From: Balneolaceae bacterium
GTDB taxonomy: Bacteria > Bacteroidota > Rhodothermia > Balneolales > Balneolaceae
Direction: 5' to 3'
Length of the DNA: 64,000 nucleotides
Assembly: GCA_017640605.1 (NCBI GenBank)
Contig: JAEPQH010000002.1
Span: forward strand, 1-64,000
The notes beneath the pieces were generated by a model that was not told the DNA's origin, made no database searches, and saw nothing but the letters and a program-made list of their open reading frames with translations. Shown here piece by piece: positions 1-64,000 of this stretch (within the stretch, counting starts at the first letter, position 1; each line of letters begins with the position of its first letter). Made by a program: the position numbers and the translations under genes.

Positions 1-49
1 CAGTTATCAGTTATCAGTTATCAGTTATCAGTTATCAGTTATCAGTTAA
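1..49. repeat. CAGTTAT heptamer tandem repeat
   Basis: Seven head-to-tail copies of the 7-mer CAGTTAT, the last one altered to CAGTTAA, open the window; the array may extend to the left. A shorter version (about two and a half units) recurs at 3171-3185 after the first gene. It resembles the short tandemly repeated repetitive sequences known from other bacteria and has no open frame of interest. Confidence 0.9.
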
Positions 50-134
50 AGTTTTGTTGAGCCAAAGCTAAAGGCAAATGATTTTTAATTGAGCAATTCT
101 TAATTGATCATTGTTTCATTCTTAATTGATCTCA
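36..134. repeat. Left copy of ~100-bp direct repeat flanking the first gene
   Basis: This stretch runs from the last CAGTTAT units through a shared GTTTTGTT-AGCCAAAGCTAAA segment to TTAATTGATCTCAT. It matches 3171-3271 with a few substitutions and indels. The two copies lie in the same orientation on either side of the 2.9-kb FG-GAP/T9SS gene. Confidence 0.8.
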
Positions 135-233
135 TCAATCAGCTTTTAAAGGTTATGTAAAATAATTATAATACTAGCGCAATAAACTATTATATCATTA
201 GTTAGAGATAAAACTACTAACAAATTCGGGTAT

Positions 234-3161
234 ATGATCAGGGCATTTTTACTACTTGGGTTAATTATCCTTTCAACAAATAATCTTGCATCACAAACAC
301 TCTCTCCTTTCTATAATGTCTATTCGCAGCAGGAGAATGTATACCGATTCGGACTTGGATATGATGTTCATGAAAATCTAGTGGCCATAAGTACGGTTAA
401 GAGGTATGGTGATTACTTTTACCATGGCGCCATCGAACTATTCGAATATGATCCTAACACTTCTGAGATAGTTCGCTTTCATCAATTGGTACACCAAACT
501 GATACGACAAGAAATCGTTCTTTCGGAACATCGGTGGTTTTGAAAGATCATTTTTTAGCCACTTCGCTTGTTGGTGATTACGTCCAAATCTATACTAAAG
601 ATGAAAATGGTGTGTATATACCGCATCAGAAATTGTATGCTCAGAACGATTCGAATTATGTGAATTTTGGACAACAAATTGTTGCCGATGACTCAACCAT
701 CGTAGTAAGTGACCCAAATAGTACCTACAAAGGTAAAAATTCTGGTTCCATTGAAATTTTTACTTTAAACAATGCAACCGGCCAATGGGAGTTTGCAAAC
801 TTATTAATACCAGATGAACTACGAACAGATGATACTTTTGGTGAAGAGATGGAGCTGGAAGGTAATACTTTAGTAGTTGGTTCAGATAACGACGATCGTG
901 AAGGTGAAAATTCGGGAGTGGTGTACATTTTCGAACGCCATTTAGGTGGAGAAAATAATTGGGGATTACAAAAAACTTTAACCATGCCCGAAGGTAGAGA
1001 TCGTGCCAGATTTGGCCATACGTTTAGTTTGCACGACGGTACTCTGGTAGTTGGAGCTCCAAGAAGTAATAAATTATTCCTCGATGCAGGAACAGCTTAT
1101 ATCTTTGAAAGAAATAACGGTGGTAACGATAATTGGGGACTAAAACACGAAATTCTACCACCCGAACCTGAACAACATTTACACTTTGGACGACAAGTTT
1201 ATCTTTCTGATAATGCCTTGATCATAAAATCTGATTCGCCAAATAAGATATATCAGTACAATTTTAATAATGATACAAACGGCTGGGAGTTTATAAACTC
1301 GATTCCTGTTCCAAGAACGCACTTTAGTTGCCTAAGTGATGAAATTCAAAGTCTTTTAGAAGAAATAGTCTTCGTTTCGTGTGATGATGAACCCTCAATC
1401 CAGATTTTACGCAAACTCGACATTGCATTTGAATCTAACTTGGATTTTGGAACACTCGATCAATACAGCTTAACACATAAGCTCTTTACCATAACCAACA
1501 AAACTAATTCTAACATAGACATAGAATTAGTTCGTATTCCTAAGTACATCCGTGTTTTAAATAACTCATCATTTAGCCTTGGAAGTGAGGCTACTGCCCT
1601 TTTAACAATAGAATTTACTCCAAATAAAAATGGACGGTATTCGGGTGAATTGCTACTTAAGGATCAGTTTGATAGACATTATGTGGTAAAAATCCGAGCC
1701 GAAGTTCAAAATTCAGAATTTTTATTCGACAACTTGTACGCAGACACTTTTAATAGCGATGGTATCAGATTCTTATTTAAACTATCAAACCTAAAACCGT
1801 TTGGTGGGTTAGAAATTGAGTCAACCACATTGAAGGAGAATGACTATTACAAGGCAAACAATGAAATAAATGCTCACCTATCTAATTTAAGTGGTATTTC
1901 CGGCCAAATGAGAACAACTTTGTTGATTGATTCGAAAGTGGAAACCGAACATGAGTTATCAGAATTAAAAAAGGCGCTAAATCACGTCATCCAAACAAAG
2001 GCAATCGGCCATGAGTTAAAAATCATAACTATAAATAAACCTTCATCTATTCTTCAAGATTTTACCGCTTCAAAAAATGATCTTCATTCAGCAATTGAAT
2101 CTTTAGAAATAAATAATTCCGATGCAGATCTTTACTATTCTTTAATCGATGTGCTAGAAAATGAAAAAGTAACTATCTTTGAAGACTCGGTGTTACAACA
2201 AAACGCTGTTTTATTTTCGACGTCACACTACACATTGTCTGATAATGAACTTTCTAGCTTAAACAATGACACTTCGGTCGGTGAACTTTATATCGTAGAA
2301 TACCGCGATGAAGAAAGTTCGGATAATTCAACATTGAGGCTTATAAGGAATACTAATCACACCTTTGTTTCATTACCTCAAAGCATCACAAAGGAAATTG
2401 TAAATATATTTGGTGCTATTAAAAATGAATTATCTAGCTATTATGGCTACTCTTACTTTTCCAACTTAGATGGCCAGTTCCCTCCTCGACTTAAACTATA
2501 TATAAATGGTTCTACAGACAAAGCTATTGAGGGCGATTTTAGTGCTTTATCTTATGTAGAGTCAGCAGAGCAAATCATCATCAATCGGTCTTTCAGAAAA
2601 CCAATGGGAAGTTCTTCTTTTACAATAACTGAATCTGAACGGCTTTTATTAATAGCTGAAACTAACGTTGATAATTCGTTAAGTGATTTCAAATGGGCGG
2701 TGGCTGATTCTACGATTGCAAAAATTATCCCCAATCCTTTCATTAATAATGCAGTTTATATTCAAAGAATTGGCCAAATTGGGCAATCTACCGACATCAA
2801 GGTAACTGACCATATTACCGGACTAACAAAAACGATTTCTATTAATTTTGATGAGTTAGCAACTTCAAATGATCCTGGGCTAGTTTCAAAAATATTGGAT
2901 GATTTTAGTCTTCACCAGAATTACCCAAATCCCTTCAATCCGAGTACAAATATCCGATTCTATTTACCACAAAGTACAGATGTAAAAGTATCAGTGTATG
3001 ATGTTACAGGAAGATTGGTAGCTACCTTAGAAGATGGGCTTAGAAATGCGGGTGCCCATCAAATTACATTTGATGCGTCTGCCCTTTCAAGCGGAATTTA
3101 CTTTTATCGACTTGAAGCGGGCGAGTTTGTTGAGACGAGAAAAATGATTTTGATTAAATGA
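234..3161 (+). CDS. Secreted FG-GAP repeat protein with T9SS sorting domain
   Basis: A 975-residue exported protein of unknown specific function. A signal peptide covers about residues 1-20. Residues ~35-390 hold integrin-like FG-GAP beta-propeller repeats, recognisable by recurring FG, LVVG and VYIFER blocks. Residues ~400-490 resemble an ASPM/SPD-2/Hydin-type Ig-like domain beginning LDFGTL. Residues ~500-720 look like a degenerate von Willebrand A-type fold (a TTLLIDSK strand followed by helices) but lack a clean DxSxS metal site. The last ~83 residues, from LHQNYPNPFNPST to RKMILIK, are a type A T9SS C-terminal sorting domain, so the protein is expected to cross the outer membrane and be anchored or released there. 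It stands alone between two direct-repeat copies, with no operon partner. Function beyond surface display cannot be assigned. Confidence 0.85.
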   Translation: MIRAFLLLGLIILSTNNLASQTLSPFYNVYSQQENVYRFGLGYDVHENLVAISTVKRYGDYFYHGAIELFEYDPNTSEIVRFHQLVHQTDTTRNRSFGTSVVLKDHFLATSLVGDYVQIYTKDENGVYIPHQKLYAQNDSNYVNFGQQIVADDSTIVVSDPNSTYKGKNSGSIEIFTLNNATGQWEFANLLIPDELRTDDTFGEEMELEGNTLVVGSDNDDREGENSGVVYIFERHLGGENNWGLQKTLTMPEGRDRARFGHTFSLHDGTLVVGAPRSNKLFLDAGTAYIFERNNGGNDNWGLKHEILPPEPEQHLHFGRQVYLSDNALIIKSDSPNKIYQYNFNNDTNGWEFINSIPVPRTHFSCLSDEIQSLLEEIVFVSCDDEPSIQILRKLDIAFESNLDFGTLDQYSLTHKLFTITNKTNSNIDIELVRIPKYIRVLNNSSFSLGSEATALLTIEFTPNKNGRYSGELLLKDQFDRHYVVKIRAEVQNSEFLFDNLYADTFNSDGIRFLFKLSNLKPFGGLEIESTTLKENDYYKANNEINAHLSNLSGISGQMRTTLLIDSKVETEHELSELKKALNHVIQTKAIGHELKIITINKPSSILQDFTASKNDLHSAIESLEINNSDADLYYSLIDVLENEKVTIFEDSVLQQNAVLFSTSHYTLSDNELSSLNNDTSVGELYIVEYRDEESSDNSTLRLIRNTNHTFVSLPQSITKEIVNIFGAIKNELSSYYGYSYFSNLDGQFPPRLKLYINGSTDKAIEGDFSALSYVESAEQIIINRSFRKPMGSSSFTITESERLLLIAETNVDNSLSDFKWAVADSTIAKIIPNPFINNAVYIQRIGQIGQSTDIKVTDHITGLTKTISINFDELATSNDPGLVSKILDDFSLHQNYPNPFNPSTNIRFYLPQSTDVKVSVYDVTGRLVATLEDGLRNAGAHQITFDASALSSGIYFYRLEAGEFVETRKMILIK

Positions 3162-3170
3162 TCTGATTAT

Positions 3171-3271
3171 CAGTTATCAGTTATAGTTTTGTTAAGCCAA
3201 AGCTAAAAAGCAAATCATTCTTAATTGTTTCATTCTTAATTGATCATTGTTTCATTCTTAATTGATCTCAT
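3171..3271. repeat. Right copy of ~100-bp direct repeat
   Basis: This is the same-orientation counterpart of 36-134. It starts with CAGTTATCAGTTAT, keeps the AGCCAAAGCTAAA core, and carries three CATTCTTAATTG words where the left copy has one exact and one near match. Its right end overlaps the 3' end of the small minus-strand ORF at 3236-3454. Confidence 0.8.
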
Positions 3272-3454
3272 TACCCGAAGTCTTTCCATTAAACTTTTTC
3301 CATCTTTCGCGGAGAATGCTAATTTCCGAAGGTTGTCATCAGAAACTAACACCTCCTCGAAAGTGTCTCTCTCGATCGTCGTCAAACGCTCTTCGGTGTA
3401 ATCATTTACAAATTCTTCGATTACGGGGTGTAATTCTTTTTCCAAAAAATCCAT
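3236..3454 (-). CDS. Small acidic protein after the ECF sigma gene; possible truncated anti-sigma factor
   Basis: A 72-residue, helical, charged protein with no cysteines and no membrane segment. It starts 48 bp after the stop codon of the ECF sigma gene on the same strand, which is where an anti-sigma or regulatory partner usually lies. Zinc-binding HxxxCxxC residues of ZAS-type anti-sigma factors are absent, so the role is only a positional guess. Its last 11 residues, MRSIKNETMIN, and its stop codon are encoded by the right-hand copy of the intergenic direct repeat. The original 3' end may therefore have been replaced or cut off by the repeat. A longer ancestor with a transmembrane anchor is possible but not visible. 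Confidence 0.6.
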   Translation of the reverse strand: MDFLEKELHPVIEEFVNDYTEERLTTIERDTFEEVLVSDDNLRKLAFSAKDGKSLMERLRVMRSIKNETMIN

Positions 3455-3502
3455 AGTAAAAGGGGCTAAAAAATTTACTCTTCACCCTTTTTAAGTCAGA
3501 TT

Positions 3503-4129
3503 TTAGAAAGAAGTTCCCAGATCAACGTATGATTTTATTTTGTGACTGATCTGTGCACGTCCACGGTTGATACGCGACTTAACAGTTCCCATCGGAACAT
3601 CTAGTTTTTCTGAAATTTCTTCGTAGCTCAATTGCTCAATGTCGCGCAAGATAACTACTTGTTTAAAATCTTCTGGAAGTGAATCTAACGCAGCTTCTAG
3701 TGCTTCCATGCTAAATTTCTGGTGTAGTTCCTGATCAGGAAGAATATCCTTATCGGGCAGTATCATTTCATACGAATCAGGATTCGATTCGTCTCTATGA
3801 ATAGAAGTTAGCTGCATTCTTTTCTTTTTCTTGTACAAACTCTTAGCAAGGTTGATAGCGATGGTGTACATCCAGGTACTGAATTTGGCGATACGCTCGT
3901 AACTGTGCTTACTTTTATGCACTCTTAGAAAGGTTTCTTGAACCAAGTCTTGACAATCGTTATGGTTCTGAGTGTATCGGAATAAAAAGTTGTGGAGTCT
4001 ATCATTGTAGCGACGAACCAGCTCATTAAACGCTGTCTCTTTCCCGTCTTGAAATAATTCCATTAAATCTTCGTCGCTTAGGTTAGTTAATTTAGCCCTT
4101 TTAACCGCAGTCATGTTGATGTTTCCCAA
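3503..4129 (-). CDS. ECF-family RNA polymerase sigma factor (RpoE-like)
   Basis: A 208-residue group 4 sigma factor that would direct RNA polymerase to a stress or envelope regulon. Region 2 spans about residues 20-95, with the -10-recognition and core-binding block DCQDLVQETFLRVHKS. Region 4 spans about 140-200 and contains the helix-turn-helix YEEISEKLDVPMGTVKSRI that reads the -35 element. The two are joined by a charged linker. Length is normal for the family. A second Met at residue 6 could be the true start. It lies 40 bp downstream of holA and upstream of a small possible regulator. Neither its targets nor its signal can be told from the sequence. Confidence 0.93.
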   Translation of the reverse strand: MGNINMTAVKRAKLTNLSDEDLMELFQDGKETAFNELVRRYNDRLHNFLFRYTQNHNDCQDLVQETFLRVHKSKHSYERIAKFSTWMYTIAINLAKSLYKKKKRMQLTSIHRDESNPDSYEMILPDKDILPDQELHQKFSMEALEAALDSLPEDFKQVVILRDIEQLSYEEISEKLDVPMGTVKSRINRGRAQISHKIKSYVDLGTSF

Positions 4130-4169
4130 TATTTTATTTCGTGTTCCAGTTCAGAACGATGCCGGCTAT

Positions 4170-5222
4170 TTAGCCAATCAATCGCTTGACAAGGAGAAAT
4201 AAAATCGCAGTGGAGTCGAGTGTGGAGAATCCTTTGATGGATTTATCTGCATCGAGCAGTGCCTCAAAAATGCGAGGCATATCGGCGTATCGAAAATTTG
4301 AAGCGTCTTTCCAAAGTCGGTCGAAGTACCAGCCGTTCATTCCCATTTGGGCTTGAACGTCTGCTTTGCTCAATCCTTTTTCGGCAAGACGTCGGATTTG
4401 CCAGATATTCACAAACACACTGTAAAAGAACCCCACGAGTCGAATTAATTCTCCCGTGTCTGATTTACTATGTTGCAATATCTGTTCCGAGATATAAAGG
4501 GCTTGTTCCAGATTTCGCCGAATGATGGCTTCTTTGAGCTCAATCGCCGAATATTCGCGATATGAGCCGATTATTTGTTTAATATCGGCTTCAGAGACTT
4601 CAGTTTTAGTGTCTACAAAAGTACACACTTTGTCTATTTCGCTGGACAGAAGCTGTAGATTATTACCAACAAATTGGGCTAATAATTGGGCGGCAGCGGG
4701 CTGTATTTTCTTTTTATGGTGAGAATGTGCCCATTTCATAACCCATTCACCGGCCATGTAATCCGGGATAGGCTCGAAATTGAAAAAACCTACGTTTTTA
4801 TTTTTTGAGAGTGCTTTTCCGATTTTTGTATTTCCGGCGGGCTTGCCGGTATCGAACATCACAAACAAACAAGAAGGATTGGGTTGCTCGAAATAAGGAA
4901 TGAAATCGTTCATGTCTCCTTCTCCAGAAGCACCTTTCGCTGTTTGCAAAAAGTTGCGAACCATAAGCACTCGTAGTTCAGCCATCATGGGAAAGCTACG
5001 AGCAATAGCTAATACTTTAGCGGGTGTTACTTCTTGGCCGTAAAGCAGGTCAAAATTGAAATCTTTTTCATGAGCTGGTAGCAAATCTCCAAAAAAATCA
5101 ACGAGGCGATCTAGATAAAATTCCTCTTGTCCGTACAGATAGTATACCGGTTTTGGGTTCCCGGATTGCACCTGTTGAAGAATAGTTTGATAGTGATCTG
5201 CACTTGTTGGTTTTCGAGCCAT
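4170..5222 (-). CDS. holA: DNA polymerase III subunit delta
   Basis: A 350-residue clamp-loader wrench subunit, which opens the beta sliding clamp during replication. The N-terminal signature KPVYYLYGQEEFYLDRLVD is typical of HolA. The AAA+-like domains I and II (residues ~20-210) lack ATPase catalytic motifs, as expected for delta. The C-terminal helical collar (~220-350), with SDTGELIRLVGFFYSVFVNI, matches the family. Length is normal. It is the first gene of a minus-strand group with the ECF sigma gene 40 bp downstream. A divergent gene starts 111 bp away at 5334. Confidence 0.92.
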   Translation of the reverse strand: MARKPTSADHYQTILQQVQSGNPKPVYYLYGQEEFYLDRLVDFFGDLLPAHEKDFNFDLLYGQEVTPAKVLAIARSFPMMAELRVLMVRNFLQTAKGASGEGDMNDFIPYFEQPNPSCLFVMFDTGKPAGNTKIGKALSKNKNVGFFNFEPIPDYMAGEWVMKWAHSHHKKKIQPAAAQLLAQFVGNNLQLLSSEIDKVCTFVDTKTEVSEADIKQIIGSYREYSAIELKEAIIRRNLEQALYISEQILQHSKSDTGELIRLVGFFYSVFVNIWQIRRLAEKGLSKADVQAQMGMNGWYFDRLWKDASNFRYADMPRIFEALLDADKSIKGFSTLDSTAILFLLVKRLIG

Positions 5223-5333
5223 TGCTCAAAAATATCACATTATGAATTCTAATTGCCAATGCAATTTTAGATTTATTATCTCATCTTTGATAATTCATTA
5301 AATCCAACCTGAAACATATTTAGAAAAAATATC

Positions 5334-5525
5334 ATGGGATTATTCTTCGACCTTATGCAACAAAGTATGCTCGATGATCAACAGAAACAAGCAGATTCGA
5401 TAGAAGACCGGGTAGAACTGTTGGAGAAAGAGTTAAAACAGACGCGCGAACTGCTTTTGAAGACCTTGCATATACTAGAAGAACACGTTGGGAAGGATAT
5501 TGATGGAGATGGAATTACAGGCTAA
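5334..5525 (+). CDS. Small coiled-coil protein of unknown function
   Basis: A 63-residue protein starting MGLFFDLMQQ. Residues ~18-55 form a predicted coiled coil with heptad leucines (VELLEKELKQTRELLLKTLHILEEH), and the tail DIDGDG resembles a short acidic calcium-type loop. It is divergent from holA and ends 42 bp before the likely start of the TIGR03643-type gene, so the two are probably co-transcribed. I do not recognise a named family. Confidence 0.6.
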   Translation: MGLFFDLMQQSMLDDQQKQADSIEDRVELLEKELKQTRELLLKTLHILEEHVGKDIDGDGITG

Positions 5526-5567
5526 TTTATTTTGAACGTATTGAGGGCCATAACTGGTTCTTTAAAT

Positions 5568-5870
5568 ATGGCACAAGATATCATCGACAAATATAATTTA
5601 GGCAAATACGAAATCGACAGAATCGTAGAAATGGCGTGGGAAGATCGAACTCCTTTCGACGCCATTGAATTTCAGTTTGGGGTTTCCGAGCAAGAGGTAA
5701 TCCGAATAATGAAAGATCAAATGAAATTAAATAACTGGAAGAAGTGGAGGTCAAGAGTTTCGGGACGCAAGACAAAGCATAGAGCTCTAAGGAATGAAGG
5801 GGTAAATCGTTTCAAGTCTAGTGCACAAAAAGTGATAACTAATAATCGAATTTCCAAAAAGAAGTACTGA
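5568..5870 (+). CDS. TIGR03643 / DUF2805 family protein
   Basis: A 100-residue basic protein of unknown function. The block KYEIDRIVEMAWEDRTPFDA followed by FQFGVSEQEVIRIMKDQMK and NWKKWRSRVSGRKTKH is the conserved core of the TIGR03643 (DUF2805) family. It reads as a helix-turn-helix followed by a positively charged segment, and the tail is rich in Arg and Lys, so nucleic-acid binding is plausible but unproven. I chose the ATG at 5568 (MAQDI) over an in-frame TTG at 5532, because the family begins at this point and the earlier codons add a non-conserved stretch. Confidence 0.8.
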   Translation: MAQDIIDKYNLGKYEIDRIVEMAWEDRTPFDAIEFQFGVSEQEVIRIMKDQMKLNNWKKWRSRVSGRKTKHRALRNEGVNRFKSSAQKVITNNRISKKKY

Positions 5871-5955
5871 TAGTTCCTTAACTTCCATTCATAAAAGGAG
5901 AACTAACTAATCAGAAAAAAACGTAATAATTACGGTCAAGACTACTCTTAGTACT

Positions 5956-6351
5956 ATGAAGAATCAAAGCAATCCTAACAATACCAGCTTTATTGCTGAA
6001 GGCACAACAATAAACGCAGATATTCACTCCGATGGAAACATCCATATTTCCGGATCAGTGATGGGCGAGATTAATACTAAACTTCACGTAATACTTAATA
6101 AAAAAGGTCGCATTAAAGGAAATACCATTGCAAAAACTGCAATGATTTCCGGTGAAATTGAAGGCGATATTCGAATTCTACAAACCTTAACCCTGCATGC
6201 TTCGGCTAAAGTGAATGGCAATATTTACGCTAAACATTTGATTACCGAGCATGGAGCCGAGATCAATGGGAATATCAAGACCGGAAACAGTATAAATGTA
6301 TTGGAAGAGCAAACTGTAAACGAAGTTTCCCTCCAGAAAAAAGCCGGATAG
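5956..6351 (+). CDS. Bactofilin (polymer-forming cytoskeletal protein)
   Basis: A 131-residue bactofilin. These proteins self-assemble into nucleotide-independent filaments that locate cell-wall or shape machinery. Residues ~13-115 are the right-handed beta-helix DUF583 core, with short glycine- and hydrophobic-rich repeats (GTTINADIHSDGNIHISGSV, GRIKGN, GEIEGDI, AKVNGNIYA, AEINGNI). The flanking tails are short and unstructured, as in the family. The gene stands alone on the plus strand and meets asnS tail to tail, with a long stem-loop between them. Confidence 0.9.
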   Translation: MKNQSNPNNTSFIAEGTTINADIHSDGNIHISGSVMGEINTKLHVILNKKGRIKGNTIAKTAMISGEIEGDIRILQTLTLHASAKVNGNIYAKHLITEHGAEINGNIKTGNSINVLEEQTVNEVSLQKKAG

Positions 6352-6353
6352 TT

Positions 6354-6408
6354 TTAGTTATTGGTTAATGGTTATTAGGAAATCTCATTACCAATAACCA
6401 ATAACTAA
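6354..6408. terminator. AT-rich stem-loop between convergent bactofilin and asnS genes
   Basis: Two 21-nt arms, 6354-6374 and 6388-6408, are reverse complements at 19 of 21 positions and enclose a 13-nt loop. The arms are built from the word TTATTGG and its complement. The position between two convergent stop codons suggests a bidirectional transcript end. The stem is AT-rich, so it may equally be a dispersed repeat. Confidence 0.55.
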
Positions 6409-6414
6409 CTACAA

Positions 6415-7908
6415 TTATGGCTTTAAACGACCCATCATTCTAGGGAATGGTATCGTTTCCCGAACGTGTGATAATCCACTGATCCAGGCAACAGTTCGTT
6501 CAAGTCCTAGCCCAAAACCTGCATGAGGTACCGTACCAAAACGACGAAGATCTAAGTACCACTCGAACACTTCTTTATCGAGCTCTTCCTCTGCGATGCG
6601 TTCTTCAAGTACTTCCAGACTATCTTCACGTTGTGAGCCACCGATAATTTCGCCATAACCTTCCGGAGCGAGTACATCCATACCTAGAGCCAATTTATCC
6701 GTTTCGTCGCGTTTCATGTAAAATGCTTTGATCTCTGCCGGCCAGTGAGTCACGATTACCGGTACATCATACTGCATCATTAACACGGTTTCATCGGAGC
6801 CACCAAAATCATTGCCCCACTCAAAGTTTTGAGCTGATTCTTTCCATTTGGGAATATTGCGGTAATCTTCTTCAATCTGATCTAGTCGCTGAGCAATTTC
6901 AACCTGACGAGCTTCTATCTGCTTCTTTCGCCATTTCTTAGCGGAACCATGTTCTTTTTTAATGACCTCTCTCTCCTCTTTTAATGCTTTTTCTTCTTCT
7001 TTTCGTGAAGCAAGCATGTCATCAAGTAGTTGTGCCGTTTCATTACTTTTTAGGATGTCAACGGCTTCGGTGTATTTCATCCGAACAAACGGCTTTTCTA
7101 CAAGCGGTTGTAGTTTTGTGATATCACGTTCCAATATCTCCAATTCTTTCGCTCGTTTCTCAAGCACCGTTTTCACGATGAATCGAATCATATCTTCGGC
7201 CAAATCCATGTTCATCTTCAGATCATAGAAAGCCATCTCAGGTTCCATCATCCAGAATTCGGTTAGATGTCGGCGTGTTTTTGACTTCTCAGCTCTGAAA
7301 GTTGGACCGAATGTATAAATCAGTCCATGTGCCATTGCTAACGCTTCGCCGTAAAGCTGACCAGTTTGGGCCAAGTAAGCTTTCTCATCAAAATAATCGG
7401 TTTCGAAAAGAGTGGTACTTCCTTCCGCAGCATTCCCGGTAAAAATTGGGGAATCCATCTGCACAAAATTTCTATTCTGAAAAAAGGTGTGTATCGCAAA
7501 AATGATCTCATTGCGAACACGCATGGCAGCCCACTGGCGCTGACTTCTCAACCATAAGTGGCGATTATTCATCAAAAATTCAACGCCATGTTCTTTTGGT
7601 GTGATTGGATAATCTTCAGCAATCTGAAATACTTTCACATCAGATACATGCATTTCATGACCGCCTACACTTCGTTCATCTGCTTTAACCTTCCCGGTGA
7701 TTTCTAGCGAGCTTTCCTGTTTTAGCGAAGTAGCTGCTTCCCATGCATCTTCAGAAACTTCGTCTTTAGCTACCACACATTGTGTGATTCCGGTACCATC
7801 GCGTAATTCAATAAATACCAAACTTCCACTACTGCGATAATTGTACACCCAGCCTTTTAAGGTGATTTCAGTGTCGACGTGATTAGCTAATTGGTTGATG
7901 TAGATCAT
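6415..7908 (-). CDS. asnS: Asparagine--tRNA ligase with charged helical insertion
   Basis: A class IIb aminoacyl-tRNA synthetase that charges tRNA-Asn in the cytoplasm. The N-terminal OB-fold anticodon-binding domain spans ~1-100. Class II motif 2 is at FRAEKSKTRRHLTEFWMMEPEM (~205-230) and motif 3 at GFGLGLERTVAWISG near the C-terminus. YGEIIGGSQRE is the usual AsnRS active-site block. Length is 497, against about 466 in E. coli. The excess is a strongly charged, probably coiled-coil insert at ~288-358 (EEEKALKEEREVIKKEH and following), between the YTEAVDIL segment and WGNDFG. It is the gene next to the M16 peptidase, separated from it by a perfect 12-bp hairpin. Confidence 0.95.
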   Translation of the reverse strand: MIYINQLANHVDTEITLKGWVYNYRSSGSLVFIELRDGTGITQCVVAKDEVSEDAWEAATSLKQESSLEITGKVKADERSVGGHEMHVSDVKVFQIAEDYPITPKEHGVEFLMNNRHLWLRSQRQWAAMRVRNEIIFAIHTFFQNRNFVQMDSPIFTGNAAEGSTTLFETDYFDEKAYLAQTGQLYGEALAMAHGLIYTFGPTFRAEKSKTRRHLTEFWMMEPEMAFYDLKMNMDLAEDMIRFIVKTVLEKRAKELEILERDITKLQPLVEKPFVRMKYTEAVDILKSNETAQLLDDMLASRKEEEKALKEEREVIKKEHGSAKKWRKKQIEARQVEIAQRLDQIEEDYRNIPKWKESAQNFEWGNDFGGSDETVLMMQYDVPVIVTHWPAEIKAFYMKRDETDKLALGMDVLAPEGYGEIIGGSQREDSLEVLEERIAEEELDKEVFEWYLDLRRFGTVPHAGFGLGLERTVAWISGLSHVRETIPFPRMMGRLKP

Positions 7909-7934
7909 AGTTCAATTAAGAATTAAGAATGATA

Positions 7935-7963
7935 CAATTAAGAATGTCCGCCATTCTTAATTG
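7935..7963. terminator. Perfect 12-bp inverted repeat CAATTAAGAATG/CATTCTTAATTG
   Basis: The arms 7935-7946 and 7952-7963 are exact reverse complements around a 5-nt loop. It lies 23 bp after the M16 peptidase stop on the minus strand and before asnS. It could end the peptidase transcript, though no U-run follows. The arm sequence is the same word found in the direct repeats at 36-134 and 3171-3271, so a dispersed repeat is an equal reading. Confidence 0.5.
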
Positions 7964-7985
7964 AAAATTGATACATTGATAATTA

Positions 7986-9239
7986 TTATTCTTCGGGGGT
8001 TAATACAGCTTCCATAAAGTGTGTTTGATCGAAGAAATTTTTGGCGAATTCCAGCACATCTTCTGCTTTTACTTCGTCAATATTTTCCTCAAGCTCATCT
8101 AAAGTGATAAATCGTTCGAAATACATCTCACTTTTTGCTAAGCGCATCATTCGATTGCTTGTATTTTCCTGGCTAAGCAATAGCTTTCCTTTTAATTGAG
8201 ATTTAGCCTCTTCAAATTCCTTCTCAGGGATTAAATCAGAACTTATTTTATTGAGTTCGTTCACTACTAACTCATGAACATGCTCGACGTATTCTTTATC
8301 AGTTCCTACATAAACACCCCAAATACCCGAATCAGAGTAACTTTGATTAAACGCCTGAATGGAATAACAGTATCCATATTTTTCTCGCACATTTTGATGA
8401 AGTCTGGAACTCATTCCTCCGCCTAAAACTGTATTCGCGAGCAACAATAAATATTTGTCGTCATGATCAAAATGCAGCCCACGTCGTCCCAATAAATAAT
8501 GAGTTTGCTCAATTACTTTGGTTAACTCCAATTTTTCCGGATTGAAATCAAGAAGAGGCTGAGGTTCATTTACTGTTTTCGTGGCTTCAAGCTGTGAAAA
8601 ATACTTCGTTACCTGATCTACAACTTCATCATGATTTACATTACCGGCAACAGCAATCAACAGGTTATCCGGTCGGTATCTGTCTCCCATATAATCAAAC
8701 AAATCCTGTCGAGTAAATTCATTCACAGTATCCTCAAAGCCAATTACTGGTCTACCAAGTGAATGATTCTCAAACATCTTCGTCGAGAATTCTTCGAAAA
8801 GATAATCATCGGGTGAGTCGCGGTACATTTTCATTTCTTCGACTACAACCTTCTTTTCTTTTTCGATTTCCTTTTCAGGAAAAGCAGGATTTAGCACCAT
8901 ATCTGAAAGAACATCTAAGGCTCTACCAAGTTGTTCGTCTACACATCTGGCATAGTAACAGGTATATTCGCTGGATGTAAAGGCATTCAGATAGCCTCCA
9001 ACCGATTCCATGCTTTGTGCAATATCAAAGGCTGTTCGCTTATCGGTTCCTTTAAAAAGCATGTGCTCTAAAAAGTGCGTAATACCAGCCTGTTTAGCCG
9101 TTTCATTTCTTGAACCGGTCTTTACCCAAATCCCAACTGAAATACTTTTTACGCTATCGATGCGCTCGGTTACAATACGTAAGCCGTTTGGTAATGTAGA
9201 TTTAGTGACGTAATCGATTTCCTTTAAATTTTCCATCAA
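7986..9239 (-). CDS. M16 family zinc metallopeptidase (processing-peptidase-like)
   Basis: A 417-residue M16B-type insulinase-fold protease. The inverted zinc motif HFLEH sits at residues 55-59, with the distal glutamate ligand expected near 134-135 in VVVEEMKMYR. The N-terminal catalytic half (~10-220) is followed by the inactive C-terminal half containing the usual RGLHFDHDDKYLLLLANTVLGGGMSSRL-type segment. Single-chain proteins of this length act as dimers. The substrate is unknown; relatives resemble the mitochondrial processing peptidase beta subunit and YmxG. No signal peptide is evident, so it is probably cytoplasmic. The upstream region is filled by an octamer repeat and other intergenic repeats. 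Confidence 0.9.
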   Translation of the reverse strand: MMENLKEIDYVTKSTLPNGLRIVTERIDSVKSISVGIWVKTGSRNETAKQAGITHFLEHMLFKGTDKRTAFDIAQSMESVGGYLNAFTSSEYTCYYARCVDEQLGRALDVLSDMVLNPAFPEKEIEKEKKVVVEEMKMYRDSPDDYLFEEFSTKMFENHSLGRPVIGFEDTVNEFTRQDLFDYMGDRYRPDNLLIAVAGNVNHDEVVDQVTKYFSQLEATKTVNEPQPLLDFNPEKLELTKVIEQTHYLLGRRGLHFDHDDKYLLLLANTVLGGGMSSRLHQNVREKYGYCYSIQAFNQSYSDSGIWGVYVGTDKEYVEHVHELVVNELNKISSDLIPEKEFEEAKSQLKGKLLLSQENTSNRMMRLAKSEMYFERFITLDELEENIDEVKAEDVLEFAKNFFDQTHFMEAVLTPEE

Positions 9240-9344
9240 ATGTGTTTACTGTGAGCGTCTCTATTTTGGGTGGGCAAATATACGAGGTTAGATGTCCAGA
9301 AACATCCGCTATGATATGAAATCTAGCAAGAATATTGAGAACGC

Positions 9345-9403
9345 CACTTAGGCACTGAGGCACTGAGGCACTGAGGCACTGAGGCACTGAGGCACTGAGG
9401 CAC
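9345..9403. repeat. CACTGAGG octamer tandem repeat
   Basis: One degenerate unit (CACTTAGG) is followed by six perfect CACTGAGG copies at 9353-9400 and a partial CAC. It lies ~105 bp upstream of the M16 peptidase start. Repeat number could vary by slippage. A 67-residue open frame across it on the minus strand is only the translation of the repeat. Confidence 0.9.
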
Positions 9404-9467
9404 AAAGAAAAATAAATTACTTAATATCTAGAGGAGTGACTGATCTAACCATGAATTCAATTAAAAA

Positions 9468-9563
9468 GTCATTCAGATCCGCCGGCTGGCGGAGATGAAT
9501 CCACACAAACTGGTAATAGCTCGAGTTATCTATTTTGCAGACTCCTCGATTCCTCGGAGTGAC
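9468..9563. repeat. Palindromic repeat unit 1
   Basis: The unit begins GTCATTCAGA and ends GGAGTGAC. Outer arms are imperfect inverted repeats. Inside the left arm is a perfect hairpin TCCGCCGGCTGGCGGA, followed by GATGAATCCACACAAA. The right arm carries TGCAGACTCCTCG and GGAGT. It belongs to an array on both sides of the GIY-YIG gene. Confidence 0.8.
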
Positions 9564-9593
9564 TAGAATCTACTCACACAATCAAAACACCGA

Positions 9594-9683
9594 GTCATTC
9601 AGAGGGTACTCCCGATGAATCTACACAAATTGAAACCAGCCCGCTTTATCAATTTTGTAGACTCCTCGATTTCACGGAGTGAC
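9594..9683. repeat. Palindromic repeat unit 2
   Basis: It starts GTCATTCAGAGGGTACTCCC, continues GATGAATCTACACAAATTG, and ends TGTAGACTCCTCG then GGAGTGAC. The left arm GATGAATCTACA pairs with the right arm TGTAGACTCCTC. It ends 7 bp before the stop codon of the GIY-YIG gene. Confidence 0.8.
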
Positions 9684-9690
9684 TGGGTTA

Positions 9691-10041
9691 TTACTTTTTT
9701 AGATATTTCTGAAAATATGGATCTTCTAAAACCTTATTCGGCGGCCATTCTCCTACTATTTCTTTATTCAAAAATCTCCACTTAGGATTGAATGAATTAA
9801 TTAATTCCTCTTTCCATTTTCGGGATTTTCCTTTAATCCTTTTTTCAGCTGCAATGGCTTCAATCATAGTTGGGAATACATCATAAAACACCAAATTATA
9901 GCAATAGTGTTTTCCGGCAAAACTATCTGATTTTCCACGTTCTAGATAATGCTCTACTACTCTTCGAGATAGATTATTGGATGTGCCAGTATAAAGTACA
10001 CTGCGGTTTGGATTGGTGGTTATGTATACAGCGAAATTCAT
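9691..10041 (-). CDS. Single-domain GIY-YIG nuclease-like protein
   Basis: A 116-residue stand-alone GIY-YIG (UvrC/Slx1-type) domain. The first strand VYITTN and the second motif LYTGTSNNL correspond to the GIY and YIG elements. R26/R27 follow on the next helix as the candidate catalytic arginine, and the EAIAAEKRIKGKSRKWKEELI helix supplies the candidate metal-binding glutamate (E61 or E66). The C-terminal FNPKWRFLN block is common in this small-protein family. No separate DNA-binding domain is present. The gene sits in the middle of a run of palindromic repeat units, two on each side. Its cellular substrate is unknown. Confidence 0.85.
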   Translation of the reverse strand: MNFAVYITTNPNRSVLYTGTSNNLSRRVVEHYLERGKSDSFAGKHYCYNLVFYDVFPTMIEAIAAEKRIKGKSRKWKEELINSFNPKWRFLNKEIVGEWPPNKVLEDPYFQKYLKK

Positions 10042-10075
10042 GTATTACAATAACAAAAGAAAAACTAAGTGCAAA

Positions 10076-10201
10076 GTCATTCTTAACTAAGTGAAGAATC
10101 TGCAAAATACCTTTTTGGGTAACACTTCATTTACAGCTTAAAACAGTATTATGCAGACTCCTCTGCCACAGGCATCCCTTTGGGAGATTCCTTGGATTGA
10201 C
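10076..10201. repeat. Palindromic repeat unit 3
   Basis: It begins GTCATTCTTAACTAAGTGAA, with GAAGAATCTGCA, and ends with TGCAGACTCCTCTG followed by GGATTGAC. Conserved ends match the other units, while the middle and the inner hairpins differ. The AATCTGCA and TGCAGACT arms are complementary. Confidence 0.7.
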
Positions 10202-10228
10202 TGATCTATGTATGATTTCTATAAAAAA

Positions 10229-10379
10229 GTCATTCAGAGGGTACTCCCGATGAATCTACACAAATTGAAACCAGCCCGATTTTTCAATTTTATAGACTCA
10301 TCGCCGCGCCCACCTCCACTAAAGTATACAATACGAAGCGAAAGCGCAGTATTGCTGCGGTTGGCTTGCTTTGAGTGAC
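10229..10379. repeat. Palindromic repeat unit 4 with longer right arm
   Basis: The first ~85 bases are nearly identical to unit 2 (GTCATTCAGAGGGTACTCCC, then GATGAATCTACACAAATTG). The right arm is expanded by about 60 bases between TAGACTCATCG and GAGTGAC. A 27-bp spacer separates it from unit 3, the same length as the spacer before unit 1 (9441-9467) and partly alike in sequence. Confidence 0.75.
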
Positions 10380-10385
10380 TTCCAT

Positions 10386-10420
10386 AAAAAAAGCATCCCC
10401 ACAAAATGAGGATGCTTTTA
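10386..10420 (-). terminator. Rho-independent terminator of pnp
   Basis: On the minus strand an 8-bp stem AAGCATCC/GGATGCTT (10391-10398 with 10410-10417) is followed by a U-run, encoded by the As at 10386-10390. It lies ~60 bp after the pnp stop codon. Confidence 0.85.
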
Positions 10421-10442
10421 ATTTGATTCTATTTTATCACAT

Positions 10443-10460
10443 GAAGGGTTTCAACCCTTC
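10443..10460. repeat. 18-bp palindrome GAAGGGTTTCAACCCTTC
   Basis: Eight-bp arms around a two-base centre lie between the pnp stop codon and its terminator. It may be an RNA 3' stabilising hairpin or a dispersed palindrome. No function can be seen. Confidence 0.6.
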
Positions 10461-10477
10461 AAAATTAATAAACCATC

Positions 10478-12589
10478 TTAATCTTCTCGTTCAATCAACG
10501 CTTTGCGAGAAAGGCGAAGTTTTCCACCATGTTCAACTTTCAACAGTTTCACATCAAGCTCATCACCTAACTGCAGGTAATCTGTTACTTTTTCAACTCG
10601 TTTATGGTCGATTTCAGAGATGTGAAGTAGTCCATCTTTACCCGGTGCAATCTCAATAAATGCTCCGAAGTCTTTGATCGATTTAACGATACCTTTGTAA
10701 GTAGCACCTTCTTCCAGATGACCAACAATCATCTTGATTCGTTTTTTCGCTTCTTCCGCTTTGTCTAAGTCGTTCGCAGAAATGGTAACCTGTCCTTTAC
10801 CATTCGAATCTTCTTCGATTAGGATTTCGGTTCCGGTTTCTTTTTGAAGCGTTTGAATCACTTTACCACCAGGGCCGATTACCGCACCAATATCGCTTCC
10901 GTCAATTTCCATTTTAATGAATTGAGGAGCATACTGAGAGATATTCTCTCTAGCAGAAGAAATAGTTTTCGCCATTTCACCTAGAATGTGCATACGGCCA
11001 TCATGTGCTTGATCTAATGCTTTTTCGATGATTTCGAAACTTATGCCCTGCACCTTCATATCCATCTGGCACGCGGTAATTCCATCTGAAGTACCGGCAG
11101 TTTTGAAGTCCATGTCGCCCATGAAATCTTCTTCGCCACGGATATCAGAAAGTACTACCGTTTTTTCTTCACCTACAATCATACCCATTGCAATACCTGC
11201 GACCGGTTTTTTGATGGGTACACCGGCATCCATTAACGCCATAGATCCACCACAAACAGAAGCCATCGAAGATGAACCATTAGATTCGGTAATGTCTGAA
11301 ATCACACGAACTACATATCCGAATTCTTCGAAAGTTGGCATCATCATGCGAAGCGAGCGCTCAGCTAAATGTCCGTGACCGATTTCACGACGTCCCGGAC
11401 CGCGCATAAAGCCTGCTTCACCAACAGAATATGGAGGGAAATTATAGTGCAGGAAGAATGTCTTTGCTTCCTGATCGAATAAAGTGTCTACAGATTGCTC
11501 ATCACGTTTAGTACCTAGCGTTGCAGAAACAAGTGCTTGAGTTTCTCCACGGGTAAAAATAGAAGAACCGTGTGCACGAGCAATGTATCCAACTTGTGTC
11601 CAGATATCGCGAATGTCAACCGGGGTACGGCCGTCAATTCGTCGCTCTTGCTCAAGAATCATGTTACGAAGCGCATCTTTTTCGATGGTGCCAAGAATCT
11701 TTTTCACTTCTTTCATTACATCATCTTCTGCTTCGTCTTCCTCAAACTTAGCAACAACCGCTTCTTTTACTTCACGAATTTTGTCGTTGTACTCTTCTTT
11801 ACCAAGTCCAATATTTACAACATCTTTAATTTGTGACTCTGCAAGCTCTTTTACTTTGCTTTCTAAATCACTATCAACCTGCGCAGGAACAAACACGCGC
11901 TTTGGCTTGCCTAATTCTTGACGAAGTTCTTCCTGGAATTCGCACAATTTCTGGATTGCTTCATGAGCAGCTTTAATGGCTTCGAGCATTTCTTTTTCGG
12001 AAATCTCTTTCATCTCACCTTCGATCATCAAAATGGAATCGGCTGTACCACCAACTACCATATCGATATCGCTTTCTTTTAGTTCAGAAACTGTAGGATT
12101 GATTACAAAATCGCCATTAATACGTCCAACTCTTACTTCGGCCATAGGACCATCGAAAGGGATATCAGATAAATGAATAGCTAGTGAGGCACCAACGCCT
12201 CCTAATACATCACCATCGTTCTCATCGTCTGACGAGATAACACTCGAAATTACCTGAGTGTCGTTGTAGTATCCTTTTGGGAATAATGGACGAAGCACAC
12301 GGTCGATGAGTCGACTTGATAATACTTCTTTTTCGTTTGACCTTCCCTCTCTTTTCATAAATCCGCCCGGGAAACGTCCTGCAGCTGAAAAACTTTCTTT
12401 ATGATCTACCGTTAGCGGGAAAAAATCTTGTCCTGGTTTAGGCTCTTTTGCACTAACCGCTGTACAAAGCACCATGGTATCTCCCATGCGTACAACTACA
12501 GCTCCATCGGCTTGTTTTGCAATTCTTCCGGTTTCTACGGAAAGCACCTTACCTGGTGCAAATTCTACACTTTTAAAATCTTCTTTCAT
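10478..12589 (-). CDS. pnp: Polyribonucleotide nucleotidyltransferase (PNPase)
   Basis: A 703-residue 3'-to-5' phosphorolytic exoribonuclease of the RNA degradosome. Two RNase PH-like domains (~5-140 and ~310-530) flank the helical linker. The second carries the motifs GRREIGHGHLAERSL and SVCGGSMALMDAGVP. A KH domain (~555-615, with GSDIGAVIGPGGKVIQ) and an S1 domain (~620-690, starting GATYKGIVKSIKDFGAFIE) bind RNA. Length is normal. It follows rpsO in the conserved rpsO-pnp order, with rpsO's terminator between them; pnp ends in its own terminator. In other bacteria pnp is autoregulated through its leader, and the 129-bp gap could serve this. Confidence 0.97.
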   Translation of the reverse strand: MKEDFKSVEFAPGKVLSVETGRIAKQADGAVVVRMGDTMVLCTAVSAKEPKPGQDFFPLTVDHKESFSAAGRFPGGFMKREGRSNEKEVLSSRLIDRVLRPLFPKGYYNDTQVISSVISSDDENDGDVLGGVGASLAIHLSDIPFDGPMAEVRVGRINGDFVINPTVSELKESDIDMVVGGTADSILMIEGEMKEISEKEMLEAIKAAHEAIQKLCEFQEELRQELGKPKRVFVPAQVDSDLESKVKELAESQIKDVVNIGLGKEEYNDKIREVKEAVVAKFEEDEAEDDVMKEVKKILGTIEKDALRNMILEQERRIDGRTPVDIRDIWTQVGYIARAHGSSIFTRGETQALVSATLGTKRDEQSVDTLFDQEAKTFFLHYNFPPYSVGEAGFMRGPGRREIGHGHLAERSLRMMMPTFEEFGYVVRVISDITESNGSSSMASVCGGSMALMDAGVPIKKPVAGIAMGMIVGEEKTVVLSDIRGEEDFMGDMDFKTAGTSDGITACQMDMKVQGISFEIIEKALDQAHDGRMHILGEMAKTISSARENISQYAPQFIKMEIDGSDIGAVIGPGGKVIQTLQKETGTEILIEEDSNGKGQVTISANDLDKAEEAKKRIKMIVGHLEEGATYKGIVKSIKDFGAFIEIAPGKDGLLHISEIDHKRVEKVTDYLQLGDELDVKLLKVEHGGKLRLSRKALIERED

Positions 12590-12683
12590 TCTTTTTTTTC
12601 TTTGATTGTTGCTTTATTCCCGCTCCAACAATGTTGATAGGCTGCTTATAGTTAGCTAATAAATAAGGCGGGCGGGAAGGAAT

Positions 12684-12712
12684 TGAAAAAGGCTCCGAAT
12701 GACCGGAGCCTT
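12684..12712 (-). terminator. Rho-independent terminator between rpsO and pnp
   Basis: On the minus strand the stem AAGGCTCC/GGAGCCTT (8 bp, 8-nt loop, 12689-12712) is followed by U residues encoded at 12686-12690. It starts just after the rpsO stop codon and would let only part of the transcripts read into pnp. Confidence 0.85.
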
Positions 12713-12718
12713 AATGTA

Positions 12719-12988
12719 TTATTTTCGAATACCGAGCTCTTTGATAAGCTCTCTGTACTTCTGAATATCTTTCTTCATGAGGTAATTGAGTAAACGGCGA
12801 CGCTTACCTACCAATTTTAATAACCCACGACGTGATGCATGGTCTTTTTGATTGGTCTTTAAATGCTCTGTCAGATGATTAATTCTGTGAGTAAATAATG
12901 CGATCTGGCCTTCGGTAGTGCCGGTATTTACTTCTTCTCCGCCAAACTTCTTAAAGATATCCTTTTTTTCTTCTGCAGTAATGCTCAT
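12719..12988 (-). CDS. rpsO: 30S ribosomal protein S15
   Basis: An 89-residue primary 16S rRNA-binding protein of the small subunit platform. The sequence has the family blocks [46 protein letters not shown] and [12 protein letters not shown]. Length equals the bacterial norm. It is first in the rpsO-pnp pair and its own terminator follows at once. The 160 bp upstream to the katG terminator should contain the promoter, but I cannot point to one with confidence. Confidence 0.97.
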
Positions 12989-13174
12989 TGCAATGTTCAG
13001 TTATAACTATTTAAATCGATTTATAGAAGCCAAAGATAAGGTATTTGACTCTAAGCAACAATCAATTCGCAATAGATTTATTCATTTTACCTCATTATCG
13101 GAGAACGGTCTGATTTATTAAGCAGATAACGAAAGTATTAGAAAAAACTAAGGCAGGTTTTTGTGCTTAGAACC

Positions 13175-13205
13175 AAAAAGGGCCGCTCGAAAGCAGCCCT
13201 TTTTA
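13175..13205 (-). terminator. Rho-independent terminator of katG
   Basis: A stem of AAAAGGGC-GC paired with GC-GCCCTTTT (one unpaired base in each arm) lies directly after the katG stop codon. On the minus strand it is followed by a U-run encoded by As at 13175-13179. Confidence 0.8.
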
Positions 13206-13206
13206 A

Positions 13207-15465
<2,259 letters not shown>

Positions 15466-15504
15466 TTAGCGTTTATTGGCGAAACTATTACATCTGGCAT
15501 AAAA

Positions 15505-15536
15505 AAGAATATTGAATATTCTTATTAGGCTAATAA
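15505..15536. promoter_or_regulatory. Two abutting 7-1-7 palindromes in the katG/membrane-protein intergenic region
   Basis: GAATATTGAATATTC (15507-15521; arms extend to 9 bp at 15505-15523) and TTATTAGGCTAATAA (15522-15536) are both perfect 7-1-7 inverted repeats and touch end to end. This geometry is that of Fur/PerR-family boxes, and PerR commonly represses katG. They lie where -35 elements could sit for both divergent genes. The regulator itself is not in the window. Confidence 0.55.
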
Positions 15537-15581
15537 AGTAGACTGACCTTATATTCAGACCTAATTTTTCATAAGGCATAA

Positions 15582-17069
15582 ATGCTACAAAAGCTGATAA
15601 TCACAAAGCATAAGTTTAACAATCAAACACTATTCGCAGGAGCTTTATTCCTCATACTTTGTAGTCTTTATCTTGTTTTTGACCTTATTGGAAATGAAGA
15701 AGTGCAGTTGACCTTTGCTAAAGCATTTATTGATCAAGATTGGCCGAGGCAAAATTCGGTATACGACGATTTCGCCGGGACAAGATTGTTAATAAGAATA
15801 ATTGCCGGTTCACTATTAATACCTTTCGATTGGATTACTGTTGGTGTATTACTACGACTTATAAATTTTATAATCTTTTCTATTGTATTAAGCAGAATCT
15901 TTGAGAAAATCGGACTTTCTATTTTACAAGGAATGGTATGCCTTCTGCTATTTAGTTTAACCCCACAGAGTTTAATTGGAGATGAATGGATTTTTGGTGG
16001 ATTTGAAGCTAAAACATTTGCTTACTGTGCGATATTAGGAGCTATCTATTTCTTCATTGATAAAAAATACTTCTTGGCAATCCTATTATGTTGCATTGCA
16101 ACTTACTTTCATGTACTAGTTGGATTCTGGTTTTGTTTAACACTTTTGTTGTACTGCATTATCAATACCTCCATAATAGAGACTATTAAACTTGGAATAA
16201 TCTATTCTTTATCCATTACTCCATTATTGATATATGTTTTTATAGGTAATATAGATGCTAGTTATCCTGATAACTTTAATCTTTCAGAATATTATGTATA
16301 TACAAGAGTGCCACATCATACCGGGATATTCTATAATTATTCCATTTTCAGTCTTAAATCTATTGGAATAGTATTAAGTATCATCAATTTAATTTTTCTT
16401 TATAAGATTAAATATGATGGCTCAAATAAAGAACGAATCAGAATACTGAACTTCATTATTCAGTGTTTGATCTTGGTTTTTATTCTTATTGCTGCATTAG
16501 ATTATTATTTACTCGATAAATCATTAAGTCCTTTATTAGCTACTTACCCATTAAGACAAAGTTCACTTAGTCTTTTCCTTAGTTTCGTTTTAATTACCAC
16601 TAGAATTAATTTTGACTCTATTTTAAAAACAAGGATTGCCTGGGCGACTACAATATTAATTTTAATCAGTTTTATTTCTTTTAATATTTACAGAACTGTG
16701 AACCCAATAGGAAAATCAGATTCTGATTTTAATAAGGTTGTAGAATTTGCGAAAACTAATACCCAGATAGATTCTTCCTTTTTTTTATTAGTGGAAAGGC
16801 AAAGTATACCTCATAAATCATTCACCCGCTATTCGGATAGAGAAAACTATTTCATTTTCAAATACACTCCGCATGGCGCTTCTCAATTTTATAGGTGGGT
16901 TCAGCGTAATGAGTTGTATTACAAATTAAATAATGGATTGATGGATATTGAAGAAGCAATCGATACCCATTCCTTTGATTATCTTGTAGCTGATCGGCAA
17001 GTTAACTCAGGAAGAATAACTGAGCTTCGCGAATATGGAAAATATCGCATTTATAAAATTAATGAGTAA
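15582..17069 (+). CDS. Polytopic membrane protein, GT-C-like, unknown function
   Basis: A 495-residue integral inner-membrane protein with roughly ten or eleven hydrophobic segments between residues ~18 and 370 and a soluble C-terminal domain (~380-495). The loop after the first membrane segment is long and polar, with DQDWPRQNSVYDDFAG, and there is an FGGFEAKTFAYCAILGAIYF block. Both recall GT-C-fold glycosyltransferase-like proteins (DUF6798-type), but no catalytic motif can be assigned. Its 3' end overlaps the ribF 3' end by 11 bp. It is more AT-rich than its neighbours, which could mean later acquisition. It is divergent from katG and shares the palindromic intergenic region. Confidence 0.75.
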   Translation: MLQKLIITKHKFNNQTLFAGALFLILCSLYLVFDLIGNEEVQLTFAKAFIDQDWPRQNSVYDDFAGTRLLIRIIAGSLLIPFDWITVGVLLRLINFIIFSIVLSRIFEKIGLSILQGMVCLLLFSLTPQSLIGDEWIFGGFEAKTFAYCAILGAIYFFIDKKYFLAILLCCIATYFHVLVGFWFCLTLLLYCIINTSIIETIKLGIIYSLSITPLLIYVFIGNIDASYPDNFNLSEYYVYTRVPHHTGIFYNYSIFSLKSIGIVLSIINLIFLYKIKYDGSNKERIRILNFIIQCLILVFILIAALDYYLLDKSLSPLLATYPLRQSSLSLFLSFVLITTRINFDSILKTRIAWATTILILISFISFNIYRTVNPIGKSDSDFNKVVEFAKTNTQIDSSFFLLVERQSIPHKSFTRYSDRENYFIFKYTPHGASQFYRWVQRNELYYKLNNGLMDIEEAIDTHSFDYLVADRQVNSGRITELREYGKYRIYKINE

Positions 17070-17991
17070 ATAAATCTTCAGATCTTTGTTTATCAATCTT
17101 AAGTTGTTTTACCAATTCATTGGCATTTTCAAATTTCCGTTCATCTCTTATGCGATCAAAGAAGCGAATCTGTACAGTTTTGCCATAAATCATTTCATCG
17201 AAGTTAAAAATATTCACTTCGAGTGATTTTGTTACCCCATCAAAAGTAGGCCGGATACCAATATTCATCATCCCCGAAAACCACTTCTCATCTACTCTTA
17301 CTTTAACAGCGTAAATCCCATTTTTGGGGATAGCTTTATCAGGATGTTCCGGCTGTAGATTTGCCGTTGGGAAACCTATTTTACGACCTCGTTCATCCCC
17401 ATGAATTACAATAGCATTCAACATGTAAGGTCGACCAAGTAAATCTGATGCTTTATTCATGTTGCCATGATCAATAATTTCATTTCGGATTACGGTACTG
17501 CTGATGGTTGTATCACCCATTTCCTTTTTTGAAACCACTTGTACATCAAAGTTTAGTTCAGGTCCAAGTCGTTCTAAGGTTTCTATTGTTCCTGAACGAT
17601 CTTTCCCAAAATGGTGATCGTAACCGATGATAAATTCAGAGATGCCAATTTTTTGATGAATTACATCTTTCACAAATTCTTCACTACTCAATAATGAAAA
17701 ATCTCTCGTAAAAGGTATTACCACCAATACATCTATTCCGATAGTTTCGAGTATCTCAGCTCTTTCTCGAAGTGTTGTAAGTAATTTGATCCCATCAGAT
17801 TTGGAATGAATGATGGTTCTCGGATGAGGATCGAAGGTAACAACTACGCTACGGGCATCTCTCTTTTTTGCCTTCTCAACTACTATTTCCATCAAGGCTC
17901 GGTGCCCTTCGTGAACTCCATCAAAGGTTCCTACCGTCAAAACGGTGTTGTCCAATCGTTCAACTTCATTCAAATGGGTGAGTTTAGCCAT
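17059..17991 (-). CDS. ribF: Bifunctional riboflavin kinase / FAD synthetase
   Basis: A 310-residue enzyme that phosphorylates riboflavin to FMN and adenylates FMN to FAD. The N-terminal adenylyltransferase domain (~10-185) has VGTFDGVHEGHRAL, the nucleotidyltransferase HxGH motif region, and IGYDHHFGKDRSG and ISSTVIRN blocks. The C-terminal flavokinase domain (~185-305) has GRKIGFPTANL and NGIYAVKV, followed by GMMNIGIRPTF. Length is normal. It is last in the rimP-truB operon and overlaps the truB 3' end by 8 bp, so translation is probably coupled. Confidence 0.95.
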   Translation of the reverse strand: MAKLTHLNEVERLDNTVLTVGTFDGVHEGHRALMEIVVEKAKKRDARSVVVTFDPHPRTIIHSKSDGIKLLTTLRERAEILETIGIDVLVVIPFTRDFSLLSSEEFVKDVIHQKIGISEFIIGYDHHFGKDRSGTIETLERLGPELNFDVQVVSKKEMGDTTISSTVIRNEIIDHGNMNKASDLLGRPYMLNAIVIHGDERGRKIGFPTANLQPEHPDKAIPKNGIYAVKVRVDEKWFSGMMNIGIRPTFDGVTKSLEVNIFNFDEMIYGKTVQIRFFDRIRDERKFENANELVKQLKIDKQRSEDLFTH

Positions 17992-18721
17992 CTGTTCTCA
18001 ATATTTCATTGTATTGATGTGGAGTTAGTGCATCCGAATTAGAAAAATCACCAATAAAAATTCGCTCTAACGCAGAAAGATGACCTAAGGAATCTAGGGA
18101 CTTCCCCAAATCATGCGCAATCGAACGAATGTAGGTTCCTTTACCACAAGTGATTTCTATATCTAATATCGGTGAGTTATAAGAATGGATCTTTGTAGAA
18201 TAAATTTTGACCGGTCGCGGTTGTAGTTCCACTGTTTTACCTCTACGTGCTAATTCATACAACTTTTTTCCGTCGCGTTTTAGTGCACTGTACATCGGCG
18301 GAACTTGCTGTATTTCTCCTGAAAATTCTTGTTCAAGCTTCTCTTCAATCTTGCTTAAGGTAATATGATCGAATGATTTCTCTGAATCAGGATCTGATTC
18401 CGCATCATAGCTTGGTGTACTATTCCCAAAGGTAATTTCTGCTCGATACGTTTTCTTCTGATCTTGGATTTGTTCAATGGATTTAGTGGCTTTTCCAGTA
18501 CAAATCACCAGTAGACCGGTAGCCATGGGATCTAGTGTTCCCGCATGACCCACTTTTTTGCATTTAACTCTTCCACGTAAGTATTTAACAGCATCGAAGC
18601 TGGTCCACCCTTTTGGTTTATTAACTAATAATACGGAGCCTTGCTGAAAATCAAACTCAGGCGTTGGTGGATTATGAGCCCCGAACACCGGTAATTCGGC
18701 AATGTCGATGGGCTTAGGCAT
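17984..18721 (-). CDS. truB: tRNA pseudouridine(55) synthase
   Basis: A 245-residue enzyme that makes the T-loop pseudouridine 55 in tRNAs. The catalytic aspartate lies in VGHAGTLDPMATGLLVICTGKATK. The KPKGWTSFDAVKYL opening, the VPPMYSALKRDGKKLYELARRG block and the CGKGTYIRSIAHDLG block are all present. Residues beyond ~220 are short, so the PUA-like tail is largely missing, as in many Bacteroidota. The start codon overlaps the rbfA stop by one base. Confidence 0.95.
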   Translation of the reverse strand: MPKPIDIAELPVFGAHNPPTPEFDFQQGSVLLVNKPKGWTSFDAVKYLRGRVKCKKVGHAGTLDPMATGLLVICTGKATKSIEQIQDQKKTYRAEITFGNSTPSYDAESDPDSEKSFDHITLSKIEEKLEQEFSGEIQQVPPMYSALKRDGKKLYELARRGKTVELQPRPVKIYSTKIHSYNSPILDIEITCGKGTYIRSIAHDLGKSLDSLGHLSALERIFIGDFSNSDALTPHQYNEILRTDG

Positions 18722-19092
18722 TATTCTTCTTCGTCGGTAGGCGCTTTCGGTTGTTCGTCAACTTTTTTGAACAAGTTCTCCATTTTATTTACGTACTCTG
18801 CGGTGTCATCCGCATAAAAATGAAGCTCCGGTATTTTTCGTACCTGATTTTTAATTCGTCCGGCTAGTTTATAACGGATTTGAGTAATTCGTTCATCGAT
18901 GAATTCATAAACTCCTTCTTTGTCTCTACCGGGTGCAAATACACTCAGATAAACTTTTGCAATCGACAAATCCGGAGTTACCCGCACATTTGTGACTGTT
19001 ACAAAAGTTCCTTCCGGTTGAAATTCAAGTTGAATGATTACACCAAGATCTCTCTTGATCAATTCGCCAAGACGTTCTACTCTAATACTCAT
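18721..19092 (-). CDS. rbfA: 30S ribosome-binding factor A
   Basis: A 123-residue KH-fold assembly factor for the 30S subunit, acting on the 16S rRNA 5' end. The family pattern starts RVERLGELIKRDLGVII, continues VTVTNVRVTPDLSIAKVYLSVF and ends RKIPELHFYADDTAEYVNKMENLF. The tail is acidic (PTDEEE). It lies 16 bp after infB and shares one base with truB, which supports one operon. Confidence 0.95.
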   Translation of the reverse strand: MSIRVERLGELIKRDLGVIIQLEFQPEGTFVTVTNVRVTPDLSIAKVYLSVFAPGRDKEGVYEFIDERITQIRYKLAGRIKNQVRKIPELHFYADDTAEYVNKMENLFKKVDEQPKAPTDEEE

Positions 19093-19108
19093 AAATTTGG
19101 ATTACGCG

Positions 19109-22003
19109 TTAGTTGGCGTCTTCCAGGGTTCGTTTCTCTTCGGTGATCTTATAGCTTTCGAACATGTCGCCAACTTTAATATCGTTATAACCCTGAATAC
19201 TGATACCACATTCGTAGCCGGCTGCAACCTCTTTAACGTCGTCTTTAAAGCGTTTTAGTGCTCCAATTGCTCCGTCGTAGATAACAACACCATCTCGAAT
19301 AATTCGGATTGGATTGTTTCGATCGATTTTACCATCGGTTACATAACAACCTGCAATGGTACCAACTTTAGATACTTTGAAAGTTTCACGTACTTCTACG
19401 TTACCCATCATTTGCTCTTTCAATTCAGGACTTAACAGACCCTCAAGAGCATCTTTAACTTCATCGATGGCGTCGTAAATTACAGAGAACAATCGAATAT
19501 CAATTTCTTCTGTTTCTGCAAGTTTGCGGGCTTGGGCTGTTGGTCGAACCTGGAAACCAATAATGATAGCATCGGATGCAGAAGCTAACAATACATCAGA
19601 TTCGGAAATTGCACCTGCACCTGTATGAATGATATTCACTGCTACTTCATCAGTGCTGATTTTCTGTAGAGATCCGGAAAGTGCTTCAATAGAACCATCC
19701 ACATCTGCCTTAATGATAATATTAAGTTCAGAAACTTCACCAAGAGCAAGTCGACGAGACAAGTCATCGAGCGTCATATGTTTAGTTTTGCGTAGTGCTT
19801 GCTCTCTTCTGATTTGTTGACGCTGATTTGCAACCTCTTTAGCCGTTTTCTCATCAGCAGCAACTACAATTTTATCACCGGCTTGAGGCATATCATCAAA
19901 ACCAGTTAATTGTAGTGGAGTGGCTGGACCTGCAGATTGGATTCGCTGACCTCGTGAGTTTTCCATAGCGCGAACACGACCAAAACAAGGACCGGCAACA
20001 AATGGATCTCCAACATTCATAGTACCACTCTGAACCAAGATATTGGCGACAATACCTTTTCCTTTATCTAATCGAGCTTCGAGTACTACACCATCCGCTC
20101 TTCGATCCGGATTTGCCATTAGCTCTAGTAGTTCAGCTTCAATCAATACTTTTTCAAGAAGATCATCAATTCCTAAACCGGTTTTCGCAGAAACTAGAGC
20201 GTACTGAACAGTACCACCCCAATCTTCCACTAACACATCGTGATCGGTTAATTGTTGTTTTATTCGATCAGGAGTGGCGCCATCTTTATCCATTTTGTTG
20301 ATCGCAACTACCATAGGCACACCAGCGGCTTTCGCATGATTAATCGCCTCAATGGTTTGAGGCATCACTGAATCATCAGCTGCTACTACCAGGATTACAA
20401 TATCGGTTGCCTGAGCACCACGAGAACGCATTGCTGTAAAGGCTTCGTGACCCGGAGTATCAAGGAAAGTAATTTTCTTATCGTTATGAATCACTTCATA
20501 AGCACCAACGTGCTGGGTAATACCACCAGCCTCTCCTTCGGCTACACGTGCTTCACGAATGTAATCAAGTAAGGAAGTTTTACCGTGATCTACGTGACCC
20601 ATTACAGTAATGATTGGTGCACGAGGTTGAAGATCTTCTTCGTTGTCTTCTTCAACTTCAAGCTCTACCACCAATTCTTCTGCGTCGATAAATTTAACTT
20701 CTTTATCGAACTCACCCGCTACCAATTCAATAGTACCGGCATCCAAACGTTGGTTGATGGTGATCATCAAGCCAATGCTCATACAGGCAGAAATAATATC
20801 GTTTACACCAACACCGAGTTCTTCAGCAAGGTCGTTTGCAGTGATAAATTCGGTAACTTCAATTACCTCATTTTCCATCTCCTGCATTTCCTGCTGTTGT
20901 TGTAATTCCTCTTCGCGCTCCTCTTTACGCTGGCGACGTCGTTTACCACGCTTACTTCCAACCGTTGAGTTCCCCTGCATTTTCTTCAGGGTTTCGCGCA
21001 TCATCTTATCAACATCCACCTCATCAACTTCTGTCTTTTCTTTCTTAGGCTTCTGCTTTTTCGGTGATGGCTTCCTGGTTTTCTTCTGTTCGTCTTTCTT
21101 CTTGTTCGTTTTCAGATCATCATCAGAAGGACGGTCTTTTCTGCGTTTACGCTTCTTGCGAACTTTTGAATCGGAAGTTAGATCGTTTGTGAATGAGGTT
21201 TTCCCAAGAACCTTTGTTCCTTTTAATTGACCTGCTTTTGCGCGAATAATGCGCTTCCCATCTTTGTCTTTAGGCTGATCGTCGTCTTCATCTTCAACTT
21301 CTTCATCTACCTCTTCAGATTCAGATTCGTCTTCATCTTCGTCTTCAACATCCTCTTCTTCTTCAGTAGCAGAATCGTCATCCTCTTGGTCTAAATCTTC
21401 TTCTACCTCAGATTCCGGCTCCGAATCTTTTTCAGTTTCCGTAGCAGCCTCTTGTAATTCTTCTTCAGCAACAACAGGCTCTTCAATTTCTTCTTCTACT
21501 TCTTCAGTAGCTTCTACCGTTTCTGTAGCAGGCTCAACTTTTTCTTCAGCCTCTTCCGCTTCTTCGGAAGTTGTTATTGGCTCTTCTTCTTTAACCTCTT
21601 CCTCTGCTTCTTCCGGTTCTTCTTTTGTTTCTTCTACCGGCTCTGCGAGAGGTTCTAAACCTCCAATCAGCTCGTCTTCTATGCTGCTTGACGCATCGTC
21701 TTGTGGTTCAAGTTCGTCAAGTGGCTCGAGCATATTCTCCACCGTAACACTGTCGTTACGCTGGTTTATCATGTGGCTACGGCGGCTTTCGTACTCTTCT
21801 TTAGCACGTTCGTGATCAAGACTTTTCGCCTTGTCTTCCCCATAAACGTTATCCAACACTTCGTACATCTCTGGGGTGATTTTGAAGTTTGGTCGATTAG
21901 CTGCAGTAAAGCCATTATCCGAAAGTGTATCTATAATGGTTTGTGTAGATACATTAAACTCAGATGCTACTTTGAATAATGGTTTAGGTCGGTTTATGGG
22001 CAT
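19109..22003 (-). CDS. infB: Translation initiation factor IF-2
   Basis: A 964-residue GTPase that brings initiator tRNA to the 30S subunit and drives subunit joining. The N-terminal ~60 residues are the winged-helix-like IF2N domain ([22 protein letters not shown]). Residues ~80-260 are an extremely acidic low-complexity stretch (runs of E, D and EE), followed by a Lys/Arg-rich block (~265-395). The GTPase domain begins near 463, with [17 protein letters not shown] and NKMD. Domains II to IV follow to the C-terminus. The acidic and basic tracts are typical of this lineage and probably unstructured. It is third in the rimP-nusA-infB operon; no ylxR lies between nusA and infB. Confidence 0.97.
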
Positions 22004-22063
22004 ATGTAGTGCTTAATTCAGGTCTTTTAAAACTAAAGAAAATTGTTTGTAAATGCGTAATTA

Positions 22064-23314
22064 CTAGTCGTCAAATTCGTAAGCAATTACTTCGATGATT
22101 CTGGCTGCTTCTTCGGCAGAGATATCACCGTTTGTTCTACGAACAATTTCATCTTTATCGAGGTCGAGAACAGAGCGAGCTGTATCACAACCAATTTCGT
22201 GTAATAATTTAATGGTATCAGGTCCGAAATCCTCTTCGAACTCATTAATATCGATATCGTCTTCTTCTTCGACTTCACGATATACGTCAATTTCACATTC
22301 AGTTAATCGAGATGCCAAACGGATGTTTACCCCGCCTTTACCAATTGCTTTAGACACCTCATTGGCCGGCACCAGAACATTGGCTTTTTTACCGTCTTCG
22401 GTAAGTTCAACTTTCATAACATCCGCTGGCTGAAGTGCTCTTTTGATGAATTCAACCTTATCGCTGGTGTAGTTAATTACATCAATATTTTCGTTTTGAA
22501 GCTCGCGAACGATAGCATGAATTCGAATACCTTTCATCCCTACGCAAGCACCAACAGGGTCTACGCGCTCATCATGCGATTGAACGGCTACTTTAGAACG
22601 ATCACCGGGAGCTCTGGCAATTTTCACTAAATCAATAATGCCGTCGAATACTTCCGGGATTTCATTTTCAAAAAGTCGCTCTAAAAAGAGTTCCGATGTG
22701 CGAGAAATGATTACCGTTGGGTTACCATTTTTCATGTGCACGCCAATAACAACGGCTCTAATGGTATCTCCTTTACGATAGCGATCTTTGTAAATCTGTT
22801 CGTTTTTAGGCAATAATAATTCAACACCATTATGGTTTACGAGAATATCTTTGTTATGGCGTACTTGGTATACATCCCCTAAAATGATTTCTCCTACCCG
22901 ATCAGTGTAATCTTCGTAGATGTTATCCTTTTCAATTTCACGAATGCGTTGCGCTAACTGCTGACGAGCCATCATTACTGCACGGCGACCAAAATCAAAA
23001 ATTTGAACTTCTTGAGCTAATTCATCATACAGTTCAATATCGGGATCAATTTTCTTAGCATCCTCTAAACTAATTTCAGCAACTTCATCCGAGAGCTCTT
23101 CGGCAGGAACCACTTCCTGTACATGCAGAATTTGTATTTCTCCACGATCAGCGTTCAAAATTACCTCAAATGCGTCATCAGTCTCATACTTTTTGCGGAT
23201 CATAGTCCTGAACACATCCTCTAGAATGGATAGCAGTAAATCGCGGTCGATGCCTTTGTCTTTGGCAATTTCCGCAAATGACGAGATGATTTGTTTTGAT
23301 AGATCGTTCTGCAT
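22064..23314 (-). CDS. nusA: Transcription termination/antitermination protein NusA
   Basis: A 416-residue RNA polymerase-binding factor controlling pausing, termination and antitermination. The N-terminal domain (~1-125) contacts polymerase. S1 (~130-200; VGEIILGDVYQV) and two KH domains (~205-345; with DPVGACVGMKGIRIHAIVREL and VSKAIGKGGVNIRLASRL) bind RNA. A short acidic region and one helix-hairpin-helix-like segment (LLHEIGCDTARSVLDLDKDEIV) close the protein. It starts 11 bp after the rimP stop. NusA regulates its own operon in E. coli, and the hairpin ahead of rimP is a fitting target. Confidence 0.96.
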   Translation of the reverse strand: MQNDLSKQIISSFAEIAKDKGIDRDLLLSILEDVFRTMIRKKYETDDAFEVILNADRGEIQILHVQEVVPAEELSDEVAEISLEDAKKIDPDIELYDELAQEVQIFDFGRRAVMMARQQLAQRIREIEKDNIYEDYTDRVGEIILGDVYQVRHNKDILVNHNGVELLLPKNEQIYKDRYRKGDTIRAVVIGVHMKNGNPTVIISRTSELFLERLFENEIPEVFDGIIDLVKIARAPGDRSKVAVQSHDERVDPVGACVGMKGIRIHAIVRELQNENIDVINYTSDKVEFIKRALQPADVMKVELTEDGKKANVLVPANEVSKAIGKGGVNIRLASRLTECEIDVYREVEEEDDIDINEFEEDFGPDTIKLLHEIGCDTARSVLDLDKDEIVRRTNGDISAEEAARIIEVIAYEFDD

Positions 23315-23325
23315 GTATTTTAAAC

Positions 23326-23793
23326 TTAAATTTGAGGAATTACTTTGGCCTCAATCACCGATTCGAATGCGATCTTTTCGGTGACTTCTTTCTTTCCTTC
23401 AGTAATAGTAACAGTTAGTTCATTAGCGTCGACGGCTTCAAGCTGTGCGACAATCTTTTTTACTTCGTCTCCGGATTTGTATCGAAGTTTTAAAACTCGT
23501 CCTACATTTTTCGGATATTGTTTTAGATCTGAAAGTGGGCGACTAAGTCCGGGTGAGGATACATTTAATCGATATTTTGAATCTAATAACTCGTGGGCAT
23601 CAACTAAAAAGCCAAGTTCACGACTAATCTCAGCGCATTCATCAAGATTAACCCCGCGATCTTCGGCATCTAAATACACCCATAGCTCGGTGCCACCGCC
23701 GCTCTTAAGCTCGATGTCAACCAAGGATAACCCACGTTCCTCTGCCAAGGGAGCCGCGAGTTCCTTTATTTGAGTAGTAATGTCAGGGGTCAT
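23326..23793 (-). CDS. rimP: Ribosome maturation factor RimP
   Basis: A 155-residue 30S assembly factor. The N-terminal alpha/beta domain contains LAEERGLSLVDIELKSGG and LWVYLDAEDRGVNLDECAEISRELG; YRLNVSSPGLSRPLSDLKQY is the family signature, followed by an SH3-like C-terminal domain. I set the start at the ATG at 23793 (MTPDITTQI). The frame is open up to 23850, but that extension would translate the leader hairpin and its U-run. First gene of the rimP-ribF operon. Confidence 0.92.
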   Translation of the reverse strand: MTPDITTQIKELAAPLAEERGLSLVDIELKSGGGTELWVYLDAEDRGVNLDECAEISRELGFLVDAHELLDSKYRLNVSSPGLSRPLSDLKQYPKNVGRVLKLRYKSGDEVKKIVAQLEAVDANELTVTITEGKKEVTEKIAFESVIEAKVIPQI

Positions 23794-23807
23794 ATCCAAA
23801 ATCCAGA

Positions 23808-23840
23808 AACAAAAAAAAGTGAGTGCCTTGCGACGCTCAC
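23808..23840 (-). promoter_or_regulatory. Leader attenuator-like hairpin upstream of rimP
   Basis: In minus-strand RNA, 23840-23819 folds into a nine-pair stem (GUGAG with CUCAC outermost, one C-A mismatch, one G-U pair) capped by a GCAA tetraloop. Eight U residues follow (23818-23811). The rimP ATG is 18 nt downstream. A TATAAT match lies at 23901-23896 on the same strand. Since the next gene upstream is divergent, this is a terminator inside the operon leader, meaning an attenuator. Confidence 0.7.
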
Positions 23841-23982
23841 CGGGCTTCAAAGGTAGGCTTATTTGGGTAGAATTTCAATGATTTTAGTAGCAATTATTAT
23901 AAATCGATATGCAACGATTTTTTAAGAAAATTAATACCTGCATTTTATATCATCTTCCTTCAAAATTAATTAATCCCTTTTT

Positions 23983-26775
23983 ATGCGCTATCTACTTCGC
24001 ATTGCATGCATTTCACTTCTTATGAGCTTTCCGCTTTGGGCTCAAATACAACCGTCTACCGTTGCTGAAATTGAAGAATCTATTGAACTTCGCCAACAGC
24101 ATTACGAGCAATCTGTTCTAAAAAACTACCCTGTGCGTAATGTTGGCCCGGTAGTTATGAGCGGTCGGGTTTCAGATATTGCGGTTCACCCTGATAATCC
24201 CAGAGTGTTTTACACTGCTTTTGGCAGTGGGGGAATTTTTAAAACCACGAATAGTGGTAACACCATGTTTCCTGTATTTGATCATGCCGGCGGAGCTTTG
24301 GGTATTGGTGATATTGCTATTTCGGGCGCTAATCCTGAGGTAATTTGGGCCGGCACCGGAGAAAACAACAGTTCTCGTTCTACTTATGCCGGAACAGGCG
24401 TATACAAAAGTATGGATGGTGGCGAAAACTGGACTTACACCGGATTGCGAAACACACAGCATATTGGGCGAATTATTACACATCCTACCGATGTAAATAC
24501 AGCCTGGGTAGGCAGTATGGGTTCACTATACAGCAACAATAGCGAGCGTGGCGTTTACAAAACTACCGATGGCGGCGAAACCTGGACAAAATCGCTCTTC
24601 CTCAACGACTCTACCGGAGTTATTGATTTAATTATGCATCCTGAAAACCCTGACGAATTATGGGCAGCTACTTGGGAAAGAGATCGAAAAGCATGGAATT
24701 TTAAAGAAGGTGGTGAATCCAGTGGGCTTTATCGATCAACAGATGGCGGTGAAAACTGGACGAAAGTGACCAATGGTTTACCGGATGGTGCACATGTTGG
24801 AAGAATTGGTATCGATATCAGCAAGAGTAATCCGGATATCATGTATGTGTTGATTGATAATCAGGAAGAGACAAAAACGGAGCGCGAAATCAATCCTGAT
24901 GTTTATTCACAAAGTACTTTTCTGGAAATCTCAGTGAGAGATTTCATGCAACTTGATAATCAGAAACTGAACCAATACTTACGCCGTAGCGGCTTCCCGA
25001 GTGAATATGACGCAGCCAAAGTAAAAGCGGATGTAGAAGCCGGTGAGTATGAGCCGAAAGCTTTAGCTGAATACTTGGGAGATGCAAACTCGGCGCTTTT
25101 CGACACAGAAATTAAAGGTGCTGAAGTCTACCGTTCGAACGACGGTGGAAATTCTTGGACTAAAGTAAACAGCTACCCACTTGATGGTATCTACTTTACC
25201 TATGGGTATTATTTCGGTGAAGTTAGAGTTGATCCAAATGATCCTGAAACAATTTATGTACTTGGTGTTCGATTGATCAAATCAACCGATGGTGGTAAAA
25301 CCTATACGCTTATTGCAAACAATCAGAATGTACATGCCGATCATCAAGCATTTTGGATAAACCCGAATGATTCTCAGCATCTACTAAATGGAAACGATGG
25401 TGGTTTGTATGAAAGTCATGACGGCGGGGAAAACTTTATCCATCATAATACTGCTGCAGTTGGGCAATTCTATACTGTAAATGTGGATATGGAAGAACCT
25501 TACAATATCTACGGTGGTTTGCAGGATAATGGTACTTTTAAAGGGCCGTCAACCAGCACAGGCAACAGAGAACAGCCGTGGACACGACTATTTGGTGGCG
25601 ATGGAATGCATGTAGCTGCAAAGCCGGGTAATGCTGACATTGTATATGTTGGCTTTCAGTACGGCAATTATTTCAGAAGTAATCTCGAGGAAGGTTCGTT
25701 TAATCGAATCACTCCCCGCCATGATGTAGGAGAGCCGCGTTATCGATATAATTGGAATACTCCGGTTACTATCAGTCATCATAATCCCGATATCATCTAT
25801 TTTGGTTCTCAGCGCTTAAACCGAAGCATGGATGAGGGTAAAACATGGACACCCATCAGTCCGGATTTAACGAATGATATGCCCAATGGTGATGTCCCCT
25901 ACTCTACGTTAACTTCCATTGCTGAATCGCCTTTAAACTTTAGCGTTATTTGGGTTGGAACCGACGACGGAAATATCCAACTAACTCGAGACGGTGGCGC
26001 CAGCTGGACAAAAGTATCCGATTTTCTACCACAAGGCCGATGGATCAGCGAAGTTCATGCTTCTAAATTTGATGAAGCTACAGCCTACGTTTCCATTAAC
26101 GGATATCGAAACGATGAGTTTAAAACCTACATTTACAAGACCGAAGATTACGGACAAACATGGAATTCTTTAAAGGGTGATCTTCCTGAAGATGTGGTAA
26201 ATATTATTGTTCAGGATCCTGTGAATCCATCAATACTGTACGCTGGATTAGATCATGGTTCGTATGTTAGCTTAAACGATGGTGAAAACTGGCATTATTT
26301 GTCTTCTATCCCAAATGTGGCTTCGTATGATATGGTGGTACATCCACGTGATTTAGATTTAGTGATAGCAACACACGGTCGTTCTATTTATGTGATGGAC
26401 ATCGAACCATTGCATCAAATCGTTGATCGACAAAACGAGCGTATTACCGGTATTAAACCCGAAGATATCCGCCATTCAAATCGCTGGGGCAGTCAATCTG
26501 CAGCTTATCGTGATCCATTTCTCCCGGAGCAATCGTTGATTTATTTCTTAGGTGATGACGCTAACAATCAAAACGTAACCATTGAAATTAAAGACAGCGA
26601 TGGCGATGTAATTGTTGAGTTGAACACGGAAGGAGATCACGGAATCAACGTTTATGACTGGAATCTCATCATAAGTGAAAACGATGGTGATTACGAATTT
26701 CTAGACAAAGGTACGTACACCGTAAACTTTAAAACCCGACGTTCAAACCACGAGGTAAGTTTTGAAATTAAATAA
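23983..26775 (+). CDS. Secreted sortilin/VPS10-like BNR-repeat protein
   Basis: A 930-residue exported protein with a signal peptide at ~1-20 (MRYLLRIACISLLMSFPLWA). It carries about ten Asp-box (BNR) motifs of the form S-x-D-G-G-x-x-W, for example MDGGENWTY, TDGGETWTK, RDGGASWTK and EDYGQTWNS. These mark two consecutive beta-propellers such as those in sortilin-like proteins that databases label 'glycosyl hydrolase'. A beta-sandwich tail follows (~860-930). No T9SS sorting domain is visible. No sialidase catalytic set can be assigned, so an enzymatic role is not supported. It heads a three-gene plus-strand group and its stop overlaps the next gene by 14 bp. Confidence 0.88.
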   Translation: MRYLLRIACISLLMSFPLWAQIQPSTVAEIEESIELRQQHYEQSVLKNYPVRNVGPVVMSGRVSDIAVHPDNPRVFYTAFGSGGIFKTTNSGNTMFPVFDHAGGALGIGDIAISGANPEVIWAGTGENNSSRSTYAGTGVYKSMDGGENWTYTGLRNTQHIGRIITHPTDVNTAWVGSMGSLYSNNSERGVYKTTDGGETWTKSLFLNDSTGVIDLIMHPENPDELWAATWERDRKAWNFKEGGESSGLYRSTDGGENWTKVTNGLPDGAHVGRIGIDISKSNPDIMYVLIDNQEETKTEREINPDVYSQSTFLEISVRDFMQLDNQKLNQYLRRSGFPSEYDAAKVKADVEAGEYEPKALAEYLGDANSALFDTEIKGAEVYRSNDGGNSWTKVNSYPLDGIYFTYGYYFGEVRVDPNDPETIYVLGVRLIKSTDGGKTYTLIANNQNVHADHQAFWINPNDSQHLLNGNDGGLYESHDGGENFIHHNTAAVGQFYTVNVDMEEPYNIYGGLQDNGTFKGPSTSTGNREQPWTRLFGGDGMHVAAKPGNADIVYVGFQYGNYFRSNLEEGSFNRITPRHDVGEPRYRYNWNTPVTISHHNPDIIYFGSQRLNRSMDEGKTWTPISPDLTNDMPNGDVPYSTLTSIAESPLNFSVIWVGTDDGNIQLTRDGGASWTKVSDFLPQGRWISEVHASKFDEATAYVSINGYRNDEFKTYIYKTEDYGQTWNSLKGDLPEDVVNIIVQDPVNPSILYAGLDHGSYVSLNDGENWHYLSSIPNVASYDMVVHPRDLDLVIATHGRSIYVMDIEPLHQIVDRQNERITGIKPEDIRHSNRWGSQSAAYRDPFLPEQSLIYFLGDDANNQNVTIEIKDSDGDVIVELNTEGDHGINVYDWNLIISENDGDYEFLDKGTYTVNFKTRRSNHEVSFEIK

Positions 26776-27241
26776 GTGGATCGCTCTCGTAGTATTTGGG
26801 TGTGCTTTAGCATGCTCAAATACCGAGAAACAACCTGCCCAACAGGATAGTCCAAAAGGAAGAGTTATTACCCCTGAAGCTCAGCTTTCCTTTATCGATA
26901 CAGAAGGCAATACTCTTTCAACTATTGATATCGCAATTGCAGATGAACCTTTAGAACGTAATCAAGGCTTGATGGATGTTCGCTCTATGGGCGCTGATGA
27001 AGGCATGTTATTTATATTCGAAGAAGAGCGACCGCTCAGTTTCTGGATGGCAAATACTCCGCTTTCACTCGATATCATGTATGTGAATAGTGATTCTACC
27101 ATCGTGAGAATCTATTCTTATACCACACCATTTTCTGAAGCAACCTTACCTTCTGATGCTCCGGCCATTTATGTAGTGGAAACGAACGCGGGATACGCTG
27201 TATCCAAAGGCATTACAGAGGGAATGAAAATTCGATTTTAA
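26762..27241 (+). CDS. DUF192 lipoprotein
   Basis: A 159-residue lipoprotein with signal peptide and lipobox ending at the cysteine in CALACS (residue ~22). The DUF192 domain covers ~50-158, with RNQGLMDVRSMGADEGMLFIF, PLSFWMANTPLSLDIMYVNSD and YVVETNAGYAVSKGI. The family function is unknown. The start is a TTG at 26762 within the end of the BNR gene; it gives the only complete signal peptide, with two lysines before the hydrophobic core. Translational coupling to the upstream gene is likely. Confidence 0.85.
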   Translation: MKLNKWIALVVFGCALACSNTEKQPAQQDSPKGRVITPEAQLSFIDTEGNTLSTIDIAIADEPLERNQGLMDVRSMGADEGMLFIFEEERPLSFWMANTPLSLDIMYVNSDSTIVRIYSYTTPFSEATLPSDAPAIYVVETNAGYAVSKGITEGMKIRF

Positions 27242-27280
27242 CCCGGCGAATGATTCCAATTCAAGATCCGTTGTATCGGC

Positions 27281-28576
27281 GTGAAGACGAAAGAACAGAT
27301 TTATGATTGGATTACAGATGATGGAGAAGAACGGGTTTGTGAAGCTATCAGTGAGGATCAGTGTACCAACGTACCCGGTAATTACCTGAAAAATACCCTA
27401 AGTGGATTTTGTTCAAAATTAGCTGAACAACTGGTAAGTCCGGGTGTAACTTTGCCGTGGATTCTTTCAATTTTAGGGGCCTCATCGGTGTTTACAGGCT
27501 TGTTAGTTCCATTGAAAAACGCAGGCTCCCTACTCCCTCAACTCATCGTATCTGCTAAAATTCGTGGCTTCCAAAAGAGAAAGTACTTTTGGGCATTCGC
27601 TGCTTTTTTTCAATCTGCGATGGTTTTTTGCATGATACTTGCCTTCCTTTTTTTCGATGGCAACCTTGCTGCTTTACTCATCACTTTGTCTTTATTTTTG
27701 TTTAGTATAGCTAGCGGAGTGGGCTCGGTTAGCTTTAAAGATGTCATGGCTAAAACAATTCCAAAAGGTAAACGTGGACAATTACTTGCCGCACGCGCAA
27801 CCGGTGGAGGAATTCTCACTCTCATTGCCGGATTAGGTATGTATTTTTATTTAAATACCGAGAGTTCCGAAACTTCACTAATTATATTGATTTCCTGCTC
27901 GGCTGTACTTTGGTTTGGGGCCGGCTATTTCTTTTTGATCATCAACGAGGCAAAGGGAGCAAATCAAGGTGGACGATCTCCAATTAATGAAATCAAAAAG
28001 GGATGGGAGCTACTTAAAGAAAATCAAAATCTGAGAAACTTTATCATTTCAAGAGCTTTATTGATGGCTATTCCCTTAGCGCAGCCTTTTCTAATCGTTT
28101 ATGGTAAAAATGTTACGGGTGCTAACCTCAGCGGACTTGGATTACTAGTGCTTGCAAGTGGAATTGCCGGTTTTATAAGTAGTCCTTTTTGGGGAAAGTT
28201 TGCCGATAATTCGAGTCGGAAAATGATGATGGTAGTCGCCGGCTTAGGTATTCTGAATATCTTGAGTGTGTTAGGCTTTGATCTCTTATCGAATTCTTTA
28301 AAAACGATTTACCTCTTTGCACCTTTTATTTTGACAAATATGATGATTCATTCAGGCGCGAGATTAAGTCGAAAAACATGGCTAACAGATTTTGCACCCG
28401 AAGACGAGCGACCTCTTTACATTTCGTTAGCCAACACATGTATCGGAATATTCACACTTATTGCCGCGGGAATTGGAATAATCGCAGAACTAATAAGTTT
28501 GCAAGCGCTACTGCTATTTTTGTGCTTAATGCTTGCCGGAAGTATTTATTTCAGTTTTACCTTAAAAGAAGTTTAG
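27281..28576 (+). CDS. Major facilitator superfamily transporter
   Basis: A 431-residue inner-membrane protein with about twelve transmembrane segments starting near residue 55. It has MFS-like loops, including KAMAK-type cytoplasmic segments and GKFADNSSRKMMMV between helices. The hydrophilic first ~50 residues (KEQIYDWITDDGEERVCEAI) are unusual for the family. The start is a GTG at 27281; a 19-codon ATG frame at 27250 overlaps it out of frame. The substrate is unknown. It ends 3 bp before the fbp stop codon on the opposite strand. Confidence 0.85.
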   Translation: MKTKEQIYDWITDDGEERVCEAISEDQCTNVPGNYLKNTLSGFCSKLAEQLVSPGVTLPWILSILGASSVFTGLLVPLKNAGSLLPQLIVSAKIRGFQKRKYFWAFAAFFQSAMVFCMILAFLFFDGNLAALLITLSLFLFSIASGVGSVSFKDVMAKTIPKGKRGQLLAARATGGGILTLIAGLGMYFYLNTESSETSLIILISCSAVLWFGAGYFFLIINEAKGANQGGRSPINEIKKGWELLKENQNLRNFIISRALLMAIPLAQPFLIVYGKNVTGANLSGLGLLVLASGIAGFISSPFWGKFADNSSRKMMMVVAGLGILNILSVLGFDLLSNSLKTIYLFAPFILTNMMIHSGARLSRKTWLTDFAPEDERPLYISLANTCIGIFTLIAAGIGIIAELISLQALLLFLCLMLAGSIYFSFTLKEV

Positions 28577-28579
28577 ATA

Positions 28580-29611
28580 CTAAGCCAACGTTTTTTCTTC
28601 TGCGTATTCCACCAAAAAGTCGAGCACTTTTCGCACGTTAATGGGAGAACCCATATAAATTGGTGTACGCTGATGAATGGCCACGGGCTCAATTTCCATG
28701 ATCCGACGTTCACCATTTGATGCCATCCCTCCAGCCTGCTCAATAATCATACTTAAAGGATTGCATTCGTACATCAGCCTAAGTTTGCCCTCCGGATACC
28801 GGTTACTATGCGGATAAATAAAAATTCCACCTTTTATCAGAGTTCTGTGCACATCCGCTACCATCGAACCAATGTAACGCGCTGAATAAGGTCTTCCGGT
28901 TTCAGGATCGGTTTCCTGACAATATTTAATGTACTTCTTTAATCCAAGATCCCAGCTATTGTAACTACCTTCATTAATGCTGTAAATCGTCCCCTTTTGT
29001 GGGATTTTGATATTCCTGTTACACAGTATAAATTCGCCAATACTTGGGTCTAGTGTAAACAATGAAACTCCAAGTCCTGTAGTGTAGGCTAAGGTGGTAC
29101 TTGAACCATAGAGTACATATCCTGCAGCAACTTGACGTATTCCCGGCTGAAGTGCATCCGATTCTTTAACCGTAGGATCGAACCTTGCTTCGCGCATGTA
29201 AATCGAAAAAATGGAGCCTACTGAAACATTCACATCTATGTTGGAAGATCCGTCAAGTGGATCGAGATATACGATATACTTTCCACCTTTACTGCTCAGT
29301 CGTACAATACCGTCATTTTCTTCAGAGATAACCATGCAGGTAATCTGCGAGCGTTCAAGTGCTGAGATAAGCTGATGATCAGAAAAGACATCTAGTTTTT
29401 TTACCTCCTCGCCATGTACATTTTTTGAACCATCAACCCCTAAGATATTGGTGATACCGGCTTTATTAACTTCACGTGATATGATTTTTGCGGCAAGGCC
29501 GATATCACGTAGTAATTGAGAGAGTTCCCCTGTTGCACCTGGAAAGCGATTTTGAGATTGAATAATGTACTCTTCTAAAGTAACCAATCTAGCTTCTGAT
29601 ACTGTCTGCAT
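28580..29611 (-). CDS. fbp: Fructose-1,6-bisphosphatase, class I
   Basis: A 343-residue gluconeogenic enzyme that converts fructose 1,6-bisphosphate to fructose 6-phosphate. The metal and substrate signatures are clear: VISEEND, YLDPLDGSSNIDVNVSVGSIF, and later GGIFIYPHSNRYPEGKLRLMYECNPLS with QAGGMASNGERRIM. Length is normal. It is the last gene of the minus-strand series, 78 bp after coaE. A palindromic LacI-type operator-like sequence lies 12 bp upstream of its start, which would fit carbon-source control. Confidence 0.96.
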   Translation of the reverse strand: MQTVSEARLVTLEEYIIQSQNRFPGATGELSQLLRDIGLAAKIISREVNKAGITNILGVDGSKNVHGEEVKKLDVFSDHQLISALERSQITCMVISEENDGIVRLSSKGGKYIVYLDPLDGSSNIDVNVSVGSIFSIYMREARFDPTVKESDALQPGIRQVAAGYVLYGSSTTLAYTTGLGVSLFTLDPSIGEFILCNRNIKIPQKGTIYSINEGSYNSWDLGLKKYIKYCQETDPETGRPYSARYIGSMVADVHRTLIKGGIFIYPHSNRYPEGKLRLMYECNPLSMIIEQAGGMASNGERRIMEIEPVAIHQRTPIYMGSPINVRKVLDFLVEYAEEKTLA

Positions 29612-29622
29612 AAAAATTGTTT

Positions 29623-29636
29623 TGGAAGCGCTTTTC
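29623..29636. promoter_or_regulatory. LacI/CcpA-type operator-like palindrome upstream of fbp
   Basis: TGGAAGCGCTTTTC contains the perfect 8-bp palindrome AAGCGCTT with a central CG, as in LacI/GalR-family operators and catabolite-responsive elements. It lies in the fbp leader. One site only, so chance is possible. Confidence 0.35.
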
Positions 29637-29689
29637 TGATAAATATAAGAATGTTTTTATGACAGAAAACAGTAGAAATTTAAATTTGT

Positions 29690-30286
29690 TTACAATCGAT
29701 GAATGAGGTCAATAAAAATACTTTTCGCATGTTGTTTGAGGTTGGCCAAGCTTCCATTATTTCGAACAACAATATCTGCCAGAGACTCCAGTTCCTCAAA
29801 ATCTTGTTGCTTTTGCATTCTCTCTTCCACTTTCCCCACTTGGGTTTGATCTCGTTTAACTACCCGATTTATTCGATCCTCTTTCTTGGCTAGAACTAAT
29901 ATCACGACATTAATATTTGATGGTCTACCCTCTTTTAGTAATAATGCAGCTTCTTTTACGAATACTTCGACCCCTTCCTTTTCTTTAAGATCAGCTAACT
30001 CTTCGATGTGTTTCCATAATCGAGGATGAACAATAGCATTTAATTCTTCCACGCGGTTTTTCTCAAATGCTTCTTTGGCTAGATGCGCGCGGTTCAAACT
30101 ACCGTCTTTATGATAAGATTCATCCCCAAATGCTTTTTTGATTTCACTAATCAGCGATTCATCTTCCACCATTAGTTTTTTGGCAATATCATCGGCATAC
30201 GCAACAAAGGCACCCTGTTCCTCTAACACTTTACAGAAAGTGGTTTTCCCCGATCCTATACCACCTGTCACCCCAACCCGGATCAT
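29690..30286 (-). CDS. coaE: Dephospho-CoA kinase
   Basis: A 198-residue P-loop kinase for the last step of coenzyme A synthesis. The Walker A motif is GVTGGIGSGKTTF at the N-terminus. The lid/substrate segment YADDIAKKLM and the VIVHPRLW and RVVKRDQT blocks fit the family. The start codon overlaps the nadB stop by 4 bp, so the pair is translationally coupled. Confidence 0.94.
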   Translation of the reverse strand: MIRVGVTGGIGSGKTTFCKVLEEQGAFVAYADDIAKKLMVEDESLISEIKKAFGDESYHKDGSLNRAHLAKEAFEKNRVEELNAIVHPRLWKHIEELADLKEKEGVEVFVKEAALLLKEGRPSNINVVILVLAKKEDRINRVVKRDQTQVGKVEERMQKQQDFEELESLADIVVRNNGSLANLKQHAKSIFIDLIHRL

Positions 30287-31851
30287 ACCAACTGACCCAA
30301 GCTATCTTCGAAGTCGATGTTGTAGTGCAATCCACAGCTTTCTTTTCTATCCATCGCTGCGCGGATGATTAAAAAAGCAATGCTGATCAAATTTCTCAGT
30401 TCAAACAATGGAATACTCACTCGTGTTCTGCTGTAAAAATCTTCTACTTCTTCATAAAGCAGGGTTTGCCGTCGAAGGGCTCTTTCCAAACGAAGATCGC
30501 TACGAACAATGCCAACATAATTACTCATAATTTGTTGAAGTTCTTCTCTGTTGTGAGAAATCAATACCCATTCTTTGGTATTAAATGTTCCGCTTTCATC
30601 CCACTGAGGAATTTGTTCATTAAATGTACTCTTTTCTAAATTATTTTTAGCCGCGTGAACTGCTTGATCAGCAAAGTAAAGTGCTTCGAGTAAACTATTG
30701 GATGCCAATCTATTTGCACCATGAACTCCGGTACAGGCAACCTCTCCACAAGCATACAACTGTTTGATGGATGTTCTTCCCTTCAAATCCGTTTCAACTC
30801 CCCCACAAAAGTAATGAGCTGCGGGTACAACCGGAATTAAGTGTCGGGTGATATCAATACCATAGTTAAGGCAAGTTTCGTAAATATTCGGGAATGCGTG
30901 TTTCGTTTCATCGGCAGGTAAATGTGTGATATCCAGAAAAACCGATTTATCCCCTCTTTTCTTTAATTGATCATCAATTGCGCGGGCAACAATATCACGA
31001 GGAGCAAGCTCTTTGCGCACATCGTACTGCTCCATAAACGCTTCTCCGTTGGCATTTCGCAAAATGGCTCCATGTCCACGTAGCGCTTCTGAAATCAAAA
31101 AGGAATCGGCCTCGGGCACATTAAGTGCGGTGGGATGAAACTGCACAAACTCCATATTATTAATTTTGGCTTTCGCGCGGTAAGCCATTGCGATTCCATC
31201 GCCAGTTGCGATATCCGGATTAGTAGTTTTTGCGTAAACTGCTCCTGCACCACCTGTTGCTAAAATAGTACGCTTGGCCAACATTCGATGAACCTCTCCG
31301 GTAGCTTCTTCAAGTACATAAGCCCCGAAACAATGGATATTCTTGAGGTATTTCACCTTTTTCCCAAGATGATGCTCAGTAAGCAGCTCCATCGCAAAGT
31401 AATGTTCGAAAACGGTAATATTTGGATGATTTCTGACATTACGAACCATCACATTTTCCACCTCTAAACCTGTAGCGTCATCTACATGAACTACTCGATT
31501 TTCAGAATGCCCGCCTTCTCGTCCTAAATGAAGTTTACCGTTCTCTTTGGTAAACTCCACTCCACGGCTCATTAACTCATTTATTAATCGCGGCGCTTCT
31601 TTCACCATGGCTTCTACCGCATCTTTATTGCAAAGACCTGCCCCGGCTACCAGCGTATCATTGATGTGTTTTTCGTAGGAATCATTGTCCAGGTTCATTA
31701 CTCCGGAGATTCCACCCTGAGCATAACTCGTATTCGCTTCGTTGATTTCCCGCTTCGTTACAATGGCAACTGTGCCAAATTCTGCCGCTTTTAGTGCAAA
31801 TGAAAGACCGGCAAGACCGCTTCCGATAACGAGAAAATCAAAATTATGCAT
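30283..31851 (-). CDS. nadB: L-aspartate oxidase
   Basis: A 522-residue FAD enzyme that oxidises L-aspartate to iminoaspartate, the first step of de novo NAD synthesis. The FAD-binding motif is VIGSGLAGLSFALKAAEFG (~6-25), followed by NTSYAQGGISGVM. The HPTAL and HYFCGGVETDLKGRTSI segments, and GANRLASNSLLEAL, match the succinate dehydrogenase/NadB flavoprotein family. The C-terminal helical domain (~410-515) is present. nadA and nadC are not in the window. It lies 6 bp after prfB and overlaps coaE. Confidence 0.95.
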   Translation of the reverse strand: MHNFDFLVIGSGLAGLSFALKAAEFGTVAIVTKREINEANTSYAQGGISGVMNLDNDSYEKHINDTLVAGAGLCNKDAVEAMVKEAPRLINELMSRGVEFTKENGKLHLGREGGHSENRVVHVDDATGLEVENVMVRNVRNHPNITVFEHYFAMELLTEHHLGKKVKYLKNIHCFGAYVLEEATGEVHRMLAKRTILATGGAGAVYAKTTNPDIATGDGIAMAYRAKAKINNMEFVQFHPTALNVPEADSFLISEALRGHGAILRNANGEAFMEQYDVRKELAPRDIVARAIDDQLKKRGDKSVFLDITHLPADETKHAFPNIYETCLNYGIDITRHLIPVVPAAHYFCGGVETDLKGRTSIKQLYACGEVACTGVHGANRLASNSLLEALYFADQAVHAAKNNLEKSTFNEQIPQWDESGTFNTKEWVLISHNREELQQIMSNYVGIVRSDLRLERALRRQTLLYEEVEDFYSRTRVSIPLFELRNLISIAFLIIRAAMDRKESCGLHYNIDFEDSLGQLV

Positions 31852-31857
31852 ACACTT

Positions 31858-32977
31858 TTATTCTTGTTCTTCCGTGGAAATCATCAATAGATACGCTTTT
31901 ATAAAGTCATCCAGATCACCATCCATTACCGCACTTACATTGGAGGTTTCGTGGTTTGTTCGGTGATCTTTCACGCGTTGATCATCGAACACGTAACTGC
32001 GAATTTGCGATCCCCATTCATTTTTGCCTTTTGAGCCTTCAAGTCGGGCTTTCTCGGCTTCCTGAATTTCCTTCTCATGCTCATAAATTCTAGACTTCAG
32101 CAACACCATCGCTTTTTCACGATTTTGAAGCTGAGAACGCTCTTGTTGACATTCAGCCACCACACGTTTTTCAGTACCATCAGAGAGAGTACCGGTCCAG
32201 ATAAGTCGAACTCCGGTTTCTACCTTGTTTACATTCTGTCCGCCGGCCCCACTTGAGTGAAAGCGCTGTAATTCCACGTCACTTTCGTTAATGTCTACTT
32301 CGATGGTATCATCGATTAACGGAGACACAAACACTGAGCAAAAAGAAGTGTGGCGTCGAGCGTTACTATCGAAAGGAGAAACACGAACCAGACGATGCAC
32401 ACCGCTTTCAGCTTTTAAAAACCCGTAAGCATTGGTTCCCTGAACTTCTATGGTGGCACTTTTTATACCGGCTACATCTCCATCCTGATAATCAATCACT
32501 GAAACCTTAAAATCATTACGATCAGCCCAGCGAGTGTACATACGGTATAGCATCTGCCCCCAATCCTGACTTTCCGTACCACCAGCACCGGGATTAAAAG
32601 TAACCACTGCATCGCGATGATCATCCGATCCTTTCAGCATGTTGCGCAACTCAAGTGATTCTAATCCTTTCAGTAGTTTTTCATATTCTGCATCCAGTTC
32701 GTCTTCAACATCTTCGCCCATTTCCTGAAATTCCAGAAACACATTGATGCTCTCTCGAACTGCATCCAAATCGTCCCATGCTTTTACCAAACTTTTCTCA
32801 TTGTCTAGCTCCTGCATTACTACTCGAGCGTTATCGGGGTCGTTCCAAAACTCAGGATTCTGAGTTCGCTCGGTTAATTCTATTACCCGAACTTTTCGTT
32901 TGTCGTAGTCAAAGATACCCCCTGAGCGCGTCCAAACGCTCGAAGTTTTCCTGTAGATGATCTTTATTTATAGCCAT
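31858..32977 (-). CDS. prfB: Peptide chain release factor 2 with programmed +1 frameshift
   Basis: RF2 recognises UAA and UGA and releases the finished peptide. Translation starts at the ATG at 32977, giving MAINKDHLQENFERLDALRG and then Tyr-Leu up to an in-frame UGA at 32911-32909. The +1 shift occurs on CUU (32914-32912), with the internal Shine-Dalgarno AGGGGG at 32923-32918 just upstream; the site reads AGGGGGTATCTTTGAC. The shifted frame continues DYDKRKVRVIELTER to give 372 residues in total. The codon-recognition motif SPF (RVSPFDSNARR) and the catalytic GGQ (SSGAGGQNVNKVETGVRL) are intact. RF2 level sets frameshift efficiency, so this is autoregulation. It is followed by nadB after 6 bp. 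Confidence 0.96.
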
Positions 32978-33020
32978 TTTTTGATTGAAAAATGAGAAGT
33001 GAAAAATGTAAAAAAATTAA

Positions 33021-33290
33021 TTATTTAGAGGATCGGCCGAGTAGAATACCGATTACGATTCCTGCCGCTAAGGCAAATCCAACTCCTTTTTCCGGATTGG
33101 CTCGAACATATCGGCGAGCATTTCGATATTCGTGCCTTAGTTCACGTTCTATCCAGTCTCTTTCGTCTTTGAGCCGATCGATTACATCGTCGTATTTCAT
33201 TTCAACTTTCTCTTGAATTACTTCAGTGGTGTCTGCGACTGCGCGACCTATTTTCTTTTGAACGTCGTCTATTTTTTTCGATTCTGCCAT
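33021..33290 (-). CDS. DUF883/ElaB-like membrane-anchored protein
   Basis: An 89-residue protein with a long amphipathic, highly charged helix (residues ~1-60) and a C-terminal membrane anchor at ~67-86. The anchor is preceded by YVRANPEKGVGFALAAGI, the hallmark of the ElaB/YqjD/DUF883 family, whose E. coli members tether ribosomes to the inner membrane in stationary phase. It begins the minus-strand run towards prfB, 43 bp before the prfB start. Functional transfer from E. coli is inference. Confidence 0.8.
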   Translation of the reverse strand: MAESKKIDDVQKKIGRAVADTTEVIQEKVEMKYDDVIDRLKDERDWIERELRHEYRNARRYVRANPEKGVGFALAAGIVIGILLGRSSK

Positions 33291-33385
33291 GATAATCCTT
33301 TTTTAGTTTGATCTGAAAATACAAATATGATCCGAAATAGTTTGTAAGTTTATTTCATCTTAGAAAGCTTCAAACACCTAGATTT

Positions 33386-34510
33386 TTGCGTTTTACCCCT
33401 TCCTATTTTTGGTTCCGGTTTATACACCAAAACTATCTCGTTTACAATATGTGCTGGGAAGATGTTTCCGTTGATCGGGAGCTGCTAGAAATCAATGATC
33501 ATAGTAAAATTATGATGATTAGTTCTGCCGGTTGTAATACGCTTTCCTACTTGCTAGATAACCCGAAAATCATTCACAGCGTTGATATAAACCCAAAGCA
33601 AACGGCTCTGTTAGAATTAAAACTGTGTTTGCTTCAACACTGCGATTATCAACATTTCGCTGAGTTTTTCTGGGATGGGAGATGCGTGAATTACCAAAGT
33701 ATTTATCAATCTGTAAGGGATTTTTTGTCACAATCTACTAGAGATTTTTGGGATTCACACATTCATTACTTTTCGCCTAACCGTCGTGGATTATATTTTG
33801 AAGGTGGTAGCGGTATGTTTGCCCGATTTCTGAACTCTATTATCAATCGGAAATCGTTAAGAGACATTATTATTCGAATAAGCTGTTCTAATGAAGTAAT
33901 TGAGCGCAATGAACTTTTTAATATAATTGAATCAGAATTATGGTCCGGTTTTGAATCTAAAATGTGGCATAGAAACGCAGTATTAAGTCTTGCTGGAATT
34001 CCGGCAATACAACGAAATGCAGTAGGTGATATCAATCATTTTATGCGAAAAGTTCTACGGCAAATATTTGTAGATCAACAGGCTTCGAGCAATCCATATT
34101 GGGGTAGATATTTGCAATTGCCGTCTTTAAAGGGTCCCACATTGGATTATTTACGAGAAGAGAATTTCGACAAGCTTCGTAATCGCTCGCATAACATTGA
34201 GTTTACCACTTCTTCATTTTCTGACCATTTGAGTAATACTCAGGAGAAATTCACCCATTTTGTTTTGCTCGATCACATCGACTGGATGGTTGGACATTCA
34301 ACTAAAGATTTAGAAAATGAGTGGGAGTTGATTTTTGATCGTGCAGAAACGGGTGCTAGAGTACTTTTCCGTACAGCTTTTGATGATTTAACATTTCTAC
34401 CGGAGTTTGTTCTGGAGCGATGTAACATCGAGCAAGTGGACCCGAATTGGTTGAAAATAAACGACAGAGTTGGAACCTACACCGGAACCTATTTAGGAGT
34501 TATAGAATGA
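33386..34510 (+). CDS. btaA: BtaA-like S-adenosylmethionine:diacylglycerol 3-amino-3-carboxypropyltransferase (DUF3419)
   Basis: A 374-residue enzyme predicted to move the aminocarboxypropyl group of SAM to diacylglycerol, the first step of betaine lipid (DGTS) synthesis at the inner membrane. Family blocks are clear: YNMCWEDVSVDRELL (~20-35), the SAM-binding MMISSAGCNTLSYLL and HSVDINPKQTALLELK, then RRGLYFEGGSGMF and the C-terminal LLDHIDWMVGHSTKDLENEW with GARVLFRTAFDD. The start is a TTG at 33386; the next in-frame Met is inside the CWED motif and too late. Its stop overlaps the start of a methyltransferase gene in an ATGA, the known btaA-btaB arrangement. Moderately sure of the specific reaction. 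Confidence 0.82.
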   Translation: MRFTPSYFWFRFIHQNYLVYNMCWEDVSVDRELLEINDHSKIMMISSAGCNTLSYLLDNPKIIHSVDINPKQTALLELKLCLLQHCDYQHFAEFFWDGRCVNYQSIYQSVRDFLSQSTRDFWDSHIHYFSPNRRGLYFEGGSGMFARFLNSIINRKSLRDIIIRISCSNEVIERNELFNIIESELWSGFESKMWHRNAVLSLAGIPAIQRNAVGDINHFMRKVLRQIFVDQQASSNPYWGRYLQLPSLKGPTLDYLREENFDKLRNRSHNIEFTTSSFSDHLSNTQEKFTHFVLLDHIDWMVGHSTKDLENEWELIFDRAETGARVLFRTAFDDLTFLPEFVLERCNIEQVDPNWLKINDRVGTYTGTYLGVIE

Positions 34511-35106
34511 TTCCGACAACACTTCAAGAATACTACAAACTACACGCACCAATTTATGATATTACTAGATGGGGTTTTCTATTCGGACGTAATCAAATCT
34601 ATAATCACTTTCCTGAACTTCCATCAGGTTCACGAATTTTAGATTTAGGATGTGGCACGGGAAAAATAACTTCCATTTTACATACCTCCTACCCTGAATG
34701 TTCGATTTCGGCAATCGATCCATCCCCGGAGATGCTTCATCAGGCTAAACAAAAAAATCTACACGAAGTTCAATGGTTTAACGAGCATTATTCGATCGAC
34801 TCTTTTCAAACCAACACATTTGACCTGATTACCGCATCGTATTGCCTGACTATGATGGAAGATTTAGAGCAAATTCTGGAGGCTATTACTCGACATTTAA
34901 CGCCTGATGGAATACTCTTGGTTGTTGATTTTGACGAAACACCCTACAAATGGTTCGCCAACTGGATGGCAAAAAATCATGTTCATTTTAACTATTGGCT
35001 GTTTGAGAAACTTGAGCACCACTTTAATGTTCTTGAGAAAGATACACGAAAAGCTTTCGGTGGACTTTATAGCTATTCAACCATAAAAGCATGCTTAAGA
35101 AAATAA
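34507..35106 (+). CDS. btaB: BtaB-like SAM-dependent N-methyltransferase
   Basis: A 199-residue class I methyltransferase. Motif I is ILDLGCGTGKITSIL (~41-55), the acidic motif II loop is AIDPSPEMLHQAKQ, and LITASYCLTMMEDLEQIL follows. Given its overlap with the btaA-like gene, the likely job is triple N-methylation of the homoserine-diacylglycerol head group to make diacylglyceryl-N,N,N-trimethylhomoserine. The frame is open upstream of 34507, but the ATG that overlaps the btaA stop is the natural start. The 3' end overlaps the next gene by 16 bp. The specificity rests on context, because the fold alone would allow other substrates. Confidence 0.75.
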   Translation: MIPTTLQEYYKLHAPIYDITRWGFLFGRNQIYNHFPELPSGSRILDLGCGTGKITSILHTSYPECSISAIDPSPEMLHQAKQKNLHEVQWFNEHYSIDSFQTNTFDLITASYCLTMMEDLEQILEAITRHLTPDGILLVVDFDETPYKWFANWMAKNHVHFNYWLFEKLEHHFNVLEKDTRKAFGGLYSYSTIKACLRK

Positions 35107-35603
35107 TCGCTGGTGGACAAACAGGAGTCGATCAGGCCGCACTACAAGCGGCCATCGATCGACGATTGAAGCATGGTGGATGGTGCCCTCCCGGTAGAAT
35201 TTGTGAAGACGGGATTATTCCTGAGAGATTCAATCTGACTGAGACTCCTGAAGAAAGAGATGTTTACGCACCAGAAATTTCTCGTTCACAACGCACCATT
35301 TGGAATGTGAGAGATGCAGATGGGTTGTTGGTATTCCAAGAAGTCACAAAGTTACATAGTGACAACAATCGGCAAGCTCATGATCTAGGCACAGAGTTAG
35401 CTTTAGAAACAGCGAAGAGATTTGGCAAACCCTATTTGGTAGTTAATCTCAATAAAAGAATTAGTGTGACTGAAGTTTCTGAGTGGATTTCCGCAAAGAA
35501 TATCGAGGTTATGAATGTTGCCGGGCCGAGTGAAGGGAGTTCGCATGGGATTTATGGCCGAGTGTATAATCTGTTAAGTGAATATCTAATTGCTATTCTA
35601 TGA
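35091..35603 (+). CDS. SLOG-family (YpsA-related, 'molybdenum carrier'-like) protein
   Basis: A 170-residue Rossmann-type protein. The N-terminus KIIAGGQTGVDQAALQAAID is the nucleotide-binding signature of the SLOG superfamily (cpYpsA, formerly annotated as a putative molybdenum carrier). GWCPPGRICEDGIIPERF and TELALETAKRFGKPYLVVNL support this. SLOG proteins sense or bind nucleotide-derived ligands, and no enzyme activity is established. The start lies 16 bp inside the methyltransferase gene, so it is the third member of the overlapping operon. It meets the ABC transporter gene tail to tail with 2 bp between them. Whether it has any part in lipid synthesis is open. Confidence 0.8.
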   Translation: MLKKIIAGGQTGVDQAALQAAIDRRLKHGGWCPPGRICEDGIIPERFNLTETPEERDVYAPEISRSQRTIWNVRDADGLLVFQEVTKLHSDNNRQAHDLGTELALETAKRFGKPYLVVNLNKRISVTEVSEWISAKNIEVMNVAGPSEGSSHGIYGRVYNLLSEYLIAIL

Positions 35604-35605
35604 CT

Positions 35606-37414
35606 TTAGTTTTTTACAGAATCTTCGGCGTTTTCCTCTGCATTAGATAACACCTGCTCTTTATACTGCAGCTCATACAGTTTTTTGTAGATGCCGTTTT
35701 CTTGTTGGATGAGTTCTGCATGTGCACCCTTCTCTCTGATTTCTCCACGGTGCATTACTAAAATGGTATCGGCATGTTGAATAGTGGATAATCGATGGGC
35801 GATTACTATGGAAGTGCGACCTTTCATCATTTTGGCGCTGGCTTTGGTCACCAGACTTTCTGTTTCGGAATCCACACTGGAGGTGGCTTCGTCCAACACT
35901 AGAATTTTAGGATCAAATACCATGGCTCGAACGAAGCAGATCAATTGTTTTTGTCCCATCGACAAAGATTTCCCCTGTTCTTTGAGCACATAATCGTATT
36001 TACCGGGCAATTTTTCGATAAAGCGATGGGCTTCTACTTGATGGGCTGCTGCAATTACTTGCTCTCTGGAGATCCCTTCTTCTCCCAGCGTTATGTTATC
36101 GATAATTGAACCCGTAAACAGTGTATGATCCTGTAGCACTAAACTGAAATAATATCTTAGATCAGATAACGCCAGTTCTTTTATGTCAACACCATCAAGT
36201 TTAATAGATCCTTTTTGAATCTCATAAAAGCGAAGGAGTAGATTTATAATCGTTGTTTTTCCTGCTCCGGTAGCGCCAACAATGGCAATGTTCTCACCCG
36301 GCTTTGCCGTGAAAGAAACATCACGGAGCACCCAATCTTCTCCATCATTGTACTTAAACCAAACATTTTCGAATCGGATTTCTCCTTTCGGATGCTCAAT
36401 TCGCTTTGGATGATCAACCTCTTTTATATCGGTGTCCGTATCCATCACATTAAAAATACGTTCAGAAGAAGCAAGTGCAGATTGTAGCGTGTTAAACTTT
36501 TCAGATAATCCGCGAATGGGCATAAAAAACTGCCGTGCGTATTGAATAAAAGCGAGTAAAACTCCAAAAGTTACTCCTCCCATCATAGCTCGTCCCCCAC
36601 CGTACCAAACGATCAAAGCCATGGCAAAACTGGAAAATACTTCAACTAAGGGCCAGAAAATCGAAAAGTAAAAGATGGTTTCAACGTGAGCTTCTTTGTG
36701 TTGCTCATTTATCTTGTTGAATTTTTCTTGTTGTTTTTTCTCTCGATTAAACAACTGCACAATATCCATCCCATTAATGTGCTCCTGAACAAAAGAGTTC
36801 AAATTCGAAATCTGATCACGAACATTCAGAAAAGCCACGCGTACTTTTTCTTTAAACCAGAATGTGGCGTAAAATAGTATCGGGAGCACTGCAATGGTAA
36901 CTAAACTAAGCTCCCAGTTCATGCTAAACATGAAATAAAGAATAAAGATGATCCTAAAAAGATCACCGATTATAGCAACCACTCCATCTGAAAGTAGCTC
37001 GCTGAGTGCTTCTACGTCACTTGTTGATCTGGTGATAAGTCGACCTATCGGATTCTTATCATAAAACTGTACATGCAATGATTGAATCTTCTTAAATATT
37101 GCATTACGCAACGAAAATAAAGTGCCTTGCCCAAACCAACGTGTCAGGTAGGTTGTACTCATCTGTAAAAGAAATTCACCGATAAGAGCGCCAAATAACA
37201 GTAATATGATATTGAAGAGTCCTTCAAAGTCATCTACAGCGATGTAATCATCAATGGCTACCTGTGTAAGTTTAGGCCGAATAGTACCTAAAAAGGATGC
37301 AGAAAGTGTGAGTACCACAGCTAATAACACAAAATAGCGGTACGGTTGCACAAAAAAGTAAAGCCGTTTGATCAGAGTTCTGTCAACGGCTTTAGATGAA
37401 TCCTTTTTACTCAT
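35606..37414 (-). CDS. ABC exporter half-transporter (YheH/BmrD-like)
   Basis: A 602-residue type IV ABC exporter subunit. Six transmembrane helices occupy ~20-310 and the nucleotide-binding domain ~345-590. Walker A is VGATGAGKTTII and Walker B is ILVLDEATSSVD with the catalytic Glu intact, while the signature is the deviant LSMGQ in place of LSGGQ. This matches one half of heterodimeric exporters such as BmrCD. The partner would be the protein at 38866-40659. The gene starts 9 bp after the RNase Z stop codon, so the three are probably one transcript. The substrate is unknown (drugs or lipids in relatives). Confidence 0.9.
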   Translation of the reverse strand: MSKKDSSKAVDRTLIKRLYFFVQPYRYFVLLAVVLTLSASFLGTIRPKLTQVAIDDYIAVDDFEGLFNIILLLFGALIGEFLLQMSTTYLTRWFGQGTLFSLRNAIFKKIQSLHVQFYDKNPIGRLITRSTSDVEALSELLSDGVVAIIGDLFRIIFILYFMFSMNWELSLVTIAVLPILFYATFWFKEKVRVAFLNVRDQISNLNSFVQEHINGMDIVQLFNREKKQQEKFNKINEQHKEAHVETIFYFSIFWPLVEVFSSFAMALIVWYGGGRAMMGGVTFGVLLAFIQYARQFFMPIRGLSEKFNTLQSALASSERIFNVMDTDTDIKEVDHPKRIEHPKGEIRFENVWFKYNDGEDWVLRDVSFTAKPGENIAIVGATGAGKTTIINLLLRFYEIQKGSIKLDGVDIKELALSDLRYYFSLVLQDHTLFTGSIIDNITLGEEGISREQVIAAAHQVEAHRFIEKLPGKYDYVLKEQGKSLSMGQKQLICFVRAMVFDPKILVLDEATSSVDSETESLVTKASAKMMKGRTSIVIAHRLSTIQHADTILVMHRGEIREKGAHAELIQQENGIYKKLYELQYKEQVLSNAEENAEDSVKN

Positions 37415-37423
37415 GTAAATGGT

Positions 37424-38797
37424 TTAGAAACGATCGAAATCGTCGTAAGAAGTACGTGGACTAATTGAACGTTTTGGCATTTCTTCTTTGCCTTGATCGT
37501 CATTGTTGCGGGTGTAATATTTATTACCTCCACCGCTGCTATATCTTCGATCTCCGCTGTTTCCGCGATCATTGCGGTCGCCTCGATTATAATCACTTCG
37601 TCCACCACTGTATCGATCTCCACGATTGTTATCATAGCCTCCACCGCGATTGTTATCGTAGCGGCCTCCTCCACCGCCTCGGCTGCGGTATCCTCCGCCA
37701 CCACCGCGATCATCTCTTCCTCGTGGTTTTCTTGATCGGAAGTTTCTGTTTCCACCTCCACCACGGTTATCACGTCCATGAGAACGACCTCTACCGCCTC
37801 CACCGCCGCGGTGGTTACTTTGGTCTGGTTTCGTTAAATCTTTGAGTTCAACTTTTACTTCTACGATACCACGTTCGTGTGTAGGATCGGTAAAAATTGG
37901 ACGTAATTCATTGGCAAGCCAAGTTGGGTAGAATCCATCACGCGCTTCTTTCAATAACACGTGCAAATTGGTATATCTTGCTGAGAAATGACCGAGTACC
38001 AATAATTTAGTTTGAGCTTCGGTAGCCACACGAGCTGCATCGGCTGCAGTAGAGTGTCCGGTTTCTCTTGCTTTATCTGCCAACTGATTACTGAAGGTTG
38101 CTTCGTGGTATAGAATATTGGTATTCATAGCAAGCTTCACAGAATTAGGGCAATATTCAGTATCAGAAATGTACGCAAAGCTATCGCCTGGACGCGGATG
38201 CCCTACAATTTCATAGCTTTCTACTGTAGTTCCGTCTTCCAATGTAATGGTGTTACCGGCTTTTAGCTCTTTAAACTGATCGTCTTCGGTAATTCCAAGT
38301 GCTTGTGCTTTTTCAGCATCTACTTTACCGGGCTTATCTTTTTCTTGAAATCGGAAGCCTAGACAAAATCTCTTGTGTTTTAATGGACGAGCTTCTACAT
38401 AAAAGTCTTCGCCATCGATTACACGTTGTTCTTCAATATCCTCTTCAACCTCTACAAAGTTCACGTCGAAACTTAAAGTTACACCCGAAAAATTCAGGTT
38501 CCACTCTACGTATTCTTTTATTCCCTTAGGACCTACAATGTTCAGCTCACGATCTCGCCGTTGAAGCTGCAAAGTTGAGATGAGTCCCATTAAACCCGAA
38601 TAGTGATCTACATCAAAATGTGAAATAAAGATGCTGTCGATTTTAGAGCGCTTTAATCCTGCCTGAAGCATTCTCATTTGTGCGTTTTCTCCACAATCGA
38701 ATAGATAAACGCTTCCTTCTCTCCAGAGTGCTACAGCGGGTAAATGTCGTATTGCTGTTGGTGTGGCGGATGCAATGCCAAGTGGTACTACAATCAT
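37424..38797 (-). CDS. rnz: Ribonuclease Z with C-terminal RGG-rich tail
   Basis: A 457-residue metallo-beta-lactamase fold tRNA 3' endonuclease. FDCGENAQMRML, the metal motif SHFDVDHYSGL (H60, D62, D64, H65), FAYISDTEYCP, LYHEATF, GHSTAADAARVA and LGHFSARY are all in family order over ~1-325. At D62 the usual second histidine of HxHxDH is replaced. From ~332 to 457 comes an Arg/Gly/Asp/Tyr-rich disordered tail with many RGG and GGGGR repeats. Such tails bind RNA in other proteins and are not usual for RNase Z, which is ~305 residues in E. coli. A GGAG Shine-Dalgarno lies just upstream. It is located between the two ABC half-transporter genes. Confidence 0.9.
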   Translation of the reverse strand: MIVVPLGIASATPTAIRHLPAVALWREGSVYLFDCGENAQMRMLQAGLKRSKIDSIFISHFDVDHYSGLMGLISTLQLQRRDRELNIVGPKGIKEYVEWNLNFSGVTLSFDVNFVEVEEDIEEQRVIDGEDFYVEARPLKHKRFCLGFRFQEKDKPGKVDAEKAQALGITEDDQFKELKAGNTITLEDGTTVESYEIVGHPRPGDSFAYISDTEYCPNSVKLAMNTNILYHEATFSNQLADKARETGHSTAADAARVATEAQTKLLVLGHFSARYTNLHVLLKEARDGFYPTWLANELRPIFTDPTHERGIVEVKVELKDLTKPDQSNHRGGGGGRGRSHGRDNRGGGGNRNFRSRKPRGRDDRGGGGGYRSRGGGGGRYDNNRGGGYDNNRGDRYSGGRSDYNRGDRNDRGNSGDRRYSSGGGNKYYTRNNDDQGKEEMPKRSISPRTSYDDFDRF

Positions 38798-38820
38798 TTT
38801 TTTCTCCCATTACCGGTGGT

Positions 38821-38839
38821 GCGATGCGTTCAACATCGC
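38821..38839 (-). promoter_or_regulatory. Leader hairpin of rnz
   Basis: GCGATG and CATCGC (6-bp stem, 7-nt loop) lie in the 68-bp gap between the upstream ABC gene and rnz. No U-run follows, so it is not a clear terminator. It could be a processing or translational signal. Weak evidence. Confidence 0.3.
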
Positions 38840-38865
38840 TGCCTGTTGGTTTTTTATTTTTTAAG

Positions 38866-40659
38866 TTAGATTTGTGCTAGTTCTTGTTCAAGTATTTGTT
38901 TTTTATACATAGCCTTATAGTGACCGTCGTATTGTAAAAGCTCTTCGTGGGTACCTTGTTCTTTTATCTGCCCATCCTCGATGTAAAATATTTTGTCTGC
39001 GTCTTTTATTGTCGAAATTCTATGACTTATCGTGATGGTTGTTTTATCGCCCAGCTCATTCTTTAAGTTATGTAATATTGCGTCTTCTGTTTTTGTGTCC
39101 ACTGCACTTAAAGAATCATCAAATATAAGCATTTCAGGACTTTTTATTAATGCTCTTGCGATAGCTGTTCGTTGTTTCTGTCCTCCGGATAAAGTAATAC
39201 CCCGTTCGCCGAGCATAGTCTTAAATTTTTTCTCAAAATCCAAAATATTCTCTTTTACTTGGGCCATTTCTGCGGCTTTTTCTATTTGCTCTTCGGATGC
39301 GTCCTGCTTACCGAACGCTATATTCTCTCCAATCGTATCTGAGAACAAAAACGTTCCTTGAGGTACGAAGCCAATATCCATGCGTAAATTTTCGAGCGGA
39401 TAATCTTTTACGTTTTTACCGTCAATCAAAACATCCCCTTCGGTAGTATCGAACAATCTAGGGATGAGTTGAACTAACGTGGTTTTACCTGAGCCTGTGC
39501 GGCCAACTATGGCGATATTTTGCCCGGCTTCAATGCGCATGTTTAAATTCTTAATTACATACTCATCCGAATCAGGATATTTAAACCATACATTTTTAAA
39601 CTCAATTTCACCTTTGATTGGTAAGTAGTCATCACTGTTTTCTGATTCAATCTCCAGTGGATAGTCTAATATCTCCTTAATTCTATACCATGAAGCCAAT
39701 GATTTTTGAAACCGATTAGTAGTATACCCAAGAGCTGCCACCGGCCATATCAGATAAGCTACATAGATTAGAAACTCTGCAATATTACCAACAGTAAGCG
39801 TTCCTTCGATGATCATATTTCCGCCTTGCCAGATAACTATAATCAAGGAAATCCCAATCAGAAAATTTAGTCCGGGATGAAATAAAGACTCAATCATGTC
39901 TAAGCGAAGTTTCTTTTTTCGATAATCTTCGCTGAGCACTTCAAACTTATCTTGCTCGCTTTGCAGGCGATTGTAAGCTTTGATCAATCGAATGCTGGAA
40001 AAACTTTCTTTGGCTTGTCCCGATAACTTCGAGTATTGCTCTTGAATAATAATGCTATGCTTGTGAATATATCCCGTGATCCAATAAGCGAATAATGAAA
40101 GCAGCGGTAGCGGTAGCAAAGCCCATAGCATCAACTCCGCATTCACTAAATACATCATTGTGATTACAAAACCGGCTCGGGTAATGGTATTAATACTGTA
40201 CATGATTACCGGCCCATAGTATTCGCGCACTTTGTTGATGTCTTCGGTAGCACGCACATAAATTTCACCATGGGAGAATTTTGCATAAAAACTCTGTGGT
40301 AATGCCATCAGTTTTTGAATCATATCATTTCTGATGTCATACTCAACTTTGCGCGAACTTACGATAAGTGTTTGGCGAGTGAGGAAAAGGAAAAAACCAT
40401 AGAGTATTACCGTTCCTAACAGATAAAGCGAATTTAGAGCTAGTATTTGCCCAACTTCACTCACAAAAAGAGTATCAAATAAATTATCCGGTACTTGAAA
40501 ATCCCCTTCCGAGAGTACTTCTACTTCATCAATAGTTTGGCGGATGAGAACAGGAATCCAAACCAGAAAGAAATTGGCCGCAGTTAAAAAAAGTCCACCT
40601 AATACAACACTTACTGTATACTTTTTGAGGTACTTATTTAATTGTTTAATTGCTTCCAA
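38866..40659 (-). CDS. ABC exporter half-transporter (YheI/BmrC-like)
   Basis: A 597-residue membrane-plus-ATPase protein. Six transmembrane helices occupy ~15-310 and the ATPase domain ~345-585. Walker A is VGRTGSGKTTLV and the signature is canonical LSGGQKQR, but Walker B ends MLIFDDSLSAVD with Asp where the catalytic Glu belongs. That is the pattern of the degenerate-site subunit of heterodimeric exporters (BmrC, TM287). Its complement, with a deviant signature and an intact Walker B, is encoded at 35606-37414. It starts 15 bp after the AtuA-like gene. Confidence 0.9.
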   Translation of the reverse strand: MEAIKQLNKYLKKYTVSVVLGGLFLTAANFFLVWIPVLIRQTIDEVEVLSEGDFQVPDNLFDTLFVSEVGQILALNSLYLLGTVILYGFFLFLTRQTLIVSSRKVEYDIRNDMIQKLMALPQSFYAKFSHGEIYVRATEDINKVREYYGPVIMYSINTITRAGFVITMMYLVNAELMLWALLPLPLLSLFAYWITGYIHKHSIIIQEQYSKLSGQAKESFSSIRLIKAYNRLQSEQDKFEVLSEDYRKKKLRLDMIESLFHPGLNFLIGISLIIVIWQGGNMIIEGTLTVGNIAEFLIYVAYLIWPVAALGYTTNRFQKSLASWYRIKEILDYPLEIESENSDDYLPIKGEIEFKNVWFKYPDSDEYVIKNLNMRIEAGQNIAIVGRTGSGKTTLVQLIPRLFDTTEGDVLIDGKNVKDYPLENLRMDIGFVPQGTFLFSDTIGENIAFGKQDASEEQIEKAAEMAQVKENILDFEKKFKTMLGERGITLSGGQKQRTAIARALIKSPEMLIFDDSLSAVDTKTEDAILHNLKNELGDKTTITISHRISTIKDADKIFYIEDGQIKEQGTHEELLQYDGHYKAMYKKQILEQELAQI

Positions 40660-40674
40660 GGATACTTTTGCGTG

Positions 40675-42039
40675 TTAAACTGAAAAAACTTCTACGATAG
40701 GTTGAACCGCTTTTTTATCGAGTAGAGCCGGCCAATATGCAACGATTTCACTTGCCTTTGGTCTACCACCTGCAAATCCTGTAACTCCGCTTGGACCTGT
40801 TAATATTAGTGGTGCAATCTCCATCCCAAATCGATTTATGTGCTCTTTATTTTTACCACAAATAGAAACTCTCATCTGGATTTCGTCTAAGTCATCGGTG
40901 GTTGATTGTTCTACCGGTTTTTCGGTTGTTCCATTGTAACCAACATATTCCGAATGGAATTCATCGATATCTAAATTTAATGCCTCTGCCCTTTTTTGCA
41001 GAATTTCAGCACCTTTTTGTGCTTTTTTCAAAGCATCCGGCCAGCAGTAAACGAGTGTTGCAGATAGTTTAAATCCATCCGTATAACTGGCTGATATTTT
41101 GTAAGTCGGAGTGTCTGGTTTGCCTTTAATTCCTGTTACTTTAACGCGGTTTTCTCCAGCGTCTTCGAGATGTACTGTCGTGAAATCAGCAATTACATCG
41201 GGAGTAATATATTCGGCAGGATTCCCGATTTCATACATCAATTGTTCTTTCACCGTCATTTGATTCACCAATCCACCTGTGCCCTCGTGTTTAGTAACAA
41301 AAAAGGCACCATCAGCTTTAGCTTCAATAATTGGAAATCCAATATTTGTGAAGTCTTCTACTTTCTCCCAATCAGTGAAATTACCACCTGAAACTTGCGC
41401 TCCACATTCAATTATATGCCCTGCAATGGTACCAATAGCCATTTTATCATAATCGGAATATTCCCAACCGAATTCGTAAATCATAGGAGCTAATGTTAAT
41501 CCTGTATCGGTAACTCTACCGGTAATTATCACATCGGCGCCTTGCTCCAGAGCTTCAACTACGGCTTTACAACCAAAATAAACATTCGCACTTAATAGAT
41601 TTTCTTTAACGGTAGAAATGGGTTCTCCCGACTCCATATTATTAAGTGTATGGCCGTCGTTTATTAATTGATCAATATTTGGCAGAATATTATCACCTGC
41701 AACCACGGCTACCTTAAGGTTCTTGACACCTTTTGCTTTAGCAATTTTAAGAATTTCATCTTTGCAAGCATGAGGATTTACCCCTCCTGCATTGCTGATA
41801 ACTTTAATTCCATCATTTTCAATTTCTGGTAGTATTTGTTCGATCACATGAACAAAATCGCGCGCATAACCCCATTCAGGATTCCGTAATTTTTGTTTTT
41901 GCATGATCGACATGGTTACCTCGGCGAGGTAATCCATCACCAGATAATCAATTGGCCCTTGTTTTACTTGGTTAACGGGCGCGTTAGGTAAATCACCCCA
42001 AAATCCTTGACCGGATGCAATACGAATAGAATCTTTCAA
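40675..42039 (-). CDS. AtuA-like (DUF1446) protein
   Basis: A 454-residue protein of the acyclic terpene utilisation AtuA / DUF1446 family. The N-terminal IRIASGQGFWGDLP, then DYLVMDYLAEVTM, VISNAGGVNPHACKDEI, VVAGDNILP and ADVIITGRVTDTGLTLAPMIYEFGW fit well. AtuA in Pseudomonas is needed for citronellol/geraniol use, but its biochemistry is unknown. Here it is not next to the acyl-CoA carboxylase genes usually found with it. A second, shorter AtuA-like domain common in other species is missing. It appears first in a transcript with the ABC/RNase Z genes, after the terminator of the S8 peptidase. Confidence 0.85.
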   Translation of the reverse strand: MKDSIRIASGQGFWGDLPNAPVNQVKQGPIDYLVMDYLAEVTMSIMQKQKLRNPEWGYARDFVHVIEQILPEIENDGIKVISNAGGVNPHACKDEILKIAKAKGVKNLKVAVVAGDNILPNIDQLINDGHTLNNMESGEPISTVKENLLSANVYFGCKAVVEALEQGADVIITGRVTDTGLTLAPMIYEFGWEYSDYDKMAIGTIAGHIIECGAQVSGGNFTDWEKVEDFTNIGFPIIEAKADGAFFVTKHEGTGGLVNQMTVKEQLMYEIGNPAEYITPDVIADFTTVHLEDAGENRVKVTGIKGKPDTPTYKISASYTDGFKLSATLVYCWPDALKKAQKGAEILQKRAEALNLDIDEFHSEYVGYNGTTEKPVEQSTTDDLDEIQMRVSICGKNKEHINRFGMEIAPLILTGPSGVTGFAGGRPKASEIVAYWPALLDKKAVQPIVEVFSV

Positions 42040-42090
42040 CTGTTTATTTTTTTTAAAATGAATATCGGAAGATGAGTGATAGGAGTAAAA

Positions 42091-42124
42091 TAAAAAACCC
42101 TGCCTGAAGACAGGCAGGGTTTTT
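42091..42124 (-). terminator. Rho-independent terminator of the S8 peptidase gene
   Basis: A perfect 13-bp stem, AAAACCCTGCCTG (42094-42106) paired with CAGGCAGGGTTTT (42111-42123), has a 4-nt loop and is followed by U residues on the minus strand. It lies 22 bp after the S8 peptidase stop codon. The stem is symmetrical and works for either strand. Confidence 0.92.
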
Positions 42125-42146
42125 GTAAAAAGCTTGAAAATGAATC

Positions 42147-45100
42147 TTACTTGATAAGCATCATTTTCTTGGTTTGAGAGAATGATCCTGCTTTGATCTG
42201 ATACACGTACATACCAGAAGAAAGAGCGGAAGCATCGAAGGTTACAGTGTGGTAACCAGCTGATTTCTCTGCATTCACTAACTGAGCTACTCTCTGGCCA
42301 AGCATATCGTACACAACGATAGATACTTTTGAAGCCTCTGGTAAGCTGTAGTTAATGTTCGTAGATGGGTTAAACGGATTCGGATAGTTTTGCGCAATGG
42401 CAAACTCGGTTGGAACCGCACCATTTACTTCGTTGGAAACCGACATAATGTTTACGTTTCCTTCGAAAGTATCTGTTAAACCACCATTATCGGTAACTTT
42501 CAACGTAACGGTGAAGTCACCTGTGGTACCGTAATCGTACGTTGGGTTTTGATCAGTGCTGGTAGTTCCGTCACCGAAATTCCATTCCCAAGCAACAATT
42601 CCGCCAGCCTGCATGTCAATAGCATCGCTAGACATATCAGCGAAAGTGACTGTTGATCCATCGATATTCGCAGAAAACTCAGCTACAGGAGCATCATTTA
42701 CTGGAGTAATTACGATAGAAACCATCATAGAATCCATAGGTTCACCCTCGTGACCAACATAGAACATTGCCTCGGTTTGACCGAAGAAGTTATCTGCAGC
42801 CGAGAAAGTAACCGTATGGTTGTCGCTATCATGGTTGATCATTACAGATTCATGCATTGGGTTTGCCCAAACGAACAGATCTGCATCTTGTCCACCAACA
42901 CCTGCGGCCATTCGTACTGTACTTAAAGTAAGATCTTCATCTTCTAAGAATACGTATTGCTGATCGCTACCGGTTGGGAAGTGCGGGTTATTAGCTACAG
43001 AAATGTATACTGTTGCTGTATCTGTAAGCTGACCATCGGTAATGATGTATCTGAAGAAGTCGACACCATCGAAGTTATGAGGTGCAACGTAAACAGGACC
43101 GTCTAAGGAGTATTTTATAGCTCCGTAGTATGGTTCTTCTACATCATATAAATAAACAGGTCCATCAACATCGTAATCGTTTGAAAGGATAAATCCAATC
43201 ATATCGAATTCAAGATCAATGATTGTTCCAGAAAGTACAGCTGTGAAATCATCTTCAGCAACCGGTTTCATATTTGGAATCATGAAGTAAGCTACTTGCT
43301 CTGCAAATCGGCCTACAAACAGATCCTCGTTGTAGTAATCTATAAAGGTTACCGATGCATAATTACCAGGGAATAACCAAGGTGTATTTACGGTAACATC
43401 TAAGGTTTGTGTGCCAGCAGAATCGATAAATCCTTCAGCTGGTTCTACATACGACAGCTTTTCTGCAGTATAGATATCAATGTCATCGAAGCTTGCCCAA
43501 GTTGATTGTACCGAAGCATCGGTTTCAACTAAGAATGCTACGAATACATTTTCCTGACCTGCAAAACCAGAAAGATCGAATCCAGTACGGTAGAATCCAC
43601 CGTTATTTATGAGAGCATCTTCACTACTACCAAGGTAGTATAGCTCAATGCCTGCGTCGGTTTCAACACCAACCCATACTGAAGCGAAATCCCATCCTGC
43701 TTCCATCAATACACTGTAAGTCATTTCCATGATTACATTCTCGCTAAATGGAACATCTGATAAATCGAATGTTGGAGAGAAAGCTAGAGTATACGTGTCG
43801 TTTAAGATGTAATATCCGTTCTGGCTTAGGCCTCCAACATCGAGCATATGGAATGGATTGTCTACGGTACCGAAGTTTTCAACTTCAAATACGTTACCAA
43901 GGCCAAAGCTACCGTCAAATACACTCCAATCTTCAGAAAGCATTCCACTTTCGAAATCTTCGAAGTAGATATCTAGGCTTTCAAGCGAAGGAGTCATTCT
44001 TGGGCGTTCTACCGTTCGCACCTCAGCACGAGCATTTGAACGTTTTTCGGCATTGCTTAGAATTACATTTCTTTGCTTAACTAGATCGATGCCACTGCCT
44101 TCACCCTTATCAGAGTTTTCGAAGCGCGTAGTGGCACTTTCTCTTGCGGCAAGCATATTGTCGTTAAGGAAATCGTCTGGTTGTTCCCAGAATACCATTG
44201 TGTTTGCAAAGTAATCAACACCTACAGTTCCAACGTTATTTAGATCGAAACTGTAACTAGTTGGTTCCTCGGTAGAAACTTCACCCAACCATAGCTCCAT
44301 TGGGTCGACTTCTAGCGCAACATTTCTGGCTGAGAATTCAGTGATTAATCCAGATGCGTCGCCTCCATTTCCGTAGTAAGAAATGAATCCGTTCGCGAAT
44401 ACATCGGTGAACATCACAAAATCACCCGGAGGTAATAACTCGGTGCGAATGGTTAAATCGACATTTTCGCTCTCACCAGGTGCGATAACTCCGCCATTTA
44501 CAGAAGTAAAGAATGGATAGTCATCTACAACAACACCAACGTTATCGAAGAGTACACCAAACCCACCGGAGAAGCTGATATCAGATACAGCAATAAACCA
44601 GAATTCAACATTTTCGAAACCTGCAAATTGCGAAATATCAACAAATACAGTGTAATAACCGTTGTAGTTTACGATTTCACCTGTGTTAGTTCCGCCGATG
44701 TAGGCGTATGGCTGTCCATCTACTACAATGTTTAAGAAGAATTCATCCCAGAAATCTTCTAAAGCAATATCCACATCGAAGTGAAGGTAAGCAGGACCTC
44801 TTCCGGCCTCGAAGCCAGAGAAATCGAACATTGGAGTTGCAGCTACTGTAGCAGAATTATTAGCGTATCCTTCGATGAAGTCACCGAATAAGAATACGTT
44901 ATTTGATCCATCGCCACTGATATCAACAAGCTCCCAATTGTCGCCTTCACCTTCGCTGAAGTCAAGAATTTCCCAATCGGCAGCAACTGCGCTGTCGCTA
45001 TTCAAATCATCGAACCACAGGTACTCTGGACCGGCAAGATCGAAAGCCTGAGGGTCTCTAGGTTCAGCTTTGATAACAGGACGTTCTCTGTCGCCTCTTT

Positions 45101-48100
45101 CAAGCATTACCTTGGTTGTGATATCGTTGATTAATTCCATTTCGTTGTTGTCGCCAACTTTATTTGCAGGTGCCGTACCTGGTTGGAATTCAACTTTTGA
45201 ATCAACAAACATTGATTGCTCTAAATCATAAAAGAACAATGCGTGCTGCAGATTGTAGAACATATCAGCATTACCAAGGTTAGAAACCGTAAATGTTGTT
45301 TCTAATTCTTCGCCATAAGGCACTGAGCCGAAGCTGTAGTAACCAGGTGATACATCTACGAATGCAAATCCTTGCTCATGACCAATCATTGCTAAATTAA
45401 CCGTACCATTTGAAGTAGTTACTTCAAGTGTAGCAGTTAAATCACCAGTCATGTCTCCGTTATCGAATCCAACAAGAATACCAAATGCTTCGCCTGCAGC
45501 AAGTGTAGGCAACTCGTCTGTGATCAGGTAGAAAGCATCGGCGTTATCACCGGTAATTTCCATAGACTGAACAGTAATTTCAGAATCAGAAGTGTTTACG
45601 ATACCGGTAGTTTCCATTGCATCACCATCAACAAAAGTTCGATGGAATTGATTGGTATTTCCACTGGCAATTGGTGTAGAAGCACCTACAGATGTTGGAT
45701 CTAATGCACCCATTGCGTTTACACGTCCACCAGCACCAGTGTAGCCATCTAATGAACCAATAGCTTCATTACCTGCCAGTAATCGAGTCATCAAATCGAA
45801 TCCATCTTCATCCGGATACATGGCTTTTGCAAGAGCAATAATACCTGAAACGTGCGGAGAAGCCATCGAAGTTCCACTTAAATAACCGTATGCAACACCA
45901 GTTGTACTTGGGGGAAGTGTTGATACAATTTGTGAACCTGGAGCCGAAACATCTACTGTGAAAACACCGAAATCTGAGAAACCGGATAAGTTATCTGCAT
46001 CGTCAGAGCTGGCCACAGTTATGATATTTGGTGATTGAATGTTATTTGGATATGAATAGAATGGTAACTCATCTCTATTAGATGAACTGTTACCTGCACT
46101 TACTACCCATAAGGCGGCATGTTCAGCGTGATCAAGCGCATAGCTGGTCATTACGCTTACGAACTGCTGATCAGATTCGAGGTCTAAGAATCCGCCACCA
46201 CCCCAAGATTGGTTGATACCTGTGATATCTACACCGGAATCTAATAAACTAGAGATGTATTGGTAACCTGCCATAATTGCGATCGCATCGGTTCCCCCGA
46301 ATTCGTCAAAGATCATCACGTTGATGATGCTTACGTCCTGTGCAACACCGGAAATACCCATACCGTTATTACCCTGTGCGCCAAGGATACCCGCTACGTG
46401 TGTACCATGGAAGCTACCAGGGTTGATGAAAGAGTTATCGTTGTAGATAGAACTCCATCCCCAGAAATCGTCAGGATAACCGTTTCCATCATCATCGATG
46501 CCATTCCATTCATCTTCAGAAATCATACCGTCGCCATTCAAATCTTCGCCCGGGTTTACCCATCGGTTGTCAAATAGATCGGGGTGAGAGAAATCAACAC
46601 CATCATCATATACAACCATAATAACGTCGTCGCTACCGGTAGTCATTTCCCAAGCTCCAAATGCATCAACATCTGCGCTTTCGATAGAATATCCTGGGTT
46701 GAATGAACCATCATTATTTAATCCGTACTGTAAGGTTAACAGAGGATCATTCGTTGGTAAGCCATTATCATAAAAGTACAAGTTATCGATTGCAAGAATT
46801 GATTCACCAACTGGTTGAGCACTAAATATAATTTGAGCTATGTTAGAGGTATTTTGGAGCCCTTCAAAAGCAGCAAGTGAAATATCTGCAAATAACCATG
46901 TGCTTTTTGGATATCCTGTAAACTCAATTTCATGCTCAGAATCATCTCCACCACCAAATGCTCCATCAGGACCAAAATCCACTAATTTAATGCGCATTAC
47001 GTCGGTATTTGGCGTCCAAACGTTAAAATGTATATTCGTCATTTCTGAAATGTCAAGTTGATTGGCAACTGTTTCAATTCCAACAAAATCTAGGTCAGAG
47101 TAGCTTAAGAAAGCATCACCATCAACAGTATCAATTTCAAAAGTAGCCGATGACCAATCAGTTCTATATGTATCTACAGTAACATCGGTGTAGTAGTCAC
47201 TAAATATAGACATTACCATTGTTGAGTCTACATCTGGAGTAGGTGCTGCGGTTACGGGGGTATTCACCTGGCGTAAAGAAACATTATCTAAAAAGATGGA
47301 TGAATTTGAAGTACCTCCTTCGAATGCAACTTTCATACCTTCTGAGTACCAAACATCACTCATATAGAACTGAAGCGTATATGTAGAATCACCTGGGGTG
47401 AGAGTAACTACTTCACTCAAATGGGATAAGAAATCGCCCGAATTTTGCCCAACAAAAACATTTAAATCTTTGGATGCAGAGTCGGTTGAAGCAATAAATG
47501 TCAATTCATATACCCCTCCAATATTCAAGGCATCTAGTTGGTCTATAGTTAGCTCTTGGAATAATTGTATATACCAAATCTCATCATTCGGGCCAGTAAT
47601 GTTTGTTACACGAGCCACACTATCCATATTGCTGAAATCAGCGAATACGCCTACAAAATCAGCATTGTAAGTAGTCCAGTCTTGCAAACCAGCAATTGAG
47701 AAGTCCCCGTTTGAAATAACTTCATCACCATAGAGGGCTGTTAACGAAGGAAAAAGATTCTCTCCTACAGCATTAATTTTAATCTGATTTGAAAAATCTA
47801 TCGGTGAAGATTCCATTTCATCGCGGTAGAACACATAGTTTGGGAAAGCACGTACACCGGGGATACGATTTAAGCGAGTTATCGCTGATTGCATATCGCC
47901 GGAGATTAACCATTCCTCAACATTCTGAGCTTTTATGCTTCTGCCAATATTGGCATTAAGCTCGGTGCGCAATGTTGCTGCCATTTGTTTGGGAGAAAAT
48001 GCTTTCCCCTTCACTGTGATAGCTTCATCGCTGTATTTAACAACAATACTATTTTCCTTTACAGTATTATTATTAAAAGTTGTTGTTTTGATCTGAGCCT

Positions 48101-48170
48101 GTATACTGGCACTGTACCCTAGTACAACTGCAAGCAACAAAAGCAGACCCCTTATTGATCTATTAATCAT
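42147..48170 (-). CDS. Secreted S8 subtilase, multidomain, T9SS sorted
   Basis: A 2007-residue exported serine protease. Signal peptide ~1-26; an I9-like propeptide at ~30-118. Two carbohydrate-binding-like beta-sandwiches (~145-470; FLDNVSLRQV and IDNLYFYDNG endings) separate it from the catalytic domain (~475-815). The triad is Asp ~522 (VVYDDGVDFSHPDL), His ~590 (FHGTHVAGI) and Ser ~764 (LSGTSMASPHVSGI). A calcium-type loop LNGDGMISEDEWNGIDDDGN lies between Asp and His. Two Hydin-like plus choice-of-anchor-J-like modules, cadherin-like repeats, a PKD domain (WEWNFGDGTTSTDQNP) and the T9SS domain (NYPNPFNPSTNINYSLPE to KKMMLIK) follow. Surface display or secretion by T9SS is expected. Substrate unknown. 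Strong terminator downstream. Confidence 0.93.
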   Translation of the reverse strand: MINRSIRGLLLLLAVVLGYSASIQAQIKTTTFNNNTVKENSIVVKYSDEAITVKGKAFSPKQMAATLRTELNANIGRSIKAQNVEEWLISGDMQSAITRLNRIPGVRAFPNYVFYRDEMESSPIDFSNQIKINAVGENLFPSLTALYGDEVISNGDFSIAGLQDWTTYNADFVGVFADFSNMDSVARVTNITGPNDEIWYIQLFQELTIDQLDALNIGGVYELTFIASTDSASKDLNVFVGQNSGDFLSHLSEVVTLTPGDSTYTLQFYMSDVWYSEGMKVAFEGGTSNSSIFLDNVSLRQVNTPVTAAPTPDVDSTMVMSIFSDYYTDVTVDTYRTDWSSATFEIDTVDGDAFLSYSDLDFVGIETVANQLDISEMTNIHFNVWTPNTDVMRIKLVDFGPDGAFGGGDDSEHEIEFTGYPKSTWLFADISLAAFEGLQNTSNIAQIIFSAQPVGESILAIDNLYFYDNGLPTNDPLLTLQYGLNNDGSFNPGYSIESADVDAFGAWEMTTGSDDVIMVVYDDGVDFSHPDLFDNRWVNPGEDLNGDGMISEDEWNGIDDDGNGYPDDFWGWSSIYNDNSFINPGSFHGTHVAGILGAQGNNGMGISGVAQDVSIINVMIFDEFGGTDAIAIMAGYQYISSLLDSGVDITGINQSWGGGGFLDLESDQQFVSVMTSYALDHAEHAALWVVSAGNSSSNRDELPFYSYPNNIQSPNIITVASSDDADNLSGFSDFGVFTVDVSAPGSQIVSTLPPSTTGVAYGYLSGTSMASPHVSGIIALAKAMYPDEDGFDLMTRLLAGNEAIGSLDGYTGAGGRVNAMGALDPTSVGASTPIASGNTNQFHRTFVDGDAMETTGIVNTSDSEITVQSMEITGDNADAFYLITDELPTLAAGEAFGILVGFDNGDMTGDLTATLEVTTSNGTVNLAMIGHEQGFAFVDVSPGYYSFGSVPYGEELETTFTVSNLGNADMFYNLQHALFFYDLEQSMFVDSKVEFQPGTAPANKVGDNNEMELINDITTKVMLERGDRERPVIKAEPRDPQAFDLAGPEYLWFDDLNSDSAVAADWEILDFSEGEGDNWELVDISGDGSNNVFLFGDFIEGYANNSATVAATPMFDFSGFEAGRGPAYLHFDVDIALEDFWDEFFLNIVVDGQPYAYIGGTNTGEIVNYNGYYTVFVDISQFAGFENVEFWFIAVSDISFSGGFGVLFDNVGVVVDDYPFFTSVNGGVIAPGESENVDLTIRTELLPPGDFVMFTDVFANGFISYYGNGGDASGLITEFSARNVALEVDPMELWLGEVSTEEPTSYSFDLNNVGTVGVDYFANTMVFWEQPDDFLNDNMLAARESATTRFENSDKGEGSGIDLVKQRNVILSNAEKRSNARAEVRTVERPRMTPSLESLDIYFEDFESGMLSEDWSVFDGSFGLGNVFEVENFGTVDNPFHMLDVGGLSQNGYYILNDTYTLAFSPTFDLSDVPFSENVIMEMTYSVLMEAGWDFASVWVGVETDAGIELYYLGSSEDALINNGGFYRTGFDLSGFAGQENVFVAFLVETDASVQSTWASFDDIDIYTAEKLSYVEPAEGFIDSAGTQTLDVTVNTPWLFPGNYASVTFIDYYNEDLFVGRFAEQVAYFMIPNMKPVAEDDFTAVLSGTIIDLEFDMIGFILSNDYDVDGPVYLYDVEEPYYGAIKYSLDGPVYVAPHNFDGVDFFRYIITDGQLTDTATVYISVANNPHFPTGSDQQYVFLEDEDLTLSTVRMAAGVGGQDADLFVWANPMHESVMINHDSDNHTVTFSAADNFFGQTEAMFYVGHEGEPMDSMMVSIVITPVNDAPVAEFSANIDGSTVTFADMSSDAIDMQAGGIVAWEWNFGDGTTSTDQNPTYDYGTTGDFTVTLKVTDNGGLTDTFEGNVNIMSVSNEVNGAVPTEFAIAQNYPNPFNPSTNINYSLPEASKVSIVVYDMLGQRVAQLVNAEKSAGYHTVTFDASALSSGMYVYQIKAGSFSQTKKMMLIK

Positions 48171-48423
48171 AGAACCCTCTGGTATGATTTGTTATTGTTT
48201 TACTATTGAGATGGCACTCTATTTCCCCCGAAATAAAGTGCAATTTTACAGGCGGGTAATTACGCAAAATAAAATCTGAATTGCACCTAGTTTTTTTACA
48301 AACTGATACATGCAAATCGTTACCAAAAAGGGTTTTGAATGCCCTAAGTGACTCTATTTAAATAAATCACGCGGATTGCATGGGTAAAAAAGCGCTTTCT
48401 TAAAATTTCTTAATAAAACTCGA

Positions 48424-48966
48424 TTATTTTAAAATCGTTTTTTGATATTGATTGCTTTGTGAAAATGCAGCCCAATATCTTGGGTGGCCATTGAAAGCGT
48501 TTTCGAATAGTTGATGGGCTTTATGTCGGGTAATTGAAACTTCAGCTATTGCACGAAAATTATTATTTGGCGATAGCGTGTATTGATTGGTAGTTTCTGA
48601 GAATGACTTTAACGAAGAAGTTGCATTTCGTAATAATAAAATGAAATCAACATTGCTTGCTGCCGTTACATTTTCACTTTCTAATTGCACCCTAATATCT
48701 TCTGCAAGTTTGCTTAATTGAAAGCCAAGTTGATTTTCTGCTTCAAGTTCAGCGCGCTCTATGGCATCGGTAGAATCAACACCTATCGCCACGCCAAAAC
48801 CTGAAAATGACAATGAATCTGATGAGAATCCTGTACTATTATACCATCCCGGAAAAATACTCTCTCCACCGGTAGATTCTGTTGCAAGTTTTTGGGTACT
48901 GCCTGTACAAGAAATAAAAAATGCTAAAAGTGCGAAGGTAAAAGATCGTGATAACAGTGATTTCAT
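48424..48966 (-). CDS. LPP20-like lipoprotein
   Basis: A 180-residue lipoprotein. The signal peptide ends in the lipobox FFISC (Cys ~20). The body resembles the LPP20 fold, with PGWYNSTGFSSDSLSFSGFGVAIGVDSTDAIERAELEAENQLGFQLSKL followed by TTNQYTLSPNNNFRAIAEV. Its start codon directly follows the stop of the HtrA-like gene without a gap, so coupling is likely. Function in this lineage is unknown. The 253 bp between it and the S8 peptidase start hold no clear element. Confidence 0.75.
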   Translation of the reverse strand: MKSLLSRSFTFALLAFFISCTGSTQKLATESTGGESIFPGWYNSTGFSSDSLSFSGFGVAIGVDSTDAIERAELEAENQLGFQLSKLAEDIRVQLESENVTAASNVDFILLLRNATSSLKSFSETTNQYTLSPNNNFRAIAEVSITRHKAHQLFENAFNGHPRYWAAFSQSNQYQKTILK

Positions 48967-50490
48967 CTAATTTTTCTGAAGCTCAATATAGCCGATTGCG
49001 TTTTCGTCGTTTACAACTTTCAATATAATTGAATTATTGGACGAAAGCTTTGCTGCAATAAGTTCTTCTAAAGTTTGTAGATCTTCAACCCTTTCTTCAT
49101 TTACTGCTAAAATAGTTTGTGATTCTCTTAAACCTCGATTCCAAGCCTCTGAATATTTGTACACATGCGAAATAATGAGGTCAAATGATTGATTATCTTC
49201 TGGTTTGGCTAATGCCATTACTCTGAAACCTAAATCAAATTCGTGGAAATCTACCCCTGTATTATTTTCTTCCGGTTCAGAATCTTCAAGAATCGGTTCT
49301 TCTTCAAAAGCTAATTCTTCGACTGGGGCGGGTTCTAATTTCTTTAACTGCACATCAAGATTAAAAATATCACCTCTTCTCCAAATGGTAAGGTCTACGA
49401 ATTCGCCTGGACGCATAACCGCAACTTTTTCCTGAAGCTCATTTGATTCGTTAACCGATTGGCCGTTAACTGACAGGATAACATCCCCAGATTTTAAACC
49501 AGCACTGTAAGCAGCTCCATCCTGAGGAGTTCCGATAATTTCTACGCCTTTAACTTCACCAAGTCCAATATCCTGTGCGCGATCGAAATCAACAGCTGCA
49601 ATTGTAACACCTAATAATCCGCGTTGTACTTCGCCAAATTCAATAATATCGGTGGCAACTTTCAAAGCGAGGTTACTTGGAACAGCAAAGCCATATCCTT
49701 GATAGGTTCCGCTTTGTGAAGCAATTGCAGTATTAATGCCTATCAGCTCGCCGGCAGTGTTAACTAACGCTCCCCCACTATTTCCTTTATTAATAGCGGC
49801 ATCTGTTTGTATAAAGCTTTCGATACGCATTCTATCGTTAATAATTTGTACATCACGTCCAAGCGCACTTACAATACCTGCAGTAACTGTAGATCTTAAT
49901 CTGAATGGATTTCCAATTGCGAGAACCCATTCTCCAACATCAACGGTATCTGAGTTCCCAATGATAACTGCTGGTAAGTTTTCTGCATTTATTTTGATGA
50001 CGGCCAAATCGGTACTGGGATCTTGTCCAACTAAACGAGCAGGATATTCTCGTTTATCGTTTAACACAACTTTTAATCCATTTCGAACAGCACCTTCAAT
50101 TACGTGATAGTTCGTTAAAATATAGCCATCGGTAGTAATGAGCACTCCCGATCCAACAGTGCGTGCCCGTTGTGGCATTAAGCGATCCCAAATTTCGTCG
50201 CTAAAACTATGCATTTCATCATCCGGCACATTCACGGGAATGATTGTTTCGATATAAACCACAGTAGGTGTTACCTCTTCGGCAATCGTTTTAAATATGA
50301 AGCGCGCATCATAGTTAGCTAAGTCGTCATCTTCTATATAAGGCGATTCACTGCGGGTTACTTCTGTTACATTTACTTCACTTAGAGGGGCAAGCTCAGG
50401 ATTGATGCTATAAAGCGCAATGATGGTGCCAATTGAAATGCCTACCAATAAAAGCAGGAGTGCTGTTAAATAAAGTTCTCTTTTTTTCAT
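48967..50490 (-). CDS. HtrA/Deg-type serine protease with two PDZ domains
   Basis: A 507-residue membrane-anchored periplasmic protease. One N-terminal transmembrane helix (~7-28). The trypsin-like domain spans ~65-265, with triad H129 (LTNYHVIEGA), D161 (DPSTDLAVIK) and S238 (NKGNSGGALVN). PDZ1 is at ~285-375 (GLLGVTIAAVDFDRAQDIGLG), then an acidic linker (~385-415), then PDZ2 (~420-505). It is expected to degrade or sense misfolded envelope proteins, as DegS/DegP do. Its start codon shares one base with the recO stop. Confidence 0.92.
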   Translation of the reverse strand: MKKRELYLTALLLLLVGISIGTIIALYSINPELAPLSEVNVTEVTRSESPYIEDDDLANYDARFIFKTIAEEVTPTVVYIETIIPVNVPDDEMHSFSDEIWDRLMPQRARTVGSGVLITTDGYILTNYHVIEGAVRNGLKVVLNDKREYPARLVGQDPSTDLAVIKINAENLPAVIIGNSDTVDVGEWVLAIGNPFRLRSTVTAGIVSALGRDVQIINDRMRIESFIQTDAAINKGNSGGALVNTAGELIGINTAIASQSGTYQGYGFAVPSNLALKVATDIIEFGEVQRGLLGVTIAAVDFDRAQDIGLGEVKGVEIIGTPQDGAAYSAGLKSGDVILSVNGQSVNESNELQEKVAVMRPGEFVDLTIWRRGDIFNLDVQLKKLEPAPVEELAFEEEPILEDSEPEENNTGVDFHEFDLGFRVMALAKPEDNQSFDLIISHVYKYSEAWNRGLRESQTILAVNEERVEDLQTLEELIAAKLSSNNSIILKVVNDENAIGYIELQKN

Positions 50491-51227
50491 TAAATATCCT
50501 TTAGCATCTGTTCAAAAATCGCATCCGACTTCCGATCCTTGTATCCGTCGATATGATACTTATAATAAACATCTAAATGATGTATTAATTGCTTTAGTTC
50601 CAAGCCAGACAATCCAATTTGTAATACTTTTATGCTCTTTGAACTAATTGCCTGATGAAGAAACCGACTTTGTTTCACGGTTAAGGTATAAGAAAGTTCC
50701 GTTTGGTATTCGTTCGATATCAACCCATGCGAAATATCAAAAAACATGTGTTCAAATGTATCGGCTTGTTCGAAGCTTAGATTAAACCCAAGAAGTTCTG
50801 CACATCGAATTTGAACGTAAGCAAAAATGGAAGGGTGTATAAATTCTGAATTGCTCAACCATTTTACAAAAACAGACAGAAAACTGAATAAAGGTTCATT
50901 TTCCTCATTTTCGTGAACCAATTGCCCTGTTAACTCAAGTACACTGTATAGGATTGCAGCTTTTTCAAAATCTTTTCTAAAGGCCATACTGCCAGATTGA
51001 ATAGATGCTTCCGTTAAACTTTGTACTGCTCGGGAAGGTTTATAGTAGTACACTACATCTAATATATTCCCGATATCGATAACGCCCGCTAATTTACTTT
51101 TAGGGCGTTTAACTCCGCGTGCAATTAATGCAATTTTACCGTGCTTTTGTGATAATACAGTCAGGATTTTGCTGGATTCCTGATAATCTACACTTTTCAG
51201 AATGATGGCTTGGGTGTGCGTAATCAT
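50490..51227 (-). CDS. recO: DNA repair protein RecO
   Basis: A 245-residue recombination mediator that works with RecR and RecF to load RecA on gapped DNA. The N-terminal OB fold begins MITHTQAIILKSVDYQESSKILTVLSQKHGKIALIARGVKR, and GVIDIGNILDVVYYYKPSRAVQSLTEA follows. The C-terminal helical part lacks the four-cysteine zinc motif that some RecOs have. It is first of the recO-htrA-LPP20 run and overlaps the HtrA gene by one base. Confidence 0.92.
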   Translation of the reverse strand: MITHTQAIILKSVDYQESSKILTVLSQKHGKIALIARGVKRPKSKLAGVIDIGNILDVVYYYKPSRAVQSLTEASIQSGSMAFRKDFEKAAILYSVLELTGQLVHENEENEPLFSFLSVFVKWLSNSEFIHPSIFAYVQIRCAELLGFNLSFEQADTFEHMFFDISHGLISNEYQTELSYTLTVKQSRFLHQAISSKSIKVLQIGLSGLELKQLIHHLDVYYKYHIDGYKDRKSDAIFEQMLKDI

Positions 51228-51269
51228 ACCCTAACTTAGTGTAGCTACGGTTTAAAATAAATGGTAGAA

Positions 51270-51665
51270 TTAGTTTGATTCGCTAAGAACCAGGCCTAAG
51301 GTTTCTGCCAGAGCATCCGGTTCGATTGGTTTCCCCAACATCCTTCGCGCACCTAGTTTTGTAGCCCTATCGATATATTCTTGCGAGGTATTAGATGACA
51401 AGTAAACAAAAGGAATATTTAATCTTCCAAAGTTTTCTTTAACATACACATGAAGCTCGAAACCATCCATACAAGGCATGGTTATATCTGAAAGAATCAG
51501 AGACGGTTGCACATATTGTAACATGTCTACTGCTTTTCGGCCATGTTCAAACATCATCACCAAAAAGCCTCTCTTTTCCAATACTTTGCCCAATAACAAG
51601 CGATAGGCTTGATTATCCTCTACGATAAAAACCAACGGTTTGTCCGGCTTGATTGCTTTTGTCAT
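51270..51665 (-). CDS. Single-domain response regulator (CheY-like)
   Basis: A 131-residue receiver domain. The acidic pair E16-D17 (FIVEDNQ), phospho-acceptor D60 (LILSDITMP), the serine in YLSSNTS and the lysine in LGKPIEP form the usual active site. No output domain is attached. It begins 7 bp after the giant surface protein gene, so it is probably co-transcribed with it. No histidine kinase is nearby. It may act by protein-protein contact, as CheY does. Confidence 0.9.
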   Translation of the reverse strand: MTKAIKPDKPLVFIVEDNQAYRLLLGKVLEKRGFLVMMFEHGRKAVDMLQYVQPSLILSDITMPCMDGFELHVYVKENFGRLNIPFVYLSSNTSQEYIDRATKLGARRMLGKPIEPDALAETLGLVLSESN

Positions 51666-51672
51666 TCTATAG

Positions 51673-54600
51673 TTAGTTATCTATTAATACTTTATAGCTT
51701 ACAGCGCCGGTTTCACCTGGTTGCAATACCCCTGTAAACGTCCATTTTATTGTTCCTCTGATTCCAACCGATGGTGCCAAAATATTACAGTTGGTAAATC
51801 CTGTTGGTAACGCACCACAAGAGCTCGAGAAATAGGTGGTATAAGCAGGCACTTCATCCACAACCTCTACTTGAGAGATGGGCTCATCCCCTAAATTCTC
51901 GTAATTAATGGTATACGTTAATGTATCTCCAGGCATAGCTTGAGCTTTGTCAACGGCTTTAATGATTACCAATCCCCCGTCGGTTGTGCTTACTGTCACA
52001 ATATCTGTGCGGGTGAGTACCTGTTGTATATTTGTGGCGCTATTCGCATAAACCATGGTTGCAGTTACTGTGGTTGTACTTGTAGCACCATCGTTCACGC
52101 CATTTGGTACATTTACCCTAACTACAAGACATATTGCTTGCCCAGCTGTTACAGAAATATTATCACTACTTGATAAAATTGGCTCACCCTGATCCGGATC
52201 ACCATCACAATTTAAGTCGCGAGTTAGAACTACCGGGAAGTTAATATTCGGATTATTTACCGAGCTCGTTGTAAATGTTACGGTTCCTGCAGTTTGAGCG
52301 GTAAACAAATGGGTAAATGTTGCTACTGCTCCGGGTTGGGTCGACTTAGAGCCATCAGTAAGTAATGTTGAAACCTGAACATTGGCAAAATCTACACCAG
52401 TATATTCTGTTCCAACGGTATTGATAAATATAGTTTGATCGTTTCCAATAGTATATGTTCCGCCTGTGGTGCCAACACTTCCGCCGGTGGTTATAAACTC
52501 GGCTCCATCGGTTTCTTTAATTTTGACGGTACCTCCATCTCCCACTACCGATTTTGGAACATATAACGAATAGGTACCATTTGCGGCAGAAGTAGTTTGT
52601 TCAATCAATACATCGTTTGCATCTAAAGCGCGTACTATTCTGGTTGATAATCCACCTTCACCACCGTTTTTGATCCCATCGTTCGCAGTACCGCTTGAGA
52701 TTCCATTATCATTAAATACTGTTCCTGTAATTTTGGAACCTTCGAAATCACCAAAATCCTGAATAGCCGGTAAGTTATTTACTGTTACGGTTCTAAGGTT
52801 CGGTGTAGTTGAGATAAAATCATCGGGATCGTTTGCCGCGGGAGTACAGATATCAGGAGTAGGAACACTTTGGCCGAATGCCTCAATCAAATCGTATGTA
52901 CCATTTAACACATTAGTGAATTCATAGAATCCATTTGAGTTTGTTAGCACACTCTTACAGTTGTTCTGTTGAGTGTTGTAAAGTACAACAGTCACATTTT
53001 CTAAGCCCGATTCGCCGCCATCTTTTATCATGTTGTGATTAGCATCGTTATATACAAAACCACTTACGGTAACACCGGTTGGAATAACTCTCGAATTGGC
53101 ACTGAACTCGGAGGTGTTGTTCACAGAACTAATTGCAATCGCCGTTACTCTATCATTAAAGGCTAAACTTACATTGCCCGGCACAGGAATGTCTGTGTTA
53201 AATGAACCATTAGCACTGGTTGTAATTACCCCAATCAAATCCCGACCTTCGCCATGCGGACGTGATAAACTTCCTCCAACTTCAATTAAGGCATTGCTGT
53301 CGCCGTCGTCATCAGCTTTATAGATTTGTATGGTATACGTACCGCTCAGTTTTGTACTTGTGGTTCCGACATACCCTTCTACATGCAGAATACCGTTTTC
53401 CAGTGTAGTAAGAGTAAACACCGGATAATCCAATCCACTATTTGGTGTATTTGTTGCAGAAACTAACACACCATCGTTGGGGTTAACGCCATCCGCTTGT
53501 CCGGTTCCGGCAATTACTAAATCGATGGCAATTCCGTAGTTATCGTAAAATTTATTTCTTCCGATTCGAACACCACTTTGGGTTACTCCATTTGGTGTAG
53601 CTAGTTTTACACCGGCTCCCAATTTGGTACCTGAAGCTGAGTAATTCGTACCGTTTTGATAAATCTCATTTCTTTCGATAACCGATGCCGTAACGCCATT
53701 TAAAACACTTATACCACTTACTGCATTATTATATATACTATTATTTCTGATGGTATTATTTGATGAGGTTCCAGATTCGCTACCAATTTCTATACCATTG
53801 CCACCATTAATGGCTGAACTTGATCCATTTCCAACTTCATGAATTCGGTTTTGTTGGATGGTCCATGTTCCAATTCCTTCGATTCCATTGGTATTGGTTC
53901 CGGCTAAACCAACTTGAAATAACTCATTTTTGAAAACATTCAACACAGAAGCTTGATTGGTTGATTTAATACCACTTCCATTTAAATAGGCGATATAGTT
54001 TTCCTGGATTAACGGATTAACGGCAGACGCTCCATTAAACTCGATTCCGGTTTCTAATCGCAAACCGGCCGCCGGTGCTGTTCCATCTGCTCGGGCACCA
54101 ATAATGTTCTTTTCTAGTAGTCCATTATTACCCGCTTGCACACGAATTCCGGTACTATTGTTGTAAAGTGCGACATTCCTGATGGTGTAAGCGCCCGTAG
54201 CATTTACTAACAATGCATTTGCTCCCACATCAGCGAGATTCACTTCGAATTCTTTTCGCGTTGTAGTATTTCCGGCAAGATTGTCTACCCCAACTGAACC
54301 TCCTGTTCCAATGCTACCTGGATTATCATCTCGAATGGTTTTTGGAGCTGTATTTAGATACGCTGTACCGGCAATGGTTGTTAGCGGATCCACGATTGCC
54401 GGAAGTTCTGCAGTGAGCGTAGTTGTCCACCAATTTCCACCACTTCCTGCAGAATTTGTTGGTACAGATGGTACAAATCGCATAGTATTTGCGCCGGTTA
54501 TTTGATTGGCATTGGTGATAAACTGTCGCAACGAACCTTGAATGCTACGATTTGAACTACCGTCGTCATCGCCATCGTCTGTATTTGTAACCACATTAAA

Positions 54601-57600
54601 ACTAAAACCAAAATCGATATCGGACACACCTGCTCCACTAATGGTTACTTTAGCCAAATGCTCAGCATTAGGTAAATCAGAAGGTACCGGCGTTGCAGAA
54701 ATATTATCTGATTGGTTACCTCTTCGTCCACCAAAACATTGTCCGGCTGCTGTTTTTACAACCACGTTACCAGCGCCATCCTCACAATATCCACCAATCG
54801 GACCGTAGGTTTGCTCACCCCACGAACTTCCATCCGTTAACTCACCGGTTTTGGAATCTACAACTACCCAATAATCAGCATCATCACCAATTTTGAATGT
54901 GTACTCTCCCAAGTTATTGGTTGTAGTAGCTCCAACTAAAGTGTCATCATTTCCATCCGGGGTACCATCACCGCCATCTTTAAATAAATAAACTTCAACA
55001 TTTTCAAGAGCTTGCTGATCGCCGGCGGCGTCATTAAACGTAAGGTCTTCGCTGAATCCGTTTCCGGTAATATCCTGAAAAACAACTCCCTCCAACTCAA
55101 CTCCAACTTTTATAACAACCGCAGAAGTATCGTTATTTATGTTTGGATCCACCTGGTTCAAACCTTGTACAAACGCCTTATTGATGAGCGAATCAGTCTG
55201 AATGTTTGAATTAACCGTAGCTTCGATTTGAAGCGTGGCAGACGTACCATTATTCAGGGTTCCAACTGTCCAAATATTGGTTAATTGATTGTAATTACCT
55301 ACGCTCGGGGTAGATTGCACGAGAGTTAATCCCGTTGGAAGTGTCTCATTGATATCAACTTCTGTAGCTCTTTCTGGTCCATTATTTGTAACAGAAATTG
55401 TAAAGTTGATGGTTTCTCCTTCCAGTGGATTTGATTCATCCACTGTTTTTACAACCTGAATATCTGCGTCTCTGGTTGTGGTAACGGGGTTGGTAAAATC
55501 CTGATTTCTACATGGGGTAAAGTCGATGTCTACCAATCGGTCATCAACCGTAGTTCCGGTAGTTGTGGTACCTGTTCTAATCCTGAAGACAGAGGTATAT
55601 TTATAGAAAAGGTAAGCCATATGATTTATATCAAACGAACCATTACCATCTGTAGTGGTTGAAGACTCAAACAATTGAAAGTTACCTGCGGTTGTTTCTT
55701 GCAAGTTATTCCCAGCTTGAACAATATTGCCTTGATTCTGAGAAAACCCGAGGTAATCCTGTACAGTACCATCACCGTATGCAAAACCGTCAATATCTAA
55801 CCCGGTTAAGGCAAAATCTTTTTTTATCGGATTAGTAGTACCTGTAGCTACAAAAGTGATCTCCCAATCAATAAAACCGCCACCTTGTAATGCTGTGAAG
55901 AGCGGACTAAAGTTTGCATTCGAGTTCGCAATACCATTGTCATCAATGTTATCAAGCGTTGCATTGTTTATAGAGATAATTTTCACCAATGCATCAACGC
56001 CGGAAGCTACATTTGAGAATCTATATATCGCATTAACTTGGTTTGGAACCCCCTGCTCTAACGTTTGAGTGAAGAAGTTGAAGGTAGGTGGATCGGTACA
56101 GGAGGTTACCTGTGGATCATTTACCACCATATTTACGAAGGCCGAGTTGTTGTTCACATTGCCATCTGTTCCTGTGAAATCGGTTATGGTGGCAGTATTC
56201 GTGAAACTGTTTCCGGCTGTATTATTATCAACAGAGGCAACAATGGTAAGTGTGGCATTTTGAGCACCTGCAAGAGTACCCACATCCCAAATTCCTGTTC
56301 CATTATTGAACGTACCTTGACTGGCTGTGGCACTTACAAAGGTTAAATCACCCGGCAGCTGATCTGTTACTTCAACATCCCCTACCGAGTTACCTTGAAG
56401 ATTCGAAACCTGAATGGTAAACGTAACATTATCACCTTCGTTTGGTGTGTTGTCATTTACAGCTTTAGTAATACCAAGATCTACAATATTGGTGGATGTT
56501 GGATTTGTAAATCCATTTATAATACATGGACTAAATCCTAATGAAAACTGACGTCGCGTTGTATTTACAGGATCTTTTATACCGGCACGATATCTGAACT
56601 TCGGCTCATTTGTATACGTGGTGTATACTAAGTTTTCAGTAACAGTTGTATCTACACCTGGGGCTTCGGTATTACCCGGAGCTCTGAAGGTGGTATAAAT
56701 GCCTTCACTACCAACAATTAAATTTGTGGCTTGCTCTACAGTAAAGGTAGTAAGCCTCTGGAAACCAACGAATTCCTTAAGATTGTTTCCGTCAATATCT
56801 ATGGCAGAAGCGGCATAGGTCAAATACTTTGGGTTTTGAGTATTCGCCTGTAAAAATCTGATTTCGAAATCGATATAACCTTCAGGAAGAGCATCGTTTA
56901 CAACCCCAATTTCAGGTTGGAAATTATCGAAGTCGCCAGAAATACTAGCGTCAAATGCATTTAAATAAGCGTTGTTTATAGCTAAGATTTCAATCTCTGC
57001 ATCTACTCCGGTTGTAATATCTTCGAATAAGTAAACGGCTCCTACCTGTCCGCCTGAACCTGAGATTAATGAATTACCTTCAAATATTAAGTTGGGTAAC
57101 TCGGAACATGATTGTGGGAAACCGGCAACAATCACATCAACATCTACACTCCCGGTGTTGTTAGTGGCGTTCGGATCAATTTGATCCATCGAGCTTAAAT
57201 TAGCAGTATTCGTGATGGTACTACCTTCGGTATTGGGATTTACTGTGGCATTTAACACTAAGGTGGCCTGAGCGCCATTACCGAGTGTACCTATATCCCA
57301 GATTCCGGTGCCAACCGTATACGTTCCCACGCTTGGCGTTGAGGAAACATAGGTTAATCCACTAGGAATTTGATCCTGAATTTTTAGATTGGTTGCCGAT
57401 TTTGGACCATTATTAGCAACAATCACCGTAAAAACGAGATCTTGCGCTTCAATAGCTGTTGCATCATCTACGATTTTTGAAATTGCAATATCAGCAGATT
57501 CCGGAACTACCGTAATCCCTACTGATGCGGAATTATTATTTAATTCAGGATCAGTTTCATTTAAAGCTGTAATGGAAGCATTATTGATAATTGTATTACC

Positions 57601-60600
57601 TAAGGTACCTGAATTAACAGTCGCATTAATCGATAAGGTTACAGTTGTTGTGTCACCTTCAGCCAACGTCCCAATATTCCATATTCCGCTTGATGCATTA
57701 AATGAACCCTGCGATGCGGTAGCAGAAACAAAGGTAACTCCACTTGGCAATTGATCCGTAACTCTAATTCCGGTGGCTTTAAATTCACCCGGATTTGTAA
57801 CAGAAAGTGTATAAGTGATGGTTTCGCCTATAACCGGATTCGAATTATTAACTGTTTTTGCAATTTCTAAATCGGGAAGCGGTGGTGGAATAATATTAAT
57901 GTTGAAATCTTCCACTTCTCCATCAAATGCAAAACCGGTTGGAACTGCAACTTGTGCTTGAGAGCTGGCAATTCGGAAACGAGCAGCAGTAGTTCCGGTA
58001 ACTAAGCCGGATATGCCAGTCCATGTTAATGTGGCACTGCCTGATGAACACACTGTCTTCGCAAATTCATTGGGATCGAAGCTTCCTGATTGATCAAAAT
58101 CAATCCATCCTGAAACAAAGCCACCATCCGTACAAACAAGCGTGGTTTGATAGGTTGTTTGAGCTGTGTTAATATCAGCTAGTAGCGATATTGCGTCTTC
58201 ATCATCACCACCACCAATTGTGCTAGATTCTGTATCATCCCCGTTCGAATTAGCGGTTGGGATTCCATTTCCATCACCATCCACTCCGGCACCTAGGAAA
58301 ACCAAATTTGGTGACCCATTATTTAATAAGTGAAAAGCAGGGGGAACTCCACTTCCGTCGTATTCAGTTCCATAAGTTGCATCTGCATCACCAAAATCAG
58401 CAACTACACCTAATCCAATGTGAATGTTATCTGCGCCCGTAGCTACTTTTCGAAGTTCGATGCGCTCTACATTGTCGTCAGTAATTCGGAACCAAATAGG
58501 CGTGGAGCTTGAAGCACACGATTGATTTCCGGATATCGTAGGTTGAAATTCGATGGTTGTGTTTCCATTCGTATAGTTCAGCACCACGTTATTGGTACAA
58601 ACACCGCCATCAAGTCCTTGCCCGGTAATCCAGTCATTAATGGTTAATTTATTGTTGCTACCGTCGTAAGCTTCTAAAGTGTATGAGGTTCCGGCACCCG
58701 AAGTTGGACGAAGTCTGTTCAAGGAAAGTACCAATGCATCGGAAGGAATACTTCCGGGAATGTTGATATCTAACGAAGTTGCATCGCCGGCTGTACCACT
58801 CGGGTTTGCTTGTGGACCATTAAACTGATCGCCAGAAAACGCACCGGACGACCATTGCTGAAGTGCGTTTGGGGCGAAAGTTGTAGCAGAACCTGTTGCC
58901 GCAGTTACGGTTGCGATATCCAATCCACCAACATTAGCCGTCATTGACGTACCATTAAAAATGCCACTAAAACACGACCAAGCCACATCTTTGCCGTTTA
59001 CAATTGGGCATGGATCGGGACCAAAAGTTCCTGATCCCGGTGTATTATTTGTGGCTGTAATCGTAGAAAATGCAGTTGCTTGGTTTTGAGCTTCATCCCG
59101 TATCGGATTGCTTCCAATTGAGTAACTCACCGTAACATTATCTCCAGCTACTGCTTCAGGATCTATTTCTAGGATTACACGCGAACCGCTAACGTTTACA
59201 TCGGTTACGCTAACCGGATTTGAATTCACATTTACGGTAAAATCACCGCTAGCCGGCACTGATCCTATATCCATTAACTCATCGTAATCGAGCGTAACTA
59301 CCGAAGCACTTACCGAAATAAGCTCAAGTGTTGGATTGGTTGCATCAGCCGTTGCACTAAGTTCTTCTGAGTTAGAACTTTCGGTGGAGTTGGTATTGGT
59401 TGATGTAATCACATAAAAATATTCTGTCCCATCCGAGGTATTCGTGTCAGTAAATGTGTAATTCGCACTTTCGTTATCGGTTACAGTACCAATTTGTGTG
59501 TAAGGTCCGCCCTCTGTGGTTCCTCTTTTTAGGGTGTAAGATGTTATAGTTGGAGTTCCATCTACATCATCGAACGTGATTTCTATGTTTCCGTTTGCTA
59601 CGGCTGTTGCAGTTATATCTATTGGAGGACTTGGCAGGTCGGAAGCATCAAGATTTGTAACCGTTATATTTGAAAGATTAGCTACGTTGTTGAGTGAAAC
59701 ATCGCGAACCGGATTTGCTCCCGCTGTATAGGAAAGAGTAATAATATCAGATGGCGAAACCGGATTCTGCAGGAGTACAAAAACAGAATCGTTCGAAATT
59801 GATACGCTTGAAATGGTAACCGGAGATCCACCAATGTTTACGGTGTAACTTGATGTAGAGGGAATGGAAGTTTGATCCAGAATTTCGTTGTAGTTCAGAA
59901 TTACGGAATCAGCACTCGCTTCTGCGGTTTCAAGAGTTGGTGGGGTTTGATCGATGGCCGTTTGTGCCCCAACCGTGTGAAAGGTTCCGGGAGTATTTTG
60001 GTTATTAAATTCGGTTCTGATCCAGTTAGCTGATCGGGCTACATTTGAGATTTTAACCTCATCCATATCTCCGTTAAAGTAGCTACTAGGCCCTTTATTC
60101 CCGTCGAAGGTGTTCGATTCTGATCCAACTCCAATATATCCATATCGTGTAGTTCCTGTACCAAAACTACTTCCTTGAGTAGTATTGGAGTTCTGAACTC
60201 CATCAATATAAATTCGTACCGCACCGTTGTTATAAACCCCGGTTACATGGCGCCAGGCATTGTTATTCACTGTGGCATTAGAGCCAAAATCAATTTGACC
60301 AGCGCTCGTTAGGACATCCCAACCAAGCTGACCTGTGCCTCCCCCATTTCCATTTATTTCGAAGCGCCAGTATTCATTTCTATCGTACGAAGCAATTATT
60401 TGATCGCCCCCATCACTTGTTTTTATCCAAGCAGAGACGGTTACTTGTTGGTTGCCTGAAGCATTATAAAAATCATTTATGGCGATATAGTCATTATTAC
60501 CATCAAAACGGCGGGCGTTACCAATTTTACCGGTTGCATTTACTGTACCGTTATTAGTTCCGTTTTTTGCGTTCGGTCCGGCATCATTAAAATTACTCCC

Positions 60601-61077
60601 CATGTGATACACCAACCGGAAATTGTTCGACCAAGTATTTGGTGTTGATTGGCTACTACTAACACTAGAATTGCCATAGAACATATAAATAGTAGTTCCG
60701 GCATCAGGCAAGTTTGGTACTTTAACCCATGCAATTAACTGTCCTGTCGAAGAATTGTAGCTTTCGATTTGGTGATCAAGAATGGTAGTAGATGAAGCGC
60801 TTGTAGTAAATACGATATCAAAACCATCACTACGTGCATTAGCCGCTAAATCAGGATCGGTGATGCTGATTAATACCGGAAAGTTAGTGTGCGTCCCTTG
60901 AATCTGCGATCCATTTAATGTGATGGGTTTATAAAACAAATAACCAGCAGGTTGTGCCCACAAGCTAACCGTTGATAAAAGTGCTAAAAGCAGTCCAAAG
61001 AGTACTTTATTAGCAGTTTTTCGGAAGCTGATCATTCCGAATATTCTTTCCATATATTGTATTTCCCAAACTTTCAT
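51673..61077 (-). CDS. Giant DUF11/SdrD-type surface protein
   Basis: A 3134-residue exported protein. The signal peptide is preceded by two earlier Met codons; the likely start is Met-15 (61035), giving MISFRKTANKVLFGLLLALL. Domains in order: DUF2341 (~44-150), LamG-type lectin-like (~155-345), SwmB-type repeats and an Fn3 between them (~375-670), a GEVED domain (~900-1060), DUF11 repeats (from DLEIAKTVNNSNPVIGETITYTL) and two copies of an unnamed ~200-residue module (~1322-1522 and ~1657-1862). A further DUF11, an SdrD B-like domain, a right-handed beta-helix (~2250-2480), more SdrD B-like domains and a final DUF11 complete it. No T9SS sorting domain ends it. It follows an OmpA-family gene by 2 bp and probably forms a cell-surface fibre with it. 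Function unknown. Confidence 0.85.
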   Translation of the reverse strand: MKVWEIQYMERIFGMISFRKTANKVLFGLLLALLSTVSLWAQPAGYLFYKPITLNGSQIQGTHTNFPVLISITDPDLAANARSDGFDIVFTTSASSTTILDHQIESYNSSTGQLIAWVKVPNLPDAGTTIYMFYGNSSVSSSQSTPNTWSNNFRLVYHMGSNFNDAGPNAKNGTNNGTVNATGKIGNARRFDGNNDYIAINDFYNASGNQQVTVSAWIKTSDGGDQIIASYDRNEYWRFEINGNGGGTGQLGWDVLTSAGQIDFGSNATVNNNAWRHVTGVYNNGAVRIYIDGVQNSNTTQGSSFGTGTTRYGYIGVGSESNTFDGNKGPSSYFNGDMDEVKISNVARSANWIRTEFNNQNTPGTFHTVGAQTAIDQTPPTLETAEASADSVILNYNEILDQTSIPSTSSYTVNIGGSPVTISSVSISNDSVFVLLQNPVSPSDIITLSYTAGANPVRDVSLNNVANLSNITVTNLDASDLPSPPIDITATAVANGNIEITFDDVDGTPTITSYTLKRGTTEGGPYTQIGTVTDNESANYTFTDTNTSDGTEYFYVITSTNTNSTESSNSEELSATADATNPTLELISVSASVVTLDYDELMDIGSVPASGDFTVNVNSNPVSVTDVNVSGSRVILEIDPEAVAGDNVTVSYSIGSNPIRDEAQNQATAFSTITATNNTPGSGTFGPDPCPIVNGKDVAWSCFSGIFNGTSMTANVGGLDIATVTAATGSATTFAPNALQQWSSGAFSGDQFNGPQANPSGTAGDATSLDINIPGSIPSDALVLSLNRLRPTSGAGTSYTLEAYDGSNNKLTINDWITGQGLDGGVCTNNVVLNYTNGNTTIEFQPTISGNQSCASSSTPIWFRITDDNVERIELRKVATGADNIHIGLGVVADFGDADATYGTEYDGSGVPPAFHLLNNGSPNLVFLGAGVDGDGNGIPTANSNGDDTESSTIGGGDDEDAISLLADINTAQTTYQTTLVCTDGGFVSGWIDFDQSGSFDPNEFAKTVCSSGSATLTWTGISGLVTGTTAARFRIASSQAQVAVPTGFAFDGEVEDFNINIIPPPLPDLEIAKTVNNSNPVIGETITYTLSVTNPGEFKATGIRVTDQLPSGVTFVSATASQGSFNASSGIWNIGTLAEGDTTTVTLSINATVNSGTLGNTIINNASITALNETDPELNNNSASVGITVVPESADIAISKIVDDATAIEAQDLVFTVIVANNGPKSATNLKIQDQIPSGLTYVSSTPSVGTYTVGTGIWDIGTLGNGAQATLVLNATVNPNTEGSTITNTANLSSMDQIDPNATNNTGSVDVDVIVAGFPQSCSELPNLIFEGNSLISGSGGQVGAVYLFEDITTGVDAEIEILAINNAYLNAFDASISGDFDNFQPEIGVVNDALPEGYIDFEIRFLQANTQNPKYLTYAASAIDIDGNNLKEFVGFQRLTTFTVEQATNLIVGSEGIYTTFRAPGNTEAPGVDTTVTENLVYTTYTNEPKFRYRAGIKDPVNTTRRQFSLGFSPCIINGFTNPTSTNIVDLGITKAVNDNTPNEGDNVTFTIQVSNLQGNSVGDVEVTDQLPGDLTFVSATASQGTFNNGTGIWDVGTLAGAQNATLTIVASVDNNTAGNSFTNTATITDFTGTDGNVNNNSAFVNMVVNDPQVTSCTDPPTFNFFTQTLEQGVPNQVNAIYRFSNVASGVDALVKIISINNATLDNIDDNGIANSNANFSPLFTALQGGGFIDWEITFVATGTTNPIKKDFALTGLDIDGFAYGDGTVQDYLGFSQNQGNIVQAGNNLQETTAGNFQLFESSTTTDGNGSFDINHMAYLFYKYTSVFRIRTGTTTTGTTVDDRLVDIDFTPCRNQDFTNPVTTTRDADIQVVKTVDESNPLEGETINFTISVTNNGPERATEVDINETLPTGLTLVQSTPSVGNYNQLTNIWTVGTLNNGTSATLQIEATVNSNIQTDSLINKAFVQGLNQVDPNINNDTSAVVIKVGVELEGVVFQDITGNGFSEDLTFNDAAGDQQALENVEVYLFKDGGDGTPDGNDDTLVGATTTNNLGEYTFKIGDDADYWVVVDSKTGELTDGSSWGEQTYGPIGGYCEDGAGNVVVKTAAGQCFGGRRGNQSDNISATPVPSDLPNAEHLAKVTISGAGVSDIDFGFSFNVVTNTDDGDDDGSSNRSIQGSLRQFITNANQITGANTMRFVPSVPTNSAGSGGNWWTTTLTAELPAIVDPLTTIAGTAYLNTAPKTIRDDNPGSIGTGGSVGVDNLAGNTTTRKEFEVNLADVGANALLVNATGAYTIRNVALYNNSTGIRVQAGNNGLLEKNIIGARADGTAPAAGLRLETGIEFNGASAVNPLIQENYIAYLNGSGIKSTNQASVLNVFKNELFQVGLAGTNTNGIEGIGTWTIQQNRIHEVGNGSSSAINGGNGIEIGSESGTSSNNTIRNNSIYNNAVSGISVLNGVTASVIERNEIYQNGTNYSASGTKLGAGVKLATPNGVTQSGVRIGRNKFYDNYGIAIDLVIAGTGQADGVNPNDGVLVSATNTPNSGLDYPVFTLTTLENGILHVEGYVGTTSTKLSGTYTIQIYKADDDGDSNALIEVGGSLSRPHGEGRDLIGVITTSANGSFNTDIPVPGNVSLAFNDRVTAIAISSVNNTSEFSANSRVIPTGVTVSGFVYNDANHNMIKDGGESGLENVTVVLYNTQQNNCKSVLTNSNGFYEFTNVLNGTYDLIEAFGQSVPTPDICTPAANDPDDFISTTPNLRTVTVNNLPAIQDFGDFEGSKITGTVFNDNGISSGTANDGIKNGGEGGLSTRIVRALDANDVLIEQTTSAANGTYSLYVPKSVVGDGGTVKIKETDGAEFITTGGSVGTTGGTYTIGNDQTIFINTVGTEYTGVDFANVQVSTLLTDGSKSTQPGAVATFTHLFTAQTAGTVTFTTSSVNNPNINFPVVLTRDLNCDGDPDQGEPILSSSDNISVTAGQAICLVVRVNVPNGVNDGATSTTTVTATMVYANSATNIQQVLTRTDIVTVSTTDGGLVIIKAVDKAQAMPGDTLTYTINYENLGDEPISQVEVVDEVPAYTTYFSSSCGALPTGFTNCNILAPSVGIRGTIKWTFTGVLQPGETGAVSYKVLIDN

Positions 61078-61079
61078 GC

Positions 61080-64000
61080 TTATCTCCCTGCGGTGCCTGC
61101 ACCCGGTTTAAGGTTCAGAGATTTCACGTTTAGCAGGTTGATGGAATCTGCATTTTTGTACTCTACCCGAATGGCAGTTCCATCGGTTTGAACAGTAACC
61201 TCGCTGAATTCTACACGGCCACTGTCAACGCCCCATTGTTGTAAATATCTTTGCATTTCAATCATGCGATTTCTATCGCGCTGTGAGCCATCACCACGAA
61301 GCTCCAAATATACACCCGGATTATTTCGTAAATATGAACCAATGCGCGACATAACAGCCTGAGATTCGTTATCCAATTTAGTGCTGTTAACTACAAAGTT
61401 CACACGATCTGGTACTACATAACTTTGCGACAGGTCTTGAATTAACTCGTAATCTTCACGTGATTTCAAAATGCGAAGCATGCTTTCAATCAACTCATCA
61501 ATTTGTGAGTTATTCAAGAATTTAATGTCATCTTTTTGCTCGAACAGCTCAAGTAAACTATCGTTGGTGTAGCTGATTTGGATGGTATTCTGATCACCCT
61601 GTACACCTCTTGCAAACATGTAGCGGTTAATGTCGGCTCCAGTTCTTTCAAGTTCAGCAAGAATATCCATTTGCAGATTTACGAATCGATCATCAGCCGG
61701 AAGCGCAATTCTTACGCCAATTTCCGGATATTTATCCATCGCAATTGCGATACGCTCGATCATATATCTGTTTAAGAAATTCAACTCATCCGAACCTTTT
61801 TGCAGATTGATGTTTGTAGGAACGGCATTGTGCTCAAATTTGAAAATGTAATCCCAACTACCCACATTTTTCGCTTTCTGCTGAACTTGTAAATCTTCTA
61901 CCTGATCTACAAAAGTCACTTCTTCGTTCAATTCATTTAGATCGAATTCTACGCGACGTTCCAGTGCCATTTCAACGGCATTTTTACCCATTGCATCAAG
62001 CTCGCCAAATCCTTCGATTAATAATCGTCTCTTATCGACACCGGCTGCTACCAAGTAAGCTCGAACGGCTAATGAACGGCGCTCAGATAAAGCCTCATTG
62101 TAAGCAACAGAAGCTTTGGTATCGGTAAATCCATTCAAGTCGATGAGGTATTCGTCTTTGTTGATCAGATACTTTGCAAGCTTATCAAGCATTTGAGCTG
62201 CAGAAGCGTTGATGTACGACATGTCGTTGTCGAAGTGAATCTGACGAGGCAGAATTACTAACGTGGCTAGCGGCTCGTATTCGAATACATCACGGGTTAA
62301 GATAACCGGCTCCAGCTCGTGCGCAAGCATTTCAACCGGCATCGTCTTGATTTCCGGCATCTCGCAAGGCACACACTTTAGGTAAACCGACTCATCCAAT
62401 AACTCCATGGCTCGATTCGGTGCAAGGTTTCTGAAAATCTGCTCATCAAACTTGTAGGCAAAGCCAAGGTAAGCTCCAGGCTGAGTATAATTGCTAGCAG
62501 CAAGATCTTCATCTTCGTAACCAAAGAAATTAAACCCACCGGCTAATCGTAGGTTTGTAGCAACGATGTAACCCAACTCAACTCCCAATCCATAATTTTT
62601 GGTAGAGAAATCGCTGTTTGCGAGTAAACTGGCATTAATTCCGGCATCCCATCTTTCATTTAAATCGTAAAGAACACGTCCGCTTATTAATTCGAGGAAG
62701 CTGGTATCGCTGTTTAAATCATCTTCCGATTTGGTGTATTTAGCGGCAACTCGGCCAGAAATTACAAGATCAGATTGAGGCTTGTAGTTAGCATGTGTAG
62801 AGAATACATGTGCGGTACGTGCAAAGTCAGGGGCAATGTTATCGTCTTTTTCAAACTTGAACTCATATCTGATCAATGCATCAAACATGTTGGTATGAGT
62901 ATCGCGGTAGGCTGCGCCAAACTGGAAACGCTCCTGTATTTTCTGCACACCTGCTGCATTTTTGATACTATTTATAGAGATGATGTTTCGCGCAAGCATC
63001 GTCCAGTCATCCGATAAACGAACACCGTATCCTAAACTGTTTAAGTAAGTATCCTGATTCTGACCAAAACGAGCTTCGGCACGAGCAGTACCTTTCCAAC
63101 GGCTACTTCCGGTGTAATCAACCGCTGAAGAAATGGAAGTTCCATCGTTTCTGTTTGGTCCTTGAATGGTAAAGATTCGCTCGAATCCAACATTCATGCC
63201 TAAACCTTCCTTAATTACAAATCGGTTTCTTAAACCAAGAGAAGCCTGACCTGAGCGACCTTCAACAGCATCATTCATTCGATACTCGCTGAAAACCTGT
63301 CCGTTTTTCATGTAATTAGCATTTAAGCCAAATACGGTGCTATTTCTTTGAGCATTGCTTTGCAGTGTATATTGTCCACCAGTGCTCGAAATGAATTCGT
63401 GGCGAGCAAATGCTTTGGCAAAACTTCTGATTTTATACTCACCACCCACTGCAATCAGTTTTCGATCGGATGCATTTATATCCTGCTCATACTCACCGAA
63501 TGTTGATGCTCCTTTTACAAATGGCAGCTCTGCTGTAACCTTACCTCTTAAGTTGGTGTTTGTAACCGGTTCTGCGGTTTTACTGGTTTTATCAGAATAG
63601 CGGATTCCAACCTCGGCATTAACTCCGGTTGCTACGTTTTGTTGAAGTGAGAATAATCCTCCTAATGTTTGATCGCCAGTAGTGTCATTTCTTGAGAGCA
63701 AGAATTCAGCCCCGATTTTTGTTGATTTTGTGAGACTTACTCTAGCTCTTGATCGCGCTTCTGTTCTGGCCTGACCTAAGGTTGCTCCTTTATTGTCGAA
63801 GTTGTTACCCGATTTACCAACTTGAGTGAGCATATCGAATTTTTTACCACGATGGCGTAATTCAACTCGCCCTGCAGTTCCTGATCCACTTTCATCAGAA
63901 ATGGTATGAGCTACTTCGGCAATCACTTGCGTATTCTTACCGAGTTCAACATTCAAATTGCTGGTGGCTAGTGTAAATTCGTTGGTTGGGTTATTATCCT
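61080..64000 (-). CDS. OmpA-family outer membrane protein (5' end outside the window)
   Basis: At least 972 codons are present, and the frame stays open to the right edge (DNNPTNEFTLATSNLNVELG). The first ~500 residues are beta-strand rich, with alternating hydrophobic positions, and resemble a large outer membrane barrel. The CVPCEMPEI pair of cysteines comes near 545. A peptidoglycan-binding OmpA domain lies at ~585-690 (LNGFTDTKASVAYNEALSERR and LLIEGFGELDAMGK). A second, degenerate OmpA-like domain lies at ~865-945 (RVNFVVNSTKLDNES). The TTG at 63956 is not the true start. It is 2 bp upstream of the giant DUF11 gene, in one operon with the response regulator. Confidence 0.85.
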   Translation of the reverse strand, partial: DNNPTNEFTLATSNLNVELGKNTQVIAEVAHTISDESGSGTAGRVELRHRGKKFDMLTQVGKSGNNFDNKGATLGQARTEARSRARVSLTKSTKIGAEFLLSRNDTTGDQTLGGLFSLQQNVATGVNAEVGIRYSDKTSKTAEPVTNTNLRGKVTAELPFVKGASTFGEYEQDINASDRKLIAVGGEYKIRSFAKAFARHEFISSTGGQYTLQSNAQRNSTVFGLNANYMKNGQVFSEYRMNDAVEGRSGQASLGLRNRFVIKEGLGMNVGFERIFTIQGPNRNDGTSISSAVDYTGSSRWKGTARAEARFGQNQDTYLNSLGYGVRLSDDWTMLARNIISINSIKNAAGVQKIQERFQFGAAYRDTHTNMFDALIRYEFKFEKDDNIAPDFARTAHVFSTHANYKPQSDLVISGRVAAKYTKSEDDLNSDTSFLELISGRVLYDLNERWDAGINASLLANSDFSTKNYGLGVELGYIVATNLRLAGGFNFFGYEDEDLAASNYTQPGAYLGFAYKFDEQIFRNLAPNRAMELLDESVYLKCVPCEMPEIKTMPVEMLAHELEPVILTRDVFEYEPLATLVILPRQIHFDNDMSYINASAAQMLDKLAKYLINKDEYLIDLNGFTDTKASVAYNEALSERRSLAVRAYLVAAGVDKRRLLIEGFGELDAMGKNAVEMALERRVEFDLNELNEEVTFVDQVEDLQVQQKAKNVGSWDYIFKFEHNAVPTNINLQKGSDELNFLNRYMIERIAIAMDKYPEIGVRIALPADDRFVNLQMDILAELERTGADINRYMFARGVQGDQNTIQISYTNDSLLELFEQKDDIKFLNNSQIDELIESMLRILKSREDYELIQDLSQSYVVPDRVNFVVNSTKLDNESQAVMSRIGSYLRNNPGVYLELRGDGSQRDRNRMIEMQRYLQQWGVDSGRVEFSEVTVQTDGTAIRVEYKNADSINLLNVKSLNLKPGAGTAGR

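Follow-up and report, generated by a model that had tools for sequence, protein, structure and literature searches.

A GIY-YIG nuclease gene among paired CGTC-type REP units: a putative mobile cassette in Balneolaceae

Results

Organization of the locus

The window analyzed here comprises the first 64,000 nt of a contig (JAEPQH010000002.1) from a Balneolaceae bacterium (GCA_017640605.1). Two genes on its minus strand, one for an M16 family peptidase (7986-9239) and the other for polynucleotide phosphorylase (pnp, 10478-12589), are syntenic neighbors, the former defining the empty site in relatives. The intergenic region that they enclose holds a lineage-specific block of palindromic units and a nuclease gene (9338-10385), delimited by alignment to the genome of a same-genus sister (G032) and by 20 relatives that do not carry it. 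On the plus strand, the block contains a unit fragment that retains only the outer end GAGTGAC (9434-9440), assigned from the sequence and from repeat family D4, and then unit 1 (9468-9563; halves 9468-9501 and 9540-9563) and unit 2 (9594-9683; halves 9594-9621 and 9660-9683), both recognized as paired REPs from sequence, repeats and folding. Just 7 nt separate the end of unit 2 from the stop codon of the minus-strand gene (9691-10041) encoding a stand-alone GIY-YIG nuclease. On its other side lies unit 3 (10076-10201; halves 10076-10100 and 10156-10201), another plus-strand paired REP by sequence and folding, with a 22-nt double-hairpin insert, TGCCACAGGCATCCCTTTGGGA (10164-10185), breaking up its second half; the motif of this insert recurs elsewhere in this genome and in related ones. 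Unit 4 (10229-10379; halves 10229-10256 and 10295-10379), also a plus-strand paired REP, has an insert in its second hairpin and matches unit 2 at 95% identity across 76 nt. An earlier note, made from the sequence alone, had described four units with two on either side of a central stand-alone GIY-YIG gene and spacers of 27-30 bp; all four are present at 9468-9563, 9594-9683, 10076-10201 and 10229-10379, neighboring units lie 30 and 27 nt apart, and the gene sits between them as claimed. An 8-bp tandem repeat, GGCACTGA, present in about seven copies (9345-9403), lies at the block’s left edge. A terminator-like hairpin belonging to pnp itself (10389-10419) is conserved in the sister genome that has no units.

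Build and recurrence of the units

Each unit is an inverted pair, in which the first half reads GTCATTC-hairpin-GAATC and the second GACTC-hairpin-GAGTGAC, with GATTGAC in unit 3. The outer ends and inner pairing reported earlier can be seen in every unit. The arms joining the halves can also pair, as TCTACACAAATTG and CAATTTTGTAGA do in unit 2. Two details of the earlier description needed correction: the second hairpins of units 3 and 4 hold inserts of 22 nt and about 60 nt, respectively, and unit 1 has CCACACAA at the place of unit 2’s CTACACAA. The stems are imperfect, the tags are AGTC and the tails are CTA or CTG. Folded as single-stranded DNA, three of the window units scored only moderately better than dinucleotide shuffles (z of -1.8, -2.8 and -2.4), and folding alone would therefore not carry the case. 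The strong evidence that the units are real is their recurrence. The pattern GTCATTCN{10,40}GAATC has 59 matches in the genome compared to 7 for the reversed pattern, and many of the genome copies are perfect dRS3-like palindromes (GTCATTCCCGCGAAGGCGGGAATC), many of them in inverted pairs. A DNA scan with unit 2 alone recovered few copies because the units diverge quickly, making a pattern search necessary. This reversed-pattern control, together with the matched-site controls described below, rules out chance or a simple-repeat artifact.

The insert in unit 3 has a distribution of its own. Besides its place at 10164-10185, the 22-nt double hairpin TGCCnnnGGCATCCCnnnGGGA is found in a unit half of another genome (G091, locus L088); a further copy, in the host genome (G000:C13:78449-78470), is inserted at TTC^GAA within a duplicated tRNA T-arm. 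The exact pattern has 42 matches in 13 of 58 family genomes, while its reversal has none. It resembles a very small mobile element built from a double hairpin.

The nuclease and its paralogues

The nuclease gene is intact and complete, and its 116-amino acid product has a single domain (PF01541, E = 1.5e-13). Residues Y6, Y17, G19, R27, E66 and N85 of the GIY-YIG motif are invariant in an alignment of 22 homologous sequences. The protein matches TIGR01453 with 20.5 bits, under the cut-off of 56.05, and the gene is intergenic between the M16 gene and pnp; a group I intron endonuclease was rejected on these grounds. The host genome (3.74 Mb in 34 contigs) contains 12 GIY-YIG matches, mostly small stand-alone genes, and near relatives with names include Balneola, Gracilimonas and other Balneolaceae.

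One paralogue, 46% identical to the window protein, lies at G000:C10:147335 (loci L004 and L062) within different paired repeats of its own, CATCTCGACC...GAGATCTA / TAGATTTCTC...GTTCGAAAGGAC, which escaped our strict unit rule. A second group of GIY-YIG genes in the same genome adjoins tRNA genes (Asn, Met, Ser and Pro, as judged by eye) and partial tRNA copies, at G000:C13:78163, C25:380, C3:192, C11:97947 and C14:28533 and 28867. Genes of this group sometimes occur as tandem duplicates of gene plus tRNA fragment, and two contigs end there. The group is the tRNA-linked counterpart of the REP-linked clade.

Association of nuclease genes with units

With the protein as query, we screened 92 family genomes and then read the flanks of its homologues. 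Because full-length alignment of units is poor where arm lengths differ, pairs were counted by the rule GTC-ATab...b'a'AT-CT, which covers every unit type: GTC is followed by AT and two variable bases, then by a loop of 8-45 nt, the reverse complement of that four-base stretch, and finally CT. Under this strict rule, 55 of 68 family homologues have units no more than 500 nt away, 39 having them on both sides, and 13 have none. Close homologues occupy varied chromosomal places, yet they are flanked by units, and the orientation of the units relative to the gene is constant in the six closest. By comparison, a unit lay within 500 nt of 1 of 20 control sites chosen 25 kb away on the same contigs, none of 20 RAYT-type Y1 transposase genes, and 1 of 20 other GIY-YIG genes taken from the top of the Pfam list, which are partly tRNA-linked. 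The corresponding Fisher tests, with P = 6e-10 for the control sites and P = 2e-11 for the Y1 genes, ignore relatedness and so give overstated P values.

The same pattern was found in a second set of 80 loci from named genomes in six phyla (Bacteroidota, Chlorobiota, Planctomycetota, Chloroflexota, Pseudomonadota and Campylobacterota), a few of which are Balneolaceae that had already been counted. A unit is present at 60 of these 80 loci. Half-units reach a density of 3.08 per kb within 500 nt of the gene, compared to 0.07 per kb beyond 800 nt, and there are 278 unit matches, compared to 8 in the reversed sequence. Copies on cyanobacterial and rhizobial plasmids are in agreement with the association. 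A plasmid collection yielded 23 matching records, including large replicons and a chromosome-sized gonococcal record (2.17 Mb); there were no matches in 50,697 phage records.

Two of the plasmid sites have unusual surroundings. On plasmid AZO_p3 of Azospirillum lipoferum 4B (L373), a GIY-YIG gene with CGTC units separates sufB from sufC, apparently within the suf operon. On plasmid p1 of Planktothrix agardhii (L376), a GIY-YIG gene and its units are bordered by an MmeI-type restriction gene and the DISARM gene drmA.

Unit numbers across whole genomes point the same way. The earlier note had staked its idea on genome-wide co-occurrence, and among 66 near-complete family genomes at least five units of the window pattern are found in 15 of 19 with a close homologue but in only 8 of the 47 that have none (P = 4e-6). 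It had also named genomes rich in units but devoid of such a nuclease as evidence to the contrary, and these exist in part: G067, G001 and G023 have 81, 18 and 9 units, respectively, with no cognate nuclease beside them, so the link between nuclease and unit is not obligate. The 81 matches in G067 are of the CTGAACTTG subtype, and no GIY-YIG gene lies beside such units. Y1 transposases also show a relationship with unit number: at least five window-pattern units occur in 23 of 45 genomes with a Y1 transposase and in none of 21 without. In partial correlations, unit number follows GIY-YIG genes (0.56) more closely than Y1 genes (0.31). The host genome has five Y1 matches, one of which (C14:153617) lies about 180 nt from a unit, and the palindromes that flank Y1 genes are of other kinds.

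Co-divergence of units and proteins

Between genomes, unit distance correlates with protein distance (Mantel rho = 0.289), with none of 2000 permutations as high, and the same was true when units were swapped only among the paralogues of one genome (0 of 2000). The unit types GTCATTCAGAG, GTCATTTCGACC, GTCATCCCGG, GTCATTGCGAG and dRS3-like each tend toward their own nuclease group, and copies around one gene tend to be alike. A tree of 105 proteins, for which the unit rule was slightly looser than that behind the 55 of 68, has two sides, one with units at 72 of 81 members and the other without them at 21 of 24; the split is supported at 100/96, subject to the caution that it falls where long branches join. 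Of the 20 genes in the sample contributing most of the second side, 5 have a tRNA gene no more than 700 nt away, compared to none of the unit-linked genes tested.

The empty site

Of 23 relatives searched, 20, two of the same genus among them, have the M16 gene next to pnp; in the other three, pnp fell outside the retrieved stretch. None of the 20 syntenic relatives has a nuclease gene or an array between the two. The alignment to the sister genome G032 extends up to position 9337 and resumes at approximately 10386, and the G032 orthologue of the nuclease (85% identity) sits elsewhere. Orthologues at such other sites lie between copies of the unit. In G003, the same intergenic region contains one unit of the window type. 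From these comparisons, the block appears to be mobile. Nuclease genes lie between direct copies more than between inverted ones (median direct score of 118 compared to 26), and a unit tag follows the stop codon within 30 nt in 50% of one set, compared to 5% in the sample of other GIY-YIG genes.

Elsewhere in G003 (C1:953766-953921, locus L123), a GIY-YIG remnant interrupted by a stop lies between two inverted units. It is a decayed cassette.

Discussion

Relation to known repeats and nucleases

A 2013 survey by Di Nocera et al. divided bacterial REPs into the GTAG superfamily, which is tied to RAYTs, and the CGTC superfamily, whose members “apparently lack a dedicated transposase” (PMC3733652). 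CGTC REPs have an unpaired (C/T)GTC tag, a stem of 8-9 bp that starts with AT and a loop of 4-5 nt, occur mostly as head-to-head dimers and comprise four published families, with dRS3 as the neisserial member (PMC3733652). The last has the consensus ATTCCC(N8)GGGAAT (PMC3898611). The window units share the GTC core, the AT-starting stem, the short tail and the lack of a link to RAYT genes, and all four, like most units of relatives, are inverted head-to-head pairs. The GTC core appears in every window unit as AGTC, while CCGTC and TGTC forms lie beside homologous nucleases in Alphaproteobacteria and Neisseria. Copies of the dRS3 type, such as GTCATTCCCGCGAAGGCGGGAATC, are also present in this genome and fit the published stem and loop sizes. 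In the window itself, however, the units have AGTC tags, mismatched and longer stems and arms instead of 8-9 bp, and tails of CTA or CTG, and the mismatched stems and longer arms place them outside the four published families, although still of CGTC type. Judged by core features only, the window units fit the CGTC superfamily. Whereas the survey found no dedicated transposase for these repeats, the window units have an enzyme gene beside them.

The gonococcal record provides the closest parallel. It contains a GIY-YIG open reading frame, 33% identical to the window protein (E = 5e-8) and a member of the unit-associated clade, inside a dRS3 array with ten units on one side and six on the other within 900 nt, and the array has the core GTC-ATTC...GAAT-C in common with the window units. 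We take this reading frame to be Ssn, reportedly described in Nature Communications in 2025 as a sequence-specific single-strand nuclease that acts on NTS repeats in Neisseria, has thousands of homologues, and modulates natural transformation through its interactions with NTS. The earlier note knew of no described system of this sort; one does exist, as neisserial dRS3 arrays contain a homologous GIY-YIG gene. Both systems pair a small stand-alone GIY-YIG protein with a high-copy palindromic repeat that lies beside the gene and throughout the genome, but the units in the window belong to another subtype, form head-to-head dimers and occur a few to a locus, not in long arrays. By homology and context, the locus groups with the Ssn-type nuclease and repeat. 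Our literature search for GIY-YIG together with REP, REPIN, dRS3 or Ssn returned no direct treatment within a coverage that excluded the 2025 paper.

Two other systems invite comparison. As with REPINs and RAYTs, pairs of palindromes are dispersed as non-autonomous copies and flank an enzyme gene; here, however, the enzyme is GIY-YIG and not HUH/Y1, the tag is GTC and not GTAG, and the Y1 genes of these genomes lie elsewhere with separate palindromes. The REP/RAYT analogy drawn by the earlier note is well supported by the local association (55 of 68 compared to 1 of 20), the co-divergence and the mobility of the block. GIY-YIG domains are known from homing endonucleases, such as the I-TevI type of group I introns, which resemble the window system in their catalytic domain, their gain at new sites and the presence of candidate target flanks, but the window protein is single-domain and does not lie in an intron.

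Interpretation

We consider it likely, from comparative sequence evidence, that the block is a mobile nuclease/REP cassette and that the GIY-YIG protein is the cognate partner of the CGTC-type REP dimers. The main competitor is that the nuclease is a selfish gene of the homing type, which inserts at REPs that already exist while the units are moved or copied by other means. Most units do lie away from GIY-YIG genes, there are orphan unit families, and GIY-YIG domains are known from homing endonucleases; we give the idea a real but minority share. Against it, unit type tracks nuclease type even among the paralogues of one genome, and the units around one gene tend to match; a pure hitchhiker would need a match only at its target site. 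Slightly less probable again is a host function, in which nuclease and repeats police incoming single-stranded DNA and the repeats are kept as self-marks and not as selfish spreaders. The gonococcal protein in its dRS3 array, of the same clade and with the same unit core, speaks for such a role, as does the reported effect of NTS/Ssn interactions on transformation; yet the gain of the gene at various chromosomal sites among close relatives, and the presence in single genomes of many paralogues that differ in unit type, resemble mobile DNA and not a conserved host system. Close homologues are also missing from 47 of the 66 near-complete family genomes.

Two further explanations have little probability. 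One is that the units are ordinary REP doublets moved by Y1/HUH transposases, with the GIY-YIG gene incidental. Against this, none of the 20 sampled Y1 genes has a unit within 500 nt, different palindromes flank these genes, and the partial correlation of unit number is higher for GIY-YIG (0.56) than for Y1 (0.31). The 2013 survey likewise found no RAYT link for CGTC REPs (PMC3733652). We rejected RAYTs as the mobilizer on proximity and keep them as a minor, quite improbable rival because every unit-rich genome has Y1 genes; the five Y1 matches of the host genome and the unit about 180 nt from C14:153617 also count in their favor. Least probable of all, to the point of being nearly negligible, is that the units are terminators or stabilizers of the pnp or M16 transcripts, with the gene there by chance. 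They can fold and lie downstream of pnp, and REPs are often transcribed (PMC3733652), but the counts of 55 of 68 and 60 of 80 exclude chance, and pnp has its own terminator-like hairpin (10389-10419), conserved in the unit-less sister genome.

As for how a nuclease/REP cassette might spread, the enzyme would most likely bind a single REP half in folded, single-stranded form, exposed on the lagging strand or among strands taken up in transformation, and nick or cut it near the GTC tag; both the cutting and the strand preference are our inference. GIY-YIG enzymes are hydrolytic, and such a nuclease cannot transpose by itself, so the units would multiply only with the help of host repair or recombination, in contrast to the transposition put forward for RAYTs. 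We favor a homing-like route, in which a cut unit elsewhere would be repaired from a unit-gene-unit copy through unit homology, leaving the gene between two direct units. Solo units would then be dispersed, non-autonomous copies left behind.

The pairing recurs in relatives from many bacterial phyla, and our results suggest that this GIY-YIG family is the partner of CGTC repeats long thought to have none. The CGTC-REP link and the mobility of the cassette seem to be the new parts, as far as a literature coverage excluding the 2025 Ssn paper can tell, and part of this may already be in print. The mover of the CGTC class was left open in 2013 (PMC3733652), and the evidence now points to one enzyme family in at least six phyla. 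More speculatively, with odds we put somewhat below even, GIY-YIG nucleases may be general mobilizers of CGTC-type REPs throughout Bacteria, each clade cutting its own repeat, spreading as a homing cassette and seeding solo dimers. This would make them a second REP system, in which a hydrolytic nuclease replaces the HUH transposase. If they spread in a homing-like manner, such a REP system would need no transposase. Concrete nuclease/repeat pairs are now named for testing, and because each nuclease clade has its own repeat type, these pairs also amount to a ready-made inventory of candidate nucleases with sequence specificity.
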